A stretch of 64,000 nt of DNA from an uncultured Desulfobacteraceae bacterium (GCA_913060875.1 CAJXSL010000001.1:1-64000); one strand, 5' to 3'; positions 1 through 64,000 are shown, counted from the stretch's first letter. The notes: generated from the sequence alone by a model not told the origin. Translations and numbers: made by a program.

Positions 1-81
1 GGCGGGTTCAGACAGTCCGCGCGCTTTTTTCCGTCCGCCCCGCCGATGCTCGGCGCGGGACAAAGGGAAAACCAAAAAACC
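1..81. repeat. Interspersed GC-rich repeat, copy 1 (cut by window edge)
   Basis: Positions 2-81 match 20906-20986 with few differences, including the shared blocks CAGTCCGCGCGCTTT, CCGTCCGCCCCGC and GATGCTCGGCGCGGGACAAA. The second copy continues leftwards for about 90 more bases, so this copy probably starts outside the window. Bases 82-159 up to the PilM-like stop hold nothing I recognise. Confidence 0.8.
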
Positions 82-159
82 TACAAACCCCTATCGAAAT
101 ACCCAACTAATCCTGTGGTTTCAAAATAATCATTCATCGCCAGATGAATGATTGAATGA

Positions 160-1092
160 TTATTTGGCCAAACTTTGGGCCGCGCCAATGGCGGAGGCAA
201 AGGATGACAGTCTCAGCCGCTCCAAAGGCTGCGCCAGGTCGAAGTCGGAATGGATCAGCGACCCCTCATCCAGAATTTCGAGCCGGATATCGATCAGGTT
301 GCTCAGCACTTCCTTGAGTTCGCTATGATAGCCCACCTGACTGCCGACGCTCAACCGTTCGATGCGTTTCCCCGGGTTGGATTCCAGATAATGCTGCATG
401 GTCAGGTCCACATCCTGGAAAAATTGCAGGTCGGAAAACCCCCGTTTGACGCCGTGAAAAAAGGTCAACCGCTCGTTTTCAAAAACCAGAAAACTGAAAT
501 AATTGTCGAACAGTCCCAGAAAGGCGTGGGTGCCTTTTCCGGGCAGTCCGGGACCGAAAAAATTAAACAGGTTGATCCCCGCCGGCCGCACCACACGCGT
601 GTCGACGTTCAACTTGGCCAAAAGATCTTCATACTGTCGGATGACATCTTTCATGGCCAGGGTCACCAGAAGATGGCTCGTACCGGAGATGTCATTGCCG
701 GTAATCTGATAGGAAACCTTGGTGTTTTCAATCGGAAAATGAAATGACTTTTCCAGGCTCCAGGAGATCAGTTTCTCGATATCAGGTCGCGATTCGGGCA
801 GTTTGGGGTAGCCGCGTATAAGAACCCGTACCATCTCGCTGGGCAATGACAGGCCGATGGTGCGCGTATGGCCCTCGAACTCGTCCAGGAGTCGCTGGAT
901 TGCTTCCAAAAGGAGCTGTGGTTCGATGATATTGAGGGTTTTGAAGGATGGTTTAATGGTGCCCTCGGGCAAGGGCATGCTGGCACTTTTGACCAGGCGC
1001 CAGGTTCGGCCCGTTTTCTCCACAAGCGCCATGCGGATGGCCGCGGGTGCGATTTCCATACCGGTGAACCGTTTGGTGAATGTGAAAGCCAT
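160..1092 (-). CDS. PilM-like type IV pilus/secretion assembly ATPase
   Basis: A 310-residue cytoplasmic protein with the actin-like fold layout of PilM/MshI/GspL-N. The N-terminus has the strand pattern GMEIAPAAIRMALVEK, followed by SLPSEMVRVLI near residue 83. PilM normally sits under the inner membrane and binds the PilN N-terminus, linking the alignment complex to the motor. The start overlaps the stop of the upstream ATPase gene by one base (TGATG), so the two are translationally coupled. No PilN or PilO gene follows within the window; a repeat lies immediately downstream, so partners may lie further left or be unlinked. The fold assignment is by pattern; a MSHA-type (MshI) identity is equally possible. 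Confidence 0.75.
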   Translation of the reverse strand: MAFTFTKRFTGMEIAPAAIRMALVEKTGRTWRLVKSASMPLPEGTIKPSFKTLNIIEPQLLLEAIQRLLDEFEGHTRTIGLSLPSEMVRVLIRGYPKLPESRPDIEKLISWSLEKSFHFPIENTKVSYQITGNDISGTSHLLVTLAMKDVIRQYEDLLAKLNVDTRVVRPAGINLFNFFGPGLPGKGTHAFLGLFDNYFSFLVFENERLTFFHGVKRGFSDLQFFQDVDLTMQHYLESNPGKRIERLSVGSQVGYHSELKEVLSNLIDIRLEILDEGSLIHSDFDLAQPLERLRLSSFASAIGAAQSLAK

Positions 1093-2822
1093 CAGCCGTC
1101 CATTTCGACAAAAGTCACCCGGTTGGCCTCCCGGAGCGTGGTGACACCATTGAAGACTTCCTGCAGAGCCGCCCGCCTTAGAAAAACGGTTCCGGATTCC
1201 CGTGCCTTTTGTTTGATCTCCGTGATACGGGATCGGGCGATAAACATTTCCCGCATTTCATCGTCCATCTCCATGATTTCGATAACCGCTTTGCGGCCCC
1301 GGTAGCCGGTTCCCTGGCAGCGCTCGCACCCTTTGGCGGCATAGAAAGTATAGCCTTTGATCAGTTTGGGGGTCAGCCCGGATTCCATGAGTTCGGCCTC
1401 GTCGGGCTGGTGGGGGATTTTGCATTCGCAAAGCGTGCGGATCAGGCGCTGGGACGCAATGCAATTGAGGGCTGCCATTAGGTTTTCGGTCTGGATGCCC
1501 ATGTGCATGAATCGGTTGATGACGTCAAAGGAGCGGTTGGCGTGGACGGTGGTAAACACCATGTGTCCGGTCAGGGCCGATTGAAGCGCGATTTGGGCGG
1601 TCTCCGGGTCCCGGATTTCGCCCACCAGAATTTTATCCGGGTCGTGTCGCAGGATGGAGCGCAATCCCTTGGCAAAGGTGAGCCCCTTTTTTTCATTGAC
1701 CGGGATCTGGACGATGCCGTCGAGTTGGTATTCCACCGGATCCTCGATCGTGATGATTTTGGTGTCCTTGCTGTTGATCTCGGACAGGGCGCCATAGAGG
1801 GTCGTGGTCTTGCCGCTCCCGGTGGGGCCGGTCATCAAAAACATGCCATAGGGCGCATGGATCATGCGGCGGATGCGCAATCGCTCGTATTCGGCAAATC
1901 CCATGCTGTCCAGCTGAAAGGTGCCCTGGCGTCCGGCAATGCTTTCCCGGTCGAGGATCCGGATGACGGCATCTTCACCGAAGATAGTCGGCAAAATGGA
2001 GATCCGGAAATCGATAAAGCGGTCGGACACATTCAGCTTGAAGCGGCCGTCCTGGGGGATGCGTTTTTCCGAAATATCCAGCTCGGACATGACCTTGATA
2101 CGGGAGATGATCGGGCTTTGATGCTTGGCGTCAATGGGGTTGGTGGCCTGGTGCAGCATACCGTTGATCCGGTAGCGGATGATAATCCCCCTGGCAGTGG
2201 TTTCGATATGGATGTCGCTGGCTTTTTTGTTGATGGCATCCAGGATGGTGGAATCCACCAATTTGACGATAGGGCTTTCCTCGGCGGACACTTTTTCGGC
2301 GCTGAGGGTGTATTCGCCCTGGTCCGATTCCCTTACGACGGACAGCCGCATATCATCCGTGGGGCTGTCGATCATGCTGCGGGATGTCTTGAGGCGACGG
2401 ATGGCCGTTTTGATATTGCGCTCGCTGGCCACGACGGCGGACACTTCCATGTCCGTGAGCATTTCCAGCTCGTCGACGAGTTTGAGCAGGTTTTTGGGTT
2501 CGGCCATGGCAATGATGAGTTGTTCCCCGGATTTTCGATAGGGAACGAACTTGTAGCGCACCATCAGGTCGACGGGTACCAGATTGGCCAGCGCCTCCGG
2601 AATGGTGCCGTCCAGCTTCACGTAGCGATAGGAAAACTGAGCCGCCATGATTTGGGCCAGGTCTTCCTCATCGATCAGGCCTTCTTCCAGGCACAGCTGT
2701 CCGATCATCTGTTTGGAGATGTTTTTCTTCGAGAGGATGTACTTCAGGTCGTCCTGGGTCATGAAGCCAAGCTTCAGGGCCCAGTCGCCGAAGCGGAGTT
2801 GGCGGTATGCTTTGGGCGGCAT
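1092..2822 (-). CDS. GspE/PilB-type secretion or pilus assembly ATPase
   Basis: This 576-residue hexameric motor ATPase powers pilus or pseudopilus extension from the cytoplasmic face. Residues 1 to about 140 form a MshEN (GSPII_E_N) domain, which in relatives binds cyclic di-GMP. The catalytic domain has Walker A GPTGSGKTTT near residue 332, an Asp box IITIEDPVEY, Walker B ILVGEIRDPET and a His box GHMVFTTVHAN. A zinc-type tetracysteine element follows (CEC then CERC about 40 residues later), typical of extension rather than retraction ATPases. Length is normal for the family. The PilC/GspF-like partner lies upstream in the same direction but is separated by 560 bp of repeats. Whether it drives a pilus or type II secretion cannot be decided without the pilin genes. 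Confidence 0.9.
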   Translation of the reverse strand: MPPKAYRQLRFGDWALKLGFMTQDDLKYILSKKNISKQMIGQLCLEEGLIDEEDLAQIMAAQFSYRYVKLDGTIPEALANLVPVDLMVRYKFVPYRKSGEQLIIAMAEPKNLLKLVDELEMLTDMEVSAVVASERNIKTAIRRLKTSRSMIDSPTDDMRLSVVRESDQGEYTLSAEKVSAEESPIVKLVDSTILDAINKKASDIHIETTARGIIIRYRINGMLHQATNPIDAKHQSPIISRIKVMSELDISEKRIPQDGRFKLNVSDRFIDFRISILPTIFGEDAVIRILDRESIAGRQGTFQLDSMGFAEYERLRIRRMIHAPYGMFLMTGPTGSGKTTTLYGALSEINSKDTKIITIEDPVEYQLDGIVQIPVNEKKGLTFAKGLRSILRHDPDKILVGEIRDPETAQIALQSALTGHMVFTTVHANRSFDVINRFMHMGIQTENLMAALNCIASQRLIRTLCECKIPHQPDEAELMESGLTPKLIKGYTFYAAKGCERCQGTGYRGRKAVIEIMEMDDEMREMFIARSRITEIKQKARESGTVFLRRAALQEVFNGVTTLREANRVTFVEMDG

Positions 2823-3382
2823 ATTTACCTGTATCGTTTTCGTCTTCTGTGTCGTTGTAAAATCATTAATGGGACACAGATGAACACGGATAATCGCTGA
2901 TCAGGCTGTAGGCGTTTAGGCTATAGGGAAAACCGGCAACCAATAGGGCTGTGGGGTTTCCCTTTCAGCTTGACGCTTATTGGACCCTTCGTGCTTCTTC
3001 GTGTCCTTCGTGGTGAAAAGCTGTTTTTAGCCACAGATGAACGCAGATTAGCACGGATTATACAATAACAACATCATCAATACAGATTATAGAAACCTTT
3101 TGACCGTTTTTTGATGGGATCACAAAAGGTGGTTTATCTGTCATTCCGGACTTGATCCGGAATCTCTAACTTTTTGATAGTAATAGATTCCGGCTTTCGC
3201 CGGAATGACGTCAAAACGGGGAATATAACCTTTTAGGAGACCGCCTTTCTTATTAATCGGAATCTTGTTCATTGGGCGTTTAAATACTCTATCAGCAATA
3301 TACGCTGTTGATTTTTCTTTCCAGCTTGACGCTTTGAGCTTGAAGCTTTTTTAACCCCTTCATGGTGCATAATTTATAGCAC
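2823..3382. other. Repeat-rich spacer inside the pilus motor gene cluster
   Basis: These 560 bases separate the GspF-like and GspE-like genes and contain no credible gene. They hold several small repeats: CACAGATGAACACGG at 2875-2889 and CACAGATGAACGCAG at 3032-3046, two CAGCTTGACGCTT blocks near 2967 and 3324, and a full palindromic GTCATTCCGG element at about 3111-3230. Co-transcription of the two motor genes through this stretch is uncertain. Confidence 0.8.
3111..3230. repeat. Palindromic GTCATTCCGG element, copy 1
   Basis: The core at 3140-3210 runs from GTCATTCCGGACTTGATCC to GATTCCGG..CCGGAATGAC and folds into a long imperfect hairpin. The flanks (GATGGGATCACAAAAGGTGG on the left, AACCTTTTAGGAGACCGCC on the right) resemble the ends of the copies at 20681-20813 and 25578-25691. 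It carries no ORF and behaves like a mobile or REP-type sequence. Confidence 0.8.
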
Positions 3383-4594
3383 TTATTGTATCGTCCCGGC
3401 CAGTTGGAAAATCGGCATGTACATGGCCAGGACGATAAAGCCGATCAACAGGCCCATGATGATCATGAGGGCCGGCTCGATGGCGGATGAAACCAGGGAA
3501 AGCCTCACGTCGACGTCGTCGTCGTAAAAATCGGCGGCATCTACCAGCACCTGCTCCAGTTCGCCGCCGCTCTCGCCGGCGGCAATCATTCGAATCGCCA
3601 GGTGCGGAAAGGACTCGGTTTCTTCCAGGGCCTCGGAAAAACCGTACCCCTCCGTTATACGCCGGACGACCTGGGCGAGTTTGTTCCGGAGGAACAGATT
3701 GTTCAATGTGCCGGCCGCGGTCTGCACGGATTCCACCAGCGGCGCACCGGCTGTCAAGACCATGCTTACCGTACGCAAAAAGAGCGCCGTGGCATAGCTG
3801 GTATACAACCGGCCCAGATAAGGAATTTTCAAAAGCCATTGATCGATGTAAGTCCGCGTGGATTCGTTGCGGGCGGCACGCATCCAGCCAAAGACGATCA
3901 GGATGCCGAGAGCCACAAGATATAAGAAATGGTCCTTGGTGCCGTTGCTGATGTTGATCAGCACCATGGTGATGACCGGCAGCTGGGTGCCGCTTTCAAA
4001 ATAGGTTTTCGTAAACGCGGGTACAACGTAGATCAACAGCAGAAAAAGCACGGCGATGGAGGCGGTTACCAGAATCAACGGATAGACCGATGCGGAGATG
4101 ACCTTGCGGCGCAGGGCCATCATTTGCTTCAGATAGGCCACATGTTTTGTCAGGGCTTCAGGGATATTGCCGCTTTTCTCCCCGGCTTGCAGAGAGGAAA
4201 TATAAAGCCTCGAGAAAATGCGGGGGTATTTGGCAAAGGCGTCGGAAAGGGATTCCCCGGTGGATACATCGTAGCGGACCTGCTGGAGAATATTGTTCAG
4301 CTCGGATGGTTCGCTTTTTTCGATGATGGCATCCAAGGCGGCGACGATCGGCATCCCGGTGCGGATCAATACGGCAAATTCTTTGTTGAAGGAGAAAAAG
4401 TCGCTTGTTCGGAATTTTTTGGCCCGTGGCTCGCCGCCGAGTGTCAGGCGCAAACGGTCCTCGCGGCGGATGCGGTAGACAAAATTGCCGTCATTTTCCA
4501 AGCGCCATTTAAGATCTTCCCGGGAGTCGCCGGCAATGGTTTTTTTGACGTAATGCCCTTCGGGCGTCATGTATTTGCATCGGTAGGAGGGCAT
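3383..4594 (-). CDS. GspF/PilC-type inner membrane platform protein
   Basis: A 403-residue polytopic protein made of two tandem T2SSF domains. The first (about residues 65-190) begins after a PilC-like N-terminus with the KKFRTSDFFSFNKEFAVLIRTG signature. Membrane segments lie near 166-190, 216-235 and 372-395. It is the inner-membrane platform that the GspE/PilB motor rotates or pushes to load pilin subunits. The conserved GxxxxEAL and AAGExxGxLE motifs occur in both halves (ALTKHVAYL region and MIAAGESGGELEQVL). It is the first gene of the minus-strand set; the ATPase follows after the repeat spacer. Confidence 0.9.
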   Translation of the reverse strand: MPSYRCKYMTPEGHYVKKTIAGDSREDLKWRLENDGNFVYRIRREDRLRLTLGGEPRAKKFRTSDFFSFNKEFAVLIRTGMPIVAALDAIIEKSEPSELNNILQQVRYDVSTGESLSDAFAKYPRIFSRLYISSLQAGEKSGNIPEALTKHVAYLKQMMALRRKVISASVYPLILVTASIAVLFLLLIYVVPAFTKTYFESGTQLPVITMVLINISNGTKDHFLYLVALGILIVFGWMRAARNESTRTYIDQWLLKIPYLGRLYTSYATALFLRTVSMVLTAGAPLVESVQTAAGTLNNLFLRNKLAQVVRRITEGYGFSEALEETESFPHLAIRMIAAGESGGELEQVLVDAADFYDDDVDVRLSLVSSAIEPALMIIMGLLIGFIVLAMYMPIFQLAGTIQ

Positions 4595-4798
4595 GCCGAT
4601 TGTATCACCTGTAAGCGTTTGTCGCGTAAAAGGAGCACAATTTCTGAGGGTTATCTCCAGCCTCTATGCGATCTTAAAGTACAAAAACACCTGTAAGTCA
4701 ATATTCGACAGTTATTCTGATAGGTTGGAGGCGATAGGGATCAAATTCCCTGGCGATGAGGCCTCCCCTAGAAGGACGGAATGGATCGGACGGTCACA

Positions 4799-6295
4799 CT
4801 ATCGCAGTCCGAATTTGGAAATAAGGCGGGATAGGTAGGTGCGCTGGATCCCCATGATTTTGGCGGCCTGACTGCGGTTGCCGCCGGTGTGCTCCAGATT
4901 GAGAGTGATAAATTCTTTTTTGAAGCGGTTTAAAGCCTCTTTGAGGGTCAAGCCAACCTCCAGACCCGAGTCGCAGCTTTGGGAATTGAAAATGGGCAGG
5001 TCTTCCGCCCGAACTTTTTTGTCGTCCCCCATCACCACCGCACGCTCGATGGCGTTGCGGAGTTCCCGGATATTGCCCGGCCAGTCGTATTTGCGCATGC
5101 GCTGAACAGCCTCTTCCGAGAGGGCGAGGTTGGGCAGGCCCCGCTCGCGACGGAACTCGTCCAGAAAATGCTCCGCCAGCATGGGAATATCTTCTTTGCG
5201 CTCCCGCAGGGCCGGCATCTGGATGCTGACGATGTTCAGCCGGTAGTAGAGGTCTTCCCGAAAGCGGCCCTCTTTGACTTCATTGGCGATTTCGCGGTTG
5301 GTGGCGGAAAGGACTCTAACATCCACGGATATGGAATCATTGCCGCCCACGCGATAAAAAACACCTTCCTGGAGAACCCGCAGGAGCTTGGCCTGCATGC
5401 CGGCACTCATCTCACCGATTTCATCCAGGAAAATGGTGCCGCCGTCGGCCAGTTCGAATTTGCCGATTTTCCGTTTGAGGGCGCCGGTAAAGGCCCCTTT
5501 TTCATAGCCGAAGAGTTCGGCTTCCAGCAGAGTTTCCTGAAGAGCGGCGCAGTTCAGAACCACCAGGGGGCCGTCTTTGCGCGGACTGGACCGGTGGATC
5601 AAATGGGCCAGCAGCTCCTTGCCGGTGCCGCTCTCCCCTAAGATCAGGGTGCTGGTGTTGCTGTTGGCCACTTTCAGGGCTTCGGTGGTAATTTTTTTCA
5701 GGGCCCGGCTTTTGCCGACAATCTGGTGTTTGGCCGCCAGTTCTTCGCGCAGATCGCGGTATTCCTGGCTGACTTTTTCAAAACGTTTGGCATTCTGGAT
5801 GGCCCGGGCGGCCACGTCCGAAAAAACGGACAGGTCTTGCAAATCGCTTTCGGATAGGGGGCGGCCGTCGGTCTTGTCGATAACTTCCAGGACACCGATG
5901 ATCCGTCCCTCGCTTTTCATGGGGACGCAGGCAATGGACTGGGTATCCAGACGCAGACTGTGGCTGATGGAACTGTCCCACAAGGGATCCTGGGTTACGT
6001 TGCTGATCAGGAGGGGGGCTCCGGTTTGGGCCACATGGCCGGCAATGCCTTGTCCTAGCTTGATGGTAAAGGATTTGACTTCATGCTTTTTCTCGCCCGT
6101 GGCGGCCTTGAAAACCAGCTTTTTGGTCCGGCGGTTGAGCAGCAGAATCGAGCCGGCCTTGGCATTCAAAATGCCGGCGGCTGTTTCCAGGACGAGTTCC
6201 AACAGCTGTTCAAGATCCTGGGAAGACGAAACCCAGCTGGCAATCTCGTGCAGTCGTTCAACCAGACTGTTGGTGGGGGCCATGCGTTCGGTCAT
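4799..6295 (-). CDS. Sigma-54-dependent activator with GAF sensor (NtrC/NorR type)
   Basis: A 498-residue bacterial enhancer-binding protein. Residues 1 to about 170 form a GAF domain, which senses a small ligand or redox signal in relatives. The AAA+ domain (about 190-425) has Walker A GESGTGKE, the GAFTGA loop that contacts sigma-54, and the arginine-finger region [13 protein letters not shown] Fis-type helix-turn-helix closes the protein ([20 protein letters not shown]). There is no receiver domain, so activation is probably by the GAF ligand. It sits between the pilus motor genes and the TPR/ATPase locus and is transcribed away from the latter. I searched the divergent spacer by eye for a GG-N10-GC element and did not find a convincing one, so the target is open. 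Confidence 0.92.
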
Positions 6296-6680
6296 TGTGT
6301 CCTATCCTTCCGGGCTGATGCAACGATGCTTCTTTTATCGGTTGAAAGGTCGAAATCTTTACCCGTATTGCCACTGCCCGGTATGAACCCCATAAATTCC
6401 GAGCAAGATATTCGTGGTGGCATGGGCCTGAATGTCGGATGCCAAATTTCGGATTCGTTTTCAGGCTTTTTGGCGTTTTAGGGGTAAGTCTATTCCCGCT
6501 CGAATGGTCGCAAGGTGTTGCACTTAAACATAACCTCACTTAAAAGACTTATAAAATTACCTCTTTTTTTTATCTGTATAAAATAGTACACTCTATTGAC
6601 GATTGCAACCATCATTAATCCATGAAACAATATCTTTATAAATGGTGGCACCACCAATCCGCCACCCTGTTCGCTAAATG
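6296..6680. other. Divergent intergenic region upstream of the sigma-54 activator
   Basis: No gene is evident. The right part (about 6530-6660) is AT-rich, with TATAAAATAGTACAC and TATTGACG stretches that may hold promoters in either direction. The rest of the spacer is a MITE-like element described separately. Confidence 0.5.
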
Positions 6681-6822
6681 GTGTCCATCCATAAATGGCA
6701 TCTTTTGGCCCCGAGCGGCGTTTTCGCTCTTTTGAAATCCTCGCAATAGTCCACTATTCCTGCGGTTTCAAAATCGCTCAGACCTTGCTCGGAACCAAAA
6801 TCTACCATCTCTGGACGAACAC
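6681..6822. repeat. MITE-like long palindrome, copy B
   Basis: The sequence from GTGTCCATCCATAAATGGC to TCTGGACGAACAC is an imperfect palindrome of about 142 bp. Its centre, TTTGAAATCCTCGCAATAG then ACTATTCCTGCGGTTTCAAA, forms the hairpin tip. The reverse complement of 42154-42297 aligns along its whole length. No coding capacity is visible. It ends 37 bases before the start of the TPR lipoprotein gene, so that gene's promoter lies in or beyond it. Confidence 0.85.
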
Positions 6823-6859
6823 AAAATGCCAAACCGAGTATCGATTCCGGAGGTCAGTC

Positions 6860-9142
6860 ATGGAGCGCCGCCGATTTTTCCCGCTGCTTGTTGTCATCAG
6901 CCTGGTTTTCTGCCTGTCATGCGTTTCCGATGAAGAAAAAATCCAGAATTATATCAGCAGTGGGGATAAATATTTTATCCAAAAGGAATACCGCAGTGCC
7001 GAGATTGAGTTCAAAAACGCGATCCAGATCGACCCCAATCGGGTGGATGCCCATCTCAAGCTGGGGGAAACCTATCTCAAACTGGGCAACGCCCGGGGGG
7101 CCTTCGGTGAATTCAGCGCCGCGGCCAAGATCGACCCCCAGAACATGGATACCCAACTGAAACTGGCGACGTTTCTTTTTCTGGGCAAACAGATGGATCC
7201 GGCCCGTGAAAAGGTGGACCTGATTTTGGCCTCCGACCCGGGCAATGCGGATGCCCTCCTGCTCAAGGCCGGCCTGGATGAGCGAATGGAACAATTTGAA
7301 GACGCACGGGCAACCTATGAAAAAGTGATTCAGCTCGAAGGGCCACCCAAGGTCGGAGCCTACTTAGGCCTGGCGCGGATTCAGCTTCGATTGGGACAAA
7401 AGGATGCGGCGGAAGCTACCCTTGTCAAAGCCGGACAGGCAGATCCGAAGGCGTTGGAGCCGGCCATGGCCCTTTTTCGGTTTTATGCCGGACAGGGGCA
7501 GTTGCAGAAGGCGGATGCCGCTCTCCAGAGGGCGATTGCCGACCATCCTGATGACGCCAACCTCCTGATTGTGCAGGCTAATTTCCTGGCCCGTCAAAAT
7601 CGTTTGAATGAGGCCGAAGCTGTTCTCAAGAAAGCGGTGCGCGTCGATCCCGAGAGTGTCCGGCCTTACTTGACATTGGCGGCTTTTTATGAGGCCAACC
7701 AAGCCCCTGGTAAAGCGCTGGCGACTTATCAGAAGGCTTTGGATGTCAATCCGGACGATAGCCAGATTACCATCCGCCTGGCACGGTTTCACCTGGGTGC
7801 CGGCCAGACGGCCGAAGCGGAAGCGCTGGTCGACGCCCTCCTCAAAGAACGGCCCAATTTAGCCCCGGCCAAAATGCTCAAAGCCGAGCTGCTCACCGCC
7901 CAGAAGCAGTTTCCCGAGGCCGTCGGCCTGCTGGATCAGTTGATTGCGGAGGAACCCCGGGCCGCTCGGGCCTACTACTTCAAGGGCCTGGCCCATGTGG
8001 GCAAGGGCGAGCGTGAAGTGGCCCAGACCGCACTGACCAAGGCGATTGAGTTGGCCCCCCGGGATGCCCGGGCCCGGTTGTTGATGGCCGAGATCCATAT
8101 GGGGAACCGTGAGTTCGACCTGGCCGCCAAGGAAGCCCGGGCGGTTCTGGAAATTGCTCCCCGCAGCTACCGGGCCAAGTTGATCCTTGGCAATGCGGCC
8201 ATGATGAGGCGTGATTTCGATACCGCCGGCAAATGGTATGGCGAGCTTGTGGCGGCCGAACCCGAAAATCCGGTCGGGCATTTCCGGATGGGGCTGCTCA
8301 GCCGGGCCCGCCAGGACAATGCCGCCGCCTTGCAGTTTTTCAATCGTGCCATTGTTTTGGATCCCATGATGCTGGATGCCACCCGGCAAACCATTCTCAT
8401 TCTTGGATCGGAAAAGCGCTACGATGATGCGATCGATCACTGTCGCATGCAATTGAGACGGGTCGGTGGCAATCAACAGGCCCAGGCGCGGCTGCAAAGC
8501 CTTTTGGGGGATCTTTACCAGGCGAAAGGGCAGGGCCAGGAAGCCGAGGCCGCCTATGAACAGGCGCTGACCATGGATCCTGATTTTATGCCGCCTTATT
8601 TCGCCCTGGCACGGATGCATCTACGCAACAAGAATGCCGAAAAGGCGATCGCCCAGTACCAGGCGGCCATAGACCAAAATCCTGAGCAGCCCGGTATCCA
8701 TACCATCCTGGGCACGCTGTTCGATCAGCAACAGCAGCCCGAGCAATCCGAGGCGCATTACCGCAAAGCCCTGGCCATTGATCCGGATTTCGCGCCGGCC
8801 GCCAACAACCTGGCCTATCTTCTGGCCAGCAGCGAACGCAGTCTGGATGAGGCGCTTACCTACGCCCGAACGGCCAAGGCCAAATATCCCGAGGACCCCG
8901 GCGTCATGGACACCCTCGGGCTGGTCTATTTGAAAAAAGGCCTGATTGACAGTGCTGTCAGTGAACTCAAGGAAAGCGCGGCCAAACTGGATGGTAACCC
9001 CACGGTGCGCTACCATCTGGGGCTCGCTTACCATTTGCAGGGCAATGCCGATTTGGCCCGTCGGGAGCTGAACGCCGCGCTGGCGTTAAACAAGCCGTTT
9101 CCTGAAAAGGAAGCCGCGCAGCAACTGCTCTCAGAAATTTAA
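6860..9142 (+). CDS. TPR-repeat outer-membrane or periplasmic lipoprotein
   Basis: A 760-residue protein starting at ATG 6860, preceded by GGAGG at 6849-6853; a longer frame from 6695 has no ribosome site and runs through a repeat. The N-terminus is a lipoprotein signal (MERRRFF, then a hydrophobic core ending in the lipobox LSC). The rest is about twenty TPR units with the usual A-x3-Y/F-x-A-I/L-x-x-P spacing, for example HLKLGETYLKLGNARGAFGEF. TPR solenoids scaffold protein complexes. The architecture resembles the PrsT TPR lipoproteins of PEP-CTERM/exosortase loci and PilF/Tgl pilotins, but it is much longer than the latter and no exosortase is in view. It is the first gene of a five-gene plus-strand run. 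Confidence 0.82.
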   Translation: MERRRFFPLLVVISLVFCLSCVSDEEKIQNYISSGDKYFIQKEYRSAEIEFKNAIQIDPNRVDAHLKLGETYLKLGNARGAFGEFSAAAKIDPQNMDTQLKLATFLFLGKQMDPAREKVDLILASDPGNADALLLKAGLDERMEQFEDARATYEKVIQLEGPPKVGAYLGLARIQLRLGQKDAAEATLVKAGQADPKALEPAMALFRFYAGQGQLQKADAALQRAIADHPDDANLLIVQANFLARQNRLNEAEAVLKKAVRVDPESVRPYLTLAAFYEANQAPGKALATYQKALDVNPDDSQITIRLARFHLGAGQTAEAEALVDALLKERPNLAPAKMLKAELLTAQKQFPEAVGLLDQLIAEEPRAARAYYFKGLAHVGKGEREVAQTALTKAIELAPRDARARLLMAEIHMGNREFDLAAKEARAVLEIAPRSYRAKLILGNAAMMRRDFDTAGKWYGELVAAEPENPVGHFRMGLLSRARQDNAAALQFFNRAIVLDPMMLDATRQTILILGSEKRYDDAIDHCRMQLRRVGGNQQAQARLQSLLGDLYQAKGQGQEAEAAYEQALTMDPDFMPPYFALARMHLRNKNAEKAIAQYQAAIDQNPEQPGIHTILGTLFDQQQQPEQSEAHYRKALAIDPDFAPAANNLAYLLASSERSLDEALTYARTAKAKYPEDPGVMDTLGLVYLKKGLIDSAVSELKESAAKLDGNPTVRYHLGLAYHLQGNADLARRELNAALALNKPFPEKEAAQQLLSEI

Positions 9143-9151
9143 TCTCCTCTC

Positions 9152-10303
9152 ATGCGGTTTTTGTCATTTAAAGCCTTGCTGGTGCTGGTGGTTCTGCCAC
9201 CCATCGTGTACGTTGCCGCCCTCCAGGGGATGGAACGGGTGTTGGCGCGCCATTACCTGGTGGAGATTGAAAAACAAGTTCCCGGCGATCCCCAGGCGCT
9301 GTTGGCGGGACGTATGCGCCTGGCCGATCATGTCGAAGGGGCCGTTTCAGATTTACTGGCGGATGCCATATTTAGAAATCACGGGGTAGCGTTGACCGTG
9401 ATGATTCGGACCCGGGCGGGGCACTGGCTTTACCCGCCGGCCTACCGTGAAACGTTCGACACGACATCCGGCAGCGATCCAATCCGCATCGCCAGCGATA
9501 ATTTCGCCCTGCTCAATGAGGGGCTGGACGTTTCCCTGGATGTTAAGATTGGCCATAATACACTGGTGGCCAACTGTCTGCTTGGTGCCTCCATTTTGAT
9601 GGCCCTGGCCGGTCTGGCCGCTGTCTACCGACGGGGCGCCCGTCAATACGCAGCCGAGGAGGCCCGGCGGGAAAGCGAACAGGACCATTTAAGGGCGCGT
9701 GAACAACAGCAGAAGGCGGCGCTCGAGGCGCTGGAAGAGCAGCGGGATGATCTGACGGGTGAAATCGAAACCATTCAGGGCGAGCTTAAGGCCGTCCGGG
9801 AAAAGGCTGACCGTAATGAAGCCGATTTATTCGATGAGGTCGAAGCCCTGGAACAGAAGCTCAAGTACAATCTGAGCCAGCAGGATCGTCAGCAGGGCCG
9901 CATCCGAGAGTTGGAGGATCAATTGGCCCAGTTGGCAAAGGAGCGCGAAGCGCTTAGCCAGCAGCAAAATAAAGCCACCGGAGGGTTGCGCAAGCGATTG
10001 GAGACCTTGTATAAAAATACAGCCTTTACCCATCGGGCGCTTGCAGGCTTGGCGGAACTGCCGGAATCCATGCAGATCAAGGCGGAAGAAGTCATCCATC
10101 AGTTGAACGCCAACGCGGATGACGTACCCATCAAACGAAAACTGTTCCGTGGCAAGGGCAAGGAAACCGTATTTGAAATCGTGTTTGCCCGCAAAGGCCG
10201 GCTGTATTTCCGGCGGACCAAGGCCCGCAAAGTTGACGTTTTGGCGGTTGGCACTAAAAATACCCAGGAGAAGGACCTGGTTTATCTCGATCGACGCTTA
10301 TAA
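9152..10303 (+). CDS. Membrane-anchored coiled-coil protein with RelE-like C-terminal region
   Basis: 383 residues, 9 bases after the TPR gene. A signal anchor lies at about residues 7-25 and a second membrane segment at about 128-153, with a periplasmic loop between. A long charged coiled coil follows (about 165-275, Glu/Gln/Arg-rich heptads). The last 90 residues read ETVFEIVF, RLYFRR, VLAVGTKNTQEKDLVYL, a pattern reminiscent of RelE/HigB-fold proteins, here cytoplasmic and tethered. I do not recognise the full-length family. The position between a TPR lipoprotein and an ExeA-type ATPase suggests a structural link between cytoplasm and envelope. The RelE resemblance is from pattern only. 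Confidence 0.7.
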   Translation: MRFLSFKALLVLVVLPPIVYVAALQGMERVLARHYLVEIEKQVPGDPQALLAGRMRLADHVEGAVSDLLADAIFRNHGVALTVMIRTRAGHWLYPPAYRETFDTTSGSDPIRIASDNFALLNEGLDVSLDVKIGHNTLVANCLLGASILMALAGLAAVYRRGARQYAAEEARRESEQDHLRAREQQQKAALEALEEQRDDLTGEIETIQGELKAVREKADRNEADLFDEVEALEQKLKYNLSQQDRQQGRIRELEDQLAQLAKEREALSQQQNKATGGLRKRLETLYKNTAFTHRALAGLAELPESMQIKAEEVIHQLNANADDVPIKRKLFRGKGKETVFEIVFARKGRLYFRRTKARKVDVLAVGTKNTQEKDLVYLDRRL

Positions 10304-10359
10304 ATTCGGTTTGATTAAGCCGTTTGGGCGTACGATTCAGCGAGGACGAACGACCTACT

Positions 10360-12069
10360 ATGTATCTCGAACATTACAATTTAAAGGTCAAGCCTTTCCA
10401 GATCAGTGCGGATCCGCGTTTTCTGTGGCTGGGCAGCAAGCATAAGGAAGCGCTGGCCATTCTTAAATACGGGATTTTCGACAATCGGGGTTTTCTGCTG
10501 CTTTCCGGGGATGTCGGCACGGGCAAAACCACCCTTATTCACGCTTTGACCCGTGAAATCGGCGACGACACGGTGGTGGCCACGGTTCCGGATCCCGGTC
10601 TGGAACTGATGGACTTCTACCGGTATATTGCCCGGTCTTTTGCGATCAAGACGCCCTTTGAAACCAAAGAGCAGTTTCTTGAAGTGTTCGAAACCTTTTT
10701 ATTGCGCAACGAATCGCAGAAGAAAAAAGTTCTTTTGATCATCGACGAAGCCCAGCGCCTGACATCCGCCTTGCTGGAAGAAATCCGGCTGCTGTCCAAT
10801 ATCGAAAAAGACTATACCAAGTTGCTGAATATCTTTTTCGTGGGGCAGAATGAATTCAACGACATCATTCTCAAGCAGAAGAACCGCCCCCTGCGTCAAC
10901 GGATCACCATCAACTACAACATCGATCCTTTGGAGCAGCACGAGGTCATGGAATACATCAACTTCCGTCTCGGGGTGGCGGGGTGCAAAGACCCCTTGTT
11001 CACCGGTGACGCCGTTCGGGAGGTATTCGCATTTTCCGATGGTTATCCGCGCCTTATCAATATTGTCTGCGATCATGCCCTGCTGACGGGTTTTGTGCAG
11101 GGTGTCGCCCGCATTACCGGGAGCATCGTGAGCGAGTGTGCCGAGGAGTTGCATATCCGGTCCGTGACACCCGTACCGGCGCCGCCGCCGATGGAACCGG
11201 CGCCCCTGCCAACGCCGGCCCCGGTGGTTTACCCCGCGCCTTCAGCCGAATCCGAGAAAGACACCGGCTTGTCCGCCGCCCAGACCATGCTGGTCGTTAT
11301 TATCGGTATTTTGTGTTTTGTGGCCGGATTGCTGGTTTTCTCCCTGCGCAACCGACCGCCTGAATCCGAAGCCGTTGCAACGGTGCCCCCTGCCGAGGAA
11401 GCGCCCCGGACAGAATCCAGCGCGGGAGGGTCCTCACCGCCCCTGTCCGCCGCCGTGCGTGTTCCGGTCAACATCCCAGAAGCCGAAGCCCTTGTCTCCA
11501 AGGCACCAGAAGAGGAAGCCGTACAACCCGAGGACGCTGTCGTTGCAGCGCCGCAAGAGGAACCCGAAGCGAATGCGGCGGCCGCTTCGCCTCCTGGGGC
11601 GGCCAACGATCCGGCTTCCATCGCTGAATCGTCATCGGAACAGGGGCTCCCGCCGCCCGCTGAACCGGCAACGGCCGACCAGGCTCCCTTGTGGGATGAC
11701 CTGCTCGCGGCTGACGAAGCGCCGATGGTGAATTTCAAGCTGGATTCCAACGAACTGACCCGGGAAGACATGCAGGAACTCGACCGTATTGCGGCGTTCC
11801 TGAACACCCGCCGTGATATTCTGGCCAAGGTAACGGGCTACACCGACGCCGTGGGCAATCTGCGCTACAATCTTAAAGTGTCCGAGTTTCGGGCCAACAT
11901 CGTCAAAACCTACCTCGTCGGCAAGGGGGTGGCGGCCGAGCGGATCGAATCCCTGGGCAAGGGGCCGGCTAACCCGATTGATTCCAACGACACCCTCGAG
12001 GGCCGCCGCCGAAACCGTCGGGTTGAAATTGCGTTTCAGACCGCATCGGCCGTTTCCCTACCGGATTGA
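10360..12069 (+). CDS. ExeA/MshM-type AAA ATPase fused to an OmpA peptidoglycan-binding domain
   Basis: 569 residues from ATG 10360, the standard MYLEHYNLKVKPFQI opening of this family; an earlier TTG at 10324 is less likely. Residues 1-260 form the AAA_22 ATPase with Walker A GDVGTGKTT (about 51) and Walker B VLLIIDEAQ (about 125). A Pro/Ala linker, a single membrane helix (about 308-329) and a long acidic Ala/Pro/Glu-rich periplasmic stretch follow. Residues 456-565 are an OmpA C-terminal domain with GYTDAVGN and the conserved NxxLxxxRA and GRRxNRRVEI elements. ExeA helps assemble secretin through the cell wall and usually ends in a PG_binding_1 domain; here OmpA takes that place. ATP-driven remodelling next to peptidoglycan is inferred. 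Confidence 0.88.
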   Translation: MYLEHYNLKVKPFQISADPRFLWLGSKHKEALAILKYGIFDNRGFLLLSGDVGTGKTTLIHALTREIGDDTVVATVPDPGLELMDFYRYIARSFAIKTPFETKEQFLEVFETFLLRNESQKKKVLLIIDEAQRLTSALLEEIRLLSNIEKDYTKLLNIFFVGQNEFNDIILKQKNRPLRQRITINYNIDPLEQHEVMEYINFRLGVAGCKDPLFTGDAVREVFAFSDGYPRLINIVCDHALLTGFVQGVARITGSIVSECAEELHIRSVTPVPAPPPMEPAPLPTPAPVVYPAPSAESEKDTGLSAAQTMLVVIIGILCFVAGLLVFSLRNRPPESEAVATVPPAEEAPRTESSAGGSSPPLSAAVRVPVNIPEAEALVSKAPEEEAVQPEDAVVAAPQEEPEANAAAASPPGAANDPASIAESSSEQGLPPPAEPATADQAPLWDDLLAADEAPMVNFKLDSNELTREDMQELDRIAAFLNTRRDILAKVTGYTDAVGNLRYNLKVSEFRANIVKTYLVGKGVAAERIESLGKGPANPIDSNDTLEGRRRNRRVEIAFQTASAVSLPD

Positions 12070-13986
12070 TTGAGATCAATGGGATCACGTAAGAAATTCA
12101 AGACGGATTACATGGTGCTCTCCGGGTTGCTGGTGGCCACCATCTTCTGGCTCATCGATTCCATCCTGCATATTTTTTTCTTCAACGAATTCGATATTGT
12201 CCTGCAGCTCATCGGTCCGAATCAGTACAATATTTCCATTCGGCTGATTGTTCTTTGTCTTTTTGTGCTTTTCGGTTCCCACGCGCAGTATACGATCAAT
12301 GCCCGCAAGAAAGCTGAACAGGAACTGGTGGAGTATAAAAATTCACTGGAGGAGGCGGTGCGCCAGGGAACCTGCCAGCTTCAGGAAATGAACGAGCAGA
12401 TGCGCCAGGAAATCAACGAGCGCAAACGGATGGAGGCCGTCGTCCGGGAATCCGAGGAAAAGTACCGCCTGCTGGTGGAGAACGCCAACGAGGCCATTTT
12501 TATCCTCCAGGCCGACCAGATCAAATTCACCAACCCCAAGGCCGACGAAATCATGACCCGCTTGTCCGTGGACCCGGCCCAAACGGATTTAACCGGTCTC
12601 ATCCATCCCCAGGAGCGGGAAAAGGTGGTCGAATGGTACCAGCGTCGCCTGAAGGGCATGGAACTGCCCTATTCCTTTATGTTCCGCCTGGAGGGCGACC
12701 GTGCGGTTTCCATCTGGGTCGAACTCAACTCGATTCTGATCAAGCTCAACGGAAAGCCGGCCACGCTGAATTTTATGCGGGATGTGACCCTGCAGAAAAA
12801 ACTCGAGGAGCAGTTTTACCAATCCCAGAAAATGGAGTCCATCGGCACGCTTGCCGGCGGCATCGCCCATGATTTCAATAACCTTTTGATGGGCATCCAG
12901 GGCAATGTGAGCGTTATGAATCTTGAAGTGGATTCTGAAGATCCCTTACAGGAAAGTATCCAGAGCATTGCCCGTTGCGTGAAAAGCGGCTCTCAGCTGA
13001 CCAACCAGTTATTGGCGTTTGCGCGCGGGGGCAAATACATCGTGACCCCCAGCAATCTGAATACCATCGTTCATAAAACGGTGGAGATATTCGGCCGGAC
13101 CAAAAAAGAGATTGACCTTCACCCGGTGTTTGCCAAAGACATCTGGCCCGTGGAAGTGGATCCCAGCCAGATCGAACAGGTGCTCATGAATCTTTATGTC
13201 AATGCCTGGCAGGCCATGCCTGAAGGCGGAGATCTTTATATCGATCTTGAAAACGTCCAACTGGACGAGCATTACGCCCGGATCAAACCCTTCAACGTGC
13301 GGCCCGGCCGATTTGTAAAACTGTCGGTTACCGATACCGGCGTGGGGATGACGCCTGAAACCCAGAAGCGCATTTTTGAACCCTTTTTCTCCACCAAGGA
13401 AAAAGGCATGGGCACGGGGCTTGGTCTGGCGTCGGCCTACGGCATCATCAAGAACCACAACGGTTTTATCAACTGCTACAGCGAGCTCGGGCATGGTACC
13501 ACCTTCAACGTCTATTTCCCGGTGTGCGAAGAGGATTATCCAACGGAAGAGGGGGCGCGTGACGGAGAACTGGTCGAGGGGGTTCCCGGAGGAGATGAGA
13601 CCATCCTTTTTGTGGACGACGATGAAGAAATCATCAGTGTGGGGCGTAAAATTCTGGCCAGCCTGGGGTACACGGTTCTTGTTGCGGGCGGAGGGCAGTC
13701 TGCCGTCGACTTGTTTGTCGAGCAGCATGAGCGCATCGATCTGGTGATTCTCGATTACGTCATGCCGGGTATGGGGGGGCGGGAGGTTTTCGACGCCCTG
13801 ATACAAATTCAGCCCAATGTCAAAGTCCTGCTTTCCAGCGGCTACAGCAGCACCGACCAGGTGGCGGCCCTGATTGAAAGCGGCTGCCGGGGATTTATCC
13901 AGAAGCCGTACGATACGGTCAAAATGTCCCGCACCATCCGGACCATCCTGGATACGGCACCTGTGAACACTGCCGAGCACAACTGA
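12070..13986 (+). CDS. Hybrid sensor histidine kinase with C-terminal receiver
   Basis: 638 residues from TTG 12070, directly after the preceding stop; ATG 12079 is an alternative. Two membrane helices (about 15-38 and 55-72) enclose a very short periplasmic loop. A coiled segment, a PAS domain (about 120-235) and a HisKA domain with GGIAHDFNN (His 267) come next. The HATPase domain has the N box NLYVNAWQAMP, G1 DTGVGM and G2 GTGLGL. The receiver domain carries VDDDEE and the phospho-acceptor Asp 562 in LDYVMPG. No DNA-binding output is present, so it must pass phosphate on or act through protein contacts. Its tight linkage to the TPR/ExeA-OmpA genes suggests it senses or controls that assembly. 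Confidence 0.92.
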   Translation: MRSMGSRKKFKTDYMVLSGLLVATIFWLIDSILHIFFFNEFDIVLQLIGPNQYNISIRLIVLCLFVLFGSHAQYTINARKKAEQELVEYKNSLEEAVRQGTCQLQEMNEQMRQEINERKRMEAVVRESEEKYRLLVENANEAIFILQADQIKFTNPKADEIMTRLSVDPAQTDLTGLIHPQEREKVVEWYQRRLKGMELPYSFMFRLEGDRAVSIWVELNSILIKLNGKPATLNFMRDVTLQKKLEEQFYQSQKMESIGTLAGGIAHDFNNLLMGIQGNVSVMNLEVDSEDPLQESIQSIARCVKSGSQLTNQLLAFARGGKYIVTPSNLNTIVHKTVEIFGRTKKEIDLHPVFAKDIWPVEVDPSQIEQVLMNLYVNAWQAMPEGGDLYIDLENVQLDEHYARIKPFNVRPGRFVKLSVTDTGVGMTPETQKRIFEPFFSTKEKGMGTGLGLASAYGIIKNHNGFINCYSELGHGTTFNVYFPVCEEDYPTEEGARDGELVEGVPGGDETILFVDDDEEIISVGRKILASLGYTVLVAGGGQSAVDLFVEQHERIDLVILDYVMPGMGGREVFDALIQIQPNVKVLLSSGYSSTDQVAALIESGCRGFIQKPYDTVKMSRTIRTILDTAPVNTAEHN

Positions 13987-14009
13987 CTTCGGAGCGGACC
14001 TATTTCATC

Positions 14010-14648
14010 ATGCGAATCTATGCAGCCGCCGACCTCCATGGAAAACTACGCTATATCCCCGTTATCGAAGAGGGCATCCAGCAAAGCCGTGCCGATGCTG
14101 TCGTGCTGGCCGGTGACGTTCTCAATTATCGCGGCGGACGCCCGCTTCTGGCCTTTCTGGATGCCCTGCCGGTACCGGTATTCATGGTGCGCGGCAACAG
14201 TGACCCGGCGCATCTGGAGCGGTGGGCGGCGGGCAGCCGGAACGTTTGCTCACTCCATCTGAACCCTGCGGCCTGCCATGGTGTCGAACTGGTCGGGGTC
14301 AGCGGGACCCTGCCGTTGCCGTTCCATTCCCGTGCCGGATGGCATGAGCCGCGCATGCTTCGCCAACTTACCCCCCTGCTGCATTCCCGTTCCATTCTTG
14401 TGGCCCACCCGCCACCCTACGGCTGTTGCGACCAGGTCATGGGGCGCTTTCACGCCGGCAGCCGGGGGATCTCCCGGATGATTCGGGAAACCCGGCCGGC
14501 CGTCATGATTTGCGGCCACATTCACGAGGCCTCGGGGGTGGGGCGCGCCGGAAATACCCTGGTGGTCAATTGCGCCCTGGGGCCGAACCGCCGGGGCGCA
14601 ATGGTTGTGATAGCGGACGGGCAGGCACCTGCCGTCGACATGCTTTGA
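14010..14648 (+). CDS. Calcineurin-type metallophosphoesterase
   Basis: A 212-residue protein with the full metallophosphatase motif set: AADLHG (D-x-H) at residue 6, VLAGDVLNYRGG (GD), RGNSDP (GNxD), VAHPPP, and CGHIHEASG (GHxH). The family hydrolyses phosphoesters at a dinuclear metal site; substrates range from phosphodiesters to phosphoproteins. It follows the histidine kinase by 23 bases and is probably the last gene of the run. No signal peptide is visible. The real substrate is unknown. Confidence 0.85.
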   Translation: MRIYAAADLHGKLRYIPVIEEGIQQSRADAVVLAGDVLNYRGGRPLLAFLDALPVPVFMVRGNSDPAHLERWAAGSRNVCSLHLNPAACHGVELVGVSGTLPLPFHSRAGWHEPRMLRQLTPLLHSRSILVAHPPPYGCCDQVMGRFHAGSRGISRMIRETRPAVMICGHIHEASGVGRAGNTLVVNCALGPNRRGAMVVIADGQAPAVDML

Positions 14649-14740
14649 GTCTTACGGATCATTTCTCCCTTTATTGTTGGCAAACCACGTCAACCTATAA
14701 AAAATTCAGCAACTTAAGTTTATCTGATGTTAAAACGTGC

Positions 14741-14768
14741 TTGACACCAGAAGGGCGTTTCATACATT
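14741..14768 (+). promoter_or_regulatory. Predicted sigma-70-type promoter of the RND efflux operon
   Basis: TTGACA at 14741-14746 is followed after 16 bases by TACATT at 14763-14768. A perfect 10-bp palindrome AACTTAAGTT sits upstream at 14711-14720 and could bind a regulator. No regulator gene adjoins the operon. Confidence 0.5.
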
Positions 14769-14820
14769 TGTTAAAATTTACCATTTAGCCGTCTAAATGC
14801 GACCCCGGGAGATTGACAGG

Positions 14821-16260
14821 ATGAGATATGCTTTCGGCCTTATCGGATACTGCATTGCGGTGGTGCCCGCGCTGACTGGCTGTCTGAACCTGGGTCCCGA
14901 GTATTCTCGCCCGGAGGTTGTTGCTCCTCTCCCTGCCAACTACCAACAGGCCTTGGAACCCGGCGTTCAGCTTGCCTACGACGATCGATGGTGGCTGGTT
15001 TTCGAAGATCCGGAACTGAATCAGTTTATGGAGAAGGTTCTGGCCCACAATTGGGACATCGCCCGAACGGCGGCCCGCATCCTGGAACTGCGGGCCCTGG
15101 CCGGTCAGGCTCGGGCGGATCGATTTCCGCAAATCGACATCGACTGGCAGAACCGCAAGGATGTTCGCAAGGTGCCTTCGTCGGTCGGCGGATCCAATCG
15201 TGAGCGCCAAACAACCAGCACCTATGACCTGGCCCTGCCGTTGTTTTTCGAGGTGGATCTCTGGGGGCGTCTGGCGCGTGCTGAAGAGGCGCTGCGGGCG
15301 GATTTGCTCAGCGCCGAAGAAAACCGACGGGTGGTGGCCCAGACGGTGGTGGCGGAAGCCCTGGCCCTTTACTTTGAAATCGAGTCCATCGAACGGGGTC
15401 TTGCCATTTCCTACCAACTGATCGACAATTTCAAGCGTAATCTTCGTCTGGTACGCCGACGTTACGAACGGGGTTTGGCATCCGCACTGGATTTGCGCCA
15501 GGCGCGTCGCATTCTGGCGGAATCCGAGGCTGCGATTCCCAATCTTCGTCGGGATCTGGGCACCCGGCAGCACCGCCTGGCCATTCTGATGGGTCAGTAT
15601 CCTCTGGCCCGTCCTCCCCGGACTCATCCGGACGACTATTACCAGCGTCTGCCGGAAGTGCCGCCGGGGCTGCCTTCGGACCTCCTTTTGCGGCGCCCGG
15701 ATATCCGTGCGGCTGAAGCGCGTCTGGTGGGTCTGAACGCCAGGGTGGCCGAGGCTTTGGCCAGCCGCTTTCCGCGGATTACCCTGACGGGCAGTTTCGG
15801 ATACCAGAGCAGCCATCTGGACCAGCTGCTGCGCTCGGATAGCGAACTGTGGTCGTTCGCCAACGGGATCTCCCAGCCGATTTTCGATGCCGGACGGCTG
15901 GCCGAGGGCCAGCGGGCGGCCGAAGCCCGCTACCGCCAGGGGGTTGCCGACTATGCCCAGACCGTCCTGAATGCATTCGGGGACGTGGAGGACGCCCTGC
16001 TGACCCGGCGGGAACAACTGGCCCGCCGTAGCCGGGTGGTCACCTTTCTCGATGAGGCCCGCCAGACCCAGATAGTTGCGGAAAAACGTTATGTGCGGGG
16101 GCTGACACGCTATCTCGATGTGCTGGATGCCCAGCGGGTGCGTTTCCTGGCCGAACGTGATCTGGTGGAGGCGGACCTGGCGCTTTACATCAACCGCATC
16201 AACCTTTACCTGGCATTGGGAGGTGATTGGGGTGATCCGGGCGATGTAACCGCCGAATGA
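14821..16260 (+). CDS. TolC/OprM-family outer membrane efflux lipoprotein
   Basis: 479 residues if started at ATG 14821, which has GGGAG at 14807-14811; an in-frame ATG at 14797 lacks a ribosome site. The signal peptide ends in the lipobox LTGC and the mature part opens with LGPEYSRPEV, the hallmark of the NodT/OprM family. Two OEP repeats follow, with the duplicated helical hairpins that make the periplasmic tunnel (GLPSDLLLRRPDIRAAEARL is the conserved centre). It forms the outer-membrane duct for the adaptor and pump encoded next. Confidence 0.93.
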   Translation: MRYAFGLIGYCIAVVPALTGCLNLGPEYSRPEVVAPLPANYQQALEPGVQLAYDDRWWLVFEDPELNQFMEKVLAHNWDIARTAARILELRALAGQARADRFPQIDIDWQNRKDVRKVPSSVGGSNRERQTTSTYDLALPLFFEVDLWGRLARAEEALRADLLSAEENRRVVAQTVVAEALALYFEIESIERGLAISYQLIDNFKRNLRLVRRRYERGLASALDLRQARRILAESEAAIPNLRRDLGTRQHRLAILMGQYPLARPPRTHPDDYYQRLPEVPPGLPSDLLLRRPDIRAAEARLVGLNARVAEALASRFPRITLTGSFGYQSSHLDQLLRSDSELWSFANGISQPIFDAGRLAEGQRAAEARYRQGVADYAQTVLNAFGDVEDALLTRREQLARRSRVVTFLDEARQTQIVAEKRYVRGLTRYLDVLDAQRVRFLAERDLVEADLALYINRINLYLALGGDWGDPGDVTAE

Positions 16261-16293
16261 CGAAGACATGAAATCAAGGATATGTGAAGGATA

Positions 16294-17466
16294 ATGCCAT
16301 CTTTAAAGACACGACTTACGCAGCTGGCGATCGCCGTGGTGTTCCTCCTGGGCGGTGTCTGGGGCCTGGTGACCCTCAAGGCGAGCAAAGCGCCCCGTGC
16401 AACCCGCGTACCCGAACCGGCGGCCCCCGTGGTGCAGACCGTAAGCGTTGCACCGGCTCGCCAGCCCATTGTGGTTCAGGGGCAGGGCACGGTGCGCCCC
16501 CTCCAGGAAACCCAGCTTGTGCCCCAGGTGAGCGGCAAGATTATTTTTACATCGGACGCCTTGTTGGCCGGAGGTCTTTTCAGGGAAGGGGATGAACTCC
16601 TGCGGATCGATCCGGTGGACTACGAACTGGCCGTGACCCTGGCCCGGGCCCGGGTTGAGGATGCCGAGGCAGAATATGCCCTGGCCCTGCAGGAATCCGA
16701 GGCGGCGGTCCAGGAGTGGCGGGATCTCAATCCCGATCTGCCTACCCCGGATCTCGTGGCGCGTAAACCCCAGCTTTCGGCGGCCAAAGCCAAACGCGAT
16801 GCCGAGGAAGCCGATTTAAAGATGGCCCGGCTGGACCTGGACCGTACCCGCTTGAAAGCGCCTTTTGACGGCGTGGTCAGTGATAAGCAAGCGGATATCG
16901 GGCAATATGTGACGCCGGGGCAGGCCCTGGCAACGCTCTATGGCACGCGGGCCGCGGAAATCGTGGTCCCTTTGGTCAGCCGCAGCCTGCGCTGGATCGA
17001 CGTTCCGGGTTTTACCGATGGGGATGGCCCGGGATCTCCGGCCACCGTAAGAGCTTTTCTGGCGGGGGCGCTGCGGACCTGGCAGGCCCGCGTGGTGCGG
17101 GCCGAAGGGCGTATCGATGAGAAGACGCGCATGATCAACGTGGTGATCCGTGTCCAACAGCCCTACGCCAAGCGTCCGCCTTTGGCCACCGGGTTGTTCG
17201 TGGATGTGGAAATCCAGGGCCAGACGCTTGAAAATGCGGCTTTGCTGCCCCGGGCGGTGCTTCGCTCTGATAAGGAAGTTTGGATCGTCGATCAGGAAGA
17301 CCGGTTGTTTACCCGACCGGTAAGGGTGGCACATCACACCACGGAAGGGGTTGTCATCGACGATGGGCTTGTGGACGGCGACCGGGTGGTGATTTCCCAG
17401 CTGAAAGCCGTCACCGACGGCATGAAAGTCCGGCCCGTGCCCCCATCCAAGGATGGCCGGCCATGA
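16294..17466 (+). CDS. RND efflux periplasmic adaptor (membrane fusion protein)
   Basis: 390 residues. An N-terminal membrane anchor (about 8-30) precedes the barrel-sandwich half TVRPLQETQLVPQVSGKI, a helical hairpin, the matching second half RTRLKAPFDGVVSDKQADIGQYV, and beta-barrel and membrane-proximal domains. Adaptors bridge the inner-membrane pump to the TolC-type duct. Its last four bases overlap the pump gene start (ATGA), indicating coupled translation. Confidence 0.93.
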   Translation: MPSLKTRLTQLAIAVVFLLGGVWGLVTLKASKAPRATRVPEPAAPVVQTVSVAPARQPIVVQGQGTVRPLQETQLVPQVSGKIIFTSDALLAGGLFREGDELLRIDPVDYELAVTLARARVEDAEAEYALALQESEAAVQEWRDLNPDLPTPDLVARKPQLSAAKAKRDAEEADLKMARLDLDRTRLKAPFDGVVSDKQADIGQYVTPGQALATLYGTRAAEIVVPLVSRSLRWIDVPGFTDGDGPGSPATVRAFLAGALRTWQARVVRAEGRIDEKTRMINVVIRVQQPYAKRPPLATGLFVDVEIQGQTLENAALLPRAVLRSDKEVWIVDQEDRLFTRPVRVAHHTTEGVVIDDGLVDGDRVVISQLKAVTDGMKVRPVPPSKDGRP

Positions 17467-20400
17467 AAGGGGCTGTGGGCTGGTTTGCCGAAAACCACGT
17501 TGCCGCCAACCTGCTGATGCTGTTCATCCTCTTTGCCGGTATATATACCGGTTTGACCACCAAACTGGAAATTTTCCCGGAAACCACCCTGGACACCATC
17601 ACTATTACCACCACGTATTCCGGAGCTTCGCCGGCCGAGGTGGAGGAAGCTGTGGTGCGCAAGATCGAGGAGCAAATTGCCGGTCTGGCCGGGATCAAAC
17701 GCATCGATTCCACCTCCCGGGAAGGGGTGGGAACCGTGGTGATCGAGGTCATCAAGGACTGGGACCTCAAAAAATTGCTGGATGAGGTCAAATCCGAGGT
17801 GGATCGCCTGACCACGCTGCCGGAAGAGGCGGAGGAACCCGTGGTCCGTGAAGTGACCCGGCGGCGCGACGTGATCGACCTGGCCCTTTATGGCGACGCC
17901 CCCGAGGCCACCATCAAATATCTGGCCGAGCGGATTCGAGACGAAATTACCAACCTGCCTGGTGTAACCCTGGCCGACATCAATGGGGTGCGCGATGCCG
18001 AAATCCATATCGAAATTTCGGAAACCACCTTGCGTCAATACGGCCTGACCCTGGGCCAGGTGGCGGACCGGGTGGCCCGGGGCAGTCTCGACCTCCCGGC
18101 CGGCAGCGTCAAGACCCGTGAGGGGGAAATCCTCATTCGCACCAAGGGGCGGCGTTATTTCGCGGCGGACTACGGTGAGATTGCCATCATTACCCAGCCG
18201 GACGGCAGCAAGGTGCGCCTGGCCGACATTGCCACCCTGCGGGACGGTTTCGAGGAAGTGGACCGCTATGCGCGGTTTCAGGGCAAGCCTGCCGCGATCA
18301 TCAATATTTACCGTGTGGCCGATCAGAGCGCCCTGGAGGTGGCCCGGGCGGTGGAGGCCTATGTCGAACAGGTGCGGCTGACCCTGCCGGCCGGCATCGA
18401 CATCCAACTAAGGCGCGACCGTTCCAAGATCCTGCGCAGCCGCATCGAGCTCCTCACACGGAACATGCTGTTTGGTTTGCTGCTGGTCAGCATCATGCTG
18501 GGCCTTTTCCTCAACCTGCGCCTGGCCCTGTGGGTGATGATCGGCATCCCCATCTCGTTCGCTTTTGGCTTGCTGCTGCTGCCCCGTCTCGGCGTATCGA
18601 TCAACATGATTTCCCTTTTTGCCTTTATCATGGTGCTGGGCATCGTGGTGGACGATGCCATCATCGTGGGGGAGAATATTTTCCGGCGCTACGAGGTGGG
18701 TGAAAAAGCCCTGCCCGGGGCGGTGGCCGGTGCGGTCGAGGTGGGGCGCCCGGTCGTTTTTTCGGTATTGACCACCATCGTGGCCTTCTGGCCGTTGCTG
18801 CTGGCCGGCGGCGTGATGGGAAAATTCATGCGCAACATCCCCATTGTGGTCATCGTGGTGCTGGTGGGCTCCCTGGTGGAGTCGCTGTTTATCCTGCCGT
18901 CCCACCTGGCCACCAGCCGACGCGGCATGGCCACCGGGGCCGACGGCCGGATGAAAGAGAAGCGCACTTCCCGCTGGCTCAAATACATCGTCAACGGCCC
19001 TTATACGCGCCTGGTCGATTTCTGCGTGCGCTGGCGCTACGCCACCCTTGCTCTCGGCATTGCCGTGATATTGTTGACTGTCGGCCTCTGGCAGGGCGGT
19101 TGGATCAAGTTCACCTTTATGCCCAAGGTGGAAGGGGATACCATGCGCAGCTACCTCACCCTGCCTCTGGGAACCCCGGCCGACCAGACTGCGAAGGTGG
19201 TGGAACGGGTGGAACGGGCCGCCCTCGACGTATTTGCGGAGGCGGACGCTGAACGACCGGACGGGGCGCCATCGCTCTACGAGCACAGCCTGATTCTGAT
19301 CGGGCGCGGGGCCGATGCCACCGGCAGCCACGTGGGGCAGGTGCGCATTCAATTGCTGGAAGGGGAAAAACGCGACATCACGACCTTCGAGCTGACCCGC
19401 CGCTGGCGGGAGAAACTGGGCGCCGTGCCCGAGGCGGAGTCCATCCTGTTCCGCAGCAGTATTCACCGCAGCGGCAATCCCATCGAAGTGCATCTGTCCC
19501 TGGACGACTACGACCAACTGCTCATGGCCGCGGAAGATCTGAAGGATGTGCTGCGGCGGATACCGGGTGTATTTGAAATCGACGACAGTTTCCAGCCGGG
19601 CAAACAGGAGTTTCAGATGAAGCTGAAACCGGCGGCCAGCAGCCTGGGCCTGACCCTGGACGATCTGGCCCGCCAGGTACGGCATGCCTTTTACGGGGCT
19701 GAGGCCCTGCGTTTCCAGCGGGACAAGGACGAAGTCAAGGTCAAGGTGCGTTACCCCGAAGCGGAAAGGCGCTCACTCAGCAATGTGGAAGACATGTACA
19801 TCCGGGCGCCGGACGGCAGCGAGGTGCCTTTCAACCTGGTGGCCGAAGTTCGCCTGACCGAAGGCTATGCCAAAATCGACCGGGCACAGCGGCTGCGTGT
19901 CATCAAGGTCACGGCGGACGTGGACGAGGCCCTGAACAATGCCAACGAAATCCGCATGGATTTGGAGAAGACAGCCCTCCCGGATCTGCTCAAGAGCTAT
20001 CCCGGGCTGCGGTACACCATTGAAGGCGAGGGCAAGGAACAGCGTGAGTCCCTGGCCGATGTGCAGCGGGGCTTCGTGATCGCCCTGTTCGGCATCTATG
20101 CCCTGCTGGCCATTCCCTTCCGTTCATTTTCTCAGCCCCTCATCGTGATGGCGGCCATTCCCTTCGGAATGGTGGGGGCTGTGGCCGGGCATATGCTTAT
20201 GGGATTCAACCTGAGCATAATCAGCATATTCGGGATCGTGGGCCTGGCCGGGGTGGTGGTCAACGACAGCCTGGTGCTGATTGATCGCGCCAACCGCCAT
20301 CGCCGGGAGGGCTACAATGCCCATGATGCCATCGTGCGGGCCGGCTGTATCCGCTTCCGGGCCATCCTGTTGACGTCCCTGACCACGTTCGCGGGCCTGA

Positions 20401-20594
20401 CGCCCATGCTGCTGGAGCGCAGTATCCAGGCCCAGTTTCTGATCCCCATGGCCGTCAGCCTGGGGTTCGGGGTATTGTTCGCCACCGTGATTACGCTGCT
20501 GCTGGTCCCCTGCGGTTACATGTTCCTGGACGACATCCACCAGTTGATGAAGCGCCCGGGAAAGCGCCGGGTGCGCCTGGAAGAGCGTGTCTGA
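17463..20594 (+). CDS. RND-family efflux pump (AcrB/HAE1 type)
   Basis: 1043 residues from ATG 17463, which overlaps the adaptor stop; a longer frame from 17280 lies inside the adaptor gene. It has the twelve-helix RND layout with two large periplasmic loops. The proton relay pair is present in LGIVVDDAIIVGENI (TM4), and the second half has GLAGVVVNDSLVLIDRANRHR (TM11). The N-terminal WFAENHVAANLLM and FPE motifs are typical. With its adaptor and duct it exports hydrophobic or toxic compounds using the proton gradient. Substrate cannot be read from the sequence. Many relatives with this adaptor type are unlinked to known drug pumps. Confidence 0.94.
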   Translation: MKGAVGWFAENHVAANLLMLFILFAGIYTGLTTKLEIFPETTLDTITITTTYSGASPAEVEEAVVRKIEEQIAGLAGIKRIDSTSREGVGTVVIEVIKDWDLKKLLDEVKSEVDRLTTLPEEAEEPVVREVTRRRDVIDLALYGDAPEATIKYLAERIRDEITNLPGVTLADINGVRDAEIHIEISETTLRQYGLTLGQVADRVARGSLDLPAGSVKTREGEILIRTKGRRYFAADYGEIAIITQPDGSKVRLADIATLRDGFEEVDRYARFQGKPAAIINIYRVADQSALEVARAVEAYVEQVRLTLPAGIDIQLRRDRSKILRSRIELLTRNMLFGLLLVSIMLGLFLNLRLALWVMIGIPISFAFGLLLLPRLGVSINMISLFAFIMVLGIVVDDAIIVGENIFRRYEVGEKALPGAVAGAVEVGRPVVFSVLTTIVAFWPLLLAGGVMGKFMRNIPIVVIVVLVGSLVESLFILPSHLATSRRGMATGADGRMKEKRTSRWLKYIVNGPYTRLVDFCVRWRYATLALGIAVILLTVGLWQGGWIKFTFMPKVEGDTMRSYLTLPLGTPADQTAKVVERVERAALDVFAEADAERPDGAPSLYEHSLILIGRGADATGSHVGQVRIQLLEGEKRDITTFELTRRWREKLGAVPEAESILFRSSIHRSGNPIEVHLSLDDYDQLLMAAEDLKDVLRRIPGVFEIDDSFQPGKQEFQMKLKPAASSLGLTLDDLARQVRHAFYGAEALRFQRDKDEVKVKVRYPEAERRSLSNVEDMYIRAPDGSEVPFNLVAEVRLTEGYAKIDRAQRLRVIKVTADVDEALNNANEIRMDLEKTALPDLLKSYPGLRYTIEGEGKEQRESLADVQRGFVIALFGIYALLAIPFRSFSQPLIVMAAIPFGMVGAVAGHMLMGFNLSIISIFGIVGLAGVVVNDSLVLIDRANRHRREGYNAHDAIVRAGCIRFRAILLTSLTTFAGLTPMLLERSIQAQFLIPMAVSLGFGVLFATVITLLLVPCGYMFLDDIHQLMKRPGKRRVRLEERV

Positions 20595-20658
20595 TAGGAC
20601 TGAAGGGCTTTTGAGGAACTTTACCGATACAGATAGTTTCTCAGAATAGACGGCTTCA

Positions 20659-20680
20659 TTTTCTTTCCCGTGAAAGAAAA
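20659..20680. terminator. Hairpin downstream of the RND operon
   Basis: Perfect 9-bp arms TTTTCTTTC and GAAAGAAAA enclose the loop CCGT. There is no clear T-tract on the plus strand, so it may be a weak terminator or part of the adjoining repeat. Confidence 0.4.
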
Positions 20681-20813
20681 GATGGTCCCGTAAAAAGTGT
20701 TCTACCTGTCATTCCGGACTTGATCCGGAATCTCTAACATATTGATATCAAAAGATTCCGGTTTCCGCCGGAATGACGTTTAGACGGGAAATGGTACTTT
20801 TTACGGCTTCATC
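20681..20813. repeat. Palindromic GTCATTCCGG element, copy 2 (complete)
   Basis: The outer ends are inverted: GATGGTCCCGTAAAAAGTG on the left and ACTTTTTACGGCTTCATC on the right. The inner arms are GTCATTCCGGACTTGATCC and CCGCCGGAATGAC. The whole 133 bp is one imperfect palindrome. This is the best-preserved copy in the window. Confidence 0.85.
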
Positions 20814-20986
20814 AAGAAAACGAAGCAAAAGAAAACGCCCGTGTCCCGCTTGATCCTGCGCGTCGTCGGTGCGGCCGGAGCGCGCGGAAACTCGCCCCGC
20901 TTTCAGCGGGACTCAAACAGTCCGCGCGCTTTATCCCGTCCGCCCCGCTGATGCTCGGCGCGGGACAAAGGGAAAATCAAAAAACC
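20814..20986. repeat. GC-rich interspersed repeat, copy 2
   Basis: 20906-20986 matches window positions 2-81. It contains the hairpin CCCGCTTTCAGCGGG (20896-20910). On the minus strand the left part translates without a stop as a basic, Pro/Arg-rich segment ending GVFFCFVFLMKP, closed by a TAA inside the neighbouring palindromic element. There is no start codon or ribosome site, so I treat it as a repeat and not a gene. Confidence 0.7.
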
Positions 20987-21076
20987 AAATCTAAAACCAT
21001 TTTAAGCCTGTTAAAGGGACAACTTGAGGCCTTTCGCTCTTCGGTAGGAGCCTCATTGATGTTATACGGAACCATC

Positions 21077-21108
21077 GAATAAAAAGGCCCACCCGGGCCT
21101 TTTTATTC
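21077..21108. terminator. Bidirectional Rho-independent terminator
   Basis: Perfect 14-bp arms GAATAAAAAGGCCC and GGGCCTTTTTATTC around the loop ACCC. The T-tract works in both directions. It overlaps the stop codon of the minus-strand acyl-CoA synthetase and faces the RND operon on the other side. Confidence 0.92.
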
Positions 21109-22905
21109 GGCATACATCCCTTCGATCAACGGGGCGAAATTCTCGACGATGACGTTGCGTTTGAGTTTTAGCGACGGGGTCAGTTCGCCCTCTTCCTGGG
21201 AGAATTCCCGCTGGACAATGCGGTATTTTTTGATGGTTTCAAAGCGCGCCAGTTTCTGATTGCCCGCCTGGACCCGTTTTTCGACAATATCCAGGAAGGC
21301 GGGGTCGGACAGCAGGTCGACCGGCTGGTCATAGGGGATGCCCTGGTCCTGGGCAATATGGACGGCCACATCCGGGTTGATGGTCAACAGGGCGGAGAGA
21401 AACTTGCGCCGTTCCCCGATGACGATGAACTGGGCAAAGAGGGGGTCGCTCACGAACAGGTTTTCGATTTTCTGGGGGGCGATATTCTTGCCGCCGGAGG
21501 TAATGATGATGTTTTTCTTGCGGTCCGTGATGGAGAGAAAACCGTCTTCATCGAAACGGCCGATATCGCCGCTCATAAAGTAGCCGTCATCCGTGAACGC
21601 ATCCCGGGTGGCCGCCTCCATTTTCCAGTAGCCTTTAAAAACATTGTCGCCTTTGACGAGGATTTCGCCGTCCTCCGCCAGTTGGATGTCGACATCGGGC
21701 AGGGGCTTGCCCACCGTGCCGATGCGGTAATCCGCCAGGTTGCTCATGGTGGCCGGTGCAAAACATTCGGTCATGCCGTAGCCTTCCACCACCGTGATGC
21801 CGGCCGCGTTGAAAAACAGGATGATGTCTCGCGAGGTGGGAGCCCCCGATGCGGTCATCCAGCGCACCCGTCCCCCTAATGCTTCCTGTAACTTGCTGAA
21901 AATGAGGCGGTAAGCCAGGCGGTATTGCAGTTGCATGAAGAAGGGAATCGGTTTTTTCTTTTCGCGATAGGTGCTGATGCGGGTGCCGATGGCGTGGCCC
22001 CAGTGAAATATTTTCTGGCGCCATTGGGGCTGGGCTTCGACCTGCAGGCAGATTTTCTGGTACACCTTTTCACAGACCCGGGGGACGGCCAGGATCATGG
22101 TCGGCCGTTTTTCCTTGAAATCTTCAAGCAGGGAATTGATGTTTTCGGCATAGGACGAGGTGATGCCCTTATACATGCCGTAGAAGTGCCCGGCCGCCCG
22201 CTCGAAGACGTGGCTCAGCGGGAGGAAGGGGACCGTGCAGTCTTCATCCGAGGCATAACGCGGCTGGATGCGGTCGAGGGATTCGATGACCGCCATGATG
22301 TTGCGGTGGGTAATCATGGCGCCCTTGGGAACGCCGGTGGTGCCCGAGGTGTAGACCAGGGTGGCCAGGTCCTCCGGGCCGACGTCCTTCACGCGTTCCT
22401 GGAACAGAGTCGGTTTTTCGCGGCTGAGCGTTTCCCCATTTGCCATCAGGTCTTCAAATGCAATGACGCCGGGCGCATCCAGATCGGCGCCCTGGGGGTC
22501 CATGACCACAACGGCGGCCAGGTTCGGGCACTGGGGCCAGGCCTCACGGGCTTTGGCCAACTGGAGGGCGTCTTCCACCACGAGAACCCTGGAACCGGAG
22601 TTGTCCACGATATAGGCAATTTCCGCGGATGTCAGCGTGGGGTAGATGGTGACCACGACGCCGCCGATGCCCAGGGTGCCCATATCGGTGTACAGCCACT
22701 CGAGTCGATTCTCGGATAACAATGAAACCCGATCGCCTTTACAGATACCCAGGCGGGTCAGCCCCAGACCGGTGTTGCGCGCCCGTTCGTAATACTGTTG
22801 CCAGGTGGCGCCGTGCCATTGTCCCTGCATTTTTTTTTCAATGGCCAGGCGATTGCCATAGCGGCCGGCCTGACGGGCGAAAACGTCGTTGATGGTGTGA
22901 TCCAT
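21103..22905 (-). CDS. Long-chain fatty acid--CoA ligase (FadD15-type AMP-forming)
   Basis: 600 residues of the ANL superfamily. The phosphate-binding loop is TLVYTSGTTGVPKGAMITHRN, cut here as TSGTTGVPKG (residues about 178-187). Other landmarks are the adenine motif GYGMTE, the hinge region DRKKNIIITSGGKNIAPQ and the C-terminal lid. Length and the long N-terminal segment fit the FadD15/ACSBG group, which activates long-chain fatty acids to acyl-CoA using ATP. It is monocistronic: a terminator follows and an AT-rich spacer precedes it. No other beta-oxidation gene adjoins. Confidence 0.92.
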   Translation of the reverse strand: MDHTINDVFARQAGRYGNRLAIEKKMQGQWHGATWQQYYERARNTGLGLTRLGICKGDRVSLLSENRLEWLYTDMGTLGIGGVVVTIYPTLTSAEIAYIVDNSGSRVLVVEDALQLAKAREAWPQCPNLAAVVVMDPQGADLDAPGVIAFEDLMANGETLSREKPTLFQERVKDVGPEDLATLVYTSGTTGVPKGAMITHRNIMAVIESLDRIQPRYASDEDCTVPFLPLSHVFERAAGHFYGMYKGITSSYAENINSLLEDFKEKRPTMILAVPRVCEKVYQKICLQVEAQPQWRQKIFHWGHAIGTRISTYREKKKPIPFFMQLQYRLAYRLIFSKLQEALGGRVRWMTASGAPTSRDIILFFNAAGITVVEGYGMTECFAPATMSNLADYRIGTVGKPLPDVDIQLAEDGEILVKGDNVFKGYWKMEAATRDAFTDDGYFMSGDIGRFDEDGFLSITDRKKNIIITSGGKNIAPQKIENLFVSDPLFAQFIVIGERRKFLSALLTINPDVAVHIAQDQGIPYDQPVDLLSDPAFLDIVEKRVQAGNQKLARFETIKKYRIVQREFSQEEGELTPSLKLKRNVIVENFAPLIEGMYAE

Positions 22906-23141
22906 GGCGGCTCCGATGGTTAATTCACGAAATGATTACAATTCATAATTATAATTAAATTCGAAAATATAATTTTGTTTAAATGATTCCGGTGGGATTG
23001 TCAACGGTTCATATGGTGCCTTGGCGGTGGCGTGTGGATAGGGCAAAAGGCTTGCATTCACTGGCGAGGTATGAAAAAGTTGCCCGCGTTATTGACCGTC
23101 AAAAGCCGTATGGGCTGAATCCTTGCCACGATGGATGTACG
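22906..23141. promoter_or_regulatory. AT-rich divergent control region
   Basis: The stretch 22922-22982 is strongly AT-rich and partly palindromic (AATTATAATTAAATT, TTCATAATTATAATT), unlike its surroundings. It probably holds the promoter of the minus-strand fatty acid ligase and perhaps a repressor site. The in-frame extension of the next plus-strand gene into this region (22983-23141) has no ribosome site and is not counted as coding. Confidence 0.4.
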
Positions 23142-23846
23142 ATGACCCCCAAGCCGATGGACACCATCTCCCCATTTGTACGCCTGCGGGAAAGCATGGC
23201 CTTTTTCAGGGTTTATGGATGGGAACTGTCCCGTTTTTTTATTGTTCTGTATCTGCCGGTTGTTCTGGTTTCGTTGATTTTGCCCGATGGCGGGGCGGAA
23301 AGTGCCGATTCCGGGTTTCCAACGGTGGCCTTTATTTTCAATTTTTTCTACCAGCCCATCTATACCGGTGCCCTGATTTACCAGTTGGCCCGGATCGAGG
23401 CCGGCCAGCCCTGGACGATCAGGGAGGGGTTCATTACCGGCGTTCGCCTTTGGGACAAGCTGCTGCTGGTCAACCTGGTGAGCCTGGCCCTGACCCTGGT
23501 GGGGTTTATGGCCCTCATCGTTCCGGGGCTGATTGCCTATGCCCGTTTGGCCCTGGCGGAATTCCGGATCGTTCTCAATGGGGACCACCCCAAAGACGCG
23601 CTTAAGAACAGTTTCGAAATGACCCGGCCCTATACCCTGCCGATCATTGCCTGCACCGTGGTGTTGTTCGGGCTGTTTCTGACCCTGCAGCTGGTGATCG
23701 AATGGCTGACGGCCACACTGGCGATGCCCCTGCTTTTCCCGGTAACCCTGAACACCCTGTTGTCCGTCGTGCTCATGCTGTTCCTGACGATCCTCCTGTT
23801 TCGGTTCTACGGGTTGGCCGCCCACCGTCCTTCGGCACCCGAATAA
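23142..23846 (+). CDS. Integral membrane protein, YciC/DUF975-like pattern
   Basis: 234 residues from ATG 23142; a longer frame from 22983 has no support. About five to six hydrophobic segments are visible (near residues 31-50, 64-90, 115-145, 165-195, 200-225). A central amphipathic stretch with ARLALAEFRIVLNGDHPKDALKNSFEMTRPY resembles the cytoplasmic loop of YciC-type proteins, given here only as its key residues DHPKDALKNSFE. Function of the group is unknown. It lies 12 bases before a lipoprotein hydrolase and is probably co-transcribed with it and the channel gene. Confidence 0.65.
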   Translation: MTPKPMDTISPFVRLRESMAFFRVYGWELSRFFIVLYLPVVLVSLILPDGGAESADSGFPTVAFIFNFFYQPIYTGALIYQLARIEAGQPWTIREGFITGVRLWDKLLLVNLVSLALTLVGFMALIVPGLIAYARLALAEFRIVLNGDHPKDALKNSFEMTRPYTLPIIACTVVLFGLFLTLQLVIEWLTATLAMPLLFPVTLNTLLSVVLMLFLTILLFRFYGLAAHRPSAPE

Positions 23847-23858
23847 GGGGAGCCTGTC

Positions 23859-24659
23859 ATGCGCCGGCTTTTTATCCTGAGCCTGGTTCTATTGCTGGCC
23901 TGCGGGGGATGTCTGACAGGTCCGGCGGCCGGCGACCCAACCGGGGGGGCGGCGGTCAAGGATGGTGCTTGCGTGATTCTGCTGCACGGCCTGGGACGGA
24001 CCCCCATGTCCATGGCGACCATGGCCCATGCCCTGGAGGCCCGGGGCTACCGGGTGACGAACTTGGCCTATCCGTCGACGGAGGCGCCCATCGAGACCCT
24101 CACCCGGGATTATCTGGCTCCGGCGGCCCGGCGTTGCCGTGAGACCGGCTGCGAACGGCTGCACATGGTGAGTCATTCCCTGGGGGGCATCCTGATTCGA
24201 CAGTATCTGCAGGACCACACCCTGCCGTCGGGCAGCCGCATCGTGATGCTGAGCCCCCCCAACCAGGGCAGTGAACTGGCGGATCATCTGCGATCCTTCC
24301 GCCTTTATCACTGGATCACCGGGCCTGCCGGGCAGCAGTTGGGCACCCGGTCCGACAGTGTACCCCGACAGTTGGGGCCGGTGAATGTGCCGGTTGGGGT
24401 TATCACCGGCAGCACGAGCTGGAATCCCCTGTACTCCTACCTGATTCCGGGACCGGACGACGGCAAGGTGGCCGTGGAGAATGCCCGCCTCGAAGGTATG
24501 GCGGATTTCCTGGTGGTGCCGGCCAGCCACACCTTTATCATGGATGATGACGAGGTCATCGCACAGACCATCCATTTCCTGCAGTTCGGGCGCTTTGATC
24601 ACGATGGCGCCCTTCGGGAGGGAGAGAGTCCCGATGAAAACACGGTGAAGCAGCCTTAA
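23859..24659 (+). CDS. Lipoprotein alpha/beta hydrolase (lipase/esterase-like)
   Basis: 266 residues. The signal peptide ends in a lipobox (LACGGC). The mature domain has the oxyanion strand VILLHGLGRTPMSM, the nucleophile elbow SHSLGG and a likely catalytic His near SHTFIMDD at the C-terminus. The PGAP1/lipase class-2-like order suggests an ester or lipid hydrolase held at the membrane. Neighbours are a membrane protein upstream and a K+ channel 12 bases downstream. Substrate is not predictable. Confidence 0.85.
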   Translation: MRRLFILSLVLLLACGGCLTGPAAGDPTGGAAVKDGACVILLHGLGRTPMSMATMAHALEARGYRVTNLAYPSTEAPIETLTRDYLAPAARRCRETGCERLHMVSHSLGGILIRQYLQDHTLPSGSRIVMLSPPNQGSELADHLRSFRLYHWITGPAGQQLGTRSDSVPRQLGPVNVPVGVITGSTSWNPLYSYLIPGPDDGKVAVENARLEGMADFLVVPASHTFIMDDDEVIAQTIHFLQFGRFDHDGALREGESPDENTVKQP

Positions 24660-24671
24660 GGTCGAGGTGAA

Positions 24672-25475
<804 letters not shown>

Positions 25476-25577
25476 CTTGAATGAAGTCCGCCAAGACTGG
25501 TGGTGTGCTTCTGGCGCCTGTCAGTTCTGGCGAGACAATGACTATGGATTGTTTATTTTTTTCCACATAGAAGAAAA

Positions 25578-25691
25578 GATGAAGTCGTAAAAAGTGTTCT
25601 ATTTGTCATTCCGGACTTGATCCGGAATCTCTAACATTTTGATATCAAAAGATTCCGGCTTCCGCCGGAATGACGTTAAACGGAAAATGGC
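25578..25691. repeat. Palindromic GTCATTCCGG element, copy 3 (right end lost)
   Basis: It starts with GATGAAGTCGTAAAAAGTG and holds the same core (25605-25675) as copy 2. The match ends around 25691, eight bases before the stop of the MBL hydrolase gene, so the right terminus is missing. It lies between two convergent genes. Confidence 0.8.
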
Positions 25692-25698
25692 GCCGATG

Positions 25699-26370
25699 CT
25701 ACAGCGGCAGCTTTTCCGCCTTGAAGGGGCGGCCGTGGGCAGGGTAGAGGGTGGTGACGCCCATCTCGCGCAGGGTGCGCCAACCAGCGCGAATGAGATC
25801 GGGATCGTCCCCGAAAGGCGGCCAGTAGGGCCCAAGGCCGGCGGGCAGGGTGTTGATGGCCAGATCCCCCACGAAGGCCAGGCCGGCAGGGGTGACGACG
25901 GTCAGGGAACCCGGGGTGTGGCCCGGGGTGGGCAGGATGCGGGCGTTGAAACCATAGGGGGCCAGATCCAGGGGGCCGTTGATGACGTGATCGGGCCGGA
26001 CCGGATCGAACCGGAACCATCGTTTGATCAGGCGGGGATGCCGGTTGGCCAGGCGGATCAGGCGACGCGTTAGCGGGTTGGTGCCGGGCGGCAGGACGAC
26101 TTGCCCCCGGGACAGGAGTCCGGCTTCGGCTTCATGGATCATGACCGGGCAAGCGCAGCGTTGTCGAATGGCATGCAGGCTGCCCACATGGTCGAAGTGG
26201 GCGTGGGTGACGATGATCAGGCGGATTTGCCCGGGGTCGATGCCATAGCGGCGGAGAGCGCGGAAAAAGGCATCCGCGCGACCGCGCGGCCCGGCGTCGA
26301 TGAGCAGGTAACCCGCATCACCCGGCAGCAAATAGGATTGTGTCATGCCCAGACGGATGGTGTATCGCAT
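25699..26370 (-). CDS. Metallo-beta-lactamase-fold hydrolase
   Basis: 223 residues from ATG 26370 (a TTG at 26394 would add eight residues). The metal-binding motif THAHFDHVG is present, followed by the later ligands in GHTPGSL, FVGDLAIN and AHGRPF. This is the GloB-like general hydrolase type, acting on thioesters, lactones or similar compounds. The sequence GYLLIDAGPRGRADAFFRAL in its N-terminal half fits the family. It is divergent from the small ORF at 26426 and convergent with the channel gene. Confidence 0.88.
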   Translation of the reverse strand: MRYTIRLGMTQSYLLPGDAGYLLIDAGPRGRADAFFRALRRYGIDPGQIRLIIVTHAHFDHVGSLHAIRQRCACPVMIHEAEAGLLSRGQVVLPPGTNPLTRRLIRLANRHPRLIKRWFRFDPVRPDHVINGPLDLAPYGFNARILPTPGHTPGSLTVVTPAGLAFVGDLAINTLPAGLGPYWPPFGDDPDLIRAGWRTLREMGVTTLYPAHGRPFKAEKLPL

Positions 26371-26425
26371 GGCCGTCTCACTTTTTTTGGTCAATGGTGT
26401 TTAAAGTTTGCAAGGAGATCCATTT

Positions 26426-26731
26426 ATGAGTCTGTCGCTTGAGGAAAATCCCATGGTCTGGGTTGTGGTCCAGACCATGGACGATGTCGAACAGTTTGTC
26501 GGCCAGCAAAATACCGACCTGGATATTGCCTATATTCCCTTCTTTAATGAAAAGGAAGAGGCTCAGAATGGCCTGAGTCTGTTTAAGCGCCAAAAAGGCA
26601 GCCGCTTCGAAGTTCAGGCCATACGCATTCATGAACTGGCCCGGGACGCGGCCCAAAATGGATTTCTGCTCTTTCAGATCGATGCCGACGGCCAGATTTT
26701 GGATAAAATCGATCCCCATACGGTACCCTGA
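26426..26731 (+). CDS. Small conserved-looking hypothetical protein
   Basis: A 101-residue soluble protein with AAGGAG at 26412-26417 eight bases before ATG 26426. It is acidic, without membrane segment or cysteine. The order is beta-alpha-beta-like: MVWVVVQTMDDVEQFVGQQ, then DLDIAYIPFFN, then FLLFQIDADGQILDKI. I do not recognise the family. The stop lies in a short inverted repeat (CCTGAT/ATCAGG, 26727-26743) shared with the convergent phosphoesterase gene. Confidence 0.75.
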   Translation: MSLSLEENPMVWVVVQTMDDVEQFVGQQNTDLDIAYIPFFNEKEEAQNGLSLFKRQKGSRFEVQAIRIHELARDAAQNGFLLFQIDADGQILDKIDPHTVP

Positions 26732-26738
26732 TGGCAGA

Positions 26739-27392
26739 TCAGGAAAAGGGCTCCGGATTGTTTAGAGCAATCAGTTCGATGCTTTCCCGGTCCCGGTGCC
26801 AGATGAGGCACAACCCGTCAAAAAGGGCACCGCAGGTGACCACGGCGGATTGCCCTGTTTGGAGTGGATAAGTCCGGCCGGGTAGCATCCGCTCCCGTGT
26901 AAAGGCGGTGCCTTGGGGCCGGACGATTTCCGGCTGGTGGCTGTGGCCCCGGAACAGCGACCGTCCCTGGTGCGTCTGGAAAAATCGCCGGATATGGCGG
27001 GAACGCATATCTTCCAGCATGCAGCGCGGGCCCATGGTGGCCGCAAAGGGCAGGGAATGGGCCAGCAGGGCCGATCCGATCCGCCGCGTCAGGGGCATTT
27101 CCCGGATAATGGCCATGGCCCGGGCACTGACCAATGGGGATTGGTTGAGCAGCAGGGTGTGGTCGTTATTGCCGCGGATCGGCAGGATGCCGTGGGCGGC
27201 CAGCCGGTCGAGGCAGGCCTCCAGGGTTGCCGGACGGGTCGTGTCGCCGATATCCCCGAGGTGGATGCTCAGGTTGCAACCGCGGTCCTGGAAGCACCTG
27301 GCCGCGGCTTCGATGCCGACGGCATCCCCGTGGCTGTCGGCCATCAGCCCGATGCGTTGCGGGCCAGGTTGCGCGATATCAGGAAGGGACAC
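26739..27392 (-). CDS. YfcE/MJ0936-type metallophosphoesterase
   Basis: 217 residues with the calcineurin-like motif set: LMADSHGD, HLGDIGDT, RGNNDHTLL, AHSLPF and FRGHSHQPEI. The family hydrolyses phosphodiesters with Mn2+ or Ni2+. It lies 18 bases after the acyl-CoA ligase gene in the same direction, so the two are probably co-transcribed, though no functional link is evident. It is a different subgroup from the phosphoesterase at 14010. Confidence 0.85.
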   Translation of the reverse strand: MSLPDIAQPGPQRIGLMADSHGDAVGIEAAARCFQDRGCNLSIHLGDIGDTTRPATLEACLDRLAAHGILPIRGNNDHTLLLNQSPLVSARAMAIIREMPLTRRIGSALLAHSLPFAATMGPRCMLEDMRSRHIRRFFQTHQGRSLFRGHSHQPEIVRPQGTAFTRERMLPGRTYPLQTGQSAVVTCGALFDGLCLIWHRDRESIELIALNNPEPFS

Positions 27393-27410
27393 GGGAAAGC
27401 TTCCTCAAAC

Positions 27411-28985
27411 TCAGATTTTGAAGCTTTCCGCGACACCGGCGTATTGCTTGCGCAATTCGGGTTTTTCGATTTTGCCGGTGGGGTTGCGGGGAACTTCCCC
27501 GAAGATCACCCGCCGTGGTCGTTTGTAGCGCGGCAGGTCCTGGCAGAAGGTGTCGATCTCCTGGGTTGTCAGATCCTGGCCAGGTTTGACCTTCACGATG
27601 GCCGTGGCGATTTCGCCCAGACGCAGGCTGGGCAGGCCGATGACGGCCACATCCTGGATCCGGGGGTGCCCCTGCAGGAAATCTTCGATTTCCACCGGAT
27701 AGATGTTCTCGCCGCCGGTGATGATCACATCTTTTTTGCGGTCCACCAGCCAGATAAAGCCGTCGTCGTCTTCGCGGGCCACATCGCCTGTCAGCAGCCA
27801 GCCGTCTTGAAGGGTTTCCCGGGTTGCCGCGGGGTTTTTGTAGTATTCCCGCATGACCCCGGGCCCCTTGACGATGAGTTCCCCCGGCGTTCCGGGGTGC
27901 ACCGGAGCCATCTTGTCATCCACGATGCGGTATTCCCAATCGAAACCGGGGCGGCCGATGGCGCCGACCTTATGGTTGTTGTTCATGCCCAGGTGAACGC
28001 AGCCCGGCCCGGTGGATTCGGTCAGACCATAGTTGGTGTCGTACTGGTGGCGGGGGAAGCATTTCTGCCACTCCCGGACCAGGCTGGGGGGTACGGGCTG
28101 GGCGCCGATATGCATCAGGCGCCATTGATCGAGTTTGAAGTCCTTGAGCTTCAGCTCGCCGCTCTCGATGGCAAACAGCACGTCCAGGGCCCAGGGCACG
28201 AGCAGCCAGACGATGGTCACCTGTTCTTCCGACACGGCTTCCAGGATCCAGCGTGGTTCGATGCCCTTGAGGATGACCGCTTTGGCCCCCACGATGAAGT
28301 TGCCGAACCAGTGCATCTTGGCCCCGGTGTGGTAGAGAGGCGGGATGCACAGGAAATTGTCCTCGTGGGTCTGCTGGTGGTGGCGGTTTTCCACATAGCA
28401 GGCATATTCCAGGTTGCGGTGCGTCAGCAGGGTCGCCTTGGGGGTGCCGGTGGTGCCTGAAGTAAAATAAAGGGCCGCTTCGTCTTCCAGTTGTAAGGGA
28501 ACCTCAGGGGCCACAGCCTTGGACGTTCCCAGGAAAGCGTCGAAGTGCTCGGCATATTCCGGGGTTTTCGCCACCGGGCCGACGAAGATGTAAAAACGGA
28601 CCGTACGGTCCAACTCGGTTTTGATGGCATCGATCCGGTCGATGAATTCTTCCCCGAAAATCATGGCCTGGGCCTCGGCGGTCTCAGCGCAGCCCAGGAT
28701 CGTCTTGGCCACGAAACGGAAATTGAGGGGGACGGCCCACGCCCCGGTACGCAGGATGCCAAAATAGACCGGCAGCCATTCGATGCAGTTCATCATCAGG
28801 TGAACCACCCGATGCCCCTTGGTGATGCCCCGGGCGATCAGGGCCTGGGCCACCTGGTTGGCCTGCTGGTCAAACGCGGACCAGGTGATTTCGGTGCGTT
28901 TGTCGGCTGCCGGGGCGCGTTCGATCAAGGCGGTTTCGCTACCGTACATGCGGGCGTTGCGGGCCAGAATTTCAGTGATGATCAT
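27411..28985 (-). CDS. AMP-dependent acyl-CoA synthetase (medium/short or aryl acid type)
   Basis: 524 residues from ATG 28985, preceded by CAGAGAAAG; an upstream extension to 29135 is not convincing. ANL motifs: ALYFTSGTTGTPKATLLTHRN (loop residues TSGTTGTPK), YGLTESTG, WLLTGDVAREDDDGFIWLVDRKKD and the catalytic Lys in PTGKIEKPELR. It activates a carboxylic acid to its CoA ester via an acyl-AMP. Length fits the medium-chain/aromatic/OSB-CoA ligase-like group rather than FadD15. Substrate is unknown. Confidence 0.88.
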   Translation of the reverse strand: MIITEILARNARMYGSETALIERAPAADKRTEITWSAFDQQANQVAQALIARGITKGHRVVHLMMNCIEWLPVYFGILRTGAWAVPLNFRFVAKTILGCAETAEAQAMIFGEEFIDRIDAIKTELDRTVRFYIFVGPVAKTPEYAEHFDAFLGTSKAVAPEVPLQLEDEAALYFTSGTTGTPKATLLTHRNLEYACYVENRHHQQTHEDNFLCIPPLYHTGAKMHWFGNFIVGAKAVILKGIEPRWILEAVSEEQVTIVWLLVPWALDVLFAIESGELKLKDFKLDQWRLMHIGAQPVPPSLVREWQKCFPRHQYDTNYGLTESTGPGCVHLGMNNNHKVGAIGRPGFDWEYRIVDDKMAPVHPGTPGELIVKGPGVMREYYKNPAATRETLQDGWLLTGDVAREDDDGFIWLVDRKKDVIITGGENIYPVEIEDFLQGHPRIQDVAVIGLPSLRLGEIATAIVKVKPGQDLTTQEIDTFCQDLPRYKRPRRVIFGEVPRNPTGKIEKPELRKQYAGVAESFKI

Positions 28986-29254
28986 GATAACGGCTTTCTC
29001 TGGGTTTCCATTGTTGATACACGTTGGATGCGATCCGATGCATAACAGACAGCAGCGTCGACGGTCAACCGGATCGGGGCCGTCGGGCGGAAAAAGCAAA
29101 CCCTCCCGGGAATTGCGCGTGACGGCCGTCGGCAATCAGGTTTGACAATTGCGGTCCACCTGCCTAAAAAACGCCGGAATGGTTCGCAAAGCCCATCAAC
29201 CCCAAGCGAACCTTCCACAAAAGATTGTAAACCGTCATCATCCGAGGAGCAGGC
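28986..29254. other. Divergent spacer between acyl-CoA ligase and HAD phosphatase
   Basis: No gene or repeat recognised. It must hold the start signals of both flanking genes; AGGAGC at 29248 is the ribosome site of the HAD gene. Confidence 0.4.
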
Positions 29255-30049
29255 ATGCAGCCGATTCAAGATTTCCCCCCATCCCAACGGTCCCAGATTC
29301 AATATCTGCTGTGCGATATCGACGACACCCTGACAGTCGCCGGGCGCCTGCCGGCGGCGGCGTATGCCGCGCTGGAGCGCCTGACCGCGGCCGGCATTCA
29401 TGTCATTCCCATTACGGGGCGCCCCGCGGGTTGGTGCGACCACATGGCCCGCATGTGGCCCATCGCCGGACTGGTGGGTGAAAACGGTGCGTTTTATTTC
29501 TGTTACGATGCTCAAGCGCGCCGCATGGTGCGGCGCTACTGGAAAGCGGATGCCGAACGTCGTGAAGACCGCGCGCGCCTTGATCGCATCGAAAAGGATA
29601 TCCTGAAAGCCGTTCCCGGCTGCCGGGTGTCGGCCGATCAGGCCTATCGGGAAGCGGATCTGGCCATTGATTTCTGTGAGGACGTGCCGGCCCTGCCCAT
29701 GGATCAGGTGGAGAAAATTGTCACCATCTTCGAGCAGGCGGGGGCCCGGGCCAAAATCAGCTCCATCCATGTCAACGGCTGGTTCGGCGATTACGACAAA
29801 CTTGCCATGACCCGGCTGTTGTTTCGCGAGCAGTTTGAGTGTGACCTGGAAACCGTGCGCGACACGGCGATTTTCGTGGGGGACTCCCCCAACGATGAAC
29901 CCATGTTTGCCTATTTTACCCATGGGGTGGGGGTTGCCAATATCCGCCAGTTTGCGCATGGGATGCAGCATTGCCCGGCCTGGGTGACCCGCAAAGAGGG
30001 AGGTTACGGATTTGCCGAAGTGGTGGCCGTTATCCTGGGGGCCTGCTAG
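29255..30049 (+). CDS. HAD-superfamily phosphatase (Cof/SPP-MPGP-like)
   Basis: 264 residues. HAD motifs are CDIDDTLT (nucleophile Asp and acid/base Asp), PITGRPAGW, and GDSPNDEPMFAYF, with a large type-C2 cap between. The closest named groups are sucrose-phosphate/mannosyl-3-phosphoglycerate phosphatases and Cof-type sugar phosphatases. It lacks a signal peptide. Its TAG stop is also the first three bases of a MITE-like element. The gene is convergent with the ugp permease gene, and a role in glycerol or sugar phosphate turnover is possible but unproven. Confidence 0.85.
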   Translation: MQPIQDFPPSQRSQIQYLLCDIDDTLTVAGRLPAAAYAALERLTAAGIHVIPITGRPAGWCDHMARMWPIAGLVGENGAFYFCYDAQARRMVRRYWKADAERREDRARLDRIEKDILKAVPGCRVSADQAYREADLAIDFCEDVPALPMDQVEKIVTIFEQAGARAKISSIHVNGWFGDYDKLAMTRLLFREQFECDLETVRDTAIFVGDSPNDEPMFAYFTHGVGVANIRQFAHGMQHCPAWVTRKEGGYGFAEVVAVILGAC

Positions 30050-30309
30050 CCCGAACATTTCATGAAATTTTTTCGAGACAATAAATTTTACGCCAATATT
30101 CAGGGCTATGAAGGCTATTGTCGGGATCTAATTTTCAGGTGACACGTTGTACCCTTGGTCGATTTCCAAATTCATCGATAAAATTTCACCCTGCGGGCGC
30201 GCCCGAGATGCCTATTGGCCGCGTTATCAGGGGCTTGCGGTACAGGCGTACAGCGGCACCCCTGATGCCTTGCCAATGAACATCTCGAACGCGTGAAATA
30301 TCCGGGCTA
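30047..30309. repeat. MITE-like element with TAGCCCG inverted ends
   Basis: The left end TAGCCCGAACATTTCATG and the right end CGTGAAATATCCGGGCTA are inverted repeats matching at 15 of 18 positions. Inside are nested arms CGAGATGCCTATTGG (30204-30218) with CCAATGAACATCTCG (30273-30287), and ATCAGGGG (30226-30233) with CCCCTGAT (30259-30266). No ORF is present. It fills nearly the entire spacer between two convergent genes. Confidence 0.85.
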
Positions 30310-30315
30310 GGCAAC

Positions 30316-31236
30316 CTACTTTTCCCGTTCCACCAGGCCTTTCACGAACCAGCGCTGCATGAACAATACCACCAGGATTGGCGGCAGCATGACGATCAGG
30401 GCGGCGGCCATGGCCTCGTTCCAGAACGGCAGGTCGTCCGCCTGGGGAATCAGGTTCTGGAGCCCGATGACGGCGGTCGTCATCTTGGGGTTGGTGGTGA
30501 TCAGCAGGGGCCAGAGGTACTGGTTCCAGCCGTAGACGAATTCAATCACGACCAGGGCGGCGATATTCGTCTTGGACAAGGGCAGAATGATCTTACGGAA
30601 GAAGGTCATGGCCGAAGCACCGTCGATCTTGGCGGCTTCACAGAGCTCTTCCGGGATGGTCAGGAAAAACTGGCGGAAGAGAAAGGTGCAGGTGGCCGAT
30701 GCCACCAGCGGCAGGATCAGGCCGGTATAGCTGTCCAGCAGGCTCAAGTCGAGTTTGATTTCGATGTCGTGGCCAACGAACCAGGCCACGATGCCGTCCA
30801 GATGCAAAAACTCCCACAACATCTGCAGCGGGCCGAAGAGGTTGGCCGCCATCTCGTAGGTGGGCAGGATGCGAACTTCCACCGGCAGCATCAGGGTGCA
30901 GAATACGGTGACAAAAGCCACGGTGCGCAGGCGGTAGTCGAAATAAACGATGGAGAAGGCCCCCAGCAGGGATACGCAGATTTTGCCGATGGTGATGCCG
31001 CTGGCCATGATGAACGAATTCGTCAACTGGGTTCCCAGATCCCCCTTGTTCCAGGCGGCCTGCATATTGACCCAGAACTGGTCGCTCGGAATCAGCGGCA
31101 TGGGCACCATGGACACCGTTTCGATGGGATGGGTGGCGGCGATGAGGGCGTAAATGATAGGGAATCCCACCACCAGGATGCCCACCATCAGAAAAATATA
31201 CGTCAGCGTGTCCAGAATGGGTGTTCTTTCAACCAT
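30316..31236 (-). CDS. ugpE: sn-Glycerol-3-phosphate ABC transporter permease UgpE
   Basis: 306 residues from ATG 31236 (a TTG at 31242 is possible). Six membrane helices are visible, with the ABC-permease EAA loop EAAKIDGASAMTFFRKIILPLS near residue 200, given by its key residues EAAKIDGAS. It is the MalG-like half of the channel, paired with UgpA. The gene begins right after the ugpA stop. Confidence 0.9.
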   Translation of the reverse strand: MVERTPILDTLTYIFLMVGILVVGFPIIYALIAATHPIETVSMVPMPLIPSDQFWVNMQAAWNKGDLGTQLTNSFIMASGITIGKICVSLLGAFSIVYFDYRLRTVAFVTVFCTLMLPVEVRILPTYEMAANLFGPLQMLWEFLHLDGIVAWFVGHDIEIKLDLSLLDSYTGLILPLVASATCTFLFRQFFLTIPEELCEAAKIDGASAMTFFRKIILPLSKTNIAALVVIEFVYGWNQYLWPLLITTNPKMTTAVIGLQNLIPQADDLPFWNEAMAAALIVMLPPILVVLFMQRWFVKGLVEREK

Positions 31237-31242
31237 GACCAA

Positions 31243-32133
31243 TCAACCTGTGTATTGAACGCGGCGTTCGACATATTTGAACTGCATGACAGTGATGAAA
31301 ATGATCAGGCTCATCAGCACAATGGACTGGGCGGATGAGGATCCCAGATTCAGGCCGATAAAACCGTCCTGGTAGACTTTGTAGACCAGAATGTTGGTCG
31401 ACCCCCCCGGGCCGCCCTGGGTGACGGTGTGAATGACCCCGAAGGTCTCGAAAAAGGAAAAAATGATATTCATCACCGTGACGAAAAACAGTGTGGGGGA
31501 CAGCATGGGCACGACGATGGCCCAGAAGCGCCGAAAGGGGCTGGCGCCGTCCATGGCGGCGGCCTCGATCAGGGAATGGGGGATCGCCTGCAGGCCGGCC
31601 ATGAAAAAGACGAAATTATAGCTGATCTGTTTCCAGGCACTGGCCATGATCACCATTAGCAGGGCGTCGGTGCCGTTCAACACCGGATTCCAGTCCACAC
31701 CAAACCAGCGCTTGATAGCCAGGGACACGACGCCGTACGAAGGATGCAGCAGAAAGAGCCACAAAACGCCGGAAATGGCCGGGGCCACGGCGTAGGGCCA
31801 GATCAGGCAGGTCCGGATCAGCGCCTTGGCCCGCAGGGCGCGATTGGCCAGGGTGGCCAGGAACAGCCCGCCGGAAATGGAGACAAAGGCCGTCGATGCA
31901 CTGAACACCAGGGTGATCACGATGGACTTCAGATAGAGTGGATCCTGGAACAGCTCGATGAAATTGTCGAACCAGACGAAGCGGTTGTGCAGCCCAAAGG
32001 GATCGCTCAGCATCATGGACTGCATCAACCCCTGCAGGGCCGGCCAGTAAAAGAAGGTGGCCGTGACCAGAATCTGGGGCAGAATCAGGAAATAGGGCAG
32101 AAAGCGATTGGAGAAAATCGAACGCTTGATCAT
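31243..32133 (-). CDS. ugpA: sn-Glycerol-3-phosphate ABC transporter permease UgpA
   Basis: 296 residues, MalF-like. Six membrane helices and the EAA loop EAAAMDGASPFRRFWAIVVP are present (key residues EAAAMDGAS). With UgpE it forms the inner-membrane pore for glycerol-3-phosphate or glycerophosphodiesters. It follows ugpB after 72 bases that contain a strong stem-loop. Confidence 0.9.
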   Translation of the reverse strand: MIKRSIFSNRFLPYFLILPQILVTATFFYWPALQGLMQSMMLSDPFGLHNRFVWFDNFIELFQDPLYLKSIVITLVFSASTAFVSISGGLFLATLANRALRAKALIRTCLIWPYAVAPAISGVLWLFLLHPSYGVVSLAIKRWFGVDWNPVLNGTDALLMVIMASAWKQISYNFVFFMAGLQAIPHSLIEAAAMDGASPFRRFWAIVVPMLSPTLFFVTVMNIIFSFFETFGVIHTVTQGGPGGSTNILVYKVYQDGFIGLNLGSSSAQSIVLMSLIIFITVMQFKYVERRVQYTG

Positions 32134-32152
32134 GGCGGCTCGGCATTAAGGC

Positions 32153-32184
32153 GGCGCTTCCGGCAGGTGCTGGCCGGAAGCGCC
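32153..32184 (-). promoter_or_regulatory. Intercistronic stem-loop between ugpB and ugpA
   Basis: Perfect 12-bp arms GGCGCTTCCGGC and GCCGGAAGCGCC with an 8-base loop. There is no T-tract. Such stem-loops after binding-protein genes usually protect the upstream mRNA from 3' decay or attenuate transcription, giving more binding protein than permease. Confidence 0.75.
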
Positions 32185-32205
32185 GTTGTGGTTGTGATCC
32201 AGAGG

Positions 32206-33534
32206 TTATTTATATGTTTTTTCAAAGGAGCGCAACAGATCGTTGCTGCGTTTGACGGCACTGTCGAGGGCATCCTGGGGGCTCTTGGTGTCGTTCCAGA
32301 CCAGTTCCAGCTCTTCGTTGATCACGTTGCGGATCTGGATGAAGTAGCCCAGCCGCAGACCGCGGGAGATTTCGGTGGGATCCCGGCGGGTCATCTGTTT
32401 GATGCCCACTTCCTGGTAGGGGGATTCTTTGTAGTATCCCTGGTCCTTGAGGGCCTTGTAGGCCGTCAGGGTAATCGGGAAATACCCGGTTTCCTTGTGC
32501 CAGTAAATCTGCATGTCGTTGGTGGCCAGGAAATCCAGGAAGGCGGCCACGCCGGCGTATTCATCCTTGCTGTGGCCTTTGAGGACCCAGTTGGAGGCCC
32601 CGCCGATGATGCTGTTCTGGGGCGCTTTCATCCACGCTTCCACGGGCAGGGGCGCCACGTCCCAATTAAAGTCCTTGACGGCTTTTTTCAGTTTGGCGAT
32701 GCCGCTGATGGAATCGATGTAGACGGCCGCATTCTGGGCGATGAATTCGGATTTGGGGCCCTGGTATTTCTGGCCGCCGTAGAAGAAGCGCTTGTCCTTC
32801 ATCCAGGCTTTGAGACGCGTGATGTGATTGACCACCTTGTCGTTGTTAATCATCAACTCGCAGTCCAGTCCCTTGTAGCCGTTGGCCTTGGATGCGAAGG
32901 GGATGTTGTGGATGGCGGAGTAGTTTTCGATCTGGGTCCAGGATTGCCAGGCCGTGACCATGCCGCCGGGAACGCCGGATTTCACGATTTTGTCCAGCAT
33001 TTCACCAAGTTCGTCCCAGGTGACCGCTTTGGATTTGTCCAGGGGGGCCAGGCCCGCTTTTTTGAACAGGTCCACGTTGTAGTACATGACCGGTGTGGAG
33101 GAGTTGAACGGCATGGAGACCAGGTTGCCGTTGGCATCCATGTAGTAGGAAAGGACCGGCTGCAGATAGTCTTTCCAGTTGACCTTGTAGCCGGCATCGG
33201 CCATGAGCTCATAGACCGGATAAACGGCACCGGAGAGCATCATGAGCTGGGTGCCCACCTCGAAGCTTTGCAGGATGTGGGGCTGTTTGCCGGCCCGGAT
33301 GGCGGCCACCCCGGCGTTGACGGTTTCATCGTAGTTGCCTTTGTTGGTGCCGATGACCGTGTACTTGTCCTGCGAGTCGTTGAACGCTTTGATCATGGTG
33401 TTGCAGACTTCCCCACGGGCACTGCGCATGGCGTGCCACCAATGGATTTCGATGCGTTTGGCCATTACCTCGCCGGCCGTAAAGACAACCATCAGAGCAA
33501 GCGCAATAACCAAGACTAGATTCCGCGATTTCAT
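32206..33534 (-). CDS. ugpB: Glycerol-3-phosphate-binding periplasmic protein UgpB
   Basis: 442 residues from ATG 33534, which has AGGAGG seven bases upstream; the longer frame to 33603 lacks support. A Sec signal peptide ends near VMA (residue 25). The mature protein starts with the UgpB signature IHWWHAM and has FNDSQDKY, KGNYDETVNAG and QSFEVGTQLMM, all typical of UgpB. It captures glycerol-3-phosphate or glycerophosphocholine-like ligands in the periplasm. First gene of the ugpBAE run. Confidence 0.92.
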   Translation of the reverse strand: MKSRNLVLVIALALMVVFTAGEVMAKRIEIHWWHAMRSARGEVCNTMIKAFNDSQDKYTVIGTNKGNYDETVNAGVAAIRAGKQPHILQSFEVGTQLMMLSGAVYPVYELMADAGYKVNWKDYLQPVLSYYMDANGNLVSMPFNSSTPVMYYNVDLFKKAGLAPLDKSKAVTWDELGEMLDKIVKSGVPGGMVTAWQSWTQIENYSAIHNIPFASKANGYKGLDCELMINNDKVVNHITRLKAWMKDKRFFYGGQKYQGPKSEFIAQNAAVYIDSISGIAKLKKAVKDFNWDVAPLPVEAWMKAPQNSIIGGASNWVLKGHSKDEYAGVAAFLDFLATNDMQIYWHKETGYFPITLTAYKALKDQGYYKESPYQEVGIKQMTRRDPTEISRGLRLGYFIQIRNVINEELELVWNDTKSPQDALDSAVKRSNDLLRSFEKTYK

Positions 33535-33837
33535 GACCTTTTCCTCCTCTCCCATGAGTGCAATTGACAACCGGCACCCGCCGATCGGGTCCGGTTTATT
33601 CATTCATTATGAGATATAGATGACTATAATATTTTACACGCATATCGGGGATGTGATAATGGAGTCAAGGATTAATTGGCTCCCGCAGGGAAGATTTCGT
33701 GGCTGGTCGATTGTTCGATTGAATTATAAACAATTTTAGAGATTTAAAGACGTATATCATAATACCGGGCTGCCGAAAAAATGCAGCCATAACAGAACGG
33801 AAGCTGCGCACACCGATCTTGGGACGGGAATGGAACG
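33535..33837. promoter_or_regulatory. Divergent control region of the ugp genes
   Basis: This spacer separates ugpB (minus) and ugpC (plus). The part 33600-33770 is AT-rich (ATTATGAGATATAGATG, AAACAATTTTAGAG), as expected for back-to-back promoters. In enteric bacteria this transporter is PhoB-controlled; I did not find a clear pho box by eye. Confidence 0.45.
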
Positions 33838-34935
33838 ATGGCACGTGTCGATCTAAAAAAGGTGGTCAAACGATTTGGTAAAGTGGAAGTGGTCCATGGG
33901 ATTGATCTGGCAATCGACGATGTCGAATTTGTCGTCCTGGTGGGGCCCTCGGGGTGCGGTAAATCCACGACCCTGCGGATGGTCGCCGGTCTGGAGGAGA
34001 TCAGCGAGGGCGAAATTTTTATCGACGATCAGCGGATCAATGACGTGGCCCCCAAAGACCGCGGCGTGGCCATGGTGTTTCAGAACTACGCCCTGTATCC
34101 CCATATGAACGTTTTCAATAATATGGCGTTCGGCCTCAAATTGCGTAAAACACCCAAGGCCGAGATCGAAGAACGGGTCCAGCGGGCCGCCGGCACCCTT
34201 GGGCTGACCGATCTCCTGAAGCGCAAGCCCCACGAGCTCTCGGGCGGCCAGCGCCAGCGGGTGGCCATGGGGCGGGCCATTGTTCGCAACCCCAAGGTGT
34301 TTCTGTTCGACGAGCCGTTATCCAACCTGGATGCCAAGCTGCGCACCCAGATGCGGATCGAGATCAAACGGCTGCACCAGAAAGTTCAGAACACCATCAT
34401 CTACGTTACCCACGATCAGGTGGAAGCCATGACCCTGGCCGATCGCATCGTGGTCATGCGCGACGGTTACATCGAACAGGTGGGGGCGCCCCTGGACATC
34501 TTCGAGAACCCGGTCAATACCTTCGTGGCCGGTTTCATCGGCAGTCCGCCCATGAATCTCGCGCCGGCCAAGTTGGCGGCGGAGGGCGCCGGGCTCGTGC
34601 TGGCCTTCGAAGGCGGCCTGCGGGTGCCGGTCCCTGCCAAAACGGGGGTCGATCTTCAAGCCGGCATGGATGTGATCATGGGGCTGCGGACCGAGGACAT
34701 CACCATTGACAACGGCGACACCAAGGTGCCGGAAGAATGGAAGACCGAAGGCCTGGTGGAAGTGGTCGAACCCCTGGGCAGCGAAACCAATATGCACATG
34801 GATCTTTTCGGCACCAAATTGATTGCCAAAAGCGAGGGGCGCAAACTGGTCGGTCGCGGTAAAAAGATCCGGCTGGCCATGAATCTCGACCATTTGCATA
34901 TCTTCGATGCCCAAACCCAGGGCACCATTTACTGA
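33838..34935 (+). CDS. ugpC: ABC transporter ATP-binding protein UgpC (MalK family)
   Basis: 365 residues. Walker [10 protein letters not shown], the Q loop [14 protein letters not shown], signature LSGGQRQR, Walker [17 protein letters not shown] and the switch His in [10 protein letters not shown] are all present. The C-terminal 130 residues form the TOBE/MalK regulatory domain. It energises the UgpAE channel. It is encoded divergently from ugpBAE, whereas the usual arrangement is one ugpBAEC operon. A hairpin at 34937-34966 follows immediately. Confidence 0.9.
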
Positions 34936-35247
34936 TCGGGTTCGGTCCTCTTGACTGAAGAACCCGCCCTGAGGAAGACCGTCGCCTTGTTGCCGGAGAG
35001 GCTCCGCTGATCCGGGGTGCCATTCTAAAAAACTTCTTCACTATCTCAAGCGGAAAGGCCGTTTTTCAGCCCTCTCCTAAAAGGCTTATTGAGGTTTTCC
35101 GTTCTGAAAAAGAACCTCACTTCGCCAGACTTGCCGGAAGGAGGAATGGCCTTATTTTGGTAGGTGCCATTACGGCAAGATTTCGTCTGCGTGATCCTGC
35201 CGCCGGCAGGATTCATTCATCACGACCACCGGGAGATGACAAACTTC
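34936..35247. other. Spacer between ugpC and the thioredoxin gene
   Basis: 312 bases without a gene. It opens with the post-ugpC hairpin and contains a GAGGTT/AACCTC inverted repeat near 35090-35118. No known repeat family is recognised. GGGAG at 35231-35235 serves the next gene. Confidence 0.5.
34937..34966 (+). terminator. Hairpin just after the ugpC stop codon
   Basis: Arms CGGGTTC and GAACCCG are perfect, with extra inner pairing. It begins two bases after the stop. A T-tract is missing, so termination may be incomplete or factor-dependent. Confidence 0.5.
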
Positions 35248-35706
35248 ATGACCCAGAACGCCAATCCCTATCTCATCCGCTGCCCGGAATGCCGGACGCG
35301 CAACCGCATCCCGGCCGACAAACTCGGCGCGGTGGCCAAATGCGGCAAATGCGGCGGCGGCATTCCCACCGCCGATTTGCTCACGCCCCAGCCGCAGCTG
35401 GTGACGGAGGCCAATTTCGAAGCCCTCATTCTCAAGTCCCCCATCCCGGCCCTTGTCTACGCCTGGGCGCCCTGGTGCGGCACCTGCACCCAGGTCGGCC
35501 CGCTTTTCGACAGTTTTGCCCAGGATGCCAAGGGACGCGTGCGGGCCGGCAAGCTCAACGTGGATGCCAACAAGCAGCTGGCCGCGCGTTTCAACATCCT
35601 CAGTGTGCCGTTCCTGTTTGTCTTCGACAACGGGCAGTTGAAGAAAAGCCTGCCGGGCGTTCAGACCAAGCACGACCTGATGATGCTGATGGCCCCTTAC
35701 ATATAG
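35248..35706 (+). CDS. Zinc-finger thioredoxin (TrxC/thioredoxin-2-like) with CGTC active site
   Basis: 152 residues from ATG 35248 (ATG 35236 is possible). An N-terminal zinc finger with Cys 12, 15, 32 and 35 precedes a thioredoxin domain, the TrxC layout. The active site reads WCGTC (Cys 77, Cys 80) where thioredoxins normally have WCGPC. The cis-proline loop SVPFLFVF is intact. It should reduce or isomerise protein disulfides in the cytoplasm; the Thr is expected to shift its redox potential upward. Next in line are an unknown protein and a LolA-like gene. Confidence 0.9.
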   Translation: MTQNANPYLIRCPECRTRNRIPADKLGAVAKCGKCGGGIPTADLLTPQPQLVTEANFEALILKSPIPALVYAWAPWCGTCTQVGPLFDSFAQDAKGRVRAGKLNVDANKQLAARFNILSVPFLFVFDNGQLKKSLPGVQTKHDLMMLMAPYI

Positions 35707-35721
35707 GATGGTGACGTCCTT

Positions 35722-36669
35722 ATGACACAAAGGGCTTCATCATCGGCATTGGACCTTCTGGAAGATGCCCTGCGCCGCTACCTGGCCAATGGGGTCGTGC
35801 TGACGGAGGGTGTGCGGGGCTTCATGACGGCCACCTTCGGCGATGATGGGTTCGATACACTGCGGACCCTGTTGTCAGACGACTCCAGCGCCGAGCGGGA
35901 CTCCCTGCTGGATCTTTTGTTTTTCCCGGACGAGCCTTTGCAGATGGCCATCGAGCCGGTCTTGATGGACCATTGTTTCCGGGAGGAAGACGTGGCCCGG
36001 CTGGCCGAGCGTCTCAAGGCCGGCCCCGTGGCGGCCCGGCTGAGCCTGCCCGGGATGGATGACACTGTGGCGGCCGGCATGCCGGTGTTCGTTGTGGACG
36101 CTTTCCTGGCGCGGTTGAACCTCACCTGGCAACCGGTGGAAATGCTGAAGACGGCGCTGGCCCGTCTGGATGCCGGCCTTCTTGCCGCGGGCGCTAAACG
36201 CCCGGATGGGCACATCTGGCTGCGGGTCCAATTGCGCAATGCGGCCTTGCGCCAGACGCCGGTCCAAATCGGCTTTTTGTGCGATTTTTTCGAGCGTCTG
36301 CCTATGGACGATCCCGATTATGTCGACAAGCTGGCCTTCGCGCTCGTCTTTCTCAACGAACATGACGATAGCACCAACCTTTACCAGGCCCTGATGGATC
36401 GCAAGAAGTTTCTGTTCCAGCATCGATTGAAAGCCCGGCGAGCGGCCGAATTGGCGGCGCGCAGCAATATGGAAACCCTGATCATGACGGGTGTGCGCAC
36501 CCCGCATTTCGATGTTGCCGCGGCCGAAAAGAACCTGGCCCTGATCGACAGCATTGCCATGGCGGTTTTCGGCCGTACCGAATGGCTGGGAGGTGCGCCG
36601 GTTGAAGTGGATCTGGGCGGATCGGACGGATCTATGGGGCCGGATGATTTGGTCAAGAAGCTTTCGTGA
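35722..36669 (+). CDS. Uncharacterised helical protein
   Basis: 315 residues, 15 bases after the thioredoxin gene and probably co-transcribed with it. It is soluble, mostly alpha-helical by composition, with no signal peptide, few cysteines (one each near residues 104 and 204) and no motif I recognise. The region HIWLRVQLRNAALRQTPVQIGF and the Asp-rich DDPDYVDKLAFAL stand out, cited here only as landmarks near residues 170 and 205. Function unknown. Confidence 0.75.
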   Translation: MTQRASSSALDLLEDALRRYLANGVVLTEGVRGFMTATFGDDGFDTLRTLLSDDSSAERDSLLDLLFFPDEPLQMAIEPVLMDHCFREEDVARLAERLKAGPVAARLSLPGMDDTVAAGMPVFVVDAFLARLNLTWQPVEMLKTALARLDAGLLAAGAKRPDGHIWLRVQLRNAALRQTPVQIGFLCDFFERLPMDDPDYVDKLAFALVFLNEHDDSTNLYQALMDRKKFLFQHRLKARRAAELAARSNMETLIMTGVRTPHFDVAAAEKNLALIDSIAMAVFGRTEWLGGAPVEVDLGGSDGSMGPDDLVKKLS

Positions 36670-36786
36670 CGGCGGCCTTTTTTCCGGGATGGGTGTTTAC
36701 AAACTGTGTGGATTCCCCTAAGAAGCCATTTTTGGGGATGGCCTCTGGGGCTGTCACGCTACAACGACATGGAAGGGATCGATCCG

Positions 36787-37476
36787 ATGCCGACAGGTTT
36801 ATTTTTGCTCCGTAAGATTTTTTTTGGGGGCGTTATTCTGATGTGCATGGTGATGACGGGCGTTGCCGTGGCCCAGGACGAAGGCACGGCGCCCCTTGAT
36901 CCTTTGGTCGACCAGGTTCTTACCGGTGTGGAAAACCGCTATGCCAGTTCGGCCTTTTCCGCCCGTTTCACGATTGAATCGACCCTCACGGCCATGCAGG
37001 TCACGGATACGGCCACCGGCCGTCTGCTGGTGAAATATCCCGGAAAAATGCGCTGGGAATACGAAGAGCCCGATCCCATGCTGTTTGTCACCGACGGCGA
37101 GACCTTGTGGATGTATCAACCCCAGGAGCGCCAGGTCACCAAGGGGCAGGCGGCCGAGGTGCTGGGGGGTAGCCAGGGGGCCAGTTTTCTGTCGGACGTT
37201 CGCCTGCTGCGTAAGCAATTTCGGATCGAGTTGGACCCCAACGGCAGCCAGGAACTGGCCCGGCTCAAACTGACCCCGCGGGAGGAGGCTTTCGACATCG
37301 CCTCCATCACCATGACCATTGTTCGGGCAACCCACGATATTATCGAAGTCGTGACCACCAATGTCTATGAGGACACGACCCGTATCGTCTTTCACGATAT
37401 CGCCTTCCAGCAGTCGTTTGCCGACGAGCTGTTCCAGTTCGAAATACCGGAGGGGACGGACGTTTTACAGTTTTAA
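36787..37476 (+). CDS. LolA-like outer membrane lipoprotein carrier
   Basis: 229 residues from ATG 36787. A signal peptide ends at VAVAQ (about residue 29). The mature domain has the LolA half-barrel pattern: FSARFTIESTL, GRLLVKYPGKMRWEY, LFVTDGETLWMYQP and LTPRE. LolA ferries lipoproteins across the periplasm from LolCDE to the outer membrane. The canonical position next to ftsK or lolB is not seen here, so it could be a LolA-fold relative (DUF4292/LolA_like). Confidence 0.82.
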   Translation: MPTGLFLLRKIFFGGVILMCMVMTGVAVAQDEGTAPLDPLVDQVLTGVENRYASSAFSARFTIESTLTAMQVTDTATGRLLVKYPGKMRWEYEEPDPMLFVTDGETLWMYQPQERQVTKGQAAEVLGGSQGASFLSDVRLLRKQFRIELDPNGSQELARLKLTPREEAFDIASITMTIVRATHDIIEVVTTNVYEDTTRIVFHDIAFQQSFADELFQFEIPEGTDVLQF

Positions 37477-37488
37477 AGTGTGTTATCT

Positions 37489-37541
37489 GTCATTCCGGAT
37501 CCCGGATCGGCATCCGGGACAGGCTTTGATCCGGAATCTCT
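37489..37541. repeat. Partial GTCATTCCGG element, rearranged
   Basis: It starts like the other copies (ATCTGTCATTCCGGA) and regains TGATCCGGAATCTCTA, but about 28 bases with their own hairpin (ATCCCGGAT...ATCCGGGA) are inserted between. The right half is absent. It lies in the leader of nadA. Confidence 0.65.
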
Positions 37542-37595
37542 AGATTTTTGCCTCTTGTTTTGTGTACAGGAAATTTTTGTAGGAGACGGAATGCC

Positions 37596-38492
37596 ATGCA
37601 AGATCAAATTCGTTCCTTGCTGAAGAAACGCCGGGGGATCCTCCTGGCGCACAACTACCAGCCCCGGGAGATCCAGGATGTGGCCGATGTGTGCGGCGAT
37701 TCCCTGGAACTCAGCATCCAGGCCGCCAAGACCGACGCGGAAGTGATTGTTTTCTGCGGCGTCCACTTCATGGCCGAAACAGCCTCCATCCTTTCGCCGG
37801 ACAAGACCGTTCTCCTGCCCCGCACGGATGCGGGCTGCCCCATGGCGGACATGGTAACCCCGGAAGCGCTCAGCAAAAGAAAGGCCGAGCTGCCGTCCGT
37901 ACCGGTGGTGACCTATGTCAACTCCACCGCCGAGGTCAAAGCCCTTTCCACGATTTGCTGCACTTCGGCCAATGCCCTGGAAGTTGTGGAAAGCCTGGAG
38001 GACGAAGAGGTGCTCATGGTGCCGGACCGCAACCTGGCCCTGAACACCGCCGCCCGCAGCAGCAAAAAAGTGCATACCTGGGAAGGACACTGCCCGTTCC
38101 ACAACCTGCTCACGGTGGGCGAGGTCGAGAGTGCCAAAAACCGCTATCCCGAAGCGGTTTTCATGGCCCATCCCGAATGCCCGCCGGAGGTGGTGGCCCT
38201 GGCGGATGTGGCGGTCAGCACCTCGGGCATGATCCGATACGCCCGGCAGTCGGAGGCCCAAGCCTTTATCGTGGGTACCGAGGTGGGCATGCGCTACCCT
38301 CTGGAAAAGGCCTGCCCGGGCAAGACCTTTCATATGGTCTCACCGCGCATGCTTTGCGAAGACATGAAGAAAATCACCCTGGCGGATATCGTGAATTGCC
38401 TGGAAACTTTAGACGGGGAGGTCAAGGTGCCGGAGGCGGTTCGCAAGCCGGCGCTCAAGGCGGTGGAGCGGATGATTGCGTTGGCACTCTAA
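37596..38492 (+). CDS. nadA: Quinolinate synthase NadA
   Basis: 298 residues from ATG 37596, which follows AGGAGACGG. It condenses iminoaspartate with dihydroxyacetone phosphate to quinolinate in NAD synthesis, using an oxygen-sensitive 4Fe-4S cluster. The three cluster cysteines are at 81 (AGCPMA), 166 (GHCPFH) and 254 (MLCEDM), the spacing known for NadA. The substrate motifs LLAHNYQ, YVNSTAEVKA and STSGM are present. No nadB or nadC gene adjoins. Confidence 0.96.
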   Translation: MQDQIRSLLKKRRGILLAHNYQPREIQDVADVCGDSLELSIQAAKTDAEVIVFCGVHFMAETASILSPDKTVLLPRTDAGCPMADMVTPEALSKRKAELPSVPVVTYVNSTAEVKALSTICCTSANALEVVESLEDEEVLMVPDRNLALNTAARSSKKVHTWEGHCPFHNLLTVGEVESAKNRYPEAVFMAHPECPPEVVALADVAVSTSGMIRYARQSEAQAFIVGTEVGMRYPLEKACPGKTFHMVSPRMLCEDMKKITLADIVNCLETLDGEVKVPEAVRKPALKAVERMIALAL

Positions 38493-38830
38493 GTTTTTGC
38501 TCTTCCCCGATTTAAGGGAAAAAACGACAAGGCGTCAGGAGCCAGGAGACAGAATTCAGGGCTCAGGAGTCAGGAGTCAGGAGTCAGAAGACAGGAGACA
38601 GAATACTAAGAAAATAGGGAATTAGAAATCAGGAAACGGCTGGTTTGGGCCTAAAAACCGGTTTCTTTGGATGCGATTTCTTTGAAGTTCCCTATTTTCT
38701 GTCTTTTCGGTTGTTGCCTCCAACCTCTATCCTCCAATCCCTGAATCCTCGACCCCTGGACCCCTCTCACAGGATTTCGCCGAGCTTCATGGAAACGTTC
38801 AGCCGTTTGTTCGGTACCTATACCGCCAAC
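38493..38830. other. Low-complexity spacer between nadA and yebC
   Basis: About 340 bases without a gene. 38531-38605 is a degenerate tandem array of a 7-mer close to CAGGAGT (three perfect adjacent copies plus variants). Inverted arms AGAAAATAGGGAA (38609-38621) and TTCCCTATTTTCT (38688-38700) flank a 66-base loop. Nothing else is recognised. Confidence 0.7.
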
Positions 38831-38868
38831 AAAAACACGGGCACCCATAACTGGGTCGCCCGCGTTTT
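38831..38868. terminator. Rho-independent terminator of the rlmE-yebC pair
   Basis: Arms AAAACACGGGC and GCCCGCGTTTT pair with one mismatch, and ACCC/GGGT extend the stem inside. On the minus strand the stem is followed by a T-run. It lies 28 bases beyond the yebC stop and may also end nadA transcription. Confidence 0.8.
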
Positions 38869-38895
38869 GTTTGCATTCGCAGGGGAGGGCTTTGT

Positions 38896-39636
38896 TCAGC
38901 CTTCTACCATGTCGTCGGGAATATCGGCGTTGGTGTAGACTTTCTGGACGTCGTCGCAGTTGTCCAGCATGTCCATGAGGCGAATCATCTGCTGGGCTTC
39001 CTTGCCTTCCAGGCTGGTGGTGTTCTGGGGCAGCATGGTGACTTCGGCGTCGATGTAGGCAATCCCGGCGGCATCGATGGCTTCCTTGACCGCTTCGAAG
39101 TCTTCGGGGGCCGTGATGACCTCGAAGTTGCTGCCGTCTTCACGGACGTCTTCAGCACCGGCCTCCAGGGCGGCTTCCATGAGTTGGTCTTCATCGATGG
39201 CTGATTTTTCGACGACCAGATAACCCTTGTTGTCGAACATCCAGGCCACGCAGCCGCCCGCGCCCAGATTGCCGCCGCATTTGGAAAAGCAGTGGCGGAT
39301 TTCGGAGACGGCCCGGTTTTTGTTGTCCGTTACGGATTCCACGAAAACCGCTGCCCCGCCGGGACCGTAGCCTTCGTAAGTGTTTTCCTCATAGTTCACG
39401 CCTTCCAGTTCGCCGGTACCCTTTTTGATGGCCCGGTCGATATTGTCCTTGGGCATATTTTCGCCCTTGGCGGCGTCCACCGCCCGGCGCAGCCGCGGGT
39501 TGGCGTTGATGTCGCCGCCGCCCATGCGGGCCGCCACGGTGATTTCCTTGATGATTTTGGTAAAGACCTTGCCGCGCCGCGCATCCTGGGCGCCCTTGCG
39601 GTGTTTGATATTAGCCCATTTGCTGTGCCCTGCCAT
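38896..39636 (-). CDS. yebC: YebC/PmpR-family regulator (TACO1 family)
   Basis: 246 residues, the usual length. The N-terminus [15 protein letters not shown] and the middle [12 protein letters not shown] and [11 protein letters not shown] segments identify the family. YebC-type proteins bind DNA as regulators in some bacteria and help ribosomes through proline stretches in others. It starts directly after the rlmE stop (TAAATG). The usual neighbour ruvC is absent. Confidence 0.96.
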
Positions 39637-40257
39637 TTAGTCCTCCTGTCGTTTCCCCTTGCCGATGATGAAAATCTCACGGCTGGCCTTGCGGCTGCTC
39701 TGGGGCTTGTAGATATGACATCGTGTAAATCGTTGTTTGACCGTATCGATAAAGGCCTGCGTGTCAGGCCCCTGGAAAATCTTGCACACGAACCGGCCGC
39801 CGTCCACCAAATGATCCATGGCAATCCCCAGGGCGCTTTCGCAGAGGTTGAACGACCGGGCGGCATCCACATCTTTATGGCCGGTGGTGGCCGGCGCCAT
39901 GTCGCTTATCACGCAATGAAACCCGCGGCCCAGCAGTGCGGTGACCTCTTCATTCAGATCGAAGATATCCGCCACCATGGCCTGGGCATGCCCGGGCAGG
40001 GCCAATTCCACCGGTTTCAGGTCCAGCCCCAGGACGTAGCCGCGCGGACCGGTTATCTCGGCTGCATATTTAAGCCAGGAGCCCGGCGCGCATCCCAAAT
40101 CGAGCACCCGGTTGCCGGGATGGATCAGCCGGTAGCGCTTCTGGATCTCCTTGAGCTTGTAGACCGATCGGGCCGGGTAGTTGTCTTTCCGGGCCTTACG
40201 GGTATAGTGATCCGCCCACTTGTTGCGGGAGCGTGATTTGGTTTTCTTTGGGGGCAT
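39637..40257 (-). CDS. rlmE: 23S rRNA 2'-O-ribose methyltransferase RlmE (FtsJ)
   Basis: 206 residues, the standard size. It methylates U2552 of 23S rRNA in E. coli using S-adenosylmethionine. The SAM motif VLDLGCAPGSWLKY, the catalytic-region SDMAPATTG and the KxFQG segment (CKIFQG) are present, giving the expected K-D-K-E tetrad. It is co-transcribed with yebC. Confidence 0.95.
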   Translation of the reverse strand: MPPKKTKSRSRNKWADHYTRKARKDNYPARSVYKLKEIQKRYRLIHPGNRVLDLGCAPGSWLKYAAEITGPRGYVLGLDLKPVELALPGHAQAMVADIFDLNEEVTALLGRGFHCVISDMAPATTGHKDVDAARSFNLCESALGIAMDHLVDGGRFVCKIFQGPDTQAFIDTVKQRFTRCHIYKPQSSRKASREIFIIGKGKRQED

Positions 40258-40410
40258 CTATATTCTATTGCTAAGAACTTGGTCCTCAAGTCCCGGTCAG
40301 ACGTTAATTCCTTGTCTTTATTTGATAAATAGCAACCCCCTATACACTCAAACGCTCCCTTAAGTCAAGGCGGCCCCCCCGGCTGTCCCCAGGGTAGGGC
40401 GATGAGGGCG

Positions 40411-41781
40411 TCAAAACAGATTTTCGAGGGCCTCCTCCACCGTGCGGACCCCGATGGTTTGGATGCCGGGAACCGTTTCCATGCGGCGGGTGTTGCCGTG
40501 GGGGATCAGGCAGCGCTGAAAGCCCATTTTGGCGGCTTCCATGGCGCGGATATCCACGTGGCCCACCGCACGGACCTCGCCGGTGAGGCCCACTTCCCCC
40601 AGAATGAGCATGTCCTCGGGCACGGCTTTGTCCATGAAACTGGAGGCAATGGCGGCCACGACGGCCAGGTCCACGGCCGGTTCATCCACTTTGACACCGC
40701 CGGCCACGTTCATGAAGACGTCCTGACCCACCAGGTGCAGGCCGAGCTTTTTTTCCATCACGGCCACCAGCAGGGCCACCCGGTGGGCGTCGAGGCCCAG
40801 GATGGTGCGCCGGGGGGTGCCGGTGCTGGTGCCGCTCACCAGGGCCTGCAATTCGAGGAGGATGGGCCGCGTTCCTTCCATGCTGGCCGTCACCGAAGAA
40901 CCGGGGGCCCCGGCCGGCCGTTCGGACAAAAACACGGCCGAGGGGTTGGCGACTTCCACCAGCCCCTGGTCGCGCATTTCAAAAACGCCGATTTCGTTGG
41001 TGGAGCCGAAGCGGTTTTTCACCGCCCGCAGCACCCGGAAGACATGGTTGCGGTCGCCTTCGAAATAGAGCACCGTGTCCACCATGTGTTCCAGCAGCCG
41101 GGGGCCGGCGATGGCGCCGTCTTTGGTCACATGGCCCACCAGCAAAACGGGAATGCCGGTTTTCTTGGCCATCAGCATGAGGCGCACCGTGGCTTCCCGC
41201 ACCTGGCTGACACTGCCCGGGGCCGAGGTCAGTTCGCTGTTGAACATGGTCTGGATGGAATCCACCACCACCACCCGGGGCTGATGATTCTCCACCATCT
41301 GGATGACGGCGTCCACGTCGATTTCCGATACCACCAGCATGTCGGTTGCTACGGTATCCAGTCGCTGGCTGCGCAGCCGGATCTGCCGGATGGATTCCTC
41401 GCCGGAAACGTACAGCACTTTGCCGTGGTGCCGGGCCAGTCCGTAAAGGGCCTGGAGCATCAGGGTGGATTTGCCGATGCCCGGATCGCCCCCGATCAGC
41501 ACCAGGCTGCCCTCCACCAGCCCGCCCCCCAGAACCCGGTCGAATTCGGCCACGGACGTTTGGCAGCGGTGTTCGGCCTCCAGGTTGACGTGGTCGATGG
41601 GCACCGGCTGGGCCGGCGTGCTGTTTCCCATGCGGCGCGAACCCGGGCCGGACGACGCCCGGGTGGATTCCACAAAGGTGTCCCACTGACGGCATTCCGG
41701 GCAGCGGCCCATCCAGCGCGGGACCTCATGCCCGCAGGATTGGCAGGTGAAGATGGTTTTCGGTTTCTTGGCAGTGGCCAT
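40411..41781 (-). CDS. radA: DNA repair protein RadA (Sms)
   Basis: 456 residues from ATG 41781; the extension to 41880 has no support. An N-terminal zinc finger (CQSCGHE ... CPECRQW) precedes a RecA-like core with Walker A GGDPGIGKST and the RadA-specific KNRFG motif. The C-terminus is a Lon-like domain without the protease serine. RadA is a branch-migration helicase in homologous recombination. Single-gene unit. Confidence 0.96.
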   Translation of the reverse strand: MATAKKPKTIFTCQSCGHEVPRWMGRCPECRQWDTFVESTRASSGPGSRRMGNSTPAQPVPIDHVNLEAEHRCQTSVAEFDRVLGGGLVEGSLVLIGGDPGIGKSTLMLQALYGLARHHGKVLYVSGEESIRQIRLRSQRLDTVATDMLVVSEIDVDAVIQMVENHQPRVVVVDSIQTMFNSELTSAPGSVSQVREATVRLMLMAKKTGIPVLLVGHVTKDGAIAGPRLLEHMVDTVLYFEGDRNHVFRVLRAVKNRFGSTNEIGVFEMRDQGLVEVANPSAVFLSERPAGAPGSSVTASMEGTRPILLELQALVSGTSTGTPRRTILGLDAHRVALLVAVMEKKLGLHLVGQDVFMNVAGGVKVDEPAVDLAVVAAIASSFMDKAVPEDMLILGEVGLTGEVRAVGHVDIRAMEAAKMGFQRCLIPHGNTRRMETVPGIQTIGVRTVEEALENLF

Positions 41782-42153
41782 GATGGGGTGTCGGTGTCCT
41801 TCCGTGGCGATTAGGGATAGCGGCAGGTCATGATTTGAGAATTCGACGGACTTATACCACGAGCCGGAAGATCGCTTCAAGATGGGGATGCGTCACGTCC
41901 AAACACAAATCCGGAAATTTTGACGGGTGGCTCCCGTTTCGCCGGCCGGGGATGGAATTTTGTCCCCCGGCTGGATTGGAAGCAGTTAATATGATAACGA
42001 TAATTTCCAGGCATGCATTTCAAGGCAATCTTTGCGGCTGATCAATCCCCAAACACGAATCCAAACACCAGCATCCGGGCTCGCCAACAGGGTGGTTTAT
42101 GATTATGGTGTTTCTCGTATGGGAAAGTGACAATTACCCCGCAATTCATACAT
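41782..42153. other. Spacer upstream of radA and the transglycosylase gene
   Basis: No gene recognised. It holds several GC-rich hairpins (for example GGCCGGGGATGG with CCCCCGGC near 41945) and then the MITE-like copy A starting at 42154. Confidence 0.5.
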
Positions 42154-42297
42154 AGTGTCCGTCCATAAATGGTAGGTTTTGGTTCCTGGCAAGGCCCGAG
42201 CGCGTTTGAAACCCGAGTAATAGCCCGCTATTGCGAGGATTGAAAACGCGCGCGAACGCCGCCAGGGGCCGAAAGATGCCATTTAGGGATGGGCACT
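42154..42297. repeat. MITE-like long palindrome, copy A
   Basis: 144 bp with inverted ends AGTGTCCGTCCATAAATGG and CCATTTAGGGATGGGCACT. The arms pair along most of the length around the tip AGTAATAGCCCGCTATTGC. It is the reverse-oriented sister of 6681-6822. Like that copy it ends 37 bases before a start codon. Confidence 0.87.
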
Positions 42298-42334
42298 ACC
42301 TAAAAGGCGCTCACTCAGGGCGAGAGAAAACACC

Positions 42335-43222
42335 ATGACAAACCAGGGCGGCAAACCCGGGCGTGTGGCATTAAAAATATTCCTCTGGGGGCTGGCGGTT
42401 TATAGCGTCGTCGGGGGCGCCTTCGCTGCGACATCAGCGGCCTCGGAATTTTTCGCCTCCTTGCAGGCCCGGCTAATCAAGGATGGATTTGACGCGGAAA
42501 CCGTTCACGCGCTATACGGCCAACCGGGCGTCGGGTTCGAAATCCGCGGGGTCGGTATGTTTTTCCGGCACAGTGAAGCCCGCCTGAATTACGACCAGTT
42601 TCTCCGGGAGCAGCGCATCCGGATGGCGCGCCAGTACATGGTCGAGCACAGTGGTGCCCTGGCCGTGGCGGAGGAGCGCTACCAGGTTTCCCGCGAAGTC
42701 ATCACGGCCATCATGCTCGTGGAGACCCAATTGGGGACCCTGGTGGGCAACCAGACCGTTTTCAATATCCTTTCCACCATGGCGGCCCTGGACGACCATG
42801 GCGTACGCAAGGCCTTTTGGAAGGAGTTACCTCAAGAGCGCCGCCTGACGCGCAAGGCTTTCGAGAAAAAAGCGGATCGCAAATCCAGCTGGGCCTATAA
42901 CGAACTCAAGGCCTTGCTGCGCTACGGACAGGCCGAAGCATTGGATCCGGTGGCCATCCGGGGGTCCTACGCCGGTGCCATGGGCTACTGCCAGTTCATG
43001 CCCAGCAATGCCCTGCGGCTCGGGGTGGACGGCAACGGGGACCAACGGGTCGACCTTTTCGACCACACCGACGCCATCGCCAGCGTGGGCAACTACCTGA
43101 AGCACCACGGCTGGAAGCCCGGCCTGACCCGCAAGCAGCAGTTCAAGGTGATTTTGAAATACAATTACAGCAAGCCATACGCCAATACGATTCTGGAAAT
43201 TGCCAAACAGTTGAAAGGTTGA
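42335..43222 (+). CDS. MltB-type lytic murein transglycosylase
   Basis: 295 residues with an N-terminal hydrophobic export signal (about residues 14-33). The catalytic Glu is in IMLVETQLGTLVGN, and the MltB family motifs TRKAFEKKADRKSSWAYNEL (key SSWAYNEL) and GSYAGAMGYCQFMPSN are clear. It cleaves peptidoglycan, leaving 1,6-anhydro ends. It lacks a C-terminal PG-binding domain. A 70-residue membrane protein follows 12 bases later. Confidence 0.92.
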   Translation: MTNQGGKPGRVALKIFLWGLAVYSVVGGAFAATSAASEFFASLQARLIKDGFDAETVHALYGQPGVGFEIRGVGMFFRHSEARLNYDQFLREQRIRMARQYMVEHSGALAVAEERYQVSREVITAIMLVETQLGTLVGNQTVFNILSTMAALDDHGVRKAFWKELPQERRLTRKAFEKKADRKSSWAYNELKALLRYGQAEALDPVAIRGSYAGAMGYCQFMPSNALRLGVDGNGDQRVDLFDHTDAIASVGNYLKHHGWKPGLTRKQQFKVILKYNYSKPYANTILEIAKQLKG

Positions 43223-43234
43223 GAAGGGTCAAGA

Positions 43235-43447
43235 ATGGATTTAAAGACGGCACTCACTTTCATCGCGGCCAGCGTGCCGTTTTTCCTGCTGACGGTCTGG
43301 GCCATCGTGGATGTTCTGACGAAAGATTTCGGCACCACCGGGCGCAAGGCCCTTTGGGCCCTCGTGGCGGCGGTTCCCTTTATCGGCGCCGTCATTTACC
43401 TGCTGATCGGCTTCCGCCAGGGCCGCAAGCCCCAGAAAGCCGGGTGA
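43235..43447 (+). CDS. Small PLDc_N-type membrane protein
   Basis: 70 residues with two helices (about 8-28 and 42-62). The signature TVWAIVDVLTKDF ... PFIGAVIYLLIGFRQGR matches the phospholipase D-nuclease N-terminal (PLDc_N) domain that also occurs alone in small membrane proteins. Probably co-transcribed with the transglycosylase. Function unknown. Confidence 0.82.
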   Translation: MDLKTALTFIAASVPFFLLTVWAIVDVLTKDFGTTGRKALWALVAAVPFIGAVIYLLIGFRQGRKPQKAG

Positions 43448-43482
43448 CACTGTGCCGGACTCAATGGGCGTGTTGAAAGCGT

Positions 43483-43511
43483 TTGACAATTTTTGAGGTT
43501 TCCGGTAAATG
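43483..43511 (+). promoter_or_regulatory. Predicted promoter of tRNA-Glu
   Basis: A consensus -35 TTGACA lies at 43483-43488, with a weak -10 (GTAAAT at 43505 or TAAATG at 43506) 16-17 bases later. The tRNA starts about 25 bases downstream. Confidence 0.55.
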
Positions 43512-43535
43512 CACCACACATTTCCGCATTGATGT

Positions 43536-43610
43536 GGTCCCATCGTCTAGCGGTTAGGACGCCGGCCTCTCACGCCGGTAACGGGGGTTCGATTCCCCCT
43601 GGGATCACCA
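43536..43610 (+). tRNA. tRNA-Glu (anticodon CTC)
   Basis: 75 bases including an encoded CCA end. Acceptor arm GGTCCCA pairs with TGGGATC (one G-T pair); the D arm is GTCTAGCGGTTAGGAC; the anticodon stem CCGGC/GCCGG holds the loop CTCTCAC with CTC at 43569-43571; the T arm is GGGGGTTCGATTCCCCC. The features match tRNA-Glu reading GAG. A lower-GC accessory region starts right after it. Confidence 0.97.
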
Positions 43611-43621
43611 CCAATAATATT

Positions 43622-43660
43622 AAAGGGTTAGCCATAATCGGGTTAACCCTTTTGTTTTTG
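43622..43660 (+). terminator. Terminator after tRNA-Glu
   Basis: AAAGGGTTA pairs with TAACCCTTT, followed by TGTTTTTG. It lies 12 bases after the tRNA 3' end. Confidence 0.82.
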
Positions 43661-43820
43661 TCGAATTGCCATACTCCACGGTATTCAATTCATAACCGGC
43701 CAGTCTTGACCTATCAACCCGGTTTTGATACTTAGCATATGTTCAAAATCACGAAATCCCTCCTTTCATAGTGTATTTGCGAAGTTCGATATACAAGATA
43801 TTGTTGCACGAAAAATATTA

Positions 43821-43857
43821 TTGATTCTAAGTCAATTTTTACTTGACTCTACGTCAA
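43821..43857 (+). promoter_or_regulatory. Twin operator upstream of the toxin-antitoxin pair
   Basis: Two 15-bp dyads, TTGATTCTAAGTCAA (43821-43835) and TTGACTCTACGTCAA (43843-43857), differ at two positions and are spaced 22 bp apart, two helical turns. The second has perfect TTGAC/GTCAA arms. They end 14 bases before the toxin start. This is the layout of an autoregulated toxin-antitoxin operon, with the downstream HTH antitoxin as likely ligand. Confidence 0.7.
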
Positions 43858-43871
43858 TCGTGCCGATAACT

Positions 43872-44159
43872 ATGAATAGAAATAAGGAACAACTCAAAGC
43901 CGTCATCCGGGATATCTCGCAGAATTATAGTATTTCTCAGACACCGCATTGCAAAAGGAGAATGTCGGAGCGATCCGTCTTTATGGATGATTTCCTTCAA
44001 GTTCTAAATTGGGGGGAAATCGCAGAGCATAATTGGAGCGAGACACATGAATGCTATGAATGCAAAGTGGTTGGCAAGGATATAGAAGGAGACGATTTAA
44101 CATTGATTATTGCAGTGGATGAAAAAAATTTCCGAATACGTTGTATCACAGTGGAGTAA
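43872..44159 (+). CDS. DUF4258-family putative toxin
   Basis: 95 residues from ATG 43872; the longer frame to 43725 runs through the operator. The sequence HCKRRMSERSVFMDDFLQVLNWGEI, cited by its key residues H-x3-RM-x-ER, plus the C-terminal DLTLIIAVDEKNFRIRCITVE strands fit the DUF4258 group, a MqsR/RelE-like fold that often pairs with MqsA antitoxins. Relatives are thought to be mRNA interferases. The gene is AT-rich compared with its surroundings, suggesting transfer. It precedes the antitoxin by 22 bases. Confidence 0.8.
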   Translation: MNRNKEQLKAVIRDISQNYSISQTPHCKRRMSERSVFMDDFLQVLNWGEIAEHNWSETHECYECKVVGKDIEGDDLTLIIAVDEKNFRIRCITVE

Positions 44160-44181
44160 TTACAAGAAATAGAGGTGTGTT

Positions 44182-44691
44182 ATGAAATGCTATAGCTGTG
44201 ATTCAGAAATGAGATCGGAAAGACGAAAATATCATTACACAGAATGTGGATTGGATAACGTTTATTTGGACAATGTTCGAGTATTCGTTTGCGATAAGTG
44301 TAATGAGGAAGAAGTATCCCTGCCTTGCGTTCCTGATTTGCACATGCTTTTAGGTAAAATCATTGTTTCTCAAAAGCAACCGCTGGATGGAAAAGAAGTT
44401 AGATTTCTTAGGAAGAATGCAGGGCTTTCTGCTACCAAACTTGCGAAAATACTTGGTGTCAGCCTTGAAACAATTTCACGCTGGGAAAATGACAAAATTA
44501 AGATAAAGAGTTCGAGTGATCGTCTTATAAGGATGGTCTACTGTGCAATAATGGACGTTCCATCGCATGAGCTAAAAAATTTGGTACAAAACAATTTCGA
44601 AGAAATAGCCGGAAATAAGATGGCTGACTTTCTGCATACTATCCAAATAGATCAATTGTTCAATGAAAACGGAATGTGCATGATGGCTTGA
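44182..44691 (+). CDS. MqsA/YgiT-type antitoxin with zinc finger and HTH
   Basis: 169 residues. The N-terminal zinc finger has CYSC and CDKC (Cys 3, 6 and about 37, 40). An XRE-type helix-turn-helix follows (about 73-128, LSATKLAKILGVSLETISRWEN). The order matches MqsA, which neutralises MqsR with its zinc domain and represses the operon with its HTH. The C-terminus extends about 40 residues beyond the usual MqsA end. Low GC, like the toxin gene. Confidence 0.88.
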   Translation: MKCYSCDSEMRSERRKYHYTECGLDNVYLDNVRVFVCDKCNEEEVSLPCVPDLHMLLGKIIVSQKQPLDGKEVRFLRKNAGLSATKLAKILGVSLETISRWENDKIKIKSSSDRLIRMVYCAIMDVPSHELKNLVQNNFEEIAGNKMADFLHTIQIDQLFNENGMCMMA

Positions 44692-44906
44692 TCGAACACG
44701 ACAAACTGCTCAAATTTGTTTACCCTTATTAGTCTCATTCTCTAAAAAGGTAGCCCAGGCACCGCCCAGTCCGCAGAAATCCGATTATACAGGCCTATCC
44801 GGCCACATCACCAATGGGGTCAATGAAAGGGTGCAAGTCTACATTTGGCCTTACGCCTTATCCTGTCCTGAGTTCCACCCGTTATCTGTTATCCAGTCAA
44901 AGTATA

Positions 44907-45710
44907 TCAAGCACCATGCCGCAAGGCGATTTTTTCAAACATCAAGACAACCCCTTCGTTAAGGGTATAGTTGGATTCGATGTCAAGATTGTCATCGGAT
45001 GTCGCATCAAAATAAATATGAAGGCTGGATTCAAGGCCATCTTCCGGTTTCCAGTAGCAGACCATTATGGGAAAAAGAGGCAGGGGATGCAGAATAATGG
45101 AAACATCGGAATCGATCTGGCTGTCAATTTGTTTTCCATCGAAAATTTCCAGCATATCCTTAAAAAGATCCGTATAGGTATCGGCAAGCCGTTTTAACGG
45201 TTTTTCGCAGCGTTGTTCGAAATGGGCATATCGGGAAGGCCCACCGTTCAATTCCCGAAATGTTATCCAATCCCCACGCGGAGATGTGCCCGATCCGTTC
45301 AAGATATAGTTCAAAGCCGGCACGACCATATAGGCATTGATATGAACTTCCGATGACAGGTTGCCCTCGGTATCAACACTGAATTCTTTGCCAAAAATCT
45401 TTAGGGTCAGTTTGTTGTCGGCAAACCGGGCGCCCAGACGTTGCGCTGCTTCGGAAAGGTCAATAGATGATACCTTCTGCTTCAGTTCTTCAATGGCTTC
45501 GGCTTTATATTCATCAACGGTATTGGGCTTGTCTATGGCACCCCCATACCGGTCAATCACTTCTTTCTCCAAATGAGGGCACGCCTGTATCGGTCTTTTT
45601 TCCTTGAACACGGCCACGGCAAATGCCAGGCACGTTTTTTCACCACATTCTTTACAGTTAGAACCATTCAACAGCTTGAAAATTTCCATGGGATTTTCGA
45701 TATGTGACAT
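44907..45710 (-). CDS. DUF3786 protein with N-terminal 4Fe-4S motif
   Basis: 267 residues. The first 45 hold CKECGEKTCLAFAVAV followed 16 residues later by ACPHL, the C-x2-C-x4-C-x16-C pattern found in the large subunit of the corrinoid Fe-S protein and related proteins. The rest is DUF3786 (WITFRELNGG, LPLFPIMVCYWKPEDGLESS; cited by GDWITFREL and PLFPIMVCYW). DUF3786 proteins are found mainly in anaerobes with corrinoid or acetyl-CoA chemistry. Function is unknown; electron transfer to reactivate a corrinoid protein is a guess. It stands alone. Confidence 0.82.
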   Translation of the reverse strand: MSHIENPMEIFKLLNGSNCKECGEKTCLAFAVAVFKEKRPIQACPHLEKEVIDRYGGAIDKPNTVDEYKAEAIEELKQKVSSIDLSEAAQRLGARFADNKLTLKIFGKEFSVDTEGNLSSEVHINAYMVVPALNYILNGSGTSPRGDWITFRELNGGPSRYAHFEQRCEKPLKRLADTYTDLFKDMLEIFDGKQIDSQIDSDVSIILHPLPLFPIMVCYWKPEDGLESSLHIYFDATSDDNLDIESNYTLNEGVVLMFEKIALRHGA

Positions 45711-46262
45711 TCAAAAATATTCCTTTTCTCAAAAACTGTTCCGTTGCATGCGTCTGATGCCTATTCATCTCAAAAAGAGTGGCGGTACCATTCTCCATAA
45801 CCGCCCGGAAGCCACCTTTTTATAGCCTCACGTTCATATACCCATTGCCTCCCTTTTTCAATTCCGCCGCCAGGCCATTCGGGGTTGCATCATAAGGATA
45901 GCCTGGTCTTTTAACCCGAATATTTCATGTAATGTTCGGGTTAATAACGCCATGACCTAGTCCATTTGCTGAATTTATGGGGGAAAACAGGGAGAATCGG
46001 ATGCATAGGGCTTTAGGCCTCCCATGGTATGGCCATAAGGCAGGCGGCGGCACCTGCAACTGGCGTGTAACGACCAATACCAAAAGGGCGCGTCTTTATT
46101 TTTCTAATTGCCCGTCATCACCACGAGGGTCATGTCATCATCCGCCTGCCCGTCTTTTGCGTGGCCACGGCCACCGCGATATATAGCATGAGGGCGCGCA
46201 TGTGTTGCCTCCGGTTGAACTGTACCTGATTTTTCTTTGATCGACCCGGACGGCCCGAACCA
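45711..46262. other. Spacer between DUF3786 and DUF4437 genes
   Basis: About 550 bases with no credible gene. It contains the TTAACCCGAA palindrome at 45911-45944 and otherwise unremarkable sequence of mixed base composition. Confidence 0.6.
45911..45944. repeat. Solo inverted-end palindrome related to the 30047 element
   Basis: Perfect 10-bp arms TTAACCCGAA and TTCGGGTTAA with partial inner pairing. The left half TAACCCGAATATTTCATG matches the left end of the 30047-30309 element at 16 of 18 positions. The two ends abut here without any interior. Confidence 0.75.
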
Positions 46263-46298
46263 GAAAAAAGAACGGCCACACCATACGGTGCAGCCGTT
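46263..46298 (-). terminator. Rho-independent terminator of the DUF4437 gene
   Basis: Read on the minus strand: AACGGC, then CACC-GTAT-GGTG, then GCCGTT, followed by CTTTTTTC. It lies 24 bases past the stop codon. Confidence 0.9.
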
Positions 46299-46321
46299 GG
46301 AATTATACGAATCGGGCGCGG

Positions 46322-47236
46322 TTACTTCGCCGGAAGGACATCGTACCTGCCATCCGTGCGGACATAGATGATGCTTTCTTCTCCCGGTTTCGACGCGATC
46401 CGATGCACCGACTTTCCCTTTGCGCTGAAATAGCTGCCCGGTTCCAAGGTCTTGACATCGGCCTCCCCGGGCAATTGATACCGTGGTTGACCTTTGATGA
46501 CTACGGCGCGGAATGTTGCGCCGTGGCTGTTTATTGTTCCGGAAAATCCGGCCGGAAGCTTGACAAGGGTCCCGTTCAGCTGACCTTCCTGCGTGTGGCC
46601 CCAAAGAAAGGCGGCCTTGGGTCCATTGGCGGAGGCTGACGATCCAGGCTGTTCAATCCAGGTGATGTCCGATGCGTCCAGCCAAACGATGTTCGATTCG
46701 TCCACATTGACCGGCCGCTCGCCGCTATCGAACGCCTCTTTGGAAGGAAGGACGAGATAGGGCCCTTCTTCAATCTCTATGTACGCCAGTGCATCCGTAC
46801 CCTTGGCAGCGGTAATGTGCACCTCTCCTTTTGGCTGCGTCCAGAAAGAGCCCGCCGGCATCCACATATCAGCGGCATCAGGATCATCGTTGTGAATGAC
46901 GCCCCTTATGACCACGCCGCGGTAGGAGACATTGTGAATATGCGGCGGCGATTCGAAACCGTCGGCGGGCTTCAGAAGAAAGCCTGTCGGTCCAGTGCCG
47001 GAGCGATCGCCCCAAAGCGTTCCCGCCTTCGGCGCCTTGTCACCGCGCTTGGGGTTGAGATGGGTCCATTCAACTTCAGACGTCAGGACAACTTTAGCGG
47101 TTGGCGCGGCGGCTGAATCCTGAGCGGTGCTCTCGGATGCGACCTGCAAGCCAGTGCATGCGACGGTTGCCGCGCCTACAAATGTGAGGGCTAAGAACGT
47201 TCTTATATACTTTGTATTTCTTATGATTTTAATCAT
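46322..47236 (-). CDS. DUF4437 double-cupin lipoprotein
   Basis: 304 residues. The signal peptide ends in a lipobox-like VAC (residue 26). Two cupin halves follow: the first with [16 protein letters not shown] and the second with [15 protein letters not shown]. The metal-binding His residues are partly kept in each. DUF4437 proteins are anti-sigma-factor ChrR-like cupins of unknown role. The gene ends at a strong terminator and has 379 bases upstream, so it is a single unit. Confidence 0.85.
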
Positions 47237-47577
47237 ATACCACTCTCCAAGAGCGTTAAACTACGTATTTCCCAGATTTTAAAAGCCGTTCCATGATATC
47301 TATGTCCTTATTCCCACCCGTCAAGATGGCAGGCACATCAACATCCAGCCTCTTCGCATACGCGGCATGGTAAGACTATTGCGTAGCATCACCATAAGGT
47401 ACGGAAGGCCCCCCAACGCAAAGGCGAATCCAACACAATTCGCAGAGGCGATTTGACAATCGGTATTATGGCCCCCAAACGGCAAGATTGCCGCAAAAGG
47501 ATGCCGGCCTGGGGAAGTGTTTACAAACGGAGGTTCAGACGGATTTAATGGGGTGCGTCTTAAAAGCGAGGCTGATT
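47237..47577. other. Spacer upstream of the DUF4437 gene
   Basis: About 340 bases without a gene or recognised repeat. The DUF4437 promoter should lie near 47240-47300; I see no clear consensus. Confidence 0.4.
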
Positions 47578-47602
47578 GCGGGGGGCGTTGAGAGCCCCCC
47601 GC
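47578..47602 (-). terminator. Hairpin after the short-chain acid transporter
   Basis: Perfect 9-bp arms GCGGGGGGC and GCCCCCCGC with a 7-base loop, 14 bases beyond the stop. The T-tract is short, so it is a probable but not classic terminator. Confidence 0.65.
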
Positions 47603-47615
47603 GTGAAACAGCGCT

Positions 47616-49019
47616 TTACATGGGGAGGAAAGTGATGCCCAAAGCGAAAATCACAAAGGACCAGAGCAGGGCCACGAAGGTGTATCCCATGATATCGCGG
47701 GCCTGCAGGCTGCTGCCGGCGGCTACGATGGGGAAGAAGGCCAGGGTCCAGAAGGGCTGGATCATGTTGGTCCAGCTGTCACCGTAGCCCACGGACATGG
47801 CCACTTTGGCGATGAAGGCCTGGGTGGCCTCGGCCGTCATGCCGGCATTGGCCGCCACGGCTTTGGCCGCTTCGGTAATGGGCTGCCCCACCACGGCCCA
47901 CTCACCACCGCCGGAAGGAACGAAAATGTTGAGAAACCCGCCGGTGATGAAGGCCACGAACGGGAAGCTGCCGACGGATGTGGCCGATGCCAGGGAAATG
48001 GCCACCTGCTTGCCGAGGCCGGTGTGGATCATGATACCCATGATACCGGCGTAAAACGGAAACTGCAGAATGATGCCGGAAACGTTCGAACAGGCCCGCT
48101 TCATGGCCACCACATAGCGAATGGGGGTCTTGTGGGCCATCATGCCCAGGATGATGAACAAAAAGTTCATGATGTTGAGGTTGATGTCAAATCCCTTGTT
48201 CCAGAAATGGGAGACGATGATGAAAAGTCCCATAAGAATCACCAGGCCGCTGATGATCCAGGAGGAATTGAGCATGTCGCTGATGCACTTTTCCGGGAGA
48301 TTGAGGCTGTCGGCCTCTTCCTCGACGCTCATCGGTTTGGCCGGGGCATCCCCCGCGCGCAAGTCGTCGAAGGTCTGCACTTTGTCATCGGAAGGACGCA
48401 TCATCATGAAGAGCATGGGCAGGGTCACCAGCAGGGCCAGGCTGATCACGATGTTCATGGTGCTGCCCAGGGTCAGGGTGGTGGGGATGATGTCGGCGAG
48501 GATGCCGGCCTTGATCAGGAAGTTCTCGGGGGTATTGAGCACCAGCGGGATGGAGCCGGAAAGCCCCCCGTGCCAGGGCAGGAAGGCGGCGTACACGGCC
48601 GCGGCGGTCAGGCGGTAATCCACCCCCTTGACCCGCGTGGACAACTCGCGGGCCAGAACCGCGGTGAGCACGATCCAGCCCCAGGAAATGAGGGAGAAGA
48701 TCTGGCCCACGAATAGAACGCTGGCATAGACCCATACCGGGCTTTTGATCCGGCTGGCCACCCAGTCGATGAAGCGGCTGGCAATGGGGCTGATGGCGAT
48801 GGCGTATCCCGTGACCAGGATCAGCACCATCTGCATGGCAAATTTCAGCAGGATCCAGAAACCTTTGTACCAGGCCTGCGCGATTTTTACCGGGCCGACA
48901 TCCACGGCAAAGAGCGCCCAGAGCGCCGCAATGAGCGTTAGAATCAGAGCAAAGATGTAAGAATCCGGCAGCCATCGCCTAAACCGTTCCGCAAAGAATG
49001 TTCCGATACTACCCAGCAT
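47616..49019 (-). CDS. Short-chain fatty acid transporter (AtoE family)
   Basis: 467 residues with about twelve membrane helices. The family traits are the N-terminal FRRWLPDSYIFALILT (key FxxWLPDSYIF), the GGLSGSIPL loop and the FVPSGGGEWAVVGQP motif near residue 360. AtoE carries acetoacetate and short fatty acids such as butyrate. It is last in the BKACE/acetoacetate-CoA ligase run, which supports a keto-acid substrate. Confidence 0.9.
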   Translation of the reverse strand: MLGSIGTFFAERFRRWLPDSYIFALILTLIAALWALFAVDVGPVKIAQAWYKGFWILLKFAMQMVLILVTGYAIAISPIASRFIDWVASRIKSPVWVYASVLFVGQIFSLISWGWIVLTAVLARELSTRVKGVDYRLTAAAVYAAFLPWHGGLSGSIPLVLNTPENFLIKAGILADIIPTTLTLGSTMNIVISLALLVTLPMLFMMMRPSDDKVQTFDDLRAGDAPAKPMSVEEEADSLNLPEKCISDMLNSSWIISGLVILMGLFIIVSHFWNKGFDINLNIMNFLFIILGMMAHKTPIRYVVAMKRACSNVSGIILQFPFYAGIMGIMIHTGLGKQVAISLASATSVGSFPFVAFITGGFLNIFVPSGGGEWAVVGQPITEAAKAVAANAGMTAEATQAFIAKVAMSVGYGDSWTNMIQPFWTLAFFPIVAAGSSLQARDIMGYTFVALLWSFVIFALGITFLPM

Positions 49020-49145
49020 GGTCCTTCCTCCTTTGATTGATAGGATGCGGTGTCGGTCCAGTTACCGGCACCGCGATCAAGCCAGAGACCCGGCGATTGA
49101 TCGGGCCGCTGTATCCAAGTACCCTGGCGGGGCACGCGCTTTCGA

Positions 49146-51107
<1,962 letters not shown>

Positions 51108-51118
51108 GCTGTCTCCTT

Positions 51119-52057
51119 TTAGAAATTGACCTTGTCCAATCCTTTAAGCCCCAGGATCTGTCGGGCTTCCGCAGGTGTTGCCGTGGCCACCCCCAGTTCA
51201 CCGGCAATGCGTTTGAGCTTGGCCACCTGCTCGCCGCTGTTTTTGGCCAGGGTGCCTTTTTCGATGAAAAGGTTGTCTTCAAGGCCCACCCGGGCGTTGC
51301 CGCCCATGAGCAGGGCTTGGGTGGTCATGGGAAACTGGGCCCGACCGGCCGCACAGACCGACCACTGGAACTCACCGATCTGCTGGCGGGCGGTCTGTAC
51401 CAGATAGACCAGGTTTTCCACGGTGGCCGGAATGCCGCCGAGAATGCCCATTACGAATTGAAGGTAAACGGGCTTTTGGACCTGGCCGGATTGAATCAGG
51501 TAGGCCAGGTTGTTGATCATGCCCACGTCATAGATTTCAAATTCCGGTTTGGTTGCATAGCGCCCCATGAGTTCCGTGAATTTGCCTATGGTGTAGAAGG
51601 TGTTGGGGAAGATGAAATCCTCCGTGCCGGTCAGATATTTCTTTTCCCAGTCGAATTTCCACTGCCCTTCGAACTTGGGGGCTACATGGAACAAGGCGAA
51701 ATTAATGGATCCGGCATTCAGGGATGCCAGTTCCGGTTCGAGGGTGGATACGACTTTGGCCCTGTTTTCAACCGTATCGCCGATGCTGCCGCCGGTGGTC
51801 ATGCACAGAATGATATCGCAGCGTTTTTTGACCTCGGCGGCCACTTCCCGGAAAATCGCCTGATCTGCTTTGGGCATGCCGGTTTCCGGGTCGCGCACGT
51901 GCAGGTGGGCCACGGCCCCTCCAACTTCGTAGACGCTCATGATGTCGTCGATGAGCTGCGTCGGGGTGATCGGCAGATACGGCGACATGGTCGGGGTATG
52001 GATGGCGCCGGTTACGGCGGCGGTGATGATGGCCTTGTGCGCAGGTGGCTTGCCCAT
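51119..52057 (-). CDS. Beta-keto acid cleavage enzyme (BKACE, DUF849)
   Basis: 312 residues. BKACEs condense a beta-keto acid with acetyl-CoA to give acetoacetate and a new CoA ester, using zinc. The zinc histidines are in AHLHVRD (residues about 46-51), the conserved Glu/Asp in GGNARVGLEDN, and the N-terminal ITAAVTGAIHTP fits the family. Known members cleave 3-keto-5-aminohexanoate (lysine fermentation), dehydrocarnitine and others. No lysine aminomutase or carnitine gene is nearby, so the natural substrate is open. Confidence 0.92.
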   Translation of the reverse strand: MGKPPAHKAIITAAVTGAIHTPTMSPYLPITPTQLIDDIMSVYEVGGAVAHLHVRDPETGMPKADQAIFREVAAEVKKRCDIILCMTTGGSIGDTVENRAKVVSTLEPELASLNAGSINFALFHVAPKFEGQWKFDWEKKYLTGTEDFIFPNTFYTIGKFTELMGRYATKPEFEIYDVGMINNLAYLIQSGQVQKPVYLQFVMGILGGIPATVENLVYLVQTARQQIGEFQWSVCAAGRAQFPMTTQALLMGGNARVGLEDNLFIEKGTLAKNSGEQVAKLKRIAGELGVATATPAEARQILGLKGLDKVNF

Positions 52058-52329
52058 AGGATTTTTCCCTTTCCTGTGATGAAGTGATTGGTGGAATGAA
52101 TTTGTCGGTCAAAGGCCTCGGCGGGTGCAGCCATGCCGTTCGGTGGCCGGCCCCCACAGGCCCATGGAAGGTCTACCCCGATCGAATGGGGCTGAGGGTG
52201 GTGAGCAGGATTTGGTTTTCGTGAGAGGGTTGTGGATTCAATGTCTTCTCCGGCCATGCATTTTAGTTAATGTCCGTCCCGAACGCTCCGTTCCGTTTCC
52301 TCGATGGACTGGCTATAGGGCCAATCCCG
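52058..52329. other. Spacer between the XRE-cupin regulator and BKACE genes
   Basis: No gene or repeat recognised. It should contain the promoter of the BKACE-ligase-transporter run. Confidence 0.4.
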
Positions 52330-52887
52330 TCAGGGGACATAGATGACGTCCAGACATTTAACGTCCCGACCACCGGCGGGCAGTGCGTAATGCGGGATAC
52401 TGGAGTCGTAATAGACACAGTCCCCGGGTTCCAGGAGGTATTCCTTGTCTCCATGGATAAACCGCATGGTGCCTTCGAGTACCAGCACCATCTCCTCGCC
52501 GTCATGTTGAAAAATGAGGCTTTTCTCGGAGTCGGCCGGAATGGTCAAGATGGATGGTTCCATCTTTTTATTGGGATATTTATGGGCCAGCGTTTCATAC
52601 GAGTACCCGAAAGTGACGCCGGCTTTGGCCATGAATTTACGCTCCGCCTTTTTGACGACGGAGCAGCGGATCGCCGTATTTTCTTCCCCGAAAATCTGGG
52701 AGAGATTCACTCCCAACGCTTTGGCAATGACGATCAGGGTCGACACGGGGGGGGATTTTTTTGAGTTTTCAACTTTGGAGAGATAGCCTTTGGTGAGACC
52801 GGCTCTGGCCGCCAGGGCTTCAAGGGTGAGTTTCCGTGCCAGGCGAAGCGCCTTGATGTTTTTCCCGATCCGGGCTTCCGGAATCAT
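52330..52887 (-). CDS. XRE-family regulator with cupin sensor domain
   Basis: 185 residues from ATG 52887, preceded by AAGGGG; a GTG at 52893 is possible. An N-terminal helix-turn-helix (LTLEALAARAGLTKGYLSKVEN) is followed by a C-terminal cupin (about 105-183, HDGEEMVLVLEGTM, LEPGDCVYYDSSIPHYA). This class controls catabolic genes and senses small carboxylates or amines via the cupin. It heads the BKACE run and is divergent from the amidase, both plausible targets. Confidence 0.92.
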   Translation of the reverse strand: MIPEARIGKNIKALRLARKLTLEALAARAGLTKGYLSKVENSKKSPPVSTLIVIAKALGVNLSQIFGEENTAIRCSVVKKAERKFMAKAGVTFGYSYETLAHKYPNKKMEPSILTIPADSEKSLIFQHDGEEMVLVLEGTMRFIHGDKEYLLEPGDCVYYDSSIPHYALPAGGRDVKCLDVIYVP

Positions 52888-52982
52888 TGGCACCCCTTGT
52901 TGTCGGAGAATGGGATTTGTCGCCGTTGCCGCGACGCCTGCCCAAGCGCCCCGGGCGATCGTTCCGCCTTGCGGCCATCTAA

Positions 52983-53001
52983 GTTTCCTATAAAACGGAA
53001 C
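52983..53001. promoter_or_regulatory. GTTTCC dyad, imperfect copy
   Basis: GTTTCC and GGAAC separated by eight bases, similar to the perfect dyad at 53060-53080 about 78 bp away. Likely a weaker site of the same regulator. Confidence 0.45.
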
Positions 53002-53059
53002 ATGTGAAACATAATGATTATAAGCATTTGTTATTTATAGATTATATTGCTTTTTATGA

Positions 53060-53080
53060 ATGTTTCCTATTGGGAAACAT
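53060..53080. promoter_or_regulatory. GTTTCC-N5-GGAAAC operator-like palindrome
   Basis: Perfect 8-bp arms ATGTTTCC and GGAAACAT with the centre TATTG. Size and symmetry suit a dimeric HTH protein, most simply the XRE-cupin regulator encoded to the left. Confidence 0.65.
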
Positions 53081-53392
53081 ATTGTGCATGGGTTCGCATG
53101 TCAAGCAAAACATTAGGAATGTTCGGAATTATGGATAAACTGTAAAAGATGAATGGAATTTATTTTCAATGAATTCGGGCATCGTACGATTTTTCGGCGT
53201 GGGGGCGGGAAGGATCCCATTTGACGGGCCCGAAGGTATCCTGTATTTCGGGTTAAGGGCAGGCCGTGGGACACCCCAGGGCCCTGGTTGTTTCCCCATC
53301 GAAAATGTAGATCCTGATGTTCCGGATTGATCTCAAGCGGTATCGGTCTTCTTACGATCTTTTCACACGACGCGGCGGAAAAAGGAGCAACC

Positions 53393-54799
53393 ATGACGTC
53401 ACTCGCGTACAAACCGGCCTGGGAATTGGCCGACCTCATGGCCAGGAAAGAAATCTCCCCAACAGAAGTCATGCGCGCTGCCCTGGAACGCATCGCGCAG
53501 GTCAACCCCGACCTGAATGCCTTTGTAGCCCTGCGAGCGGAGGAAGCCCTGGCGGAAGCAGAGGCCCTGACCGCGAAAATTTCCAAGGGCGAAAATGTGG
53601 GGCCCCTGGCGGGCCTGCCCCTGGGGGTCAAGGATCTGGAAGATACCGCCGGCATGGTGACCAGTTATGGTTCCATTCCGTTCAAGGACAACATGGCCCG
53701 CAGGGATTCGATTCAGGTGGCCCGGCTCAAGGCGGCCGGCGCCATCGTGGTGGGCAAGACCAATGTGCCGGAGTTCGGATTCACCGGCTTCACCAAAAAC
53801 CGGCTGCACGGCATCACGCGCAACCCCTTCAACCGCGAACGGACGCCGGGCGGCTCCAGCGGCGGGGCGGCGGCGGCCATTGCCGGCGGATTGGTCCCCC
53901 TGTGCACCGGCTCCGATGCCGGCGGTTCCATCCGCATTCCGTCCTCCTACTCGGGCTGCTTCGGCCTCAAACCTTCCTTCGGGCGGATACCGGCCGGCCC
54001 GGCGCCCTTTGTGAGCACCAGCGCCATGATTGTCATGGGCCCGCTGACCCGCTGCGTGCGGGATGCCGCCCTGTATATGGATGCTGCCATGGGGCATCAT
54101 CCGGCGGATCCCATGTCGCTGCCGGCCCCGGCCCGGCCCTACCTGGCGTGCATCGATGAATTGCCCAAAAAGCTCAGGATCGCCTTCAGCCCCACACTGG
54201 GATACGCGGTTGTTCAAAAAGAGATCATGGCCTGCGTGGAAAAAGCGGTGCAGGCGTTTGAGGACATGGGCCATCAGGTGGAATTATGGCCCGGCAGCCT
54301 GCCCGATACGGGCGATTTCTGGGGGGCGTTGATCGCCACGGATATTTACGCGCAACTCGAGGGCGTTCTCGAAAAGGAGCGGGACCAGATCGGCCGAACC
54401 CTGGCGGCTGTCGTGGATCAGACTGCTGCGATGACCGTTGCGCAACTGACCGCCATCCAGCAGCTGCGGGCCAAATTGAACGCCGAACTGGAAAAGCTGT
54501 TCGATAGGTTCGACCTGCTTCTGACGCCCACCATGCCGACGGAGGCCTTCGCCGCCGGAGGGCCCCCGCCATCCGTCATCGATGGCCAGCCCATTCCCCT
54601 TTTAGGGGCGGTTGCCTTCACCTATCCGTTCAATTTTTCCGGCCATCCGGCGGCATCGGTGCCGGCCGGGCTGACCCCTTCCGGCATGCCGGCGGGCTTG
54701 CAGATCGTTGCCCCCCGGCACCGGGACGACCTCGTTCTGCAAGCGGCTTACGCTTACGAGCGCGTCAGGCCCTGGGATGGCCACTGGCCGTTATGTTAA
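53393..54799 (+). CDS. Amidase signature family amidohydrolase
   Basis: 468 residues from ATG 53393 (AAAGGAG upstream). The Ser-Ser-Lys triad is readable: Lys in GVKDLED, the structural Ser in GGSSGGAAAA and the nucleophile in SDAGGSIRIPSS. It hydrolyses a carboxamide to acid plus ammonia. Substrate is not predictable; the enzyme lies between two carboxylate-catabolism modules and could supply an acid to either. Confidence 0.92.
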   Translation: MTSLAYKPAWELADLMARKEISPTEVMRAALERIAQVNPDLNAFVALRAEEALAEAEALTAKISKGENVGPLAGLPLGVKDLEDTAGMVTSYGSIPFKDNMARRDSIQVARLKAAGAIVVGKTNVPEFGFTGFTKNRLHGITRNPFNRERTPGGSSGGAAAAIAGGLVPLCTGSDAGGSIRIPSSYSGCFGLKPSFGRIPAGPAPFVSTSAMIVMGPLTRCVRDAALYMDAAMGHHPADPMSLPAPARPYLACIDELPKKLRIAFSPTLGYAVVQKEIMACVEKAVQAFEDMGHQVELWPGSLPDTGDFWGALIATDIYAQLEGVLEKERDQIGRTLAAVVDQTAAMTVAQLTAIQQLRAKLNAELEKLFDRFDLLLTPTMPTEAFAAGGPPPSVIDGQPIPLLGAVAFTYPFNFSGHPAASVPAGLTPSGMPAGLQIVAPRHRDDLVLQAAYAYERVRPWDGHWPLC

Positions 54800-54872
54800 A
54801 CGCGAAAAACCTCTTGAGGCCTGCACAACGCTAAAAGAGTATAAATTCTTCACGGATCACGCATCATAAATA

Positions 54873-54900
54873 GGGGGGGCAGCCATTCGGTTGACCCCCT
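54873..54900 (+). terminator. Hairpin terminator after the amidase gene
   Basis: GGGGGGCAGCC pairs with GGTTGACCCCC (one bulge, one G-T pair) around ATTC. T-residues follow after a short gap. Confidence 0.6.
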
Positions 54901-54929
54901 TGCATGTTTTCAGCACTGTCTCATTTCTC

Positions 54930-54958
54930 TTGACATCGCCAAAGTGGTATGACAATAG
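54930..54958 (+). promoter_or_regulatory. Predicted promoter with overlapping FadR-type operator
   Basis: TTGACA at 54930-54935 provides a -35 box; the -10 is weak (GACAAT at 54951 or CAATAG at 54953). Between them, TGGTATGACAA at 54945-54955 fits the GntR/FadR-family pattern TNGTNNNACNA exactly. A repressor here would block RNA polymerase, consistent with autoregulation by the next gene. Confidence 0.65.
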
Positions 54959-55104
54959 ACTTCATACCTCAGACCGACGGTGGTTATGAGAGGCTGCAAT
55001 CCGCCATGGAAACGGCATTTATGCCCCGTCGGAGACTCTGAAGGGCCCATTGCATTTTGTTTTTCAGAATACCCTCTGCTGAAATATTTCTGGAAAGGAG
55101 CGCC

Positions 55105-55872
55105 ATGGCCAATTTCAAGTCCCTGAAAAAACCACCCCTTTCCTTTGAAGTCGAACAGGCCATCAAGCAGGCGATCATTGATCGTGTCTATACCCCGGGC
55201 CAAAAGCTGCCTTCCGAACGGGAGTTGGTGGACCAGTTCCAGGTCAGCCGCGTAACGATTCGCGAGGCCTTGCGCAATTTAAAGAGCAGCGGGTTGATCG
55301 AAATTCGCCGGGGCATCAGTGCCGGGGCTTACGTTTCGGAGCCCAATTCGGACCCCATTACCGAAAATTTCCAGAACCTCATCGAACTGGGTCATGTGGA
55401 CATATCCCACCTGATCGACGCCCGTCTCTACTTCGAGCCCCGGGCGGCGGAAATTGCTGCCAAATACCGCAGTGCCGAGGACGTGGACCATTTGCGCCAG
55501 GTCCTGGATCAGGCTGAGGGCCAGTTGGGGGCATCCCGGAAAACCGCCCGCCTCACCAACGTGTCGTTCCACTGCGAAGTGGCCAAGATCACCCGCAATC
55601 CCATTATCATTTTCATTACCGAATCCATTACCCAGACCCACTCGGCCATGATCATCGAGTGGACCCATACCAAGCTCAAACGCCACGATATCCATCAGTT
55701 TATCCAATGGCACCGGGAGATTCTCGACGCCATTATCAAGCAAAATTCGGCCGAGGCCTATGAAATGACCCGCCGTCACCTGTTGGAAACCTATTTGGCT
55801 TATTGCCGTGTCATCCCCAAGGAACGGGCCCGGGAGATCGATCGCCGGATTCGGCAGGATTATGATGTCTGA
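55105..55872 (+). CDS. GntR/FadR-family regulator (FCD domain)
   Basis: 255 residues from ATG 55105 with AAAGGAG upstream. The winged HTH (residues about 12-80) has PGQKLPSERELVDQFQVSRVTIREAL, of which LPSERELVDQFQVSR is diagnostic. The FCD domain (about 95-235) carries probable metal ligands Asp in LIDARLYFEP and His residues in FHCEVAK and later helices. FadR-group regulators respond to carboxylates such as lactate, glycolate or glucuronate. It heads the TAXI-TRAP/oxidase operon. Confidence 0.93.
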   Translation: MANFKSLKKPPLSFEVEQAIKQAIIDRVYTPGQKLPSERELVDQFQVSRVTIREALRNLKSSGLIEIRRGISAGAYVSEPNSDPITENFQNLIELGHVDISHLIDARLYFEPRAAEIAAKYRSAEDVDHLRQVLDQAEGQLGASRKTARLTNVSFHCEVAKITRNPIIIFITESITQTHSAMIIEWTHTKLKRHDIHQFIQWHREILDAIIKQNSAEAYEMTRRHLLETYLAYCRVIPKERAREIDRRIRQDYDV

Positions 55873-55969
55873 GGCCGGGGGAAGATCGGCGAGAATCGGT
55901 TTGCCGCCTGATGATGGAACTTCAAGACGGCATTCGCAACGACACTCAACAGCAGAAAAGGAGATCGTC

Positions 55970-56389
55970 ATGCCCAAGATTCGAATGATTACATTTATTG
56001 CCGGTGTTGCCCTGGTGATGGCGGCATTGAGCCTCGGTGGGTGCGCTTCCACAAGTTCGGCCGTGCCGGCCGACACGTTTGCCCAGAATATCGTCTACGA
56101 GATCGCTCCTTCGGCCGCGCTCACCAATGTTGCCTTCGGCATCAAACCATACAAGGGCACCGATCACCTGCACCTATCGTTGACGGTGAAAAACATTTCT
56201 GCTGAAACCAAGCGTTTCCGGGTCAACATCTTTCTGCCGGACGGCACCTCCGGGGGCGGGCTCTATCCCCGCAAGGTCAAGGGCGATGTCACCGGCGTCA
56301 AGGCCGGCGAAGAGCATACCCGGGAATTCCCCATGCTTTCCAAACAGTTGCCCAGTGGGTTCACCATCATTGTGAAGGAACTGGGCTAA
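55970..56389 (+). CDS. Small lipoprotein of unknown function
   Basis: 139 residues from ATG 55970 (AAAAGGAG upstream). The signal peptide ends in the lipobox LGGC. The mature part is a single beta-rich domain of about 110 residues (LHLSLTVKNISAETKRFRVNIFLPDG, of which TVKNISAETKRF is a landmark), resembling DUF1425/YcfL-type periplasmic domains. It sits between the regulator and the TAXI binding protein. Function unknown. Confidence 0.8.
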   Translation: MPKIRMITFIAGVALVMAALSLGGCASTSSAVPADTFAQNIVYEIAPSAALTNVAFGIKPYKGTDHLHLSLTVKNISAETKRFRVNIFLPDGTSGGGLYPRKVKGDVTGVKAGEEHTREFPMLSKQLPSGFTIIVKELG

Positions 56390-56502
56390 CCCGGAACACG
56401 GCCGCCCTGTTTAGGGCCTGAGGCCACGGGGATGATGGCAGCATCCTGACAGCGTGGCCGGACACATCATCAATTGGGCGTATTTTCATTAAGGAGGATA
56501 CC

Positions 56503-57495
56503 ATGTCGGCAAAACGGCTTATGCAATTTTCACGTCTTCTTGTCTTTGGGTTAATGGCATTGTTTCTCATCGTTCCCTCATCCGCTACGGCAATTGAATT
56601 CGTCTCTTTCGGGACGGGCAGCCCGGCGGGCACCTATTATTTCCTGGGGGCCGGTTTCGCTTCCATGATCAACAACAATGTTCCTGGTGTACGGGTGGCG
56701 GCTGAATCCACGGCGGCGTCGGTGGAAAACTCCCGGCTGATGATTCGCGGCGAGATGGAAATGGGGTTGGCCTGCATGGGAACCCTGGCCGGCCTTAAAA
56801 AACAGGGCATGGATGTGGATAAAATCCGCCTGGTGGCCGTAGGCCACACCAGCGACGTTCACTGGATCGTCCGCAATGAGTCCAGCATCCAGTCCGTGGC
56901 GGATCTCAAGGGCAAGACCGTCGCGGTGGGGCCGGCCGGCAGCGCCACCCTCAATATCGTCTCCAAAAAACACCTCAATACCGGCTGGGGACTGACCCTG
57001 GAAGACTTTTCCCCCAAGTACCTCTCTTTCTCGGAAGTCACCCGCGGTCTTCGCGACGAGACCATCGACGCCGGCTTGATCTTCGCCGGGGCGCCTCTGG
57101 CGTCCGTGATGGAACTGGCCCGGGATATCCCCGTTCGGGTTCTCGAAATCAAACCCGATGAAATCGCCAAACTCAGAAGCGCTTACAGCAATGTGGTCCC
57201 CCTGACCATCCCGGCCGGGACCTACAACGGTATCGATCAGGACATCCACACCTACTGCTGTCCCCAGATGTGGCTGTGCCGCACCGACCTTTCCGAAGAC
57301 CTGGTCTATAACATGATCAAGGCGGTCTACGACCACCCCGAAGAGAAAAACGCCATTCATCCCATGGCCAAGATGTACAATCCCCAAAACGCCTTCCGGG
57401 GCGCACCGGGGGTGCCGGTGGGATTCCACCCGGGTGCCATCAAATACTACAAGGAAAAGGGCATCTGGGACAAACGTGCGGAACTCTATGAATAA
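56503..57495 (+). CDS. TAXI-family TRAP transporter solute-binding protein
   Basis: 330 residues with a Sec signal ending near ATA (residue 27). The mature N-terminus FVSFGTGSPAGTYYFLGAGF and the central segments NSRLMIRGEMEMGL and KTVAVGPAGSATLN identify the TAXI type. It binds a carboxylate in the periplasm and hands it to the permease encoded next. AAGGAGG precedes the start. Ligands of TAXI proteins are mostly unknown, with glutamate and C4-dicarboxylates among the few tested. Confidence 0.94.
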   Translation: MSAKRLMQFSRLLVFGLMALFLIVPSSATAIEFVSFGTGSPAGTYYFLGAGFASMINNNVPGVRVAAESTAASVENSRLMIRGEMEMGLACMGTLAGLKKQGMDVDKIRLVAVGHTSDVHWIVRNESSIQSVADLKGKTVAVGPAGSATLNIVSKKHLNTGWGLTLEDFSPKYLSFSEVTRGLRDETIDAGLIFAGAPLASVMELARDIPVRVLEIKPDEIAKLRSAYSNVVPLTIPAGTYNGIDQDIHTYCCPQMWLCRTDLSEDLVYNMIKAVYDHPEEKNAIHPMAKMYNPQNAFRGAPGVPVGFHPGAIKYYKEKGIWDKRAELYE

Positions 57496-57610
57496 AACTG
57501 GATGGCGGCGGCCCGCCCTTGTGCGAGTACGCCGCCGTTGGGGCTGAGATGCGGGCCGGCTGGGCCGGTCCGCCAATAGTCGGTTGCAATCGGGGTCAAC
57601 GGGGTCATTT

Positions 57611-59512
57611 ATGGAAAAAAATAGCGCACCGCCCGCCCAGCGTACACCATGGCTCGTTCGAACGCTGGCCATTGCCATGAGTCTTTTTCAATTGTATACG
57701 GGCCTGTTTCAACTAACGGCCATGAACCAGCGGGTTACCCATGTGACCCTGGCCCTGGTTTTGATTTTTCTGGTCTACGGTTTCGACCAGAAGAAGAAAA
57801 CGCGCATCGCCTGGCACGGTTATCTCCTGGCAGGCGTCGCCCTTCTCATGGGCATCTATGTCCTGGCCAACTGGTTCAAAAAAATCGGCGCCATCGGCAT
57901 GTCGCCACCCTGGTACGAACTGGTGATGGGTACGGTCTTCATCCTTTTCTGTATCGAGGCGGCCCGACGCACCCTGGGATGGATTTTCCCCATCATTGCC
58001 GTGGTGGCGATGGTGTATGCCCGCTTCGGGGAAATGCTGCCCGGTTTTCTGGCCCACCGCAATTACTCTTTCGAGCGTATTGTCAGCAACATGTTCATCA
58101 CCACCGACGGCGTCTTCGGTATGCTGGCCGGTATTTCCGCGACCTACATATTCCTGTTCATTCTCTTCGGCGCTCTGCTACGCGCCGCCGGTGGTGGTGA
58201 ATTCTTCATCAATCTCTCGTTTGCCCTTTTCGGCCATGTCCGTGGGGGGCCGGCCAAGATCGCCGTTGTGGCCTCCTCCCTTTTCGGGATGCTGTCGGGC
58301 AGCGGGACCGCCAACGTGGCCGGCACCGGGCAGATTACCATTCCGCTGATGAAACGCAGCGGCTACAAACCCCACTTCGCCGGTGCGGTGGAGACGGTGT
58401 CCAGTGCCGGAGGGCTTTTGATGCCGCCCATCATGGGCAGCGCGGTTTTCATCATCATGGAAGTCCTGGGGGTCAACTACGTCACCATCATGAAGGCCGG
58501 GGGGCTGGCGGCCATCCTTTACTACGTCGGTCTTTTCCTGATGATCGACATCGAAGCCCAGAAGCTGAACATGGCGGGCATGCCCAAGGATGAACTGCCC
58601 AGCCTGAAGCAGACCCTCAAAGAAGGGTGGTTTTTTTTCATCCCGATTTTCGTGCTGATTTTTTTCCTGGTCTATTCCAAGGTGTCGGTCACCCGGGCGG
58701 CCTTCTGGGGTACGATTTCGATCCCCCTATGCAGCCAGTTGGCCGGATCCGGCCGGCGCATGACCATCCGCCAGTTTTTCGACGGCCTGGAGCAGGGGGC
58801 CCTGACGGCGCTGCCCGTGGTGGCCATCCTTTCCCTGGGCGGCGTGGTACTGGGGATGATCACCCTGACCGGCTTGGGGTTGATGATGTCGGGGCTGCTG
58901 ATCAAGATGTCCGGCGGCCATTTGCTGACGCTGTTGGTCCTCACCATGATCGCCTCCATTATCCTCGGCATGGGGGTGCCGCCGGTGGCGGCCTACATCG
59001 TCTTGTCCATCCTGGTGGTCCCGGCCCTGATCAAGCTGGGCGTCTATCCCCTGGCGGCCCATCTCTTCGTTTTTTATTTTGCCACCATTGCCGGTATTAC
59101 CCCGCCCATGGCACCGGATGCCTTTGTGGCGGCCGGTATTGCCGACGCCCCCATGATGCGCACGGCCTTTACAGCCTGCCGTCTGGCACTGGTGATCTTT
59201 ATCGTGCCCTACATGTTTGTCTACAACAACGCATTGCTGCTGATCGGCAGTCCGGGACAGATCGTCCAGGTGTGCATCACCTCTTTTTTCGGGGTGCTGG
59301 CCCTGGCCTGCGCCGCCCAGAATTACCTTGGCGGCAGGCTGACCATTGTCCTGCGGCTGCTTCTTTTCGCGGCCGGCGGGGCGTTGATCTATCCCGGTTT
59401 GGTAACGGACCTGGCGGGCCTGGCCGTGGTGACGGTATTGCTGTTCGTGCGGGTGCCCGAACTGGTGAAACGTTTCACCGTCGATCTGTTCCATCGGGAG
59501 AAAACGGCATGA
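57611..59512 (+). CDS. TRAP transporter permease, fused DctQM (4TM/12TM) type
   Basis: 633 residues from ATG 57611. The small (Q) part occupies about residues 18-150 and the large (M) part the rest. The M-domain signatures are SGSGTANVAGTGQITIPLMKR, of which GSGTANVAG is diagnostic, the SSAGGLLMPPIMGS motif, and GMGVPPVAAYIV. The fused form is the usual partner of TAXI binding proteins. It uses the sodium or proton gradient to import the carboxylate. Confidence 0.95.
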   Translation: MEKNSAPPAQRTPWLVRTLAIAMSLFQLYTGLFQLTAMNQRVTHVTLALVLIFLVYGFDQKKKTRIAWHGYLLAGVALLMGIYVLANWFKKIGAIGMSPPWYELVMGTVFILFCIEAARRTLGWIFPIIAVVAMVYARFGEMLPGFLAHRNYSFERIVSNMFITTDGVFGMLAGISATYIFLFILFGALLRAAGGGEFFINLSFALFGHVRGGPAKIAVVASSLFGMLSGSGTANVAGTGQITIPLMKRSGYKPHFAGAVETVSSAGGLLMPPIMGSAVFIIMEVLGVNYVTIMKAGGLAAILYYVGLFLMIDIEAQKLNMAGMPKDELPSLKQTLKEGWFFFIPIFVLIFFLVYSKVSVTRAAFWGTISIPLCSQLAGSGRRMTIRQFFDGLEQGALTALPVVAILSLGGVVLGMITLTGLGLMMSGLLIKMSGGHLLTLLVLTMIASIILGMGVPPVAAYIVLSILVVPALIKLGVYPLAAHLFVFYFATIAGITPPMAPDAFVAAGIADAPMMRTAFTACRLALVIFIVPYMFVYNNALLLIGSPGQIVQVCITSFFGVLALACAAQNYLGGRLTIVLRLLLFAAGGALIYPGLVTDLAGLAVVTVLLFVRVPELVKRFTVDLFHREKTA

Positions 59513-59556
59513 AAGCGGACCGCTGCACTTTTGGGATAGAAAGAGAGAACGCCTGA

Positions 59557-60933
59557 ATGGATGCTGCATCAACCCGGGTTGAGGAACAACTCGTCGAAGG
59601 CCTCAGTGACCTGCGCTACGAAGACCTGGACGCGGACACCGTTATTTACTGCAAACAGCTGTTGATGGATACCCTGGGCGTGGCCTTCCCCGGCAGCCTG
59701 GCGCCGGGATGTGGGGAGCTTGTCGACCTGGTGCGGCATTGGGTCACACCGGAGGGTGCCCCGGTTCTCCTGCACGGGTTTCGGACAGCACCGCCCCAGG
59801 CGGCGCTGGCCAACAGCACCATGATGCATGCCCTGGATTTTGACGACACGCTGGATGCCTCGGCCCTGCATGCCATGGTGACGGCGTTGCCCGCCGCTCT
59901 GGCCGCGGCAGCGGTCCGCGGACCTGTCTCCGGTCGAGACCTCATCACCGCTCTGGTGATGGGAACGGATGTCACCGCGCGGATCAGTCTGGGGATCCAC
60001 CAGCCTTTGTCCTGGATTCGCACGGCCACCTGCGGCACGTTTGGTGCGGCGGCGGCAGCAGCCCGGATCTTAGGGCTGAAAGGCGAGCGACTGGCAGATG
60101 CTTTCGGCATTGCCTACAGCCAAACCGCCGGCAATGCCCAGGGACTGATCGAAGGCCGTCTGGTCAAACGCATGCAGCCGGGGTTTGCCGCCGCAGCCGG
60201 TGTCACGGCGGCTCTATTGGCCCAGCAGGGGATAACCGGCAGCCGCCGGTTCTTGACGGGGCGCTATGGGTATTACCGCCTCTATGAAAACGATGCCTTC
60301 GATCCCCAGCCGGTGGTAGCGGCCCTGGGCCGTCATTTCCATATCAAAGATTTGAGCATCAAACCCTATCCCTGTTGCCGGATGACCCATTCGTCCATCG
60401 ATGCGGCCCTGGATCTGCGCCGCGCGTTGGCGGACCCGGCCGCTATCCAACGGGTGGCCGTTACGGCGTCCGAGATGGTGACCACCATGGTGGGCAAACC
60501 CTTCGAACCGGGCGACAACCCCCAGGTGGACGCCCAGTTCAGCATCCCCTATACCGTCGCCTGTGCGCTGCTTCAGGGGGATGTCTTTCTGCCGGATTTC
60601 ACGGAAGAAGCCATCGACCGTCCGGCCATCCTGGACCTGGCGGACAACGTCACGGTGACGGCCGACAACCGGCTGCCGGCCAAAGATCTTTTCCAGGCCA
60701 CGGTCACGGTCCACGCCGCTGATCATGCCCCTCTCAGTCGGCAGATCACCCTGCCCCGGGGCAATCCGGGTAATCCGCTGGACTACGACCAGTGCCGCGA
60801 GAAATTCACCAAATGCCTCGCCTACAGCAGGCTTCCGGTGTTCGAGGCGCGGCGGGACGAGCTGCTGCGATGCCTTCAGCAGCTGGAAACACTGGACGAT
60901 ATCGGCCGCCTCCTGGCGTTGCTGCAGCCGTAA
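59557..60933 (+). CDS. MmgE/PrpD-family enzyme
   Basis: 458 residues with the family order: DTLGVAFPGS, ALDFDDTLDASALHAM, GTDVTARISLG, GTFGAAAAAARILGL, and KPYPCCRMTHSSIDAAL (key KPYPCCRMTH). Members include 2-methylcitrate dehydratase, cis-aconitate decarboxylase and iminodisuccinate epimerase. It lies 44 bases after the TRAP permease, so it probably acts on the imported acid. No citrate synthase or lyase partner is in view, which argues against the methylcitrate cycle. Confidence 0.92.
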   Translation: MDAASTRVEEQLVEGLSDLRYEDLDADTVIYCKQLLMDTLGVAFPGSLAPGCGELVDLVRHWVTPEGAPVLLHGFRTAPPQAALANSTMMHALDFDDTLDASALHAMVTALPAALAAAAVRGPVSGRDLITALVMGTDVTARISLGIHQPLSWIRTATCGTFGAAAAAARILGLKGERLADAFGIAYSQTAGNAQGLIEGRLVKRMQPGFAAAAGVTAALLAQQGITGSRRFLTGRYGYYRLYENDAFDPQPVVAALGRHFHIKDLSIKPYPCCRMTHSSIDAALDLRRALADPAAIQRVAVTASEMVTTMVGKPFEPGDNPQVDAQFSIPYTVACALLQGDVFLPDFTEEAIDRPAILDLADNVTVTADNRLPAKDLFQATVTVHAADHAPLSRQITLPRGNPGNPLDYDQCREKFTKCLAYSRLPVFEARRDELLRCLQQLETLDDIGRLLALLQP

Positions 60934-60963
60934 GATGACGAGAATTCCAGGAAGGAGAAGGGC

Positions 60964-61650
60964 ATGACGCCGATTCAGAAACTCTTCGATGCGGGGGCCG
61001 ACCAATACGACGGTCTGCGCCGCAAGGTGATTTACTGTTTTGACGATTTCTACGGCACCCTGTTGGAACTGATCCCCTTTGCACCCGAAGATACCTTCGC
61101 CTTCACGGATCTCGGTGCCGGAACCGGCCTGGTCTCCGCTCTGGTCACGGCCAATTTCCCCCAAGCGAAGGGCACCCTGATCGATCTTTCCCCCCGCATG
61201 CTGGCCAAGGCCCGGGAGCGGTTCGAGGGCAATCCGCACGTGACGTTTCAGGTGTGCGACTATGCCCAAGAGGACCTGCCGGGCCATCAGGACCTCATTT
61301 TGTCGGCACTTTCGATTCACCACCTGGCCGACGGGGAAAAAGAACTCCTGATGGCCAAACTTTTCCAGGCTTTGAAACCCGGCGGCTGCTTCATTCATGC
61401 CGAACTCGTGCGGGGAACCACACCAGCCACCGAAGATCGCTACCAGGAGCGCTGGCGGGCGCATCTTTCCCAGGCGAATATCGCCGCCGACGAACTTCAA
61501 CGGATATACGAACGCATGGCCCTGGATCAGACGGCCGGCCTGGAATACCAGATGACGTGGATGCGGACATCCGGGTTCACCGATGTGGACTGCTATTTCA
61601 AACACCACAATTTTGCCGTTTATGCCGGCCGGCGGCCGTCATCCCTCTGA
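60964..61650 (+). CDS. Class I SAM-dependent methyltransferase
   Basis: 228 residues. SAM motif I is FTDLGAGTGLVSALV, motif II LIDLSPRMLAKARERF, and the post-I acidic region VCDYAQEDLPGHQDLILSALSIHHL (key SALSIHHL). AGGAAGGAGAAGG precedes the start. It is inside a catabolic operon, 30 bases after the MmgE/PrpD gene, where a methyltransferase is unusual. It could methylate a pathway intermediate or detoxify one. Substrate unknown. Confidence 0.9.
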   Translation: MTPIQKLFDAGADQYDGLRRKVIYCFDDFYGTLLELIPFAPEDTFAFTDLGAGTGLVSALVTANFPQAKGTLIDLSPRMLAKARERFEGNPHVTFQVCDYAQEDLPGHQDLILSALSIHHLADGEKELLMAKLFQALKPGGCFIHAELVRGTTPATEDRYQERWRAHLSQANIAADELQRIYERMALDQTAGLEYQMTWMRTSGFTDVDCYFKHHNFAVYAGRRPSSL

Positions 61651-61678
61651 TTCCGGGAGATAATTGAAGGAGAACCGT

Positions 61679-63091
61679 ATGACAGAAGATCTGGAGAGGA
61701 TTGGCAAGGACCTTAGCGACCGGGTGGGCCGCGAGCACGTTTTTACCGATCGGCCCACGGCCCTTGCCTATGCCCGGGATACCATGCCCTGGGATGTGGA
61801 AGACCACCACATGCCGTATGCGGTCGTGCGGCCGGGCAATACCGAAGACGTCAGCGCCGTGCTCCGTTATGCCAGCGAGCGTGCCATACCGGTGCACACC
61901 CATGGCTCGGGAACCTCCCTGGTGGGCCTGGGGCGGCCCAAGACCAACGCCATTGTGCTGGACACGGGCCGGATGCAGGATCTGGCTATTTATCCCGAGC
62001 GGGGCTATTTCGAAGTCGGTCCGGGCATGCACATCGGCAAATTGCGCCAGGCACTGGCCCCCCATAAGGCGCTTTTGCCCGTGTTCCCGGGCAGCGAACC
62101 GGTGGCCACTATCGGCGGTTCCATTGCGGTGAACACCAGCGCCCATGCCGTGGACGCGACGTTGTGCAAACCGGGTGACTACGTGCTGGGGTTGGAGGTC
62201 GTACTCCCCGACGGCCAGATTCTCAACACCGGCACGGAGTCCACCCGTAAACCGGCCGGCATCGAAGCCACCAAATTCCTGGTGGGCTCCGAGGGCCTGC
62301 TGTGCGTCATCACCCGCATTCGCATGCGGTTGATACCCCTGCCCCGGACGGCCAACATCGTGGCCTACTACAAACGTACCGAAGACATTCTTGATGTCGT
62401 CATGGCCATGTATCGCCAGGGGCTGCCCACACCGCTGTTCTTCGAATACCTGGATGAAACCTCCTCGCGGATCGGCTTCGAAGCCGTGGGGCTGGCACCG
62501 CCGGTTGGAGCGGTGGCCATGATGAGCATGGGGTCGGCCACGCCGGAAGGCTGCCGGGCCAAAGCGGAGCTGTTTCTCGACTTCCTGGCCGGCGGCAATC
62601 CCATCGAGGCGCATATCGTGGAAGATAACGATGAATGGGGCAAGATATGGAGCAGCCGGGCCGAAGCCGGCAATTACTGCTACCGCCGTGGCTCCACCTT
62701 TGGCAGTGAAGTCACGCCGCGGGTGGACTGCCTGAAAACCGCATTTCTGGAAACCCGCGATGTCATCCTGAATCTCGACAGCTACCAGGGCAATGAATTC
62801 TATTCCTTCGGCCACATTGGTGCCCCCACAATACACGGGTATGCCTTCATCCCCTCCAAGGACATTCCCAACGAGGTCAAACAGGCCATCACCCTGGAGG
62901 TCCGGGAAAAAACAGAGGCCATCAACGTGAAATACGGCGGCTGCGGGGGGGAGTGGGGCCTAACGGCCCAACGGGCCGGGTTTCTGCAGAAGAAATACGG
63001 CCCGGTATACTATGATTTTCTCATGAAGCTAAAGAAGACCTTCGATCCCAACAATATTCTCAACCGGGGCAACCTGGAGGGCTGGCTGTGA
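61679..63091 (+). CDS. FAD-linked oxidase/dehydrogenase (GlcD/D-2-hydroxyacid type)
   Basis: 470 residues from ATG 61679 (AAGGAGAA upstream). The VAO/PCMH FAD domain has VVRPGNTEDVSAVLRYA, HGSGTSLVGLG and the GSEPVATIGGSIAVNTS region (key TIGGSIAVN). The C-terminal FAD-oxidase domain ends KKTFDPNNILNRGNL (key FDPNNILN). It should oxidise a 2-hydroxyacid such as lactate or glycolate, passing electrons to the Fe-S proteins encoded next. Start and stop overlap with the next gene by four bases. Confidence 0.93.
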   Translation: MTEDLERIGKDLSDRVGREHVFTDRPTALAYARDTMPWDVEDHHMPYAVVRPGNTEDVSAVLRYASERAIPVHTHGSGTSLVGLGRPKTNAIVLDTGRMQDLAIYPERGYFEVGPGMHIGKLRQALAPHKALLPVFPGSEPVATIGGSIAVNTSAHAVDATLCKPGDYVLGLEVVLPDGQILNTGTESTRKPAGIEATKFLVGSEGLLCVITRIRMRLIPLPRTANIVAYYKRTEDILDVVMAMYRQGLPTPLFFEYLDETSSRIGFEAVGLAPPVGAVAMMSMGSATPEGCRAKAELFLDFLAGGNPIEAHIVEDNDEWGKIWSSRAEAGNYCYRRGSTFGSEVTPRVDCLKTAFLETRDVILNLDSYQGNEFYSFGHIGAPTIHGYAFIPSKDIPNEVKQAITLEVREKTEAINVKYGGCGGEWGLTAQRAGFLQKKYGPVYYDFLMKLKKTFDPNNILNRGNLEGWL

Positions 63092-63429
63092 GGGACGACC
63101 AACAAATCCGCACCGACCTGCTGAAAGAGATCGCCAAATGCCGTGCCTGCCGGTTTTGCGTGGACGTCTGCCCGACCTACCAGGCCTCGGAGGGGGTCGA
63201 GAGCCTGTCCTCCTACGGCCGGTTGCAGATTACCAAATACCTGCTGAACGGCATGCTGGCTTTTGACGATCCGCTGACCTATTGCCTGTATAGCTGCCTG
63301 CAGTGCCGCCGCTGTGAAAGGATGTGCCACAGCAAGGGACAGGCCATCGACATCTGTGCGTTGATCCAGGCGGGGCGCGAGTTGCTGTCCGCCCGTCTGG
63401 CTGAAGGAGGCTCGCATGCAGCACTCTAA
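63088..63429 (+). CDS. Small 2[4Fe-4S] ferredoxin-type subunit
   Basis: 113 residues from GTG 63088, overlapping the previous stop. Two cluster motifs are present: CRACRFCVDVCPTY and CLQCRRCERMCHSKG. This corresponds to the N-terminal Fe-S domain of GlcF/HdrC-like proteins, without the cysteine-rich CCG domains. The next gene carries the rest of that architecture, so the usual fused subunit appears to be split in two. Confidence 0.9.
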   Translation: MRDDQQIRTDLLKEIAKCRACRFCVDVCPTYQASEGVESLSSYGRLQITKYLLNGMLAFDDPLTYCLYSCLQCRRCERMCHSKGQAIDICALIQAGRELLSARLAEGGSHAAL

Positions 63430-64000
63430 ACTGCTGGTTTCCCAGGCCCTGCGAACCCTGTGCGGCAACCTGGATCGCACCGGCGACCCCCTGGGCTTGA
63501 AACGCCCCTATTGGCACGATTGGGCCGATGGTTTCAATCTGCCGGCTCGGGGCGAAAATTTGCTGTTCACGGCCCGCATGTACCCCATGCTGCCTTACGT
63601 GGTGCAGGCCACCGAAATGACCGCGGCCGCCCGGCCCCTGTTACCGGCCTTGGGGGTCAAGGCCCTGGCCCGTCTGGCGGAAGTCGTCACGGCGCTGGCG
63701 GCCGAGCCGCTGCTGCGGATCAAGGCCCGCAAGGCCCAGGATATTCGCCGACGGGCCACCGACGCTCTGACCGGCATGGCCGCCGCCCTCCAGCGGAGCG
63801 GGCAGCATGTGGCTTATCTGGGGGAAGAGGAGCCCTACAGTGGTGTCCTCCTTTACGATCTGGGCATGGCCGAGGCGGTTCAGCCGGTTATCCGGAAAAC
63901 GGGTGAACGTCTTGCGGCCAGCGGGGCCCGCACCATCATCACCACCGACCCGCACACCACCTTCATGCTGAAGGAAATTTATCCTCAGCACCTTCCCGGA
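63416..64000 (+). CDS. HdrD/GlcF-like cysteine-rich subunit, N-terminal part (cut by window edge)
   Basis: 195 residues are visible from ATG 63416 (GAAGGAGG upstream); the frame is open at the edge. Landmarks ENLLFTARMYPMLPYV, YLGEEEPYSGVLLYDLG and TTDPHTTFMLKEIYP match the CCG-domain group of (Fe-S)-binding oxidoreductase subunits. Only one cysteine occurs in the visible part, so any cluster ligands must lie in the missing C-terminal half. It overlaps the ferredoxin gene by 14 bases. It probably accepts electrons from the FAD subunit. Confidence 0.78.
   Translation, partial: MQHSKLLVSQALRTLCGNLDRTGDPLGLKRPYWHDWADGFNLPARGENLLFTARMYPMLPYVVQATEMTAAARPLLPALGVKALARLAEVVTALAAEPLLRIKARKAQDIRRRATDALTGMAAALQRSGQHVAYLGEEEPYSGVLLYDLGMAEAVQPVIRKTGERLAASGARTIITTDPHTTFMLKEIYPQHLPG

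Follow-up and report, generated by a model that had tools for sequence, protein, structure and literature searches.

A conserved nine-gene TAXI-TRAP, MmgE/PrpD and flavoprotein locus of Desulfobacterota as a candidate operon for catabolism of a malate- or aconitate-like acid

Several described systems bear on the locus reported here. In human D-2-hydroxyglutarate dehydrogenase (D-2-HGDH), His434, His441 and Glu475 bind the metal, the C1 carboxylate is bound by Arg386, and the catalytic base is proposed to be His476, mutation of which ablates activity; these residues are conserved in D-lactate dehydrogenase (D-LDH) and GlcD (PMC7801405). The active-site residues of cis-aconitate decarboxylase (CAD), an MmgE/PrpD-superfamily enzyme, have likewise been assigned roles (PMC12259180), and the H103A and H277A substitutions each abolish activity of the human enzyme (PMC11814083). 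3-Isopropyl- and 3-sec-butylmalate are methylated at the C1 carboxyl oxygen by CysG and BelI, two metal-dependent O-methyltransferases (PDB 9FCD, 9FCE; PMC11408123). Among TAXI-TRAP transporters, the glutamate systems VcGluP and TtGluBP have been described, with Gln93 serving as an amino-group ligand in VcGluP (PMC11574862). Finally, the benzene 'Magic' clusters of Desulfobacterota encode a GlcD-related flavoprotein with an HdrC-like Fe-S partner (PMC13101534, PMC13416013).

The locus lies at the end of a 64,000-nucleotide stretch of DNA (the window) from an uncultured Desulfobacteraceae bacterium. Open reading frames were read in the window and its flanking sequence, and gene families were assigned with Pfam and NCBIfam profiles. 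The original prediction, made from the window alone, held that at least nine same-strand genes are present; its start and strand were right, and nine ORFs span 55105-64426, the last of them crossing the window edge:

54931..54968, + strand: putative promoter-operator, with TTGACA at 54931-54936 and the imperfect palindrome GTATGAC-N7-TTCATAC at 54948-54968
55105..55872, + strand: GntR/FCD-family transcriptional regulator (Pfam GntR 2.7e-22, FCD 2.6e-16)
55970..56389, + strand: small conserved lipoprotein (lipobox LGGC; no Pfam or NCBIfam family; predicted beta-sandwich)
56503..57495, + strand: TAXI-type TRAP solute-binding protein (TIGR02122, 243 bits; cut-off 84)
57611..59512, + strand: fused TRAP permease (TIGR02123, 647 bits; cut-off 321)
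59557..60933, + strand: MmgE/PrpD-family enzyme (Pfam/NCBIfam; nearest solved relatives CAD and IDS-epimerase)
60964..61650, + strand: CysG/BelI-like class I SAM methyltransferase (His-His-Asp metal motif H119, H120, D188)
61679..63091, + strand: GlcD-like FAD flavoprotein with GEWG for GEHG (Pfam; alternative TTG start at 61664)
63088..63429, + strand: 4Fe-4S (Fer4_8) electron-transfer protein (Pfam)
63416..64426, + strand: CCG-domain protein (Pfam; to 64000 inside the window, running beyond it)

Sequence past the window edge, which the original prediction had proposed to inspect, places genes for an EtfA fusion, EtfB and an acyl-CoA dehydrogenase 3′ of the CCG gene; because these are convergent, the gene set stops at 64426. 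On the 5′ side lie a same-strand amidase gene, which had no counterpart in any related locus searched, and, on the opposite strand, genes for an XRE-cupin regulator, a BKACE protein and an acetoacetyl-CoA-synthetase-like protein.

With the MmgE protein as query against genome contigs, 39 loci were retrieved. All nine genes occur in identical order in ten of these, Desulfobacterota loci other than the window (L035, L037-L040, L042, L043, L046, L051 and L066), including those of Desulfosarcina alkanivorans (L040) and D. widdelii (L051), and, given these ten, the arrangement is by gene order far beyond chance. The block from MmgE through the methyltransferase, flavoprotein and Fer4 protein to the CCG protein is present in 15 loci. 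Among 58 relatives, four close homologues of the methyltransferase (54-62% identity) were found outside the window genome, and all four adjoin MmgE and GlcD genes; in L057 and L069 the gene order differs, yet the methyltransferase still neighbours MmgE. Around this core, a creatininase-family gene is inserted between the TRAP and MmgE genes in 12 loci and a DUF1847 gene occurs in ten. The methyltransferase and flavoprotein genes are absent from four same-genus genomes that are 80-97% complete (three of them only 80-85%), so the operon seems to be accessory in the genus.

The upstream region is conserved as well. Comparison of loci reveals, 5′ of the GntR gene, a hexamer resembling TTGACA and, after it, GTATGAC-N7-GTCATAC carrying 0-3 changes; the palindrome is found in the window and in L035, L037, L039, L040, L042, L043, L046, L051 and L066, while L038 was left out of the comparison as its contig holds no sequence upstream of the regulator. 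With up to 3 mismatches allowed, the window palindrome pattern occurs once in the 5.88 Mb genome, and none of 100 shuffled versions of the window contained it. When the stretch beginning about 250 bp 5′ of the operator and reaching beyond the last operon gene was scanned for the sigma-70 consensus, by a method that misses poor -10 sites, nothing exceeded chance. An extra operator-like site lies between the TAXI and TRAP genes in L035, L046 and L066 and was not seen in the window. Since the gene order recurs in other loci and the palindrome is conserved and unique, a single regulated operon is supported. The regulator carries both a GntR helix-turn-helix and an FCD ligand domain and would bind the palindrome; gene spacing, gene order and the upstream site point to co-transcription, and the conserved promoter-operator suggests coordinated expression.

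The transporter is of the TAXI-TRAP type, its solute-binding protein and fused permease both scoring above their NCBIfam cut-offs, and its genes are conserved together with that of the MmgE/PrpD enzyme; the earlier proposal that uptake is coupled to this enzyme is supported. The TAXI protein shares with VcGluP and TtGluBP the family and the Tyr and Ser ligands (equivalents of VcGluP Tyr45 and Ser75). It differs from them at Gln93, where it has Cys and some of the close relatives aligned have Ser or Ala, at Glu125, where it and these relatives have Ser, and in the additional lipoprotein gene. Because the ligands of the glutamate amino group are replaced, glutamate is an unlikely ligand, and the binding-site residues favour a non-amino carboxylate. 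The lipoprotein has 18 homologues in related loci and adjoins the TAXI gene wherever both are found. A structure look-up with its predicted beta-sandwich returned no clear fold match; its highest-scoring hits, domains from large glycosidases at Z 8.4, may reflect nothing beyond the common beta-sandwich.

Among PDB sequences, the best solved matches of the MmgE/PrpD enzyme are CAD chains, then IDS-epimerase, with PrpD weaker. The protein has the signature DFDDTLDxSALH / WIRTA / KRMQP / KPYPxCRMTH, of which W[IV]RT, KR[MLI]Q and YPxCRMTH are common to the operon orthologues. With the CAD/IDS-epimerase branch it shares both MmgE/PrpD domains and, relative to human CAD, the equivalents of Asp93, Thr97, His103, Lys207 and Lys272 in the aligned operon relatives. 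Were the enzyme a CAD acting in an aconitate/itaconate route, as the PDB matches might suggest, His103 and His277 should both be present; His103 is kept, but His277, without which the human enzyme is inactive, is Cys in the operon orthologues. His159 and Tyr318 are lost too (Ile and Met, respectively, in the window protein), and arginines occupy three nearby positions (WIRT, KRMQ, CRMTH), unlike in CAD. We therefore regard a CAD-based route as very improbable. Assignment as PrpD of the 2-methylcitrate (propionate) pathway, which superfamily membership would allow, is extremely improbable: the PrpD equivalog profile (TIGR02330) gives 50.9 bits where at least 458 are needed, and the operon contains neither methylcitrate synthase nor lyase. 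The original view that methylcitrate genes are lacking is supported for the genes adjoining the enzyme, and neither the PrpD nor the GlcD equivalog cut-off is approached.

Of the proteins in the PDB, those closest to the flavoprotein are LctD, glycolate oxidase and D-LDH/D-2-HGDH, and with GlcDEF, D-2-HGDH and LctD it has in common the FAD_binding_4 and FAD-oxidase_C domains, the His-His-Glu ligands and Fe-S/CCG partners. Equivalents of the metal ligands His434, His441 and Glu475 reside in GHIGAPTIH and GGE, and the arginine of WxxR is retained. These similarities would fit ordinary D-2-hydroxyacid catabolism, in which a plain GlcD, D-lactate or D-2-hydroxyglutarate dehydrogenase oxidizes a D-hydroxyacid supplied by MmgE through epimerization or hydration. 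That reading is unlikely, however. The position of His476, the residue essential in human D-2-HGDH, is Trp (GEHG to GEWG) in 30/30 aligned flavoproteins, down to 38-41% identity, whereas three paralogues from the window genome, serving as a control, carry GEHG; furthermore, the protein reaches 166 bits against the GlcD equivalog cut-off of 568. Loss of the His476 equivalent casts doubt on simple 2-hydroxyacid oxidation. Of the hydroxyacid-type dehydrogenase proposed earlier, a GlcD-type flavoprotein with Fe-S partners is supported, but the hydroxyacid type itself is not, since the His that acts as base in that family is Trp here and in all aligned operon relatives.

The subunit make-up also differs from that of GlcDEF, D-2-HGDH and LctD, the window encoding one flavoprotein and two separate Fe-S and CCG proteins. 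Identity with a benzene 'Magic' cluster was considered for the GlcD-like proteins and rejected: those clusters come from the same phylum, but, compared by description only, they have two flavoprotein subunits and CoA-pathway neighbours. A GlcD-Fer4-CCG set whose GlcD is 70% identical and also bears GEWG accompanies TAXI-TRAP and acyl-CoA genes in L091, where MmgE and the methyltransferase are absent from the stretch read around it. As this set occurs without either enzyme there, the redox module is not dedicated to a single substrate.

Sequence search with the methyltransferase gave 3DTN at 181 bits and CysG/BelI at 131-141 bits, other families scoring at most 38. When its AlphaFold model (pLDDT 91.5) was compared with solved structures, 3DTN scored Z 33.3 and CysG Z 31.9 (rmsd 1.3, 39% identity), followed by the next family, CmoA, at Z 25.7. 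In an alignment to CysG that is offset by 3 residues throughout, H119, H120 and D188 correspond to the metal ligands, R19 and R184 to Arg22 and Arg187 of CysG, and Y15, I23 and F217 to its Tyr18, Ile26 and Phe220, so that fold, His-His-Asp site, C1-carboxylate Arg, C4-side Arg and gate Tyr are common to both. Since the metal site and carboxylate arginines of CysG/BelI are kept, a malate-like substrate is likely, as judged from sequence, model and analogy. The protein has W164 in place of CysG His167, a docking-predicted C4-carboxylate contact, owing to which 3-isopropylmalate itself is probably not the substrate. It further differs from CysG and BelI in context, residing in an uptake/redox operon of anaerobes and not in a beta-lactone biosynthesis cluster. 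The earlier remark on a methyltransferase within the operon was correct as to its presence and is refined here to a relative of alkylmalate carboxyl-O-methyltransferases, for which a malate- or tricarboxylate-like substrate is more likely.

A different role for methyl groups is suggested by the longer operons. A UroD-family gene lies 3′ of the CCG gene in seven loci (L035-L038, L044, L050 and L066), three of which (L035-L037) also contain a corrinoid protein; a methylated compound might thus be imported and demethylated by these proteins, with the SAM methyltransferase serving that branch. We consider this quite improbable for the window, where the operon stops at CCG and the methyltransferase is of the carboxyl-O-methyltransferase type; a relative of the UroD protein was not found in the window genome in a search run without a positive control.

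Taken together, the best reading we can offer from these sequences is a regulated system that takes up a non-amino hydroxy- or oxo-di/tricarboxylate and oxidizes it along a non-canonical path. We place even confidence in its specific form, a substrate-inducible, single-transcript catabolic operon that would import and oxidize a malate/aconitate-like acid by a non-canonical MmgE/flavoprotein pair. Considerations that count for the route include the adjacency of methyltransferase and MmgE genes, the unique operator, the 2-oxoacid:ferredoxin oxidoreductase genes that flank the L035 and L040 operons, and the AcnX gene found upstream in L062. In the proposed scheme, the GntR/FCD regulator would repress the promoter and release it on binding the imported acid or a product, and the TAXI-TRAP system would import a di- or tricarboxylate that resembles malate or aconitate and has no amino group. 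The MmgE/PrpD enzyme, using the His103 equivalent and two lysines, might move a proton beside a carboxylate in a dehydration, isomerization or epimerization. The flavoprotein would hold the acid on its His-His-Glu metal site and oxidize the product without the usual His base, and the Fe-S and CCG proteins would relay the electrons to the respiratory chain. By capping a malate-like intermediate at its C1 carboxylate, the methyltransferase may protect that compound or help to dispose of a dead-end isomer. The creatininase-family hydrolase before MmgE and the corrinoid/UroD-family genes after the operon may, in the relatives that have them, widen the range of precursors.

In two of the operon enzymes, catalytic residues central to the known relatives are missing, so those relatives do not identify the substrate. 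A search of the openly accessible literature found no paper assigning this operon or an orthologous one to a substrate, and 'undescribed', as applied earlier to a possible carboxylate route, is a statement limited to the literature searched. Overall, the earlier interpretation is partly supported. More tentatively, and with somewhat less than even confidence, we suggest a so far undescribed anaerobic route for malate-/aconitate-like acids, in which a GlcD flavoprotein without its His base and a rebuilt MmgE/PrpD enzyme act on one compound and a CysG-type methyltransferase operates in catabolism. The predictions that follow are a malate-type methyl ester, a flavoprotein functioning without the usual base, and one operator. 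GEWG defines a subgroup of GlcD-like proteins for which the label of glycolate oxidase needs evidence. The gene set recurs across Desulfobacterota, many of them known from metagenomes only, and thereby marks an unassigned carbon source of these anaerobes.

Several genes border the operon in the window genome.

Window 49146-52893, minus strand: consecutive genes for an acetoacetyl-CoA-synthetase-like protein, a beta-keto acid cleavage enzyme (BKACE) and an XRE-cupin regulator.
Window 53393-54799, plus strand: an amidase gene, directly upstream of the putative operator.
L006:14693-16399 (C1 64692-66398 on the contig, past the operon end), minus strand: a gene for a fusion protein that combines EtfA, the alpha subunit of an electron-transfer flavoprotein, with XRE HTH and cupin domains.

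No counterpart of the amidase was found among the related loci searched; it could stand in for the relatives' creatininase-family gene, or else be unrelated to the operon. Within the operon of three relatives, a second operator-like site of the GGTCTGAC-N7-ATCAGACC type lies between the TAXI and TRAP genes (L035:6121, L046:4802 and L066:6127), and none was seen in the window.

A related GlcD-Fer4-CCG set occurs in another genus of the family (L091:1902-13268), where it adjoins TAXI-TRAP, AMP-ligase-like and acyl-CoA-dehydrogenase-like genes, with both MmgE and the methyltransferase absent within the stretch read; its GlcD is 70% identical and carries GEWG.

Downstream of the operon, two related loci (L036:10072-12928 and L038:13009-15821) encode an M24/creatinase-like protein and then a second, distant TAXI protein. 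Six further genomes of the order encode homologues of the EtfA-XRE HTH-cupin fusion, matching it over nearly the full length at 51-58% identity.
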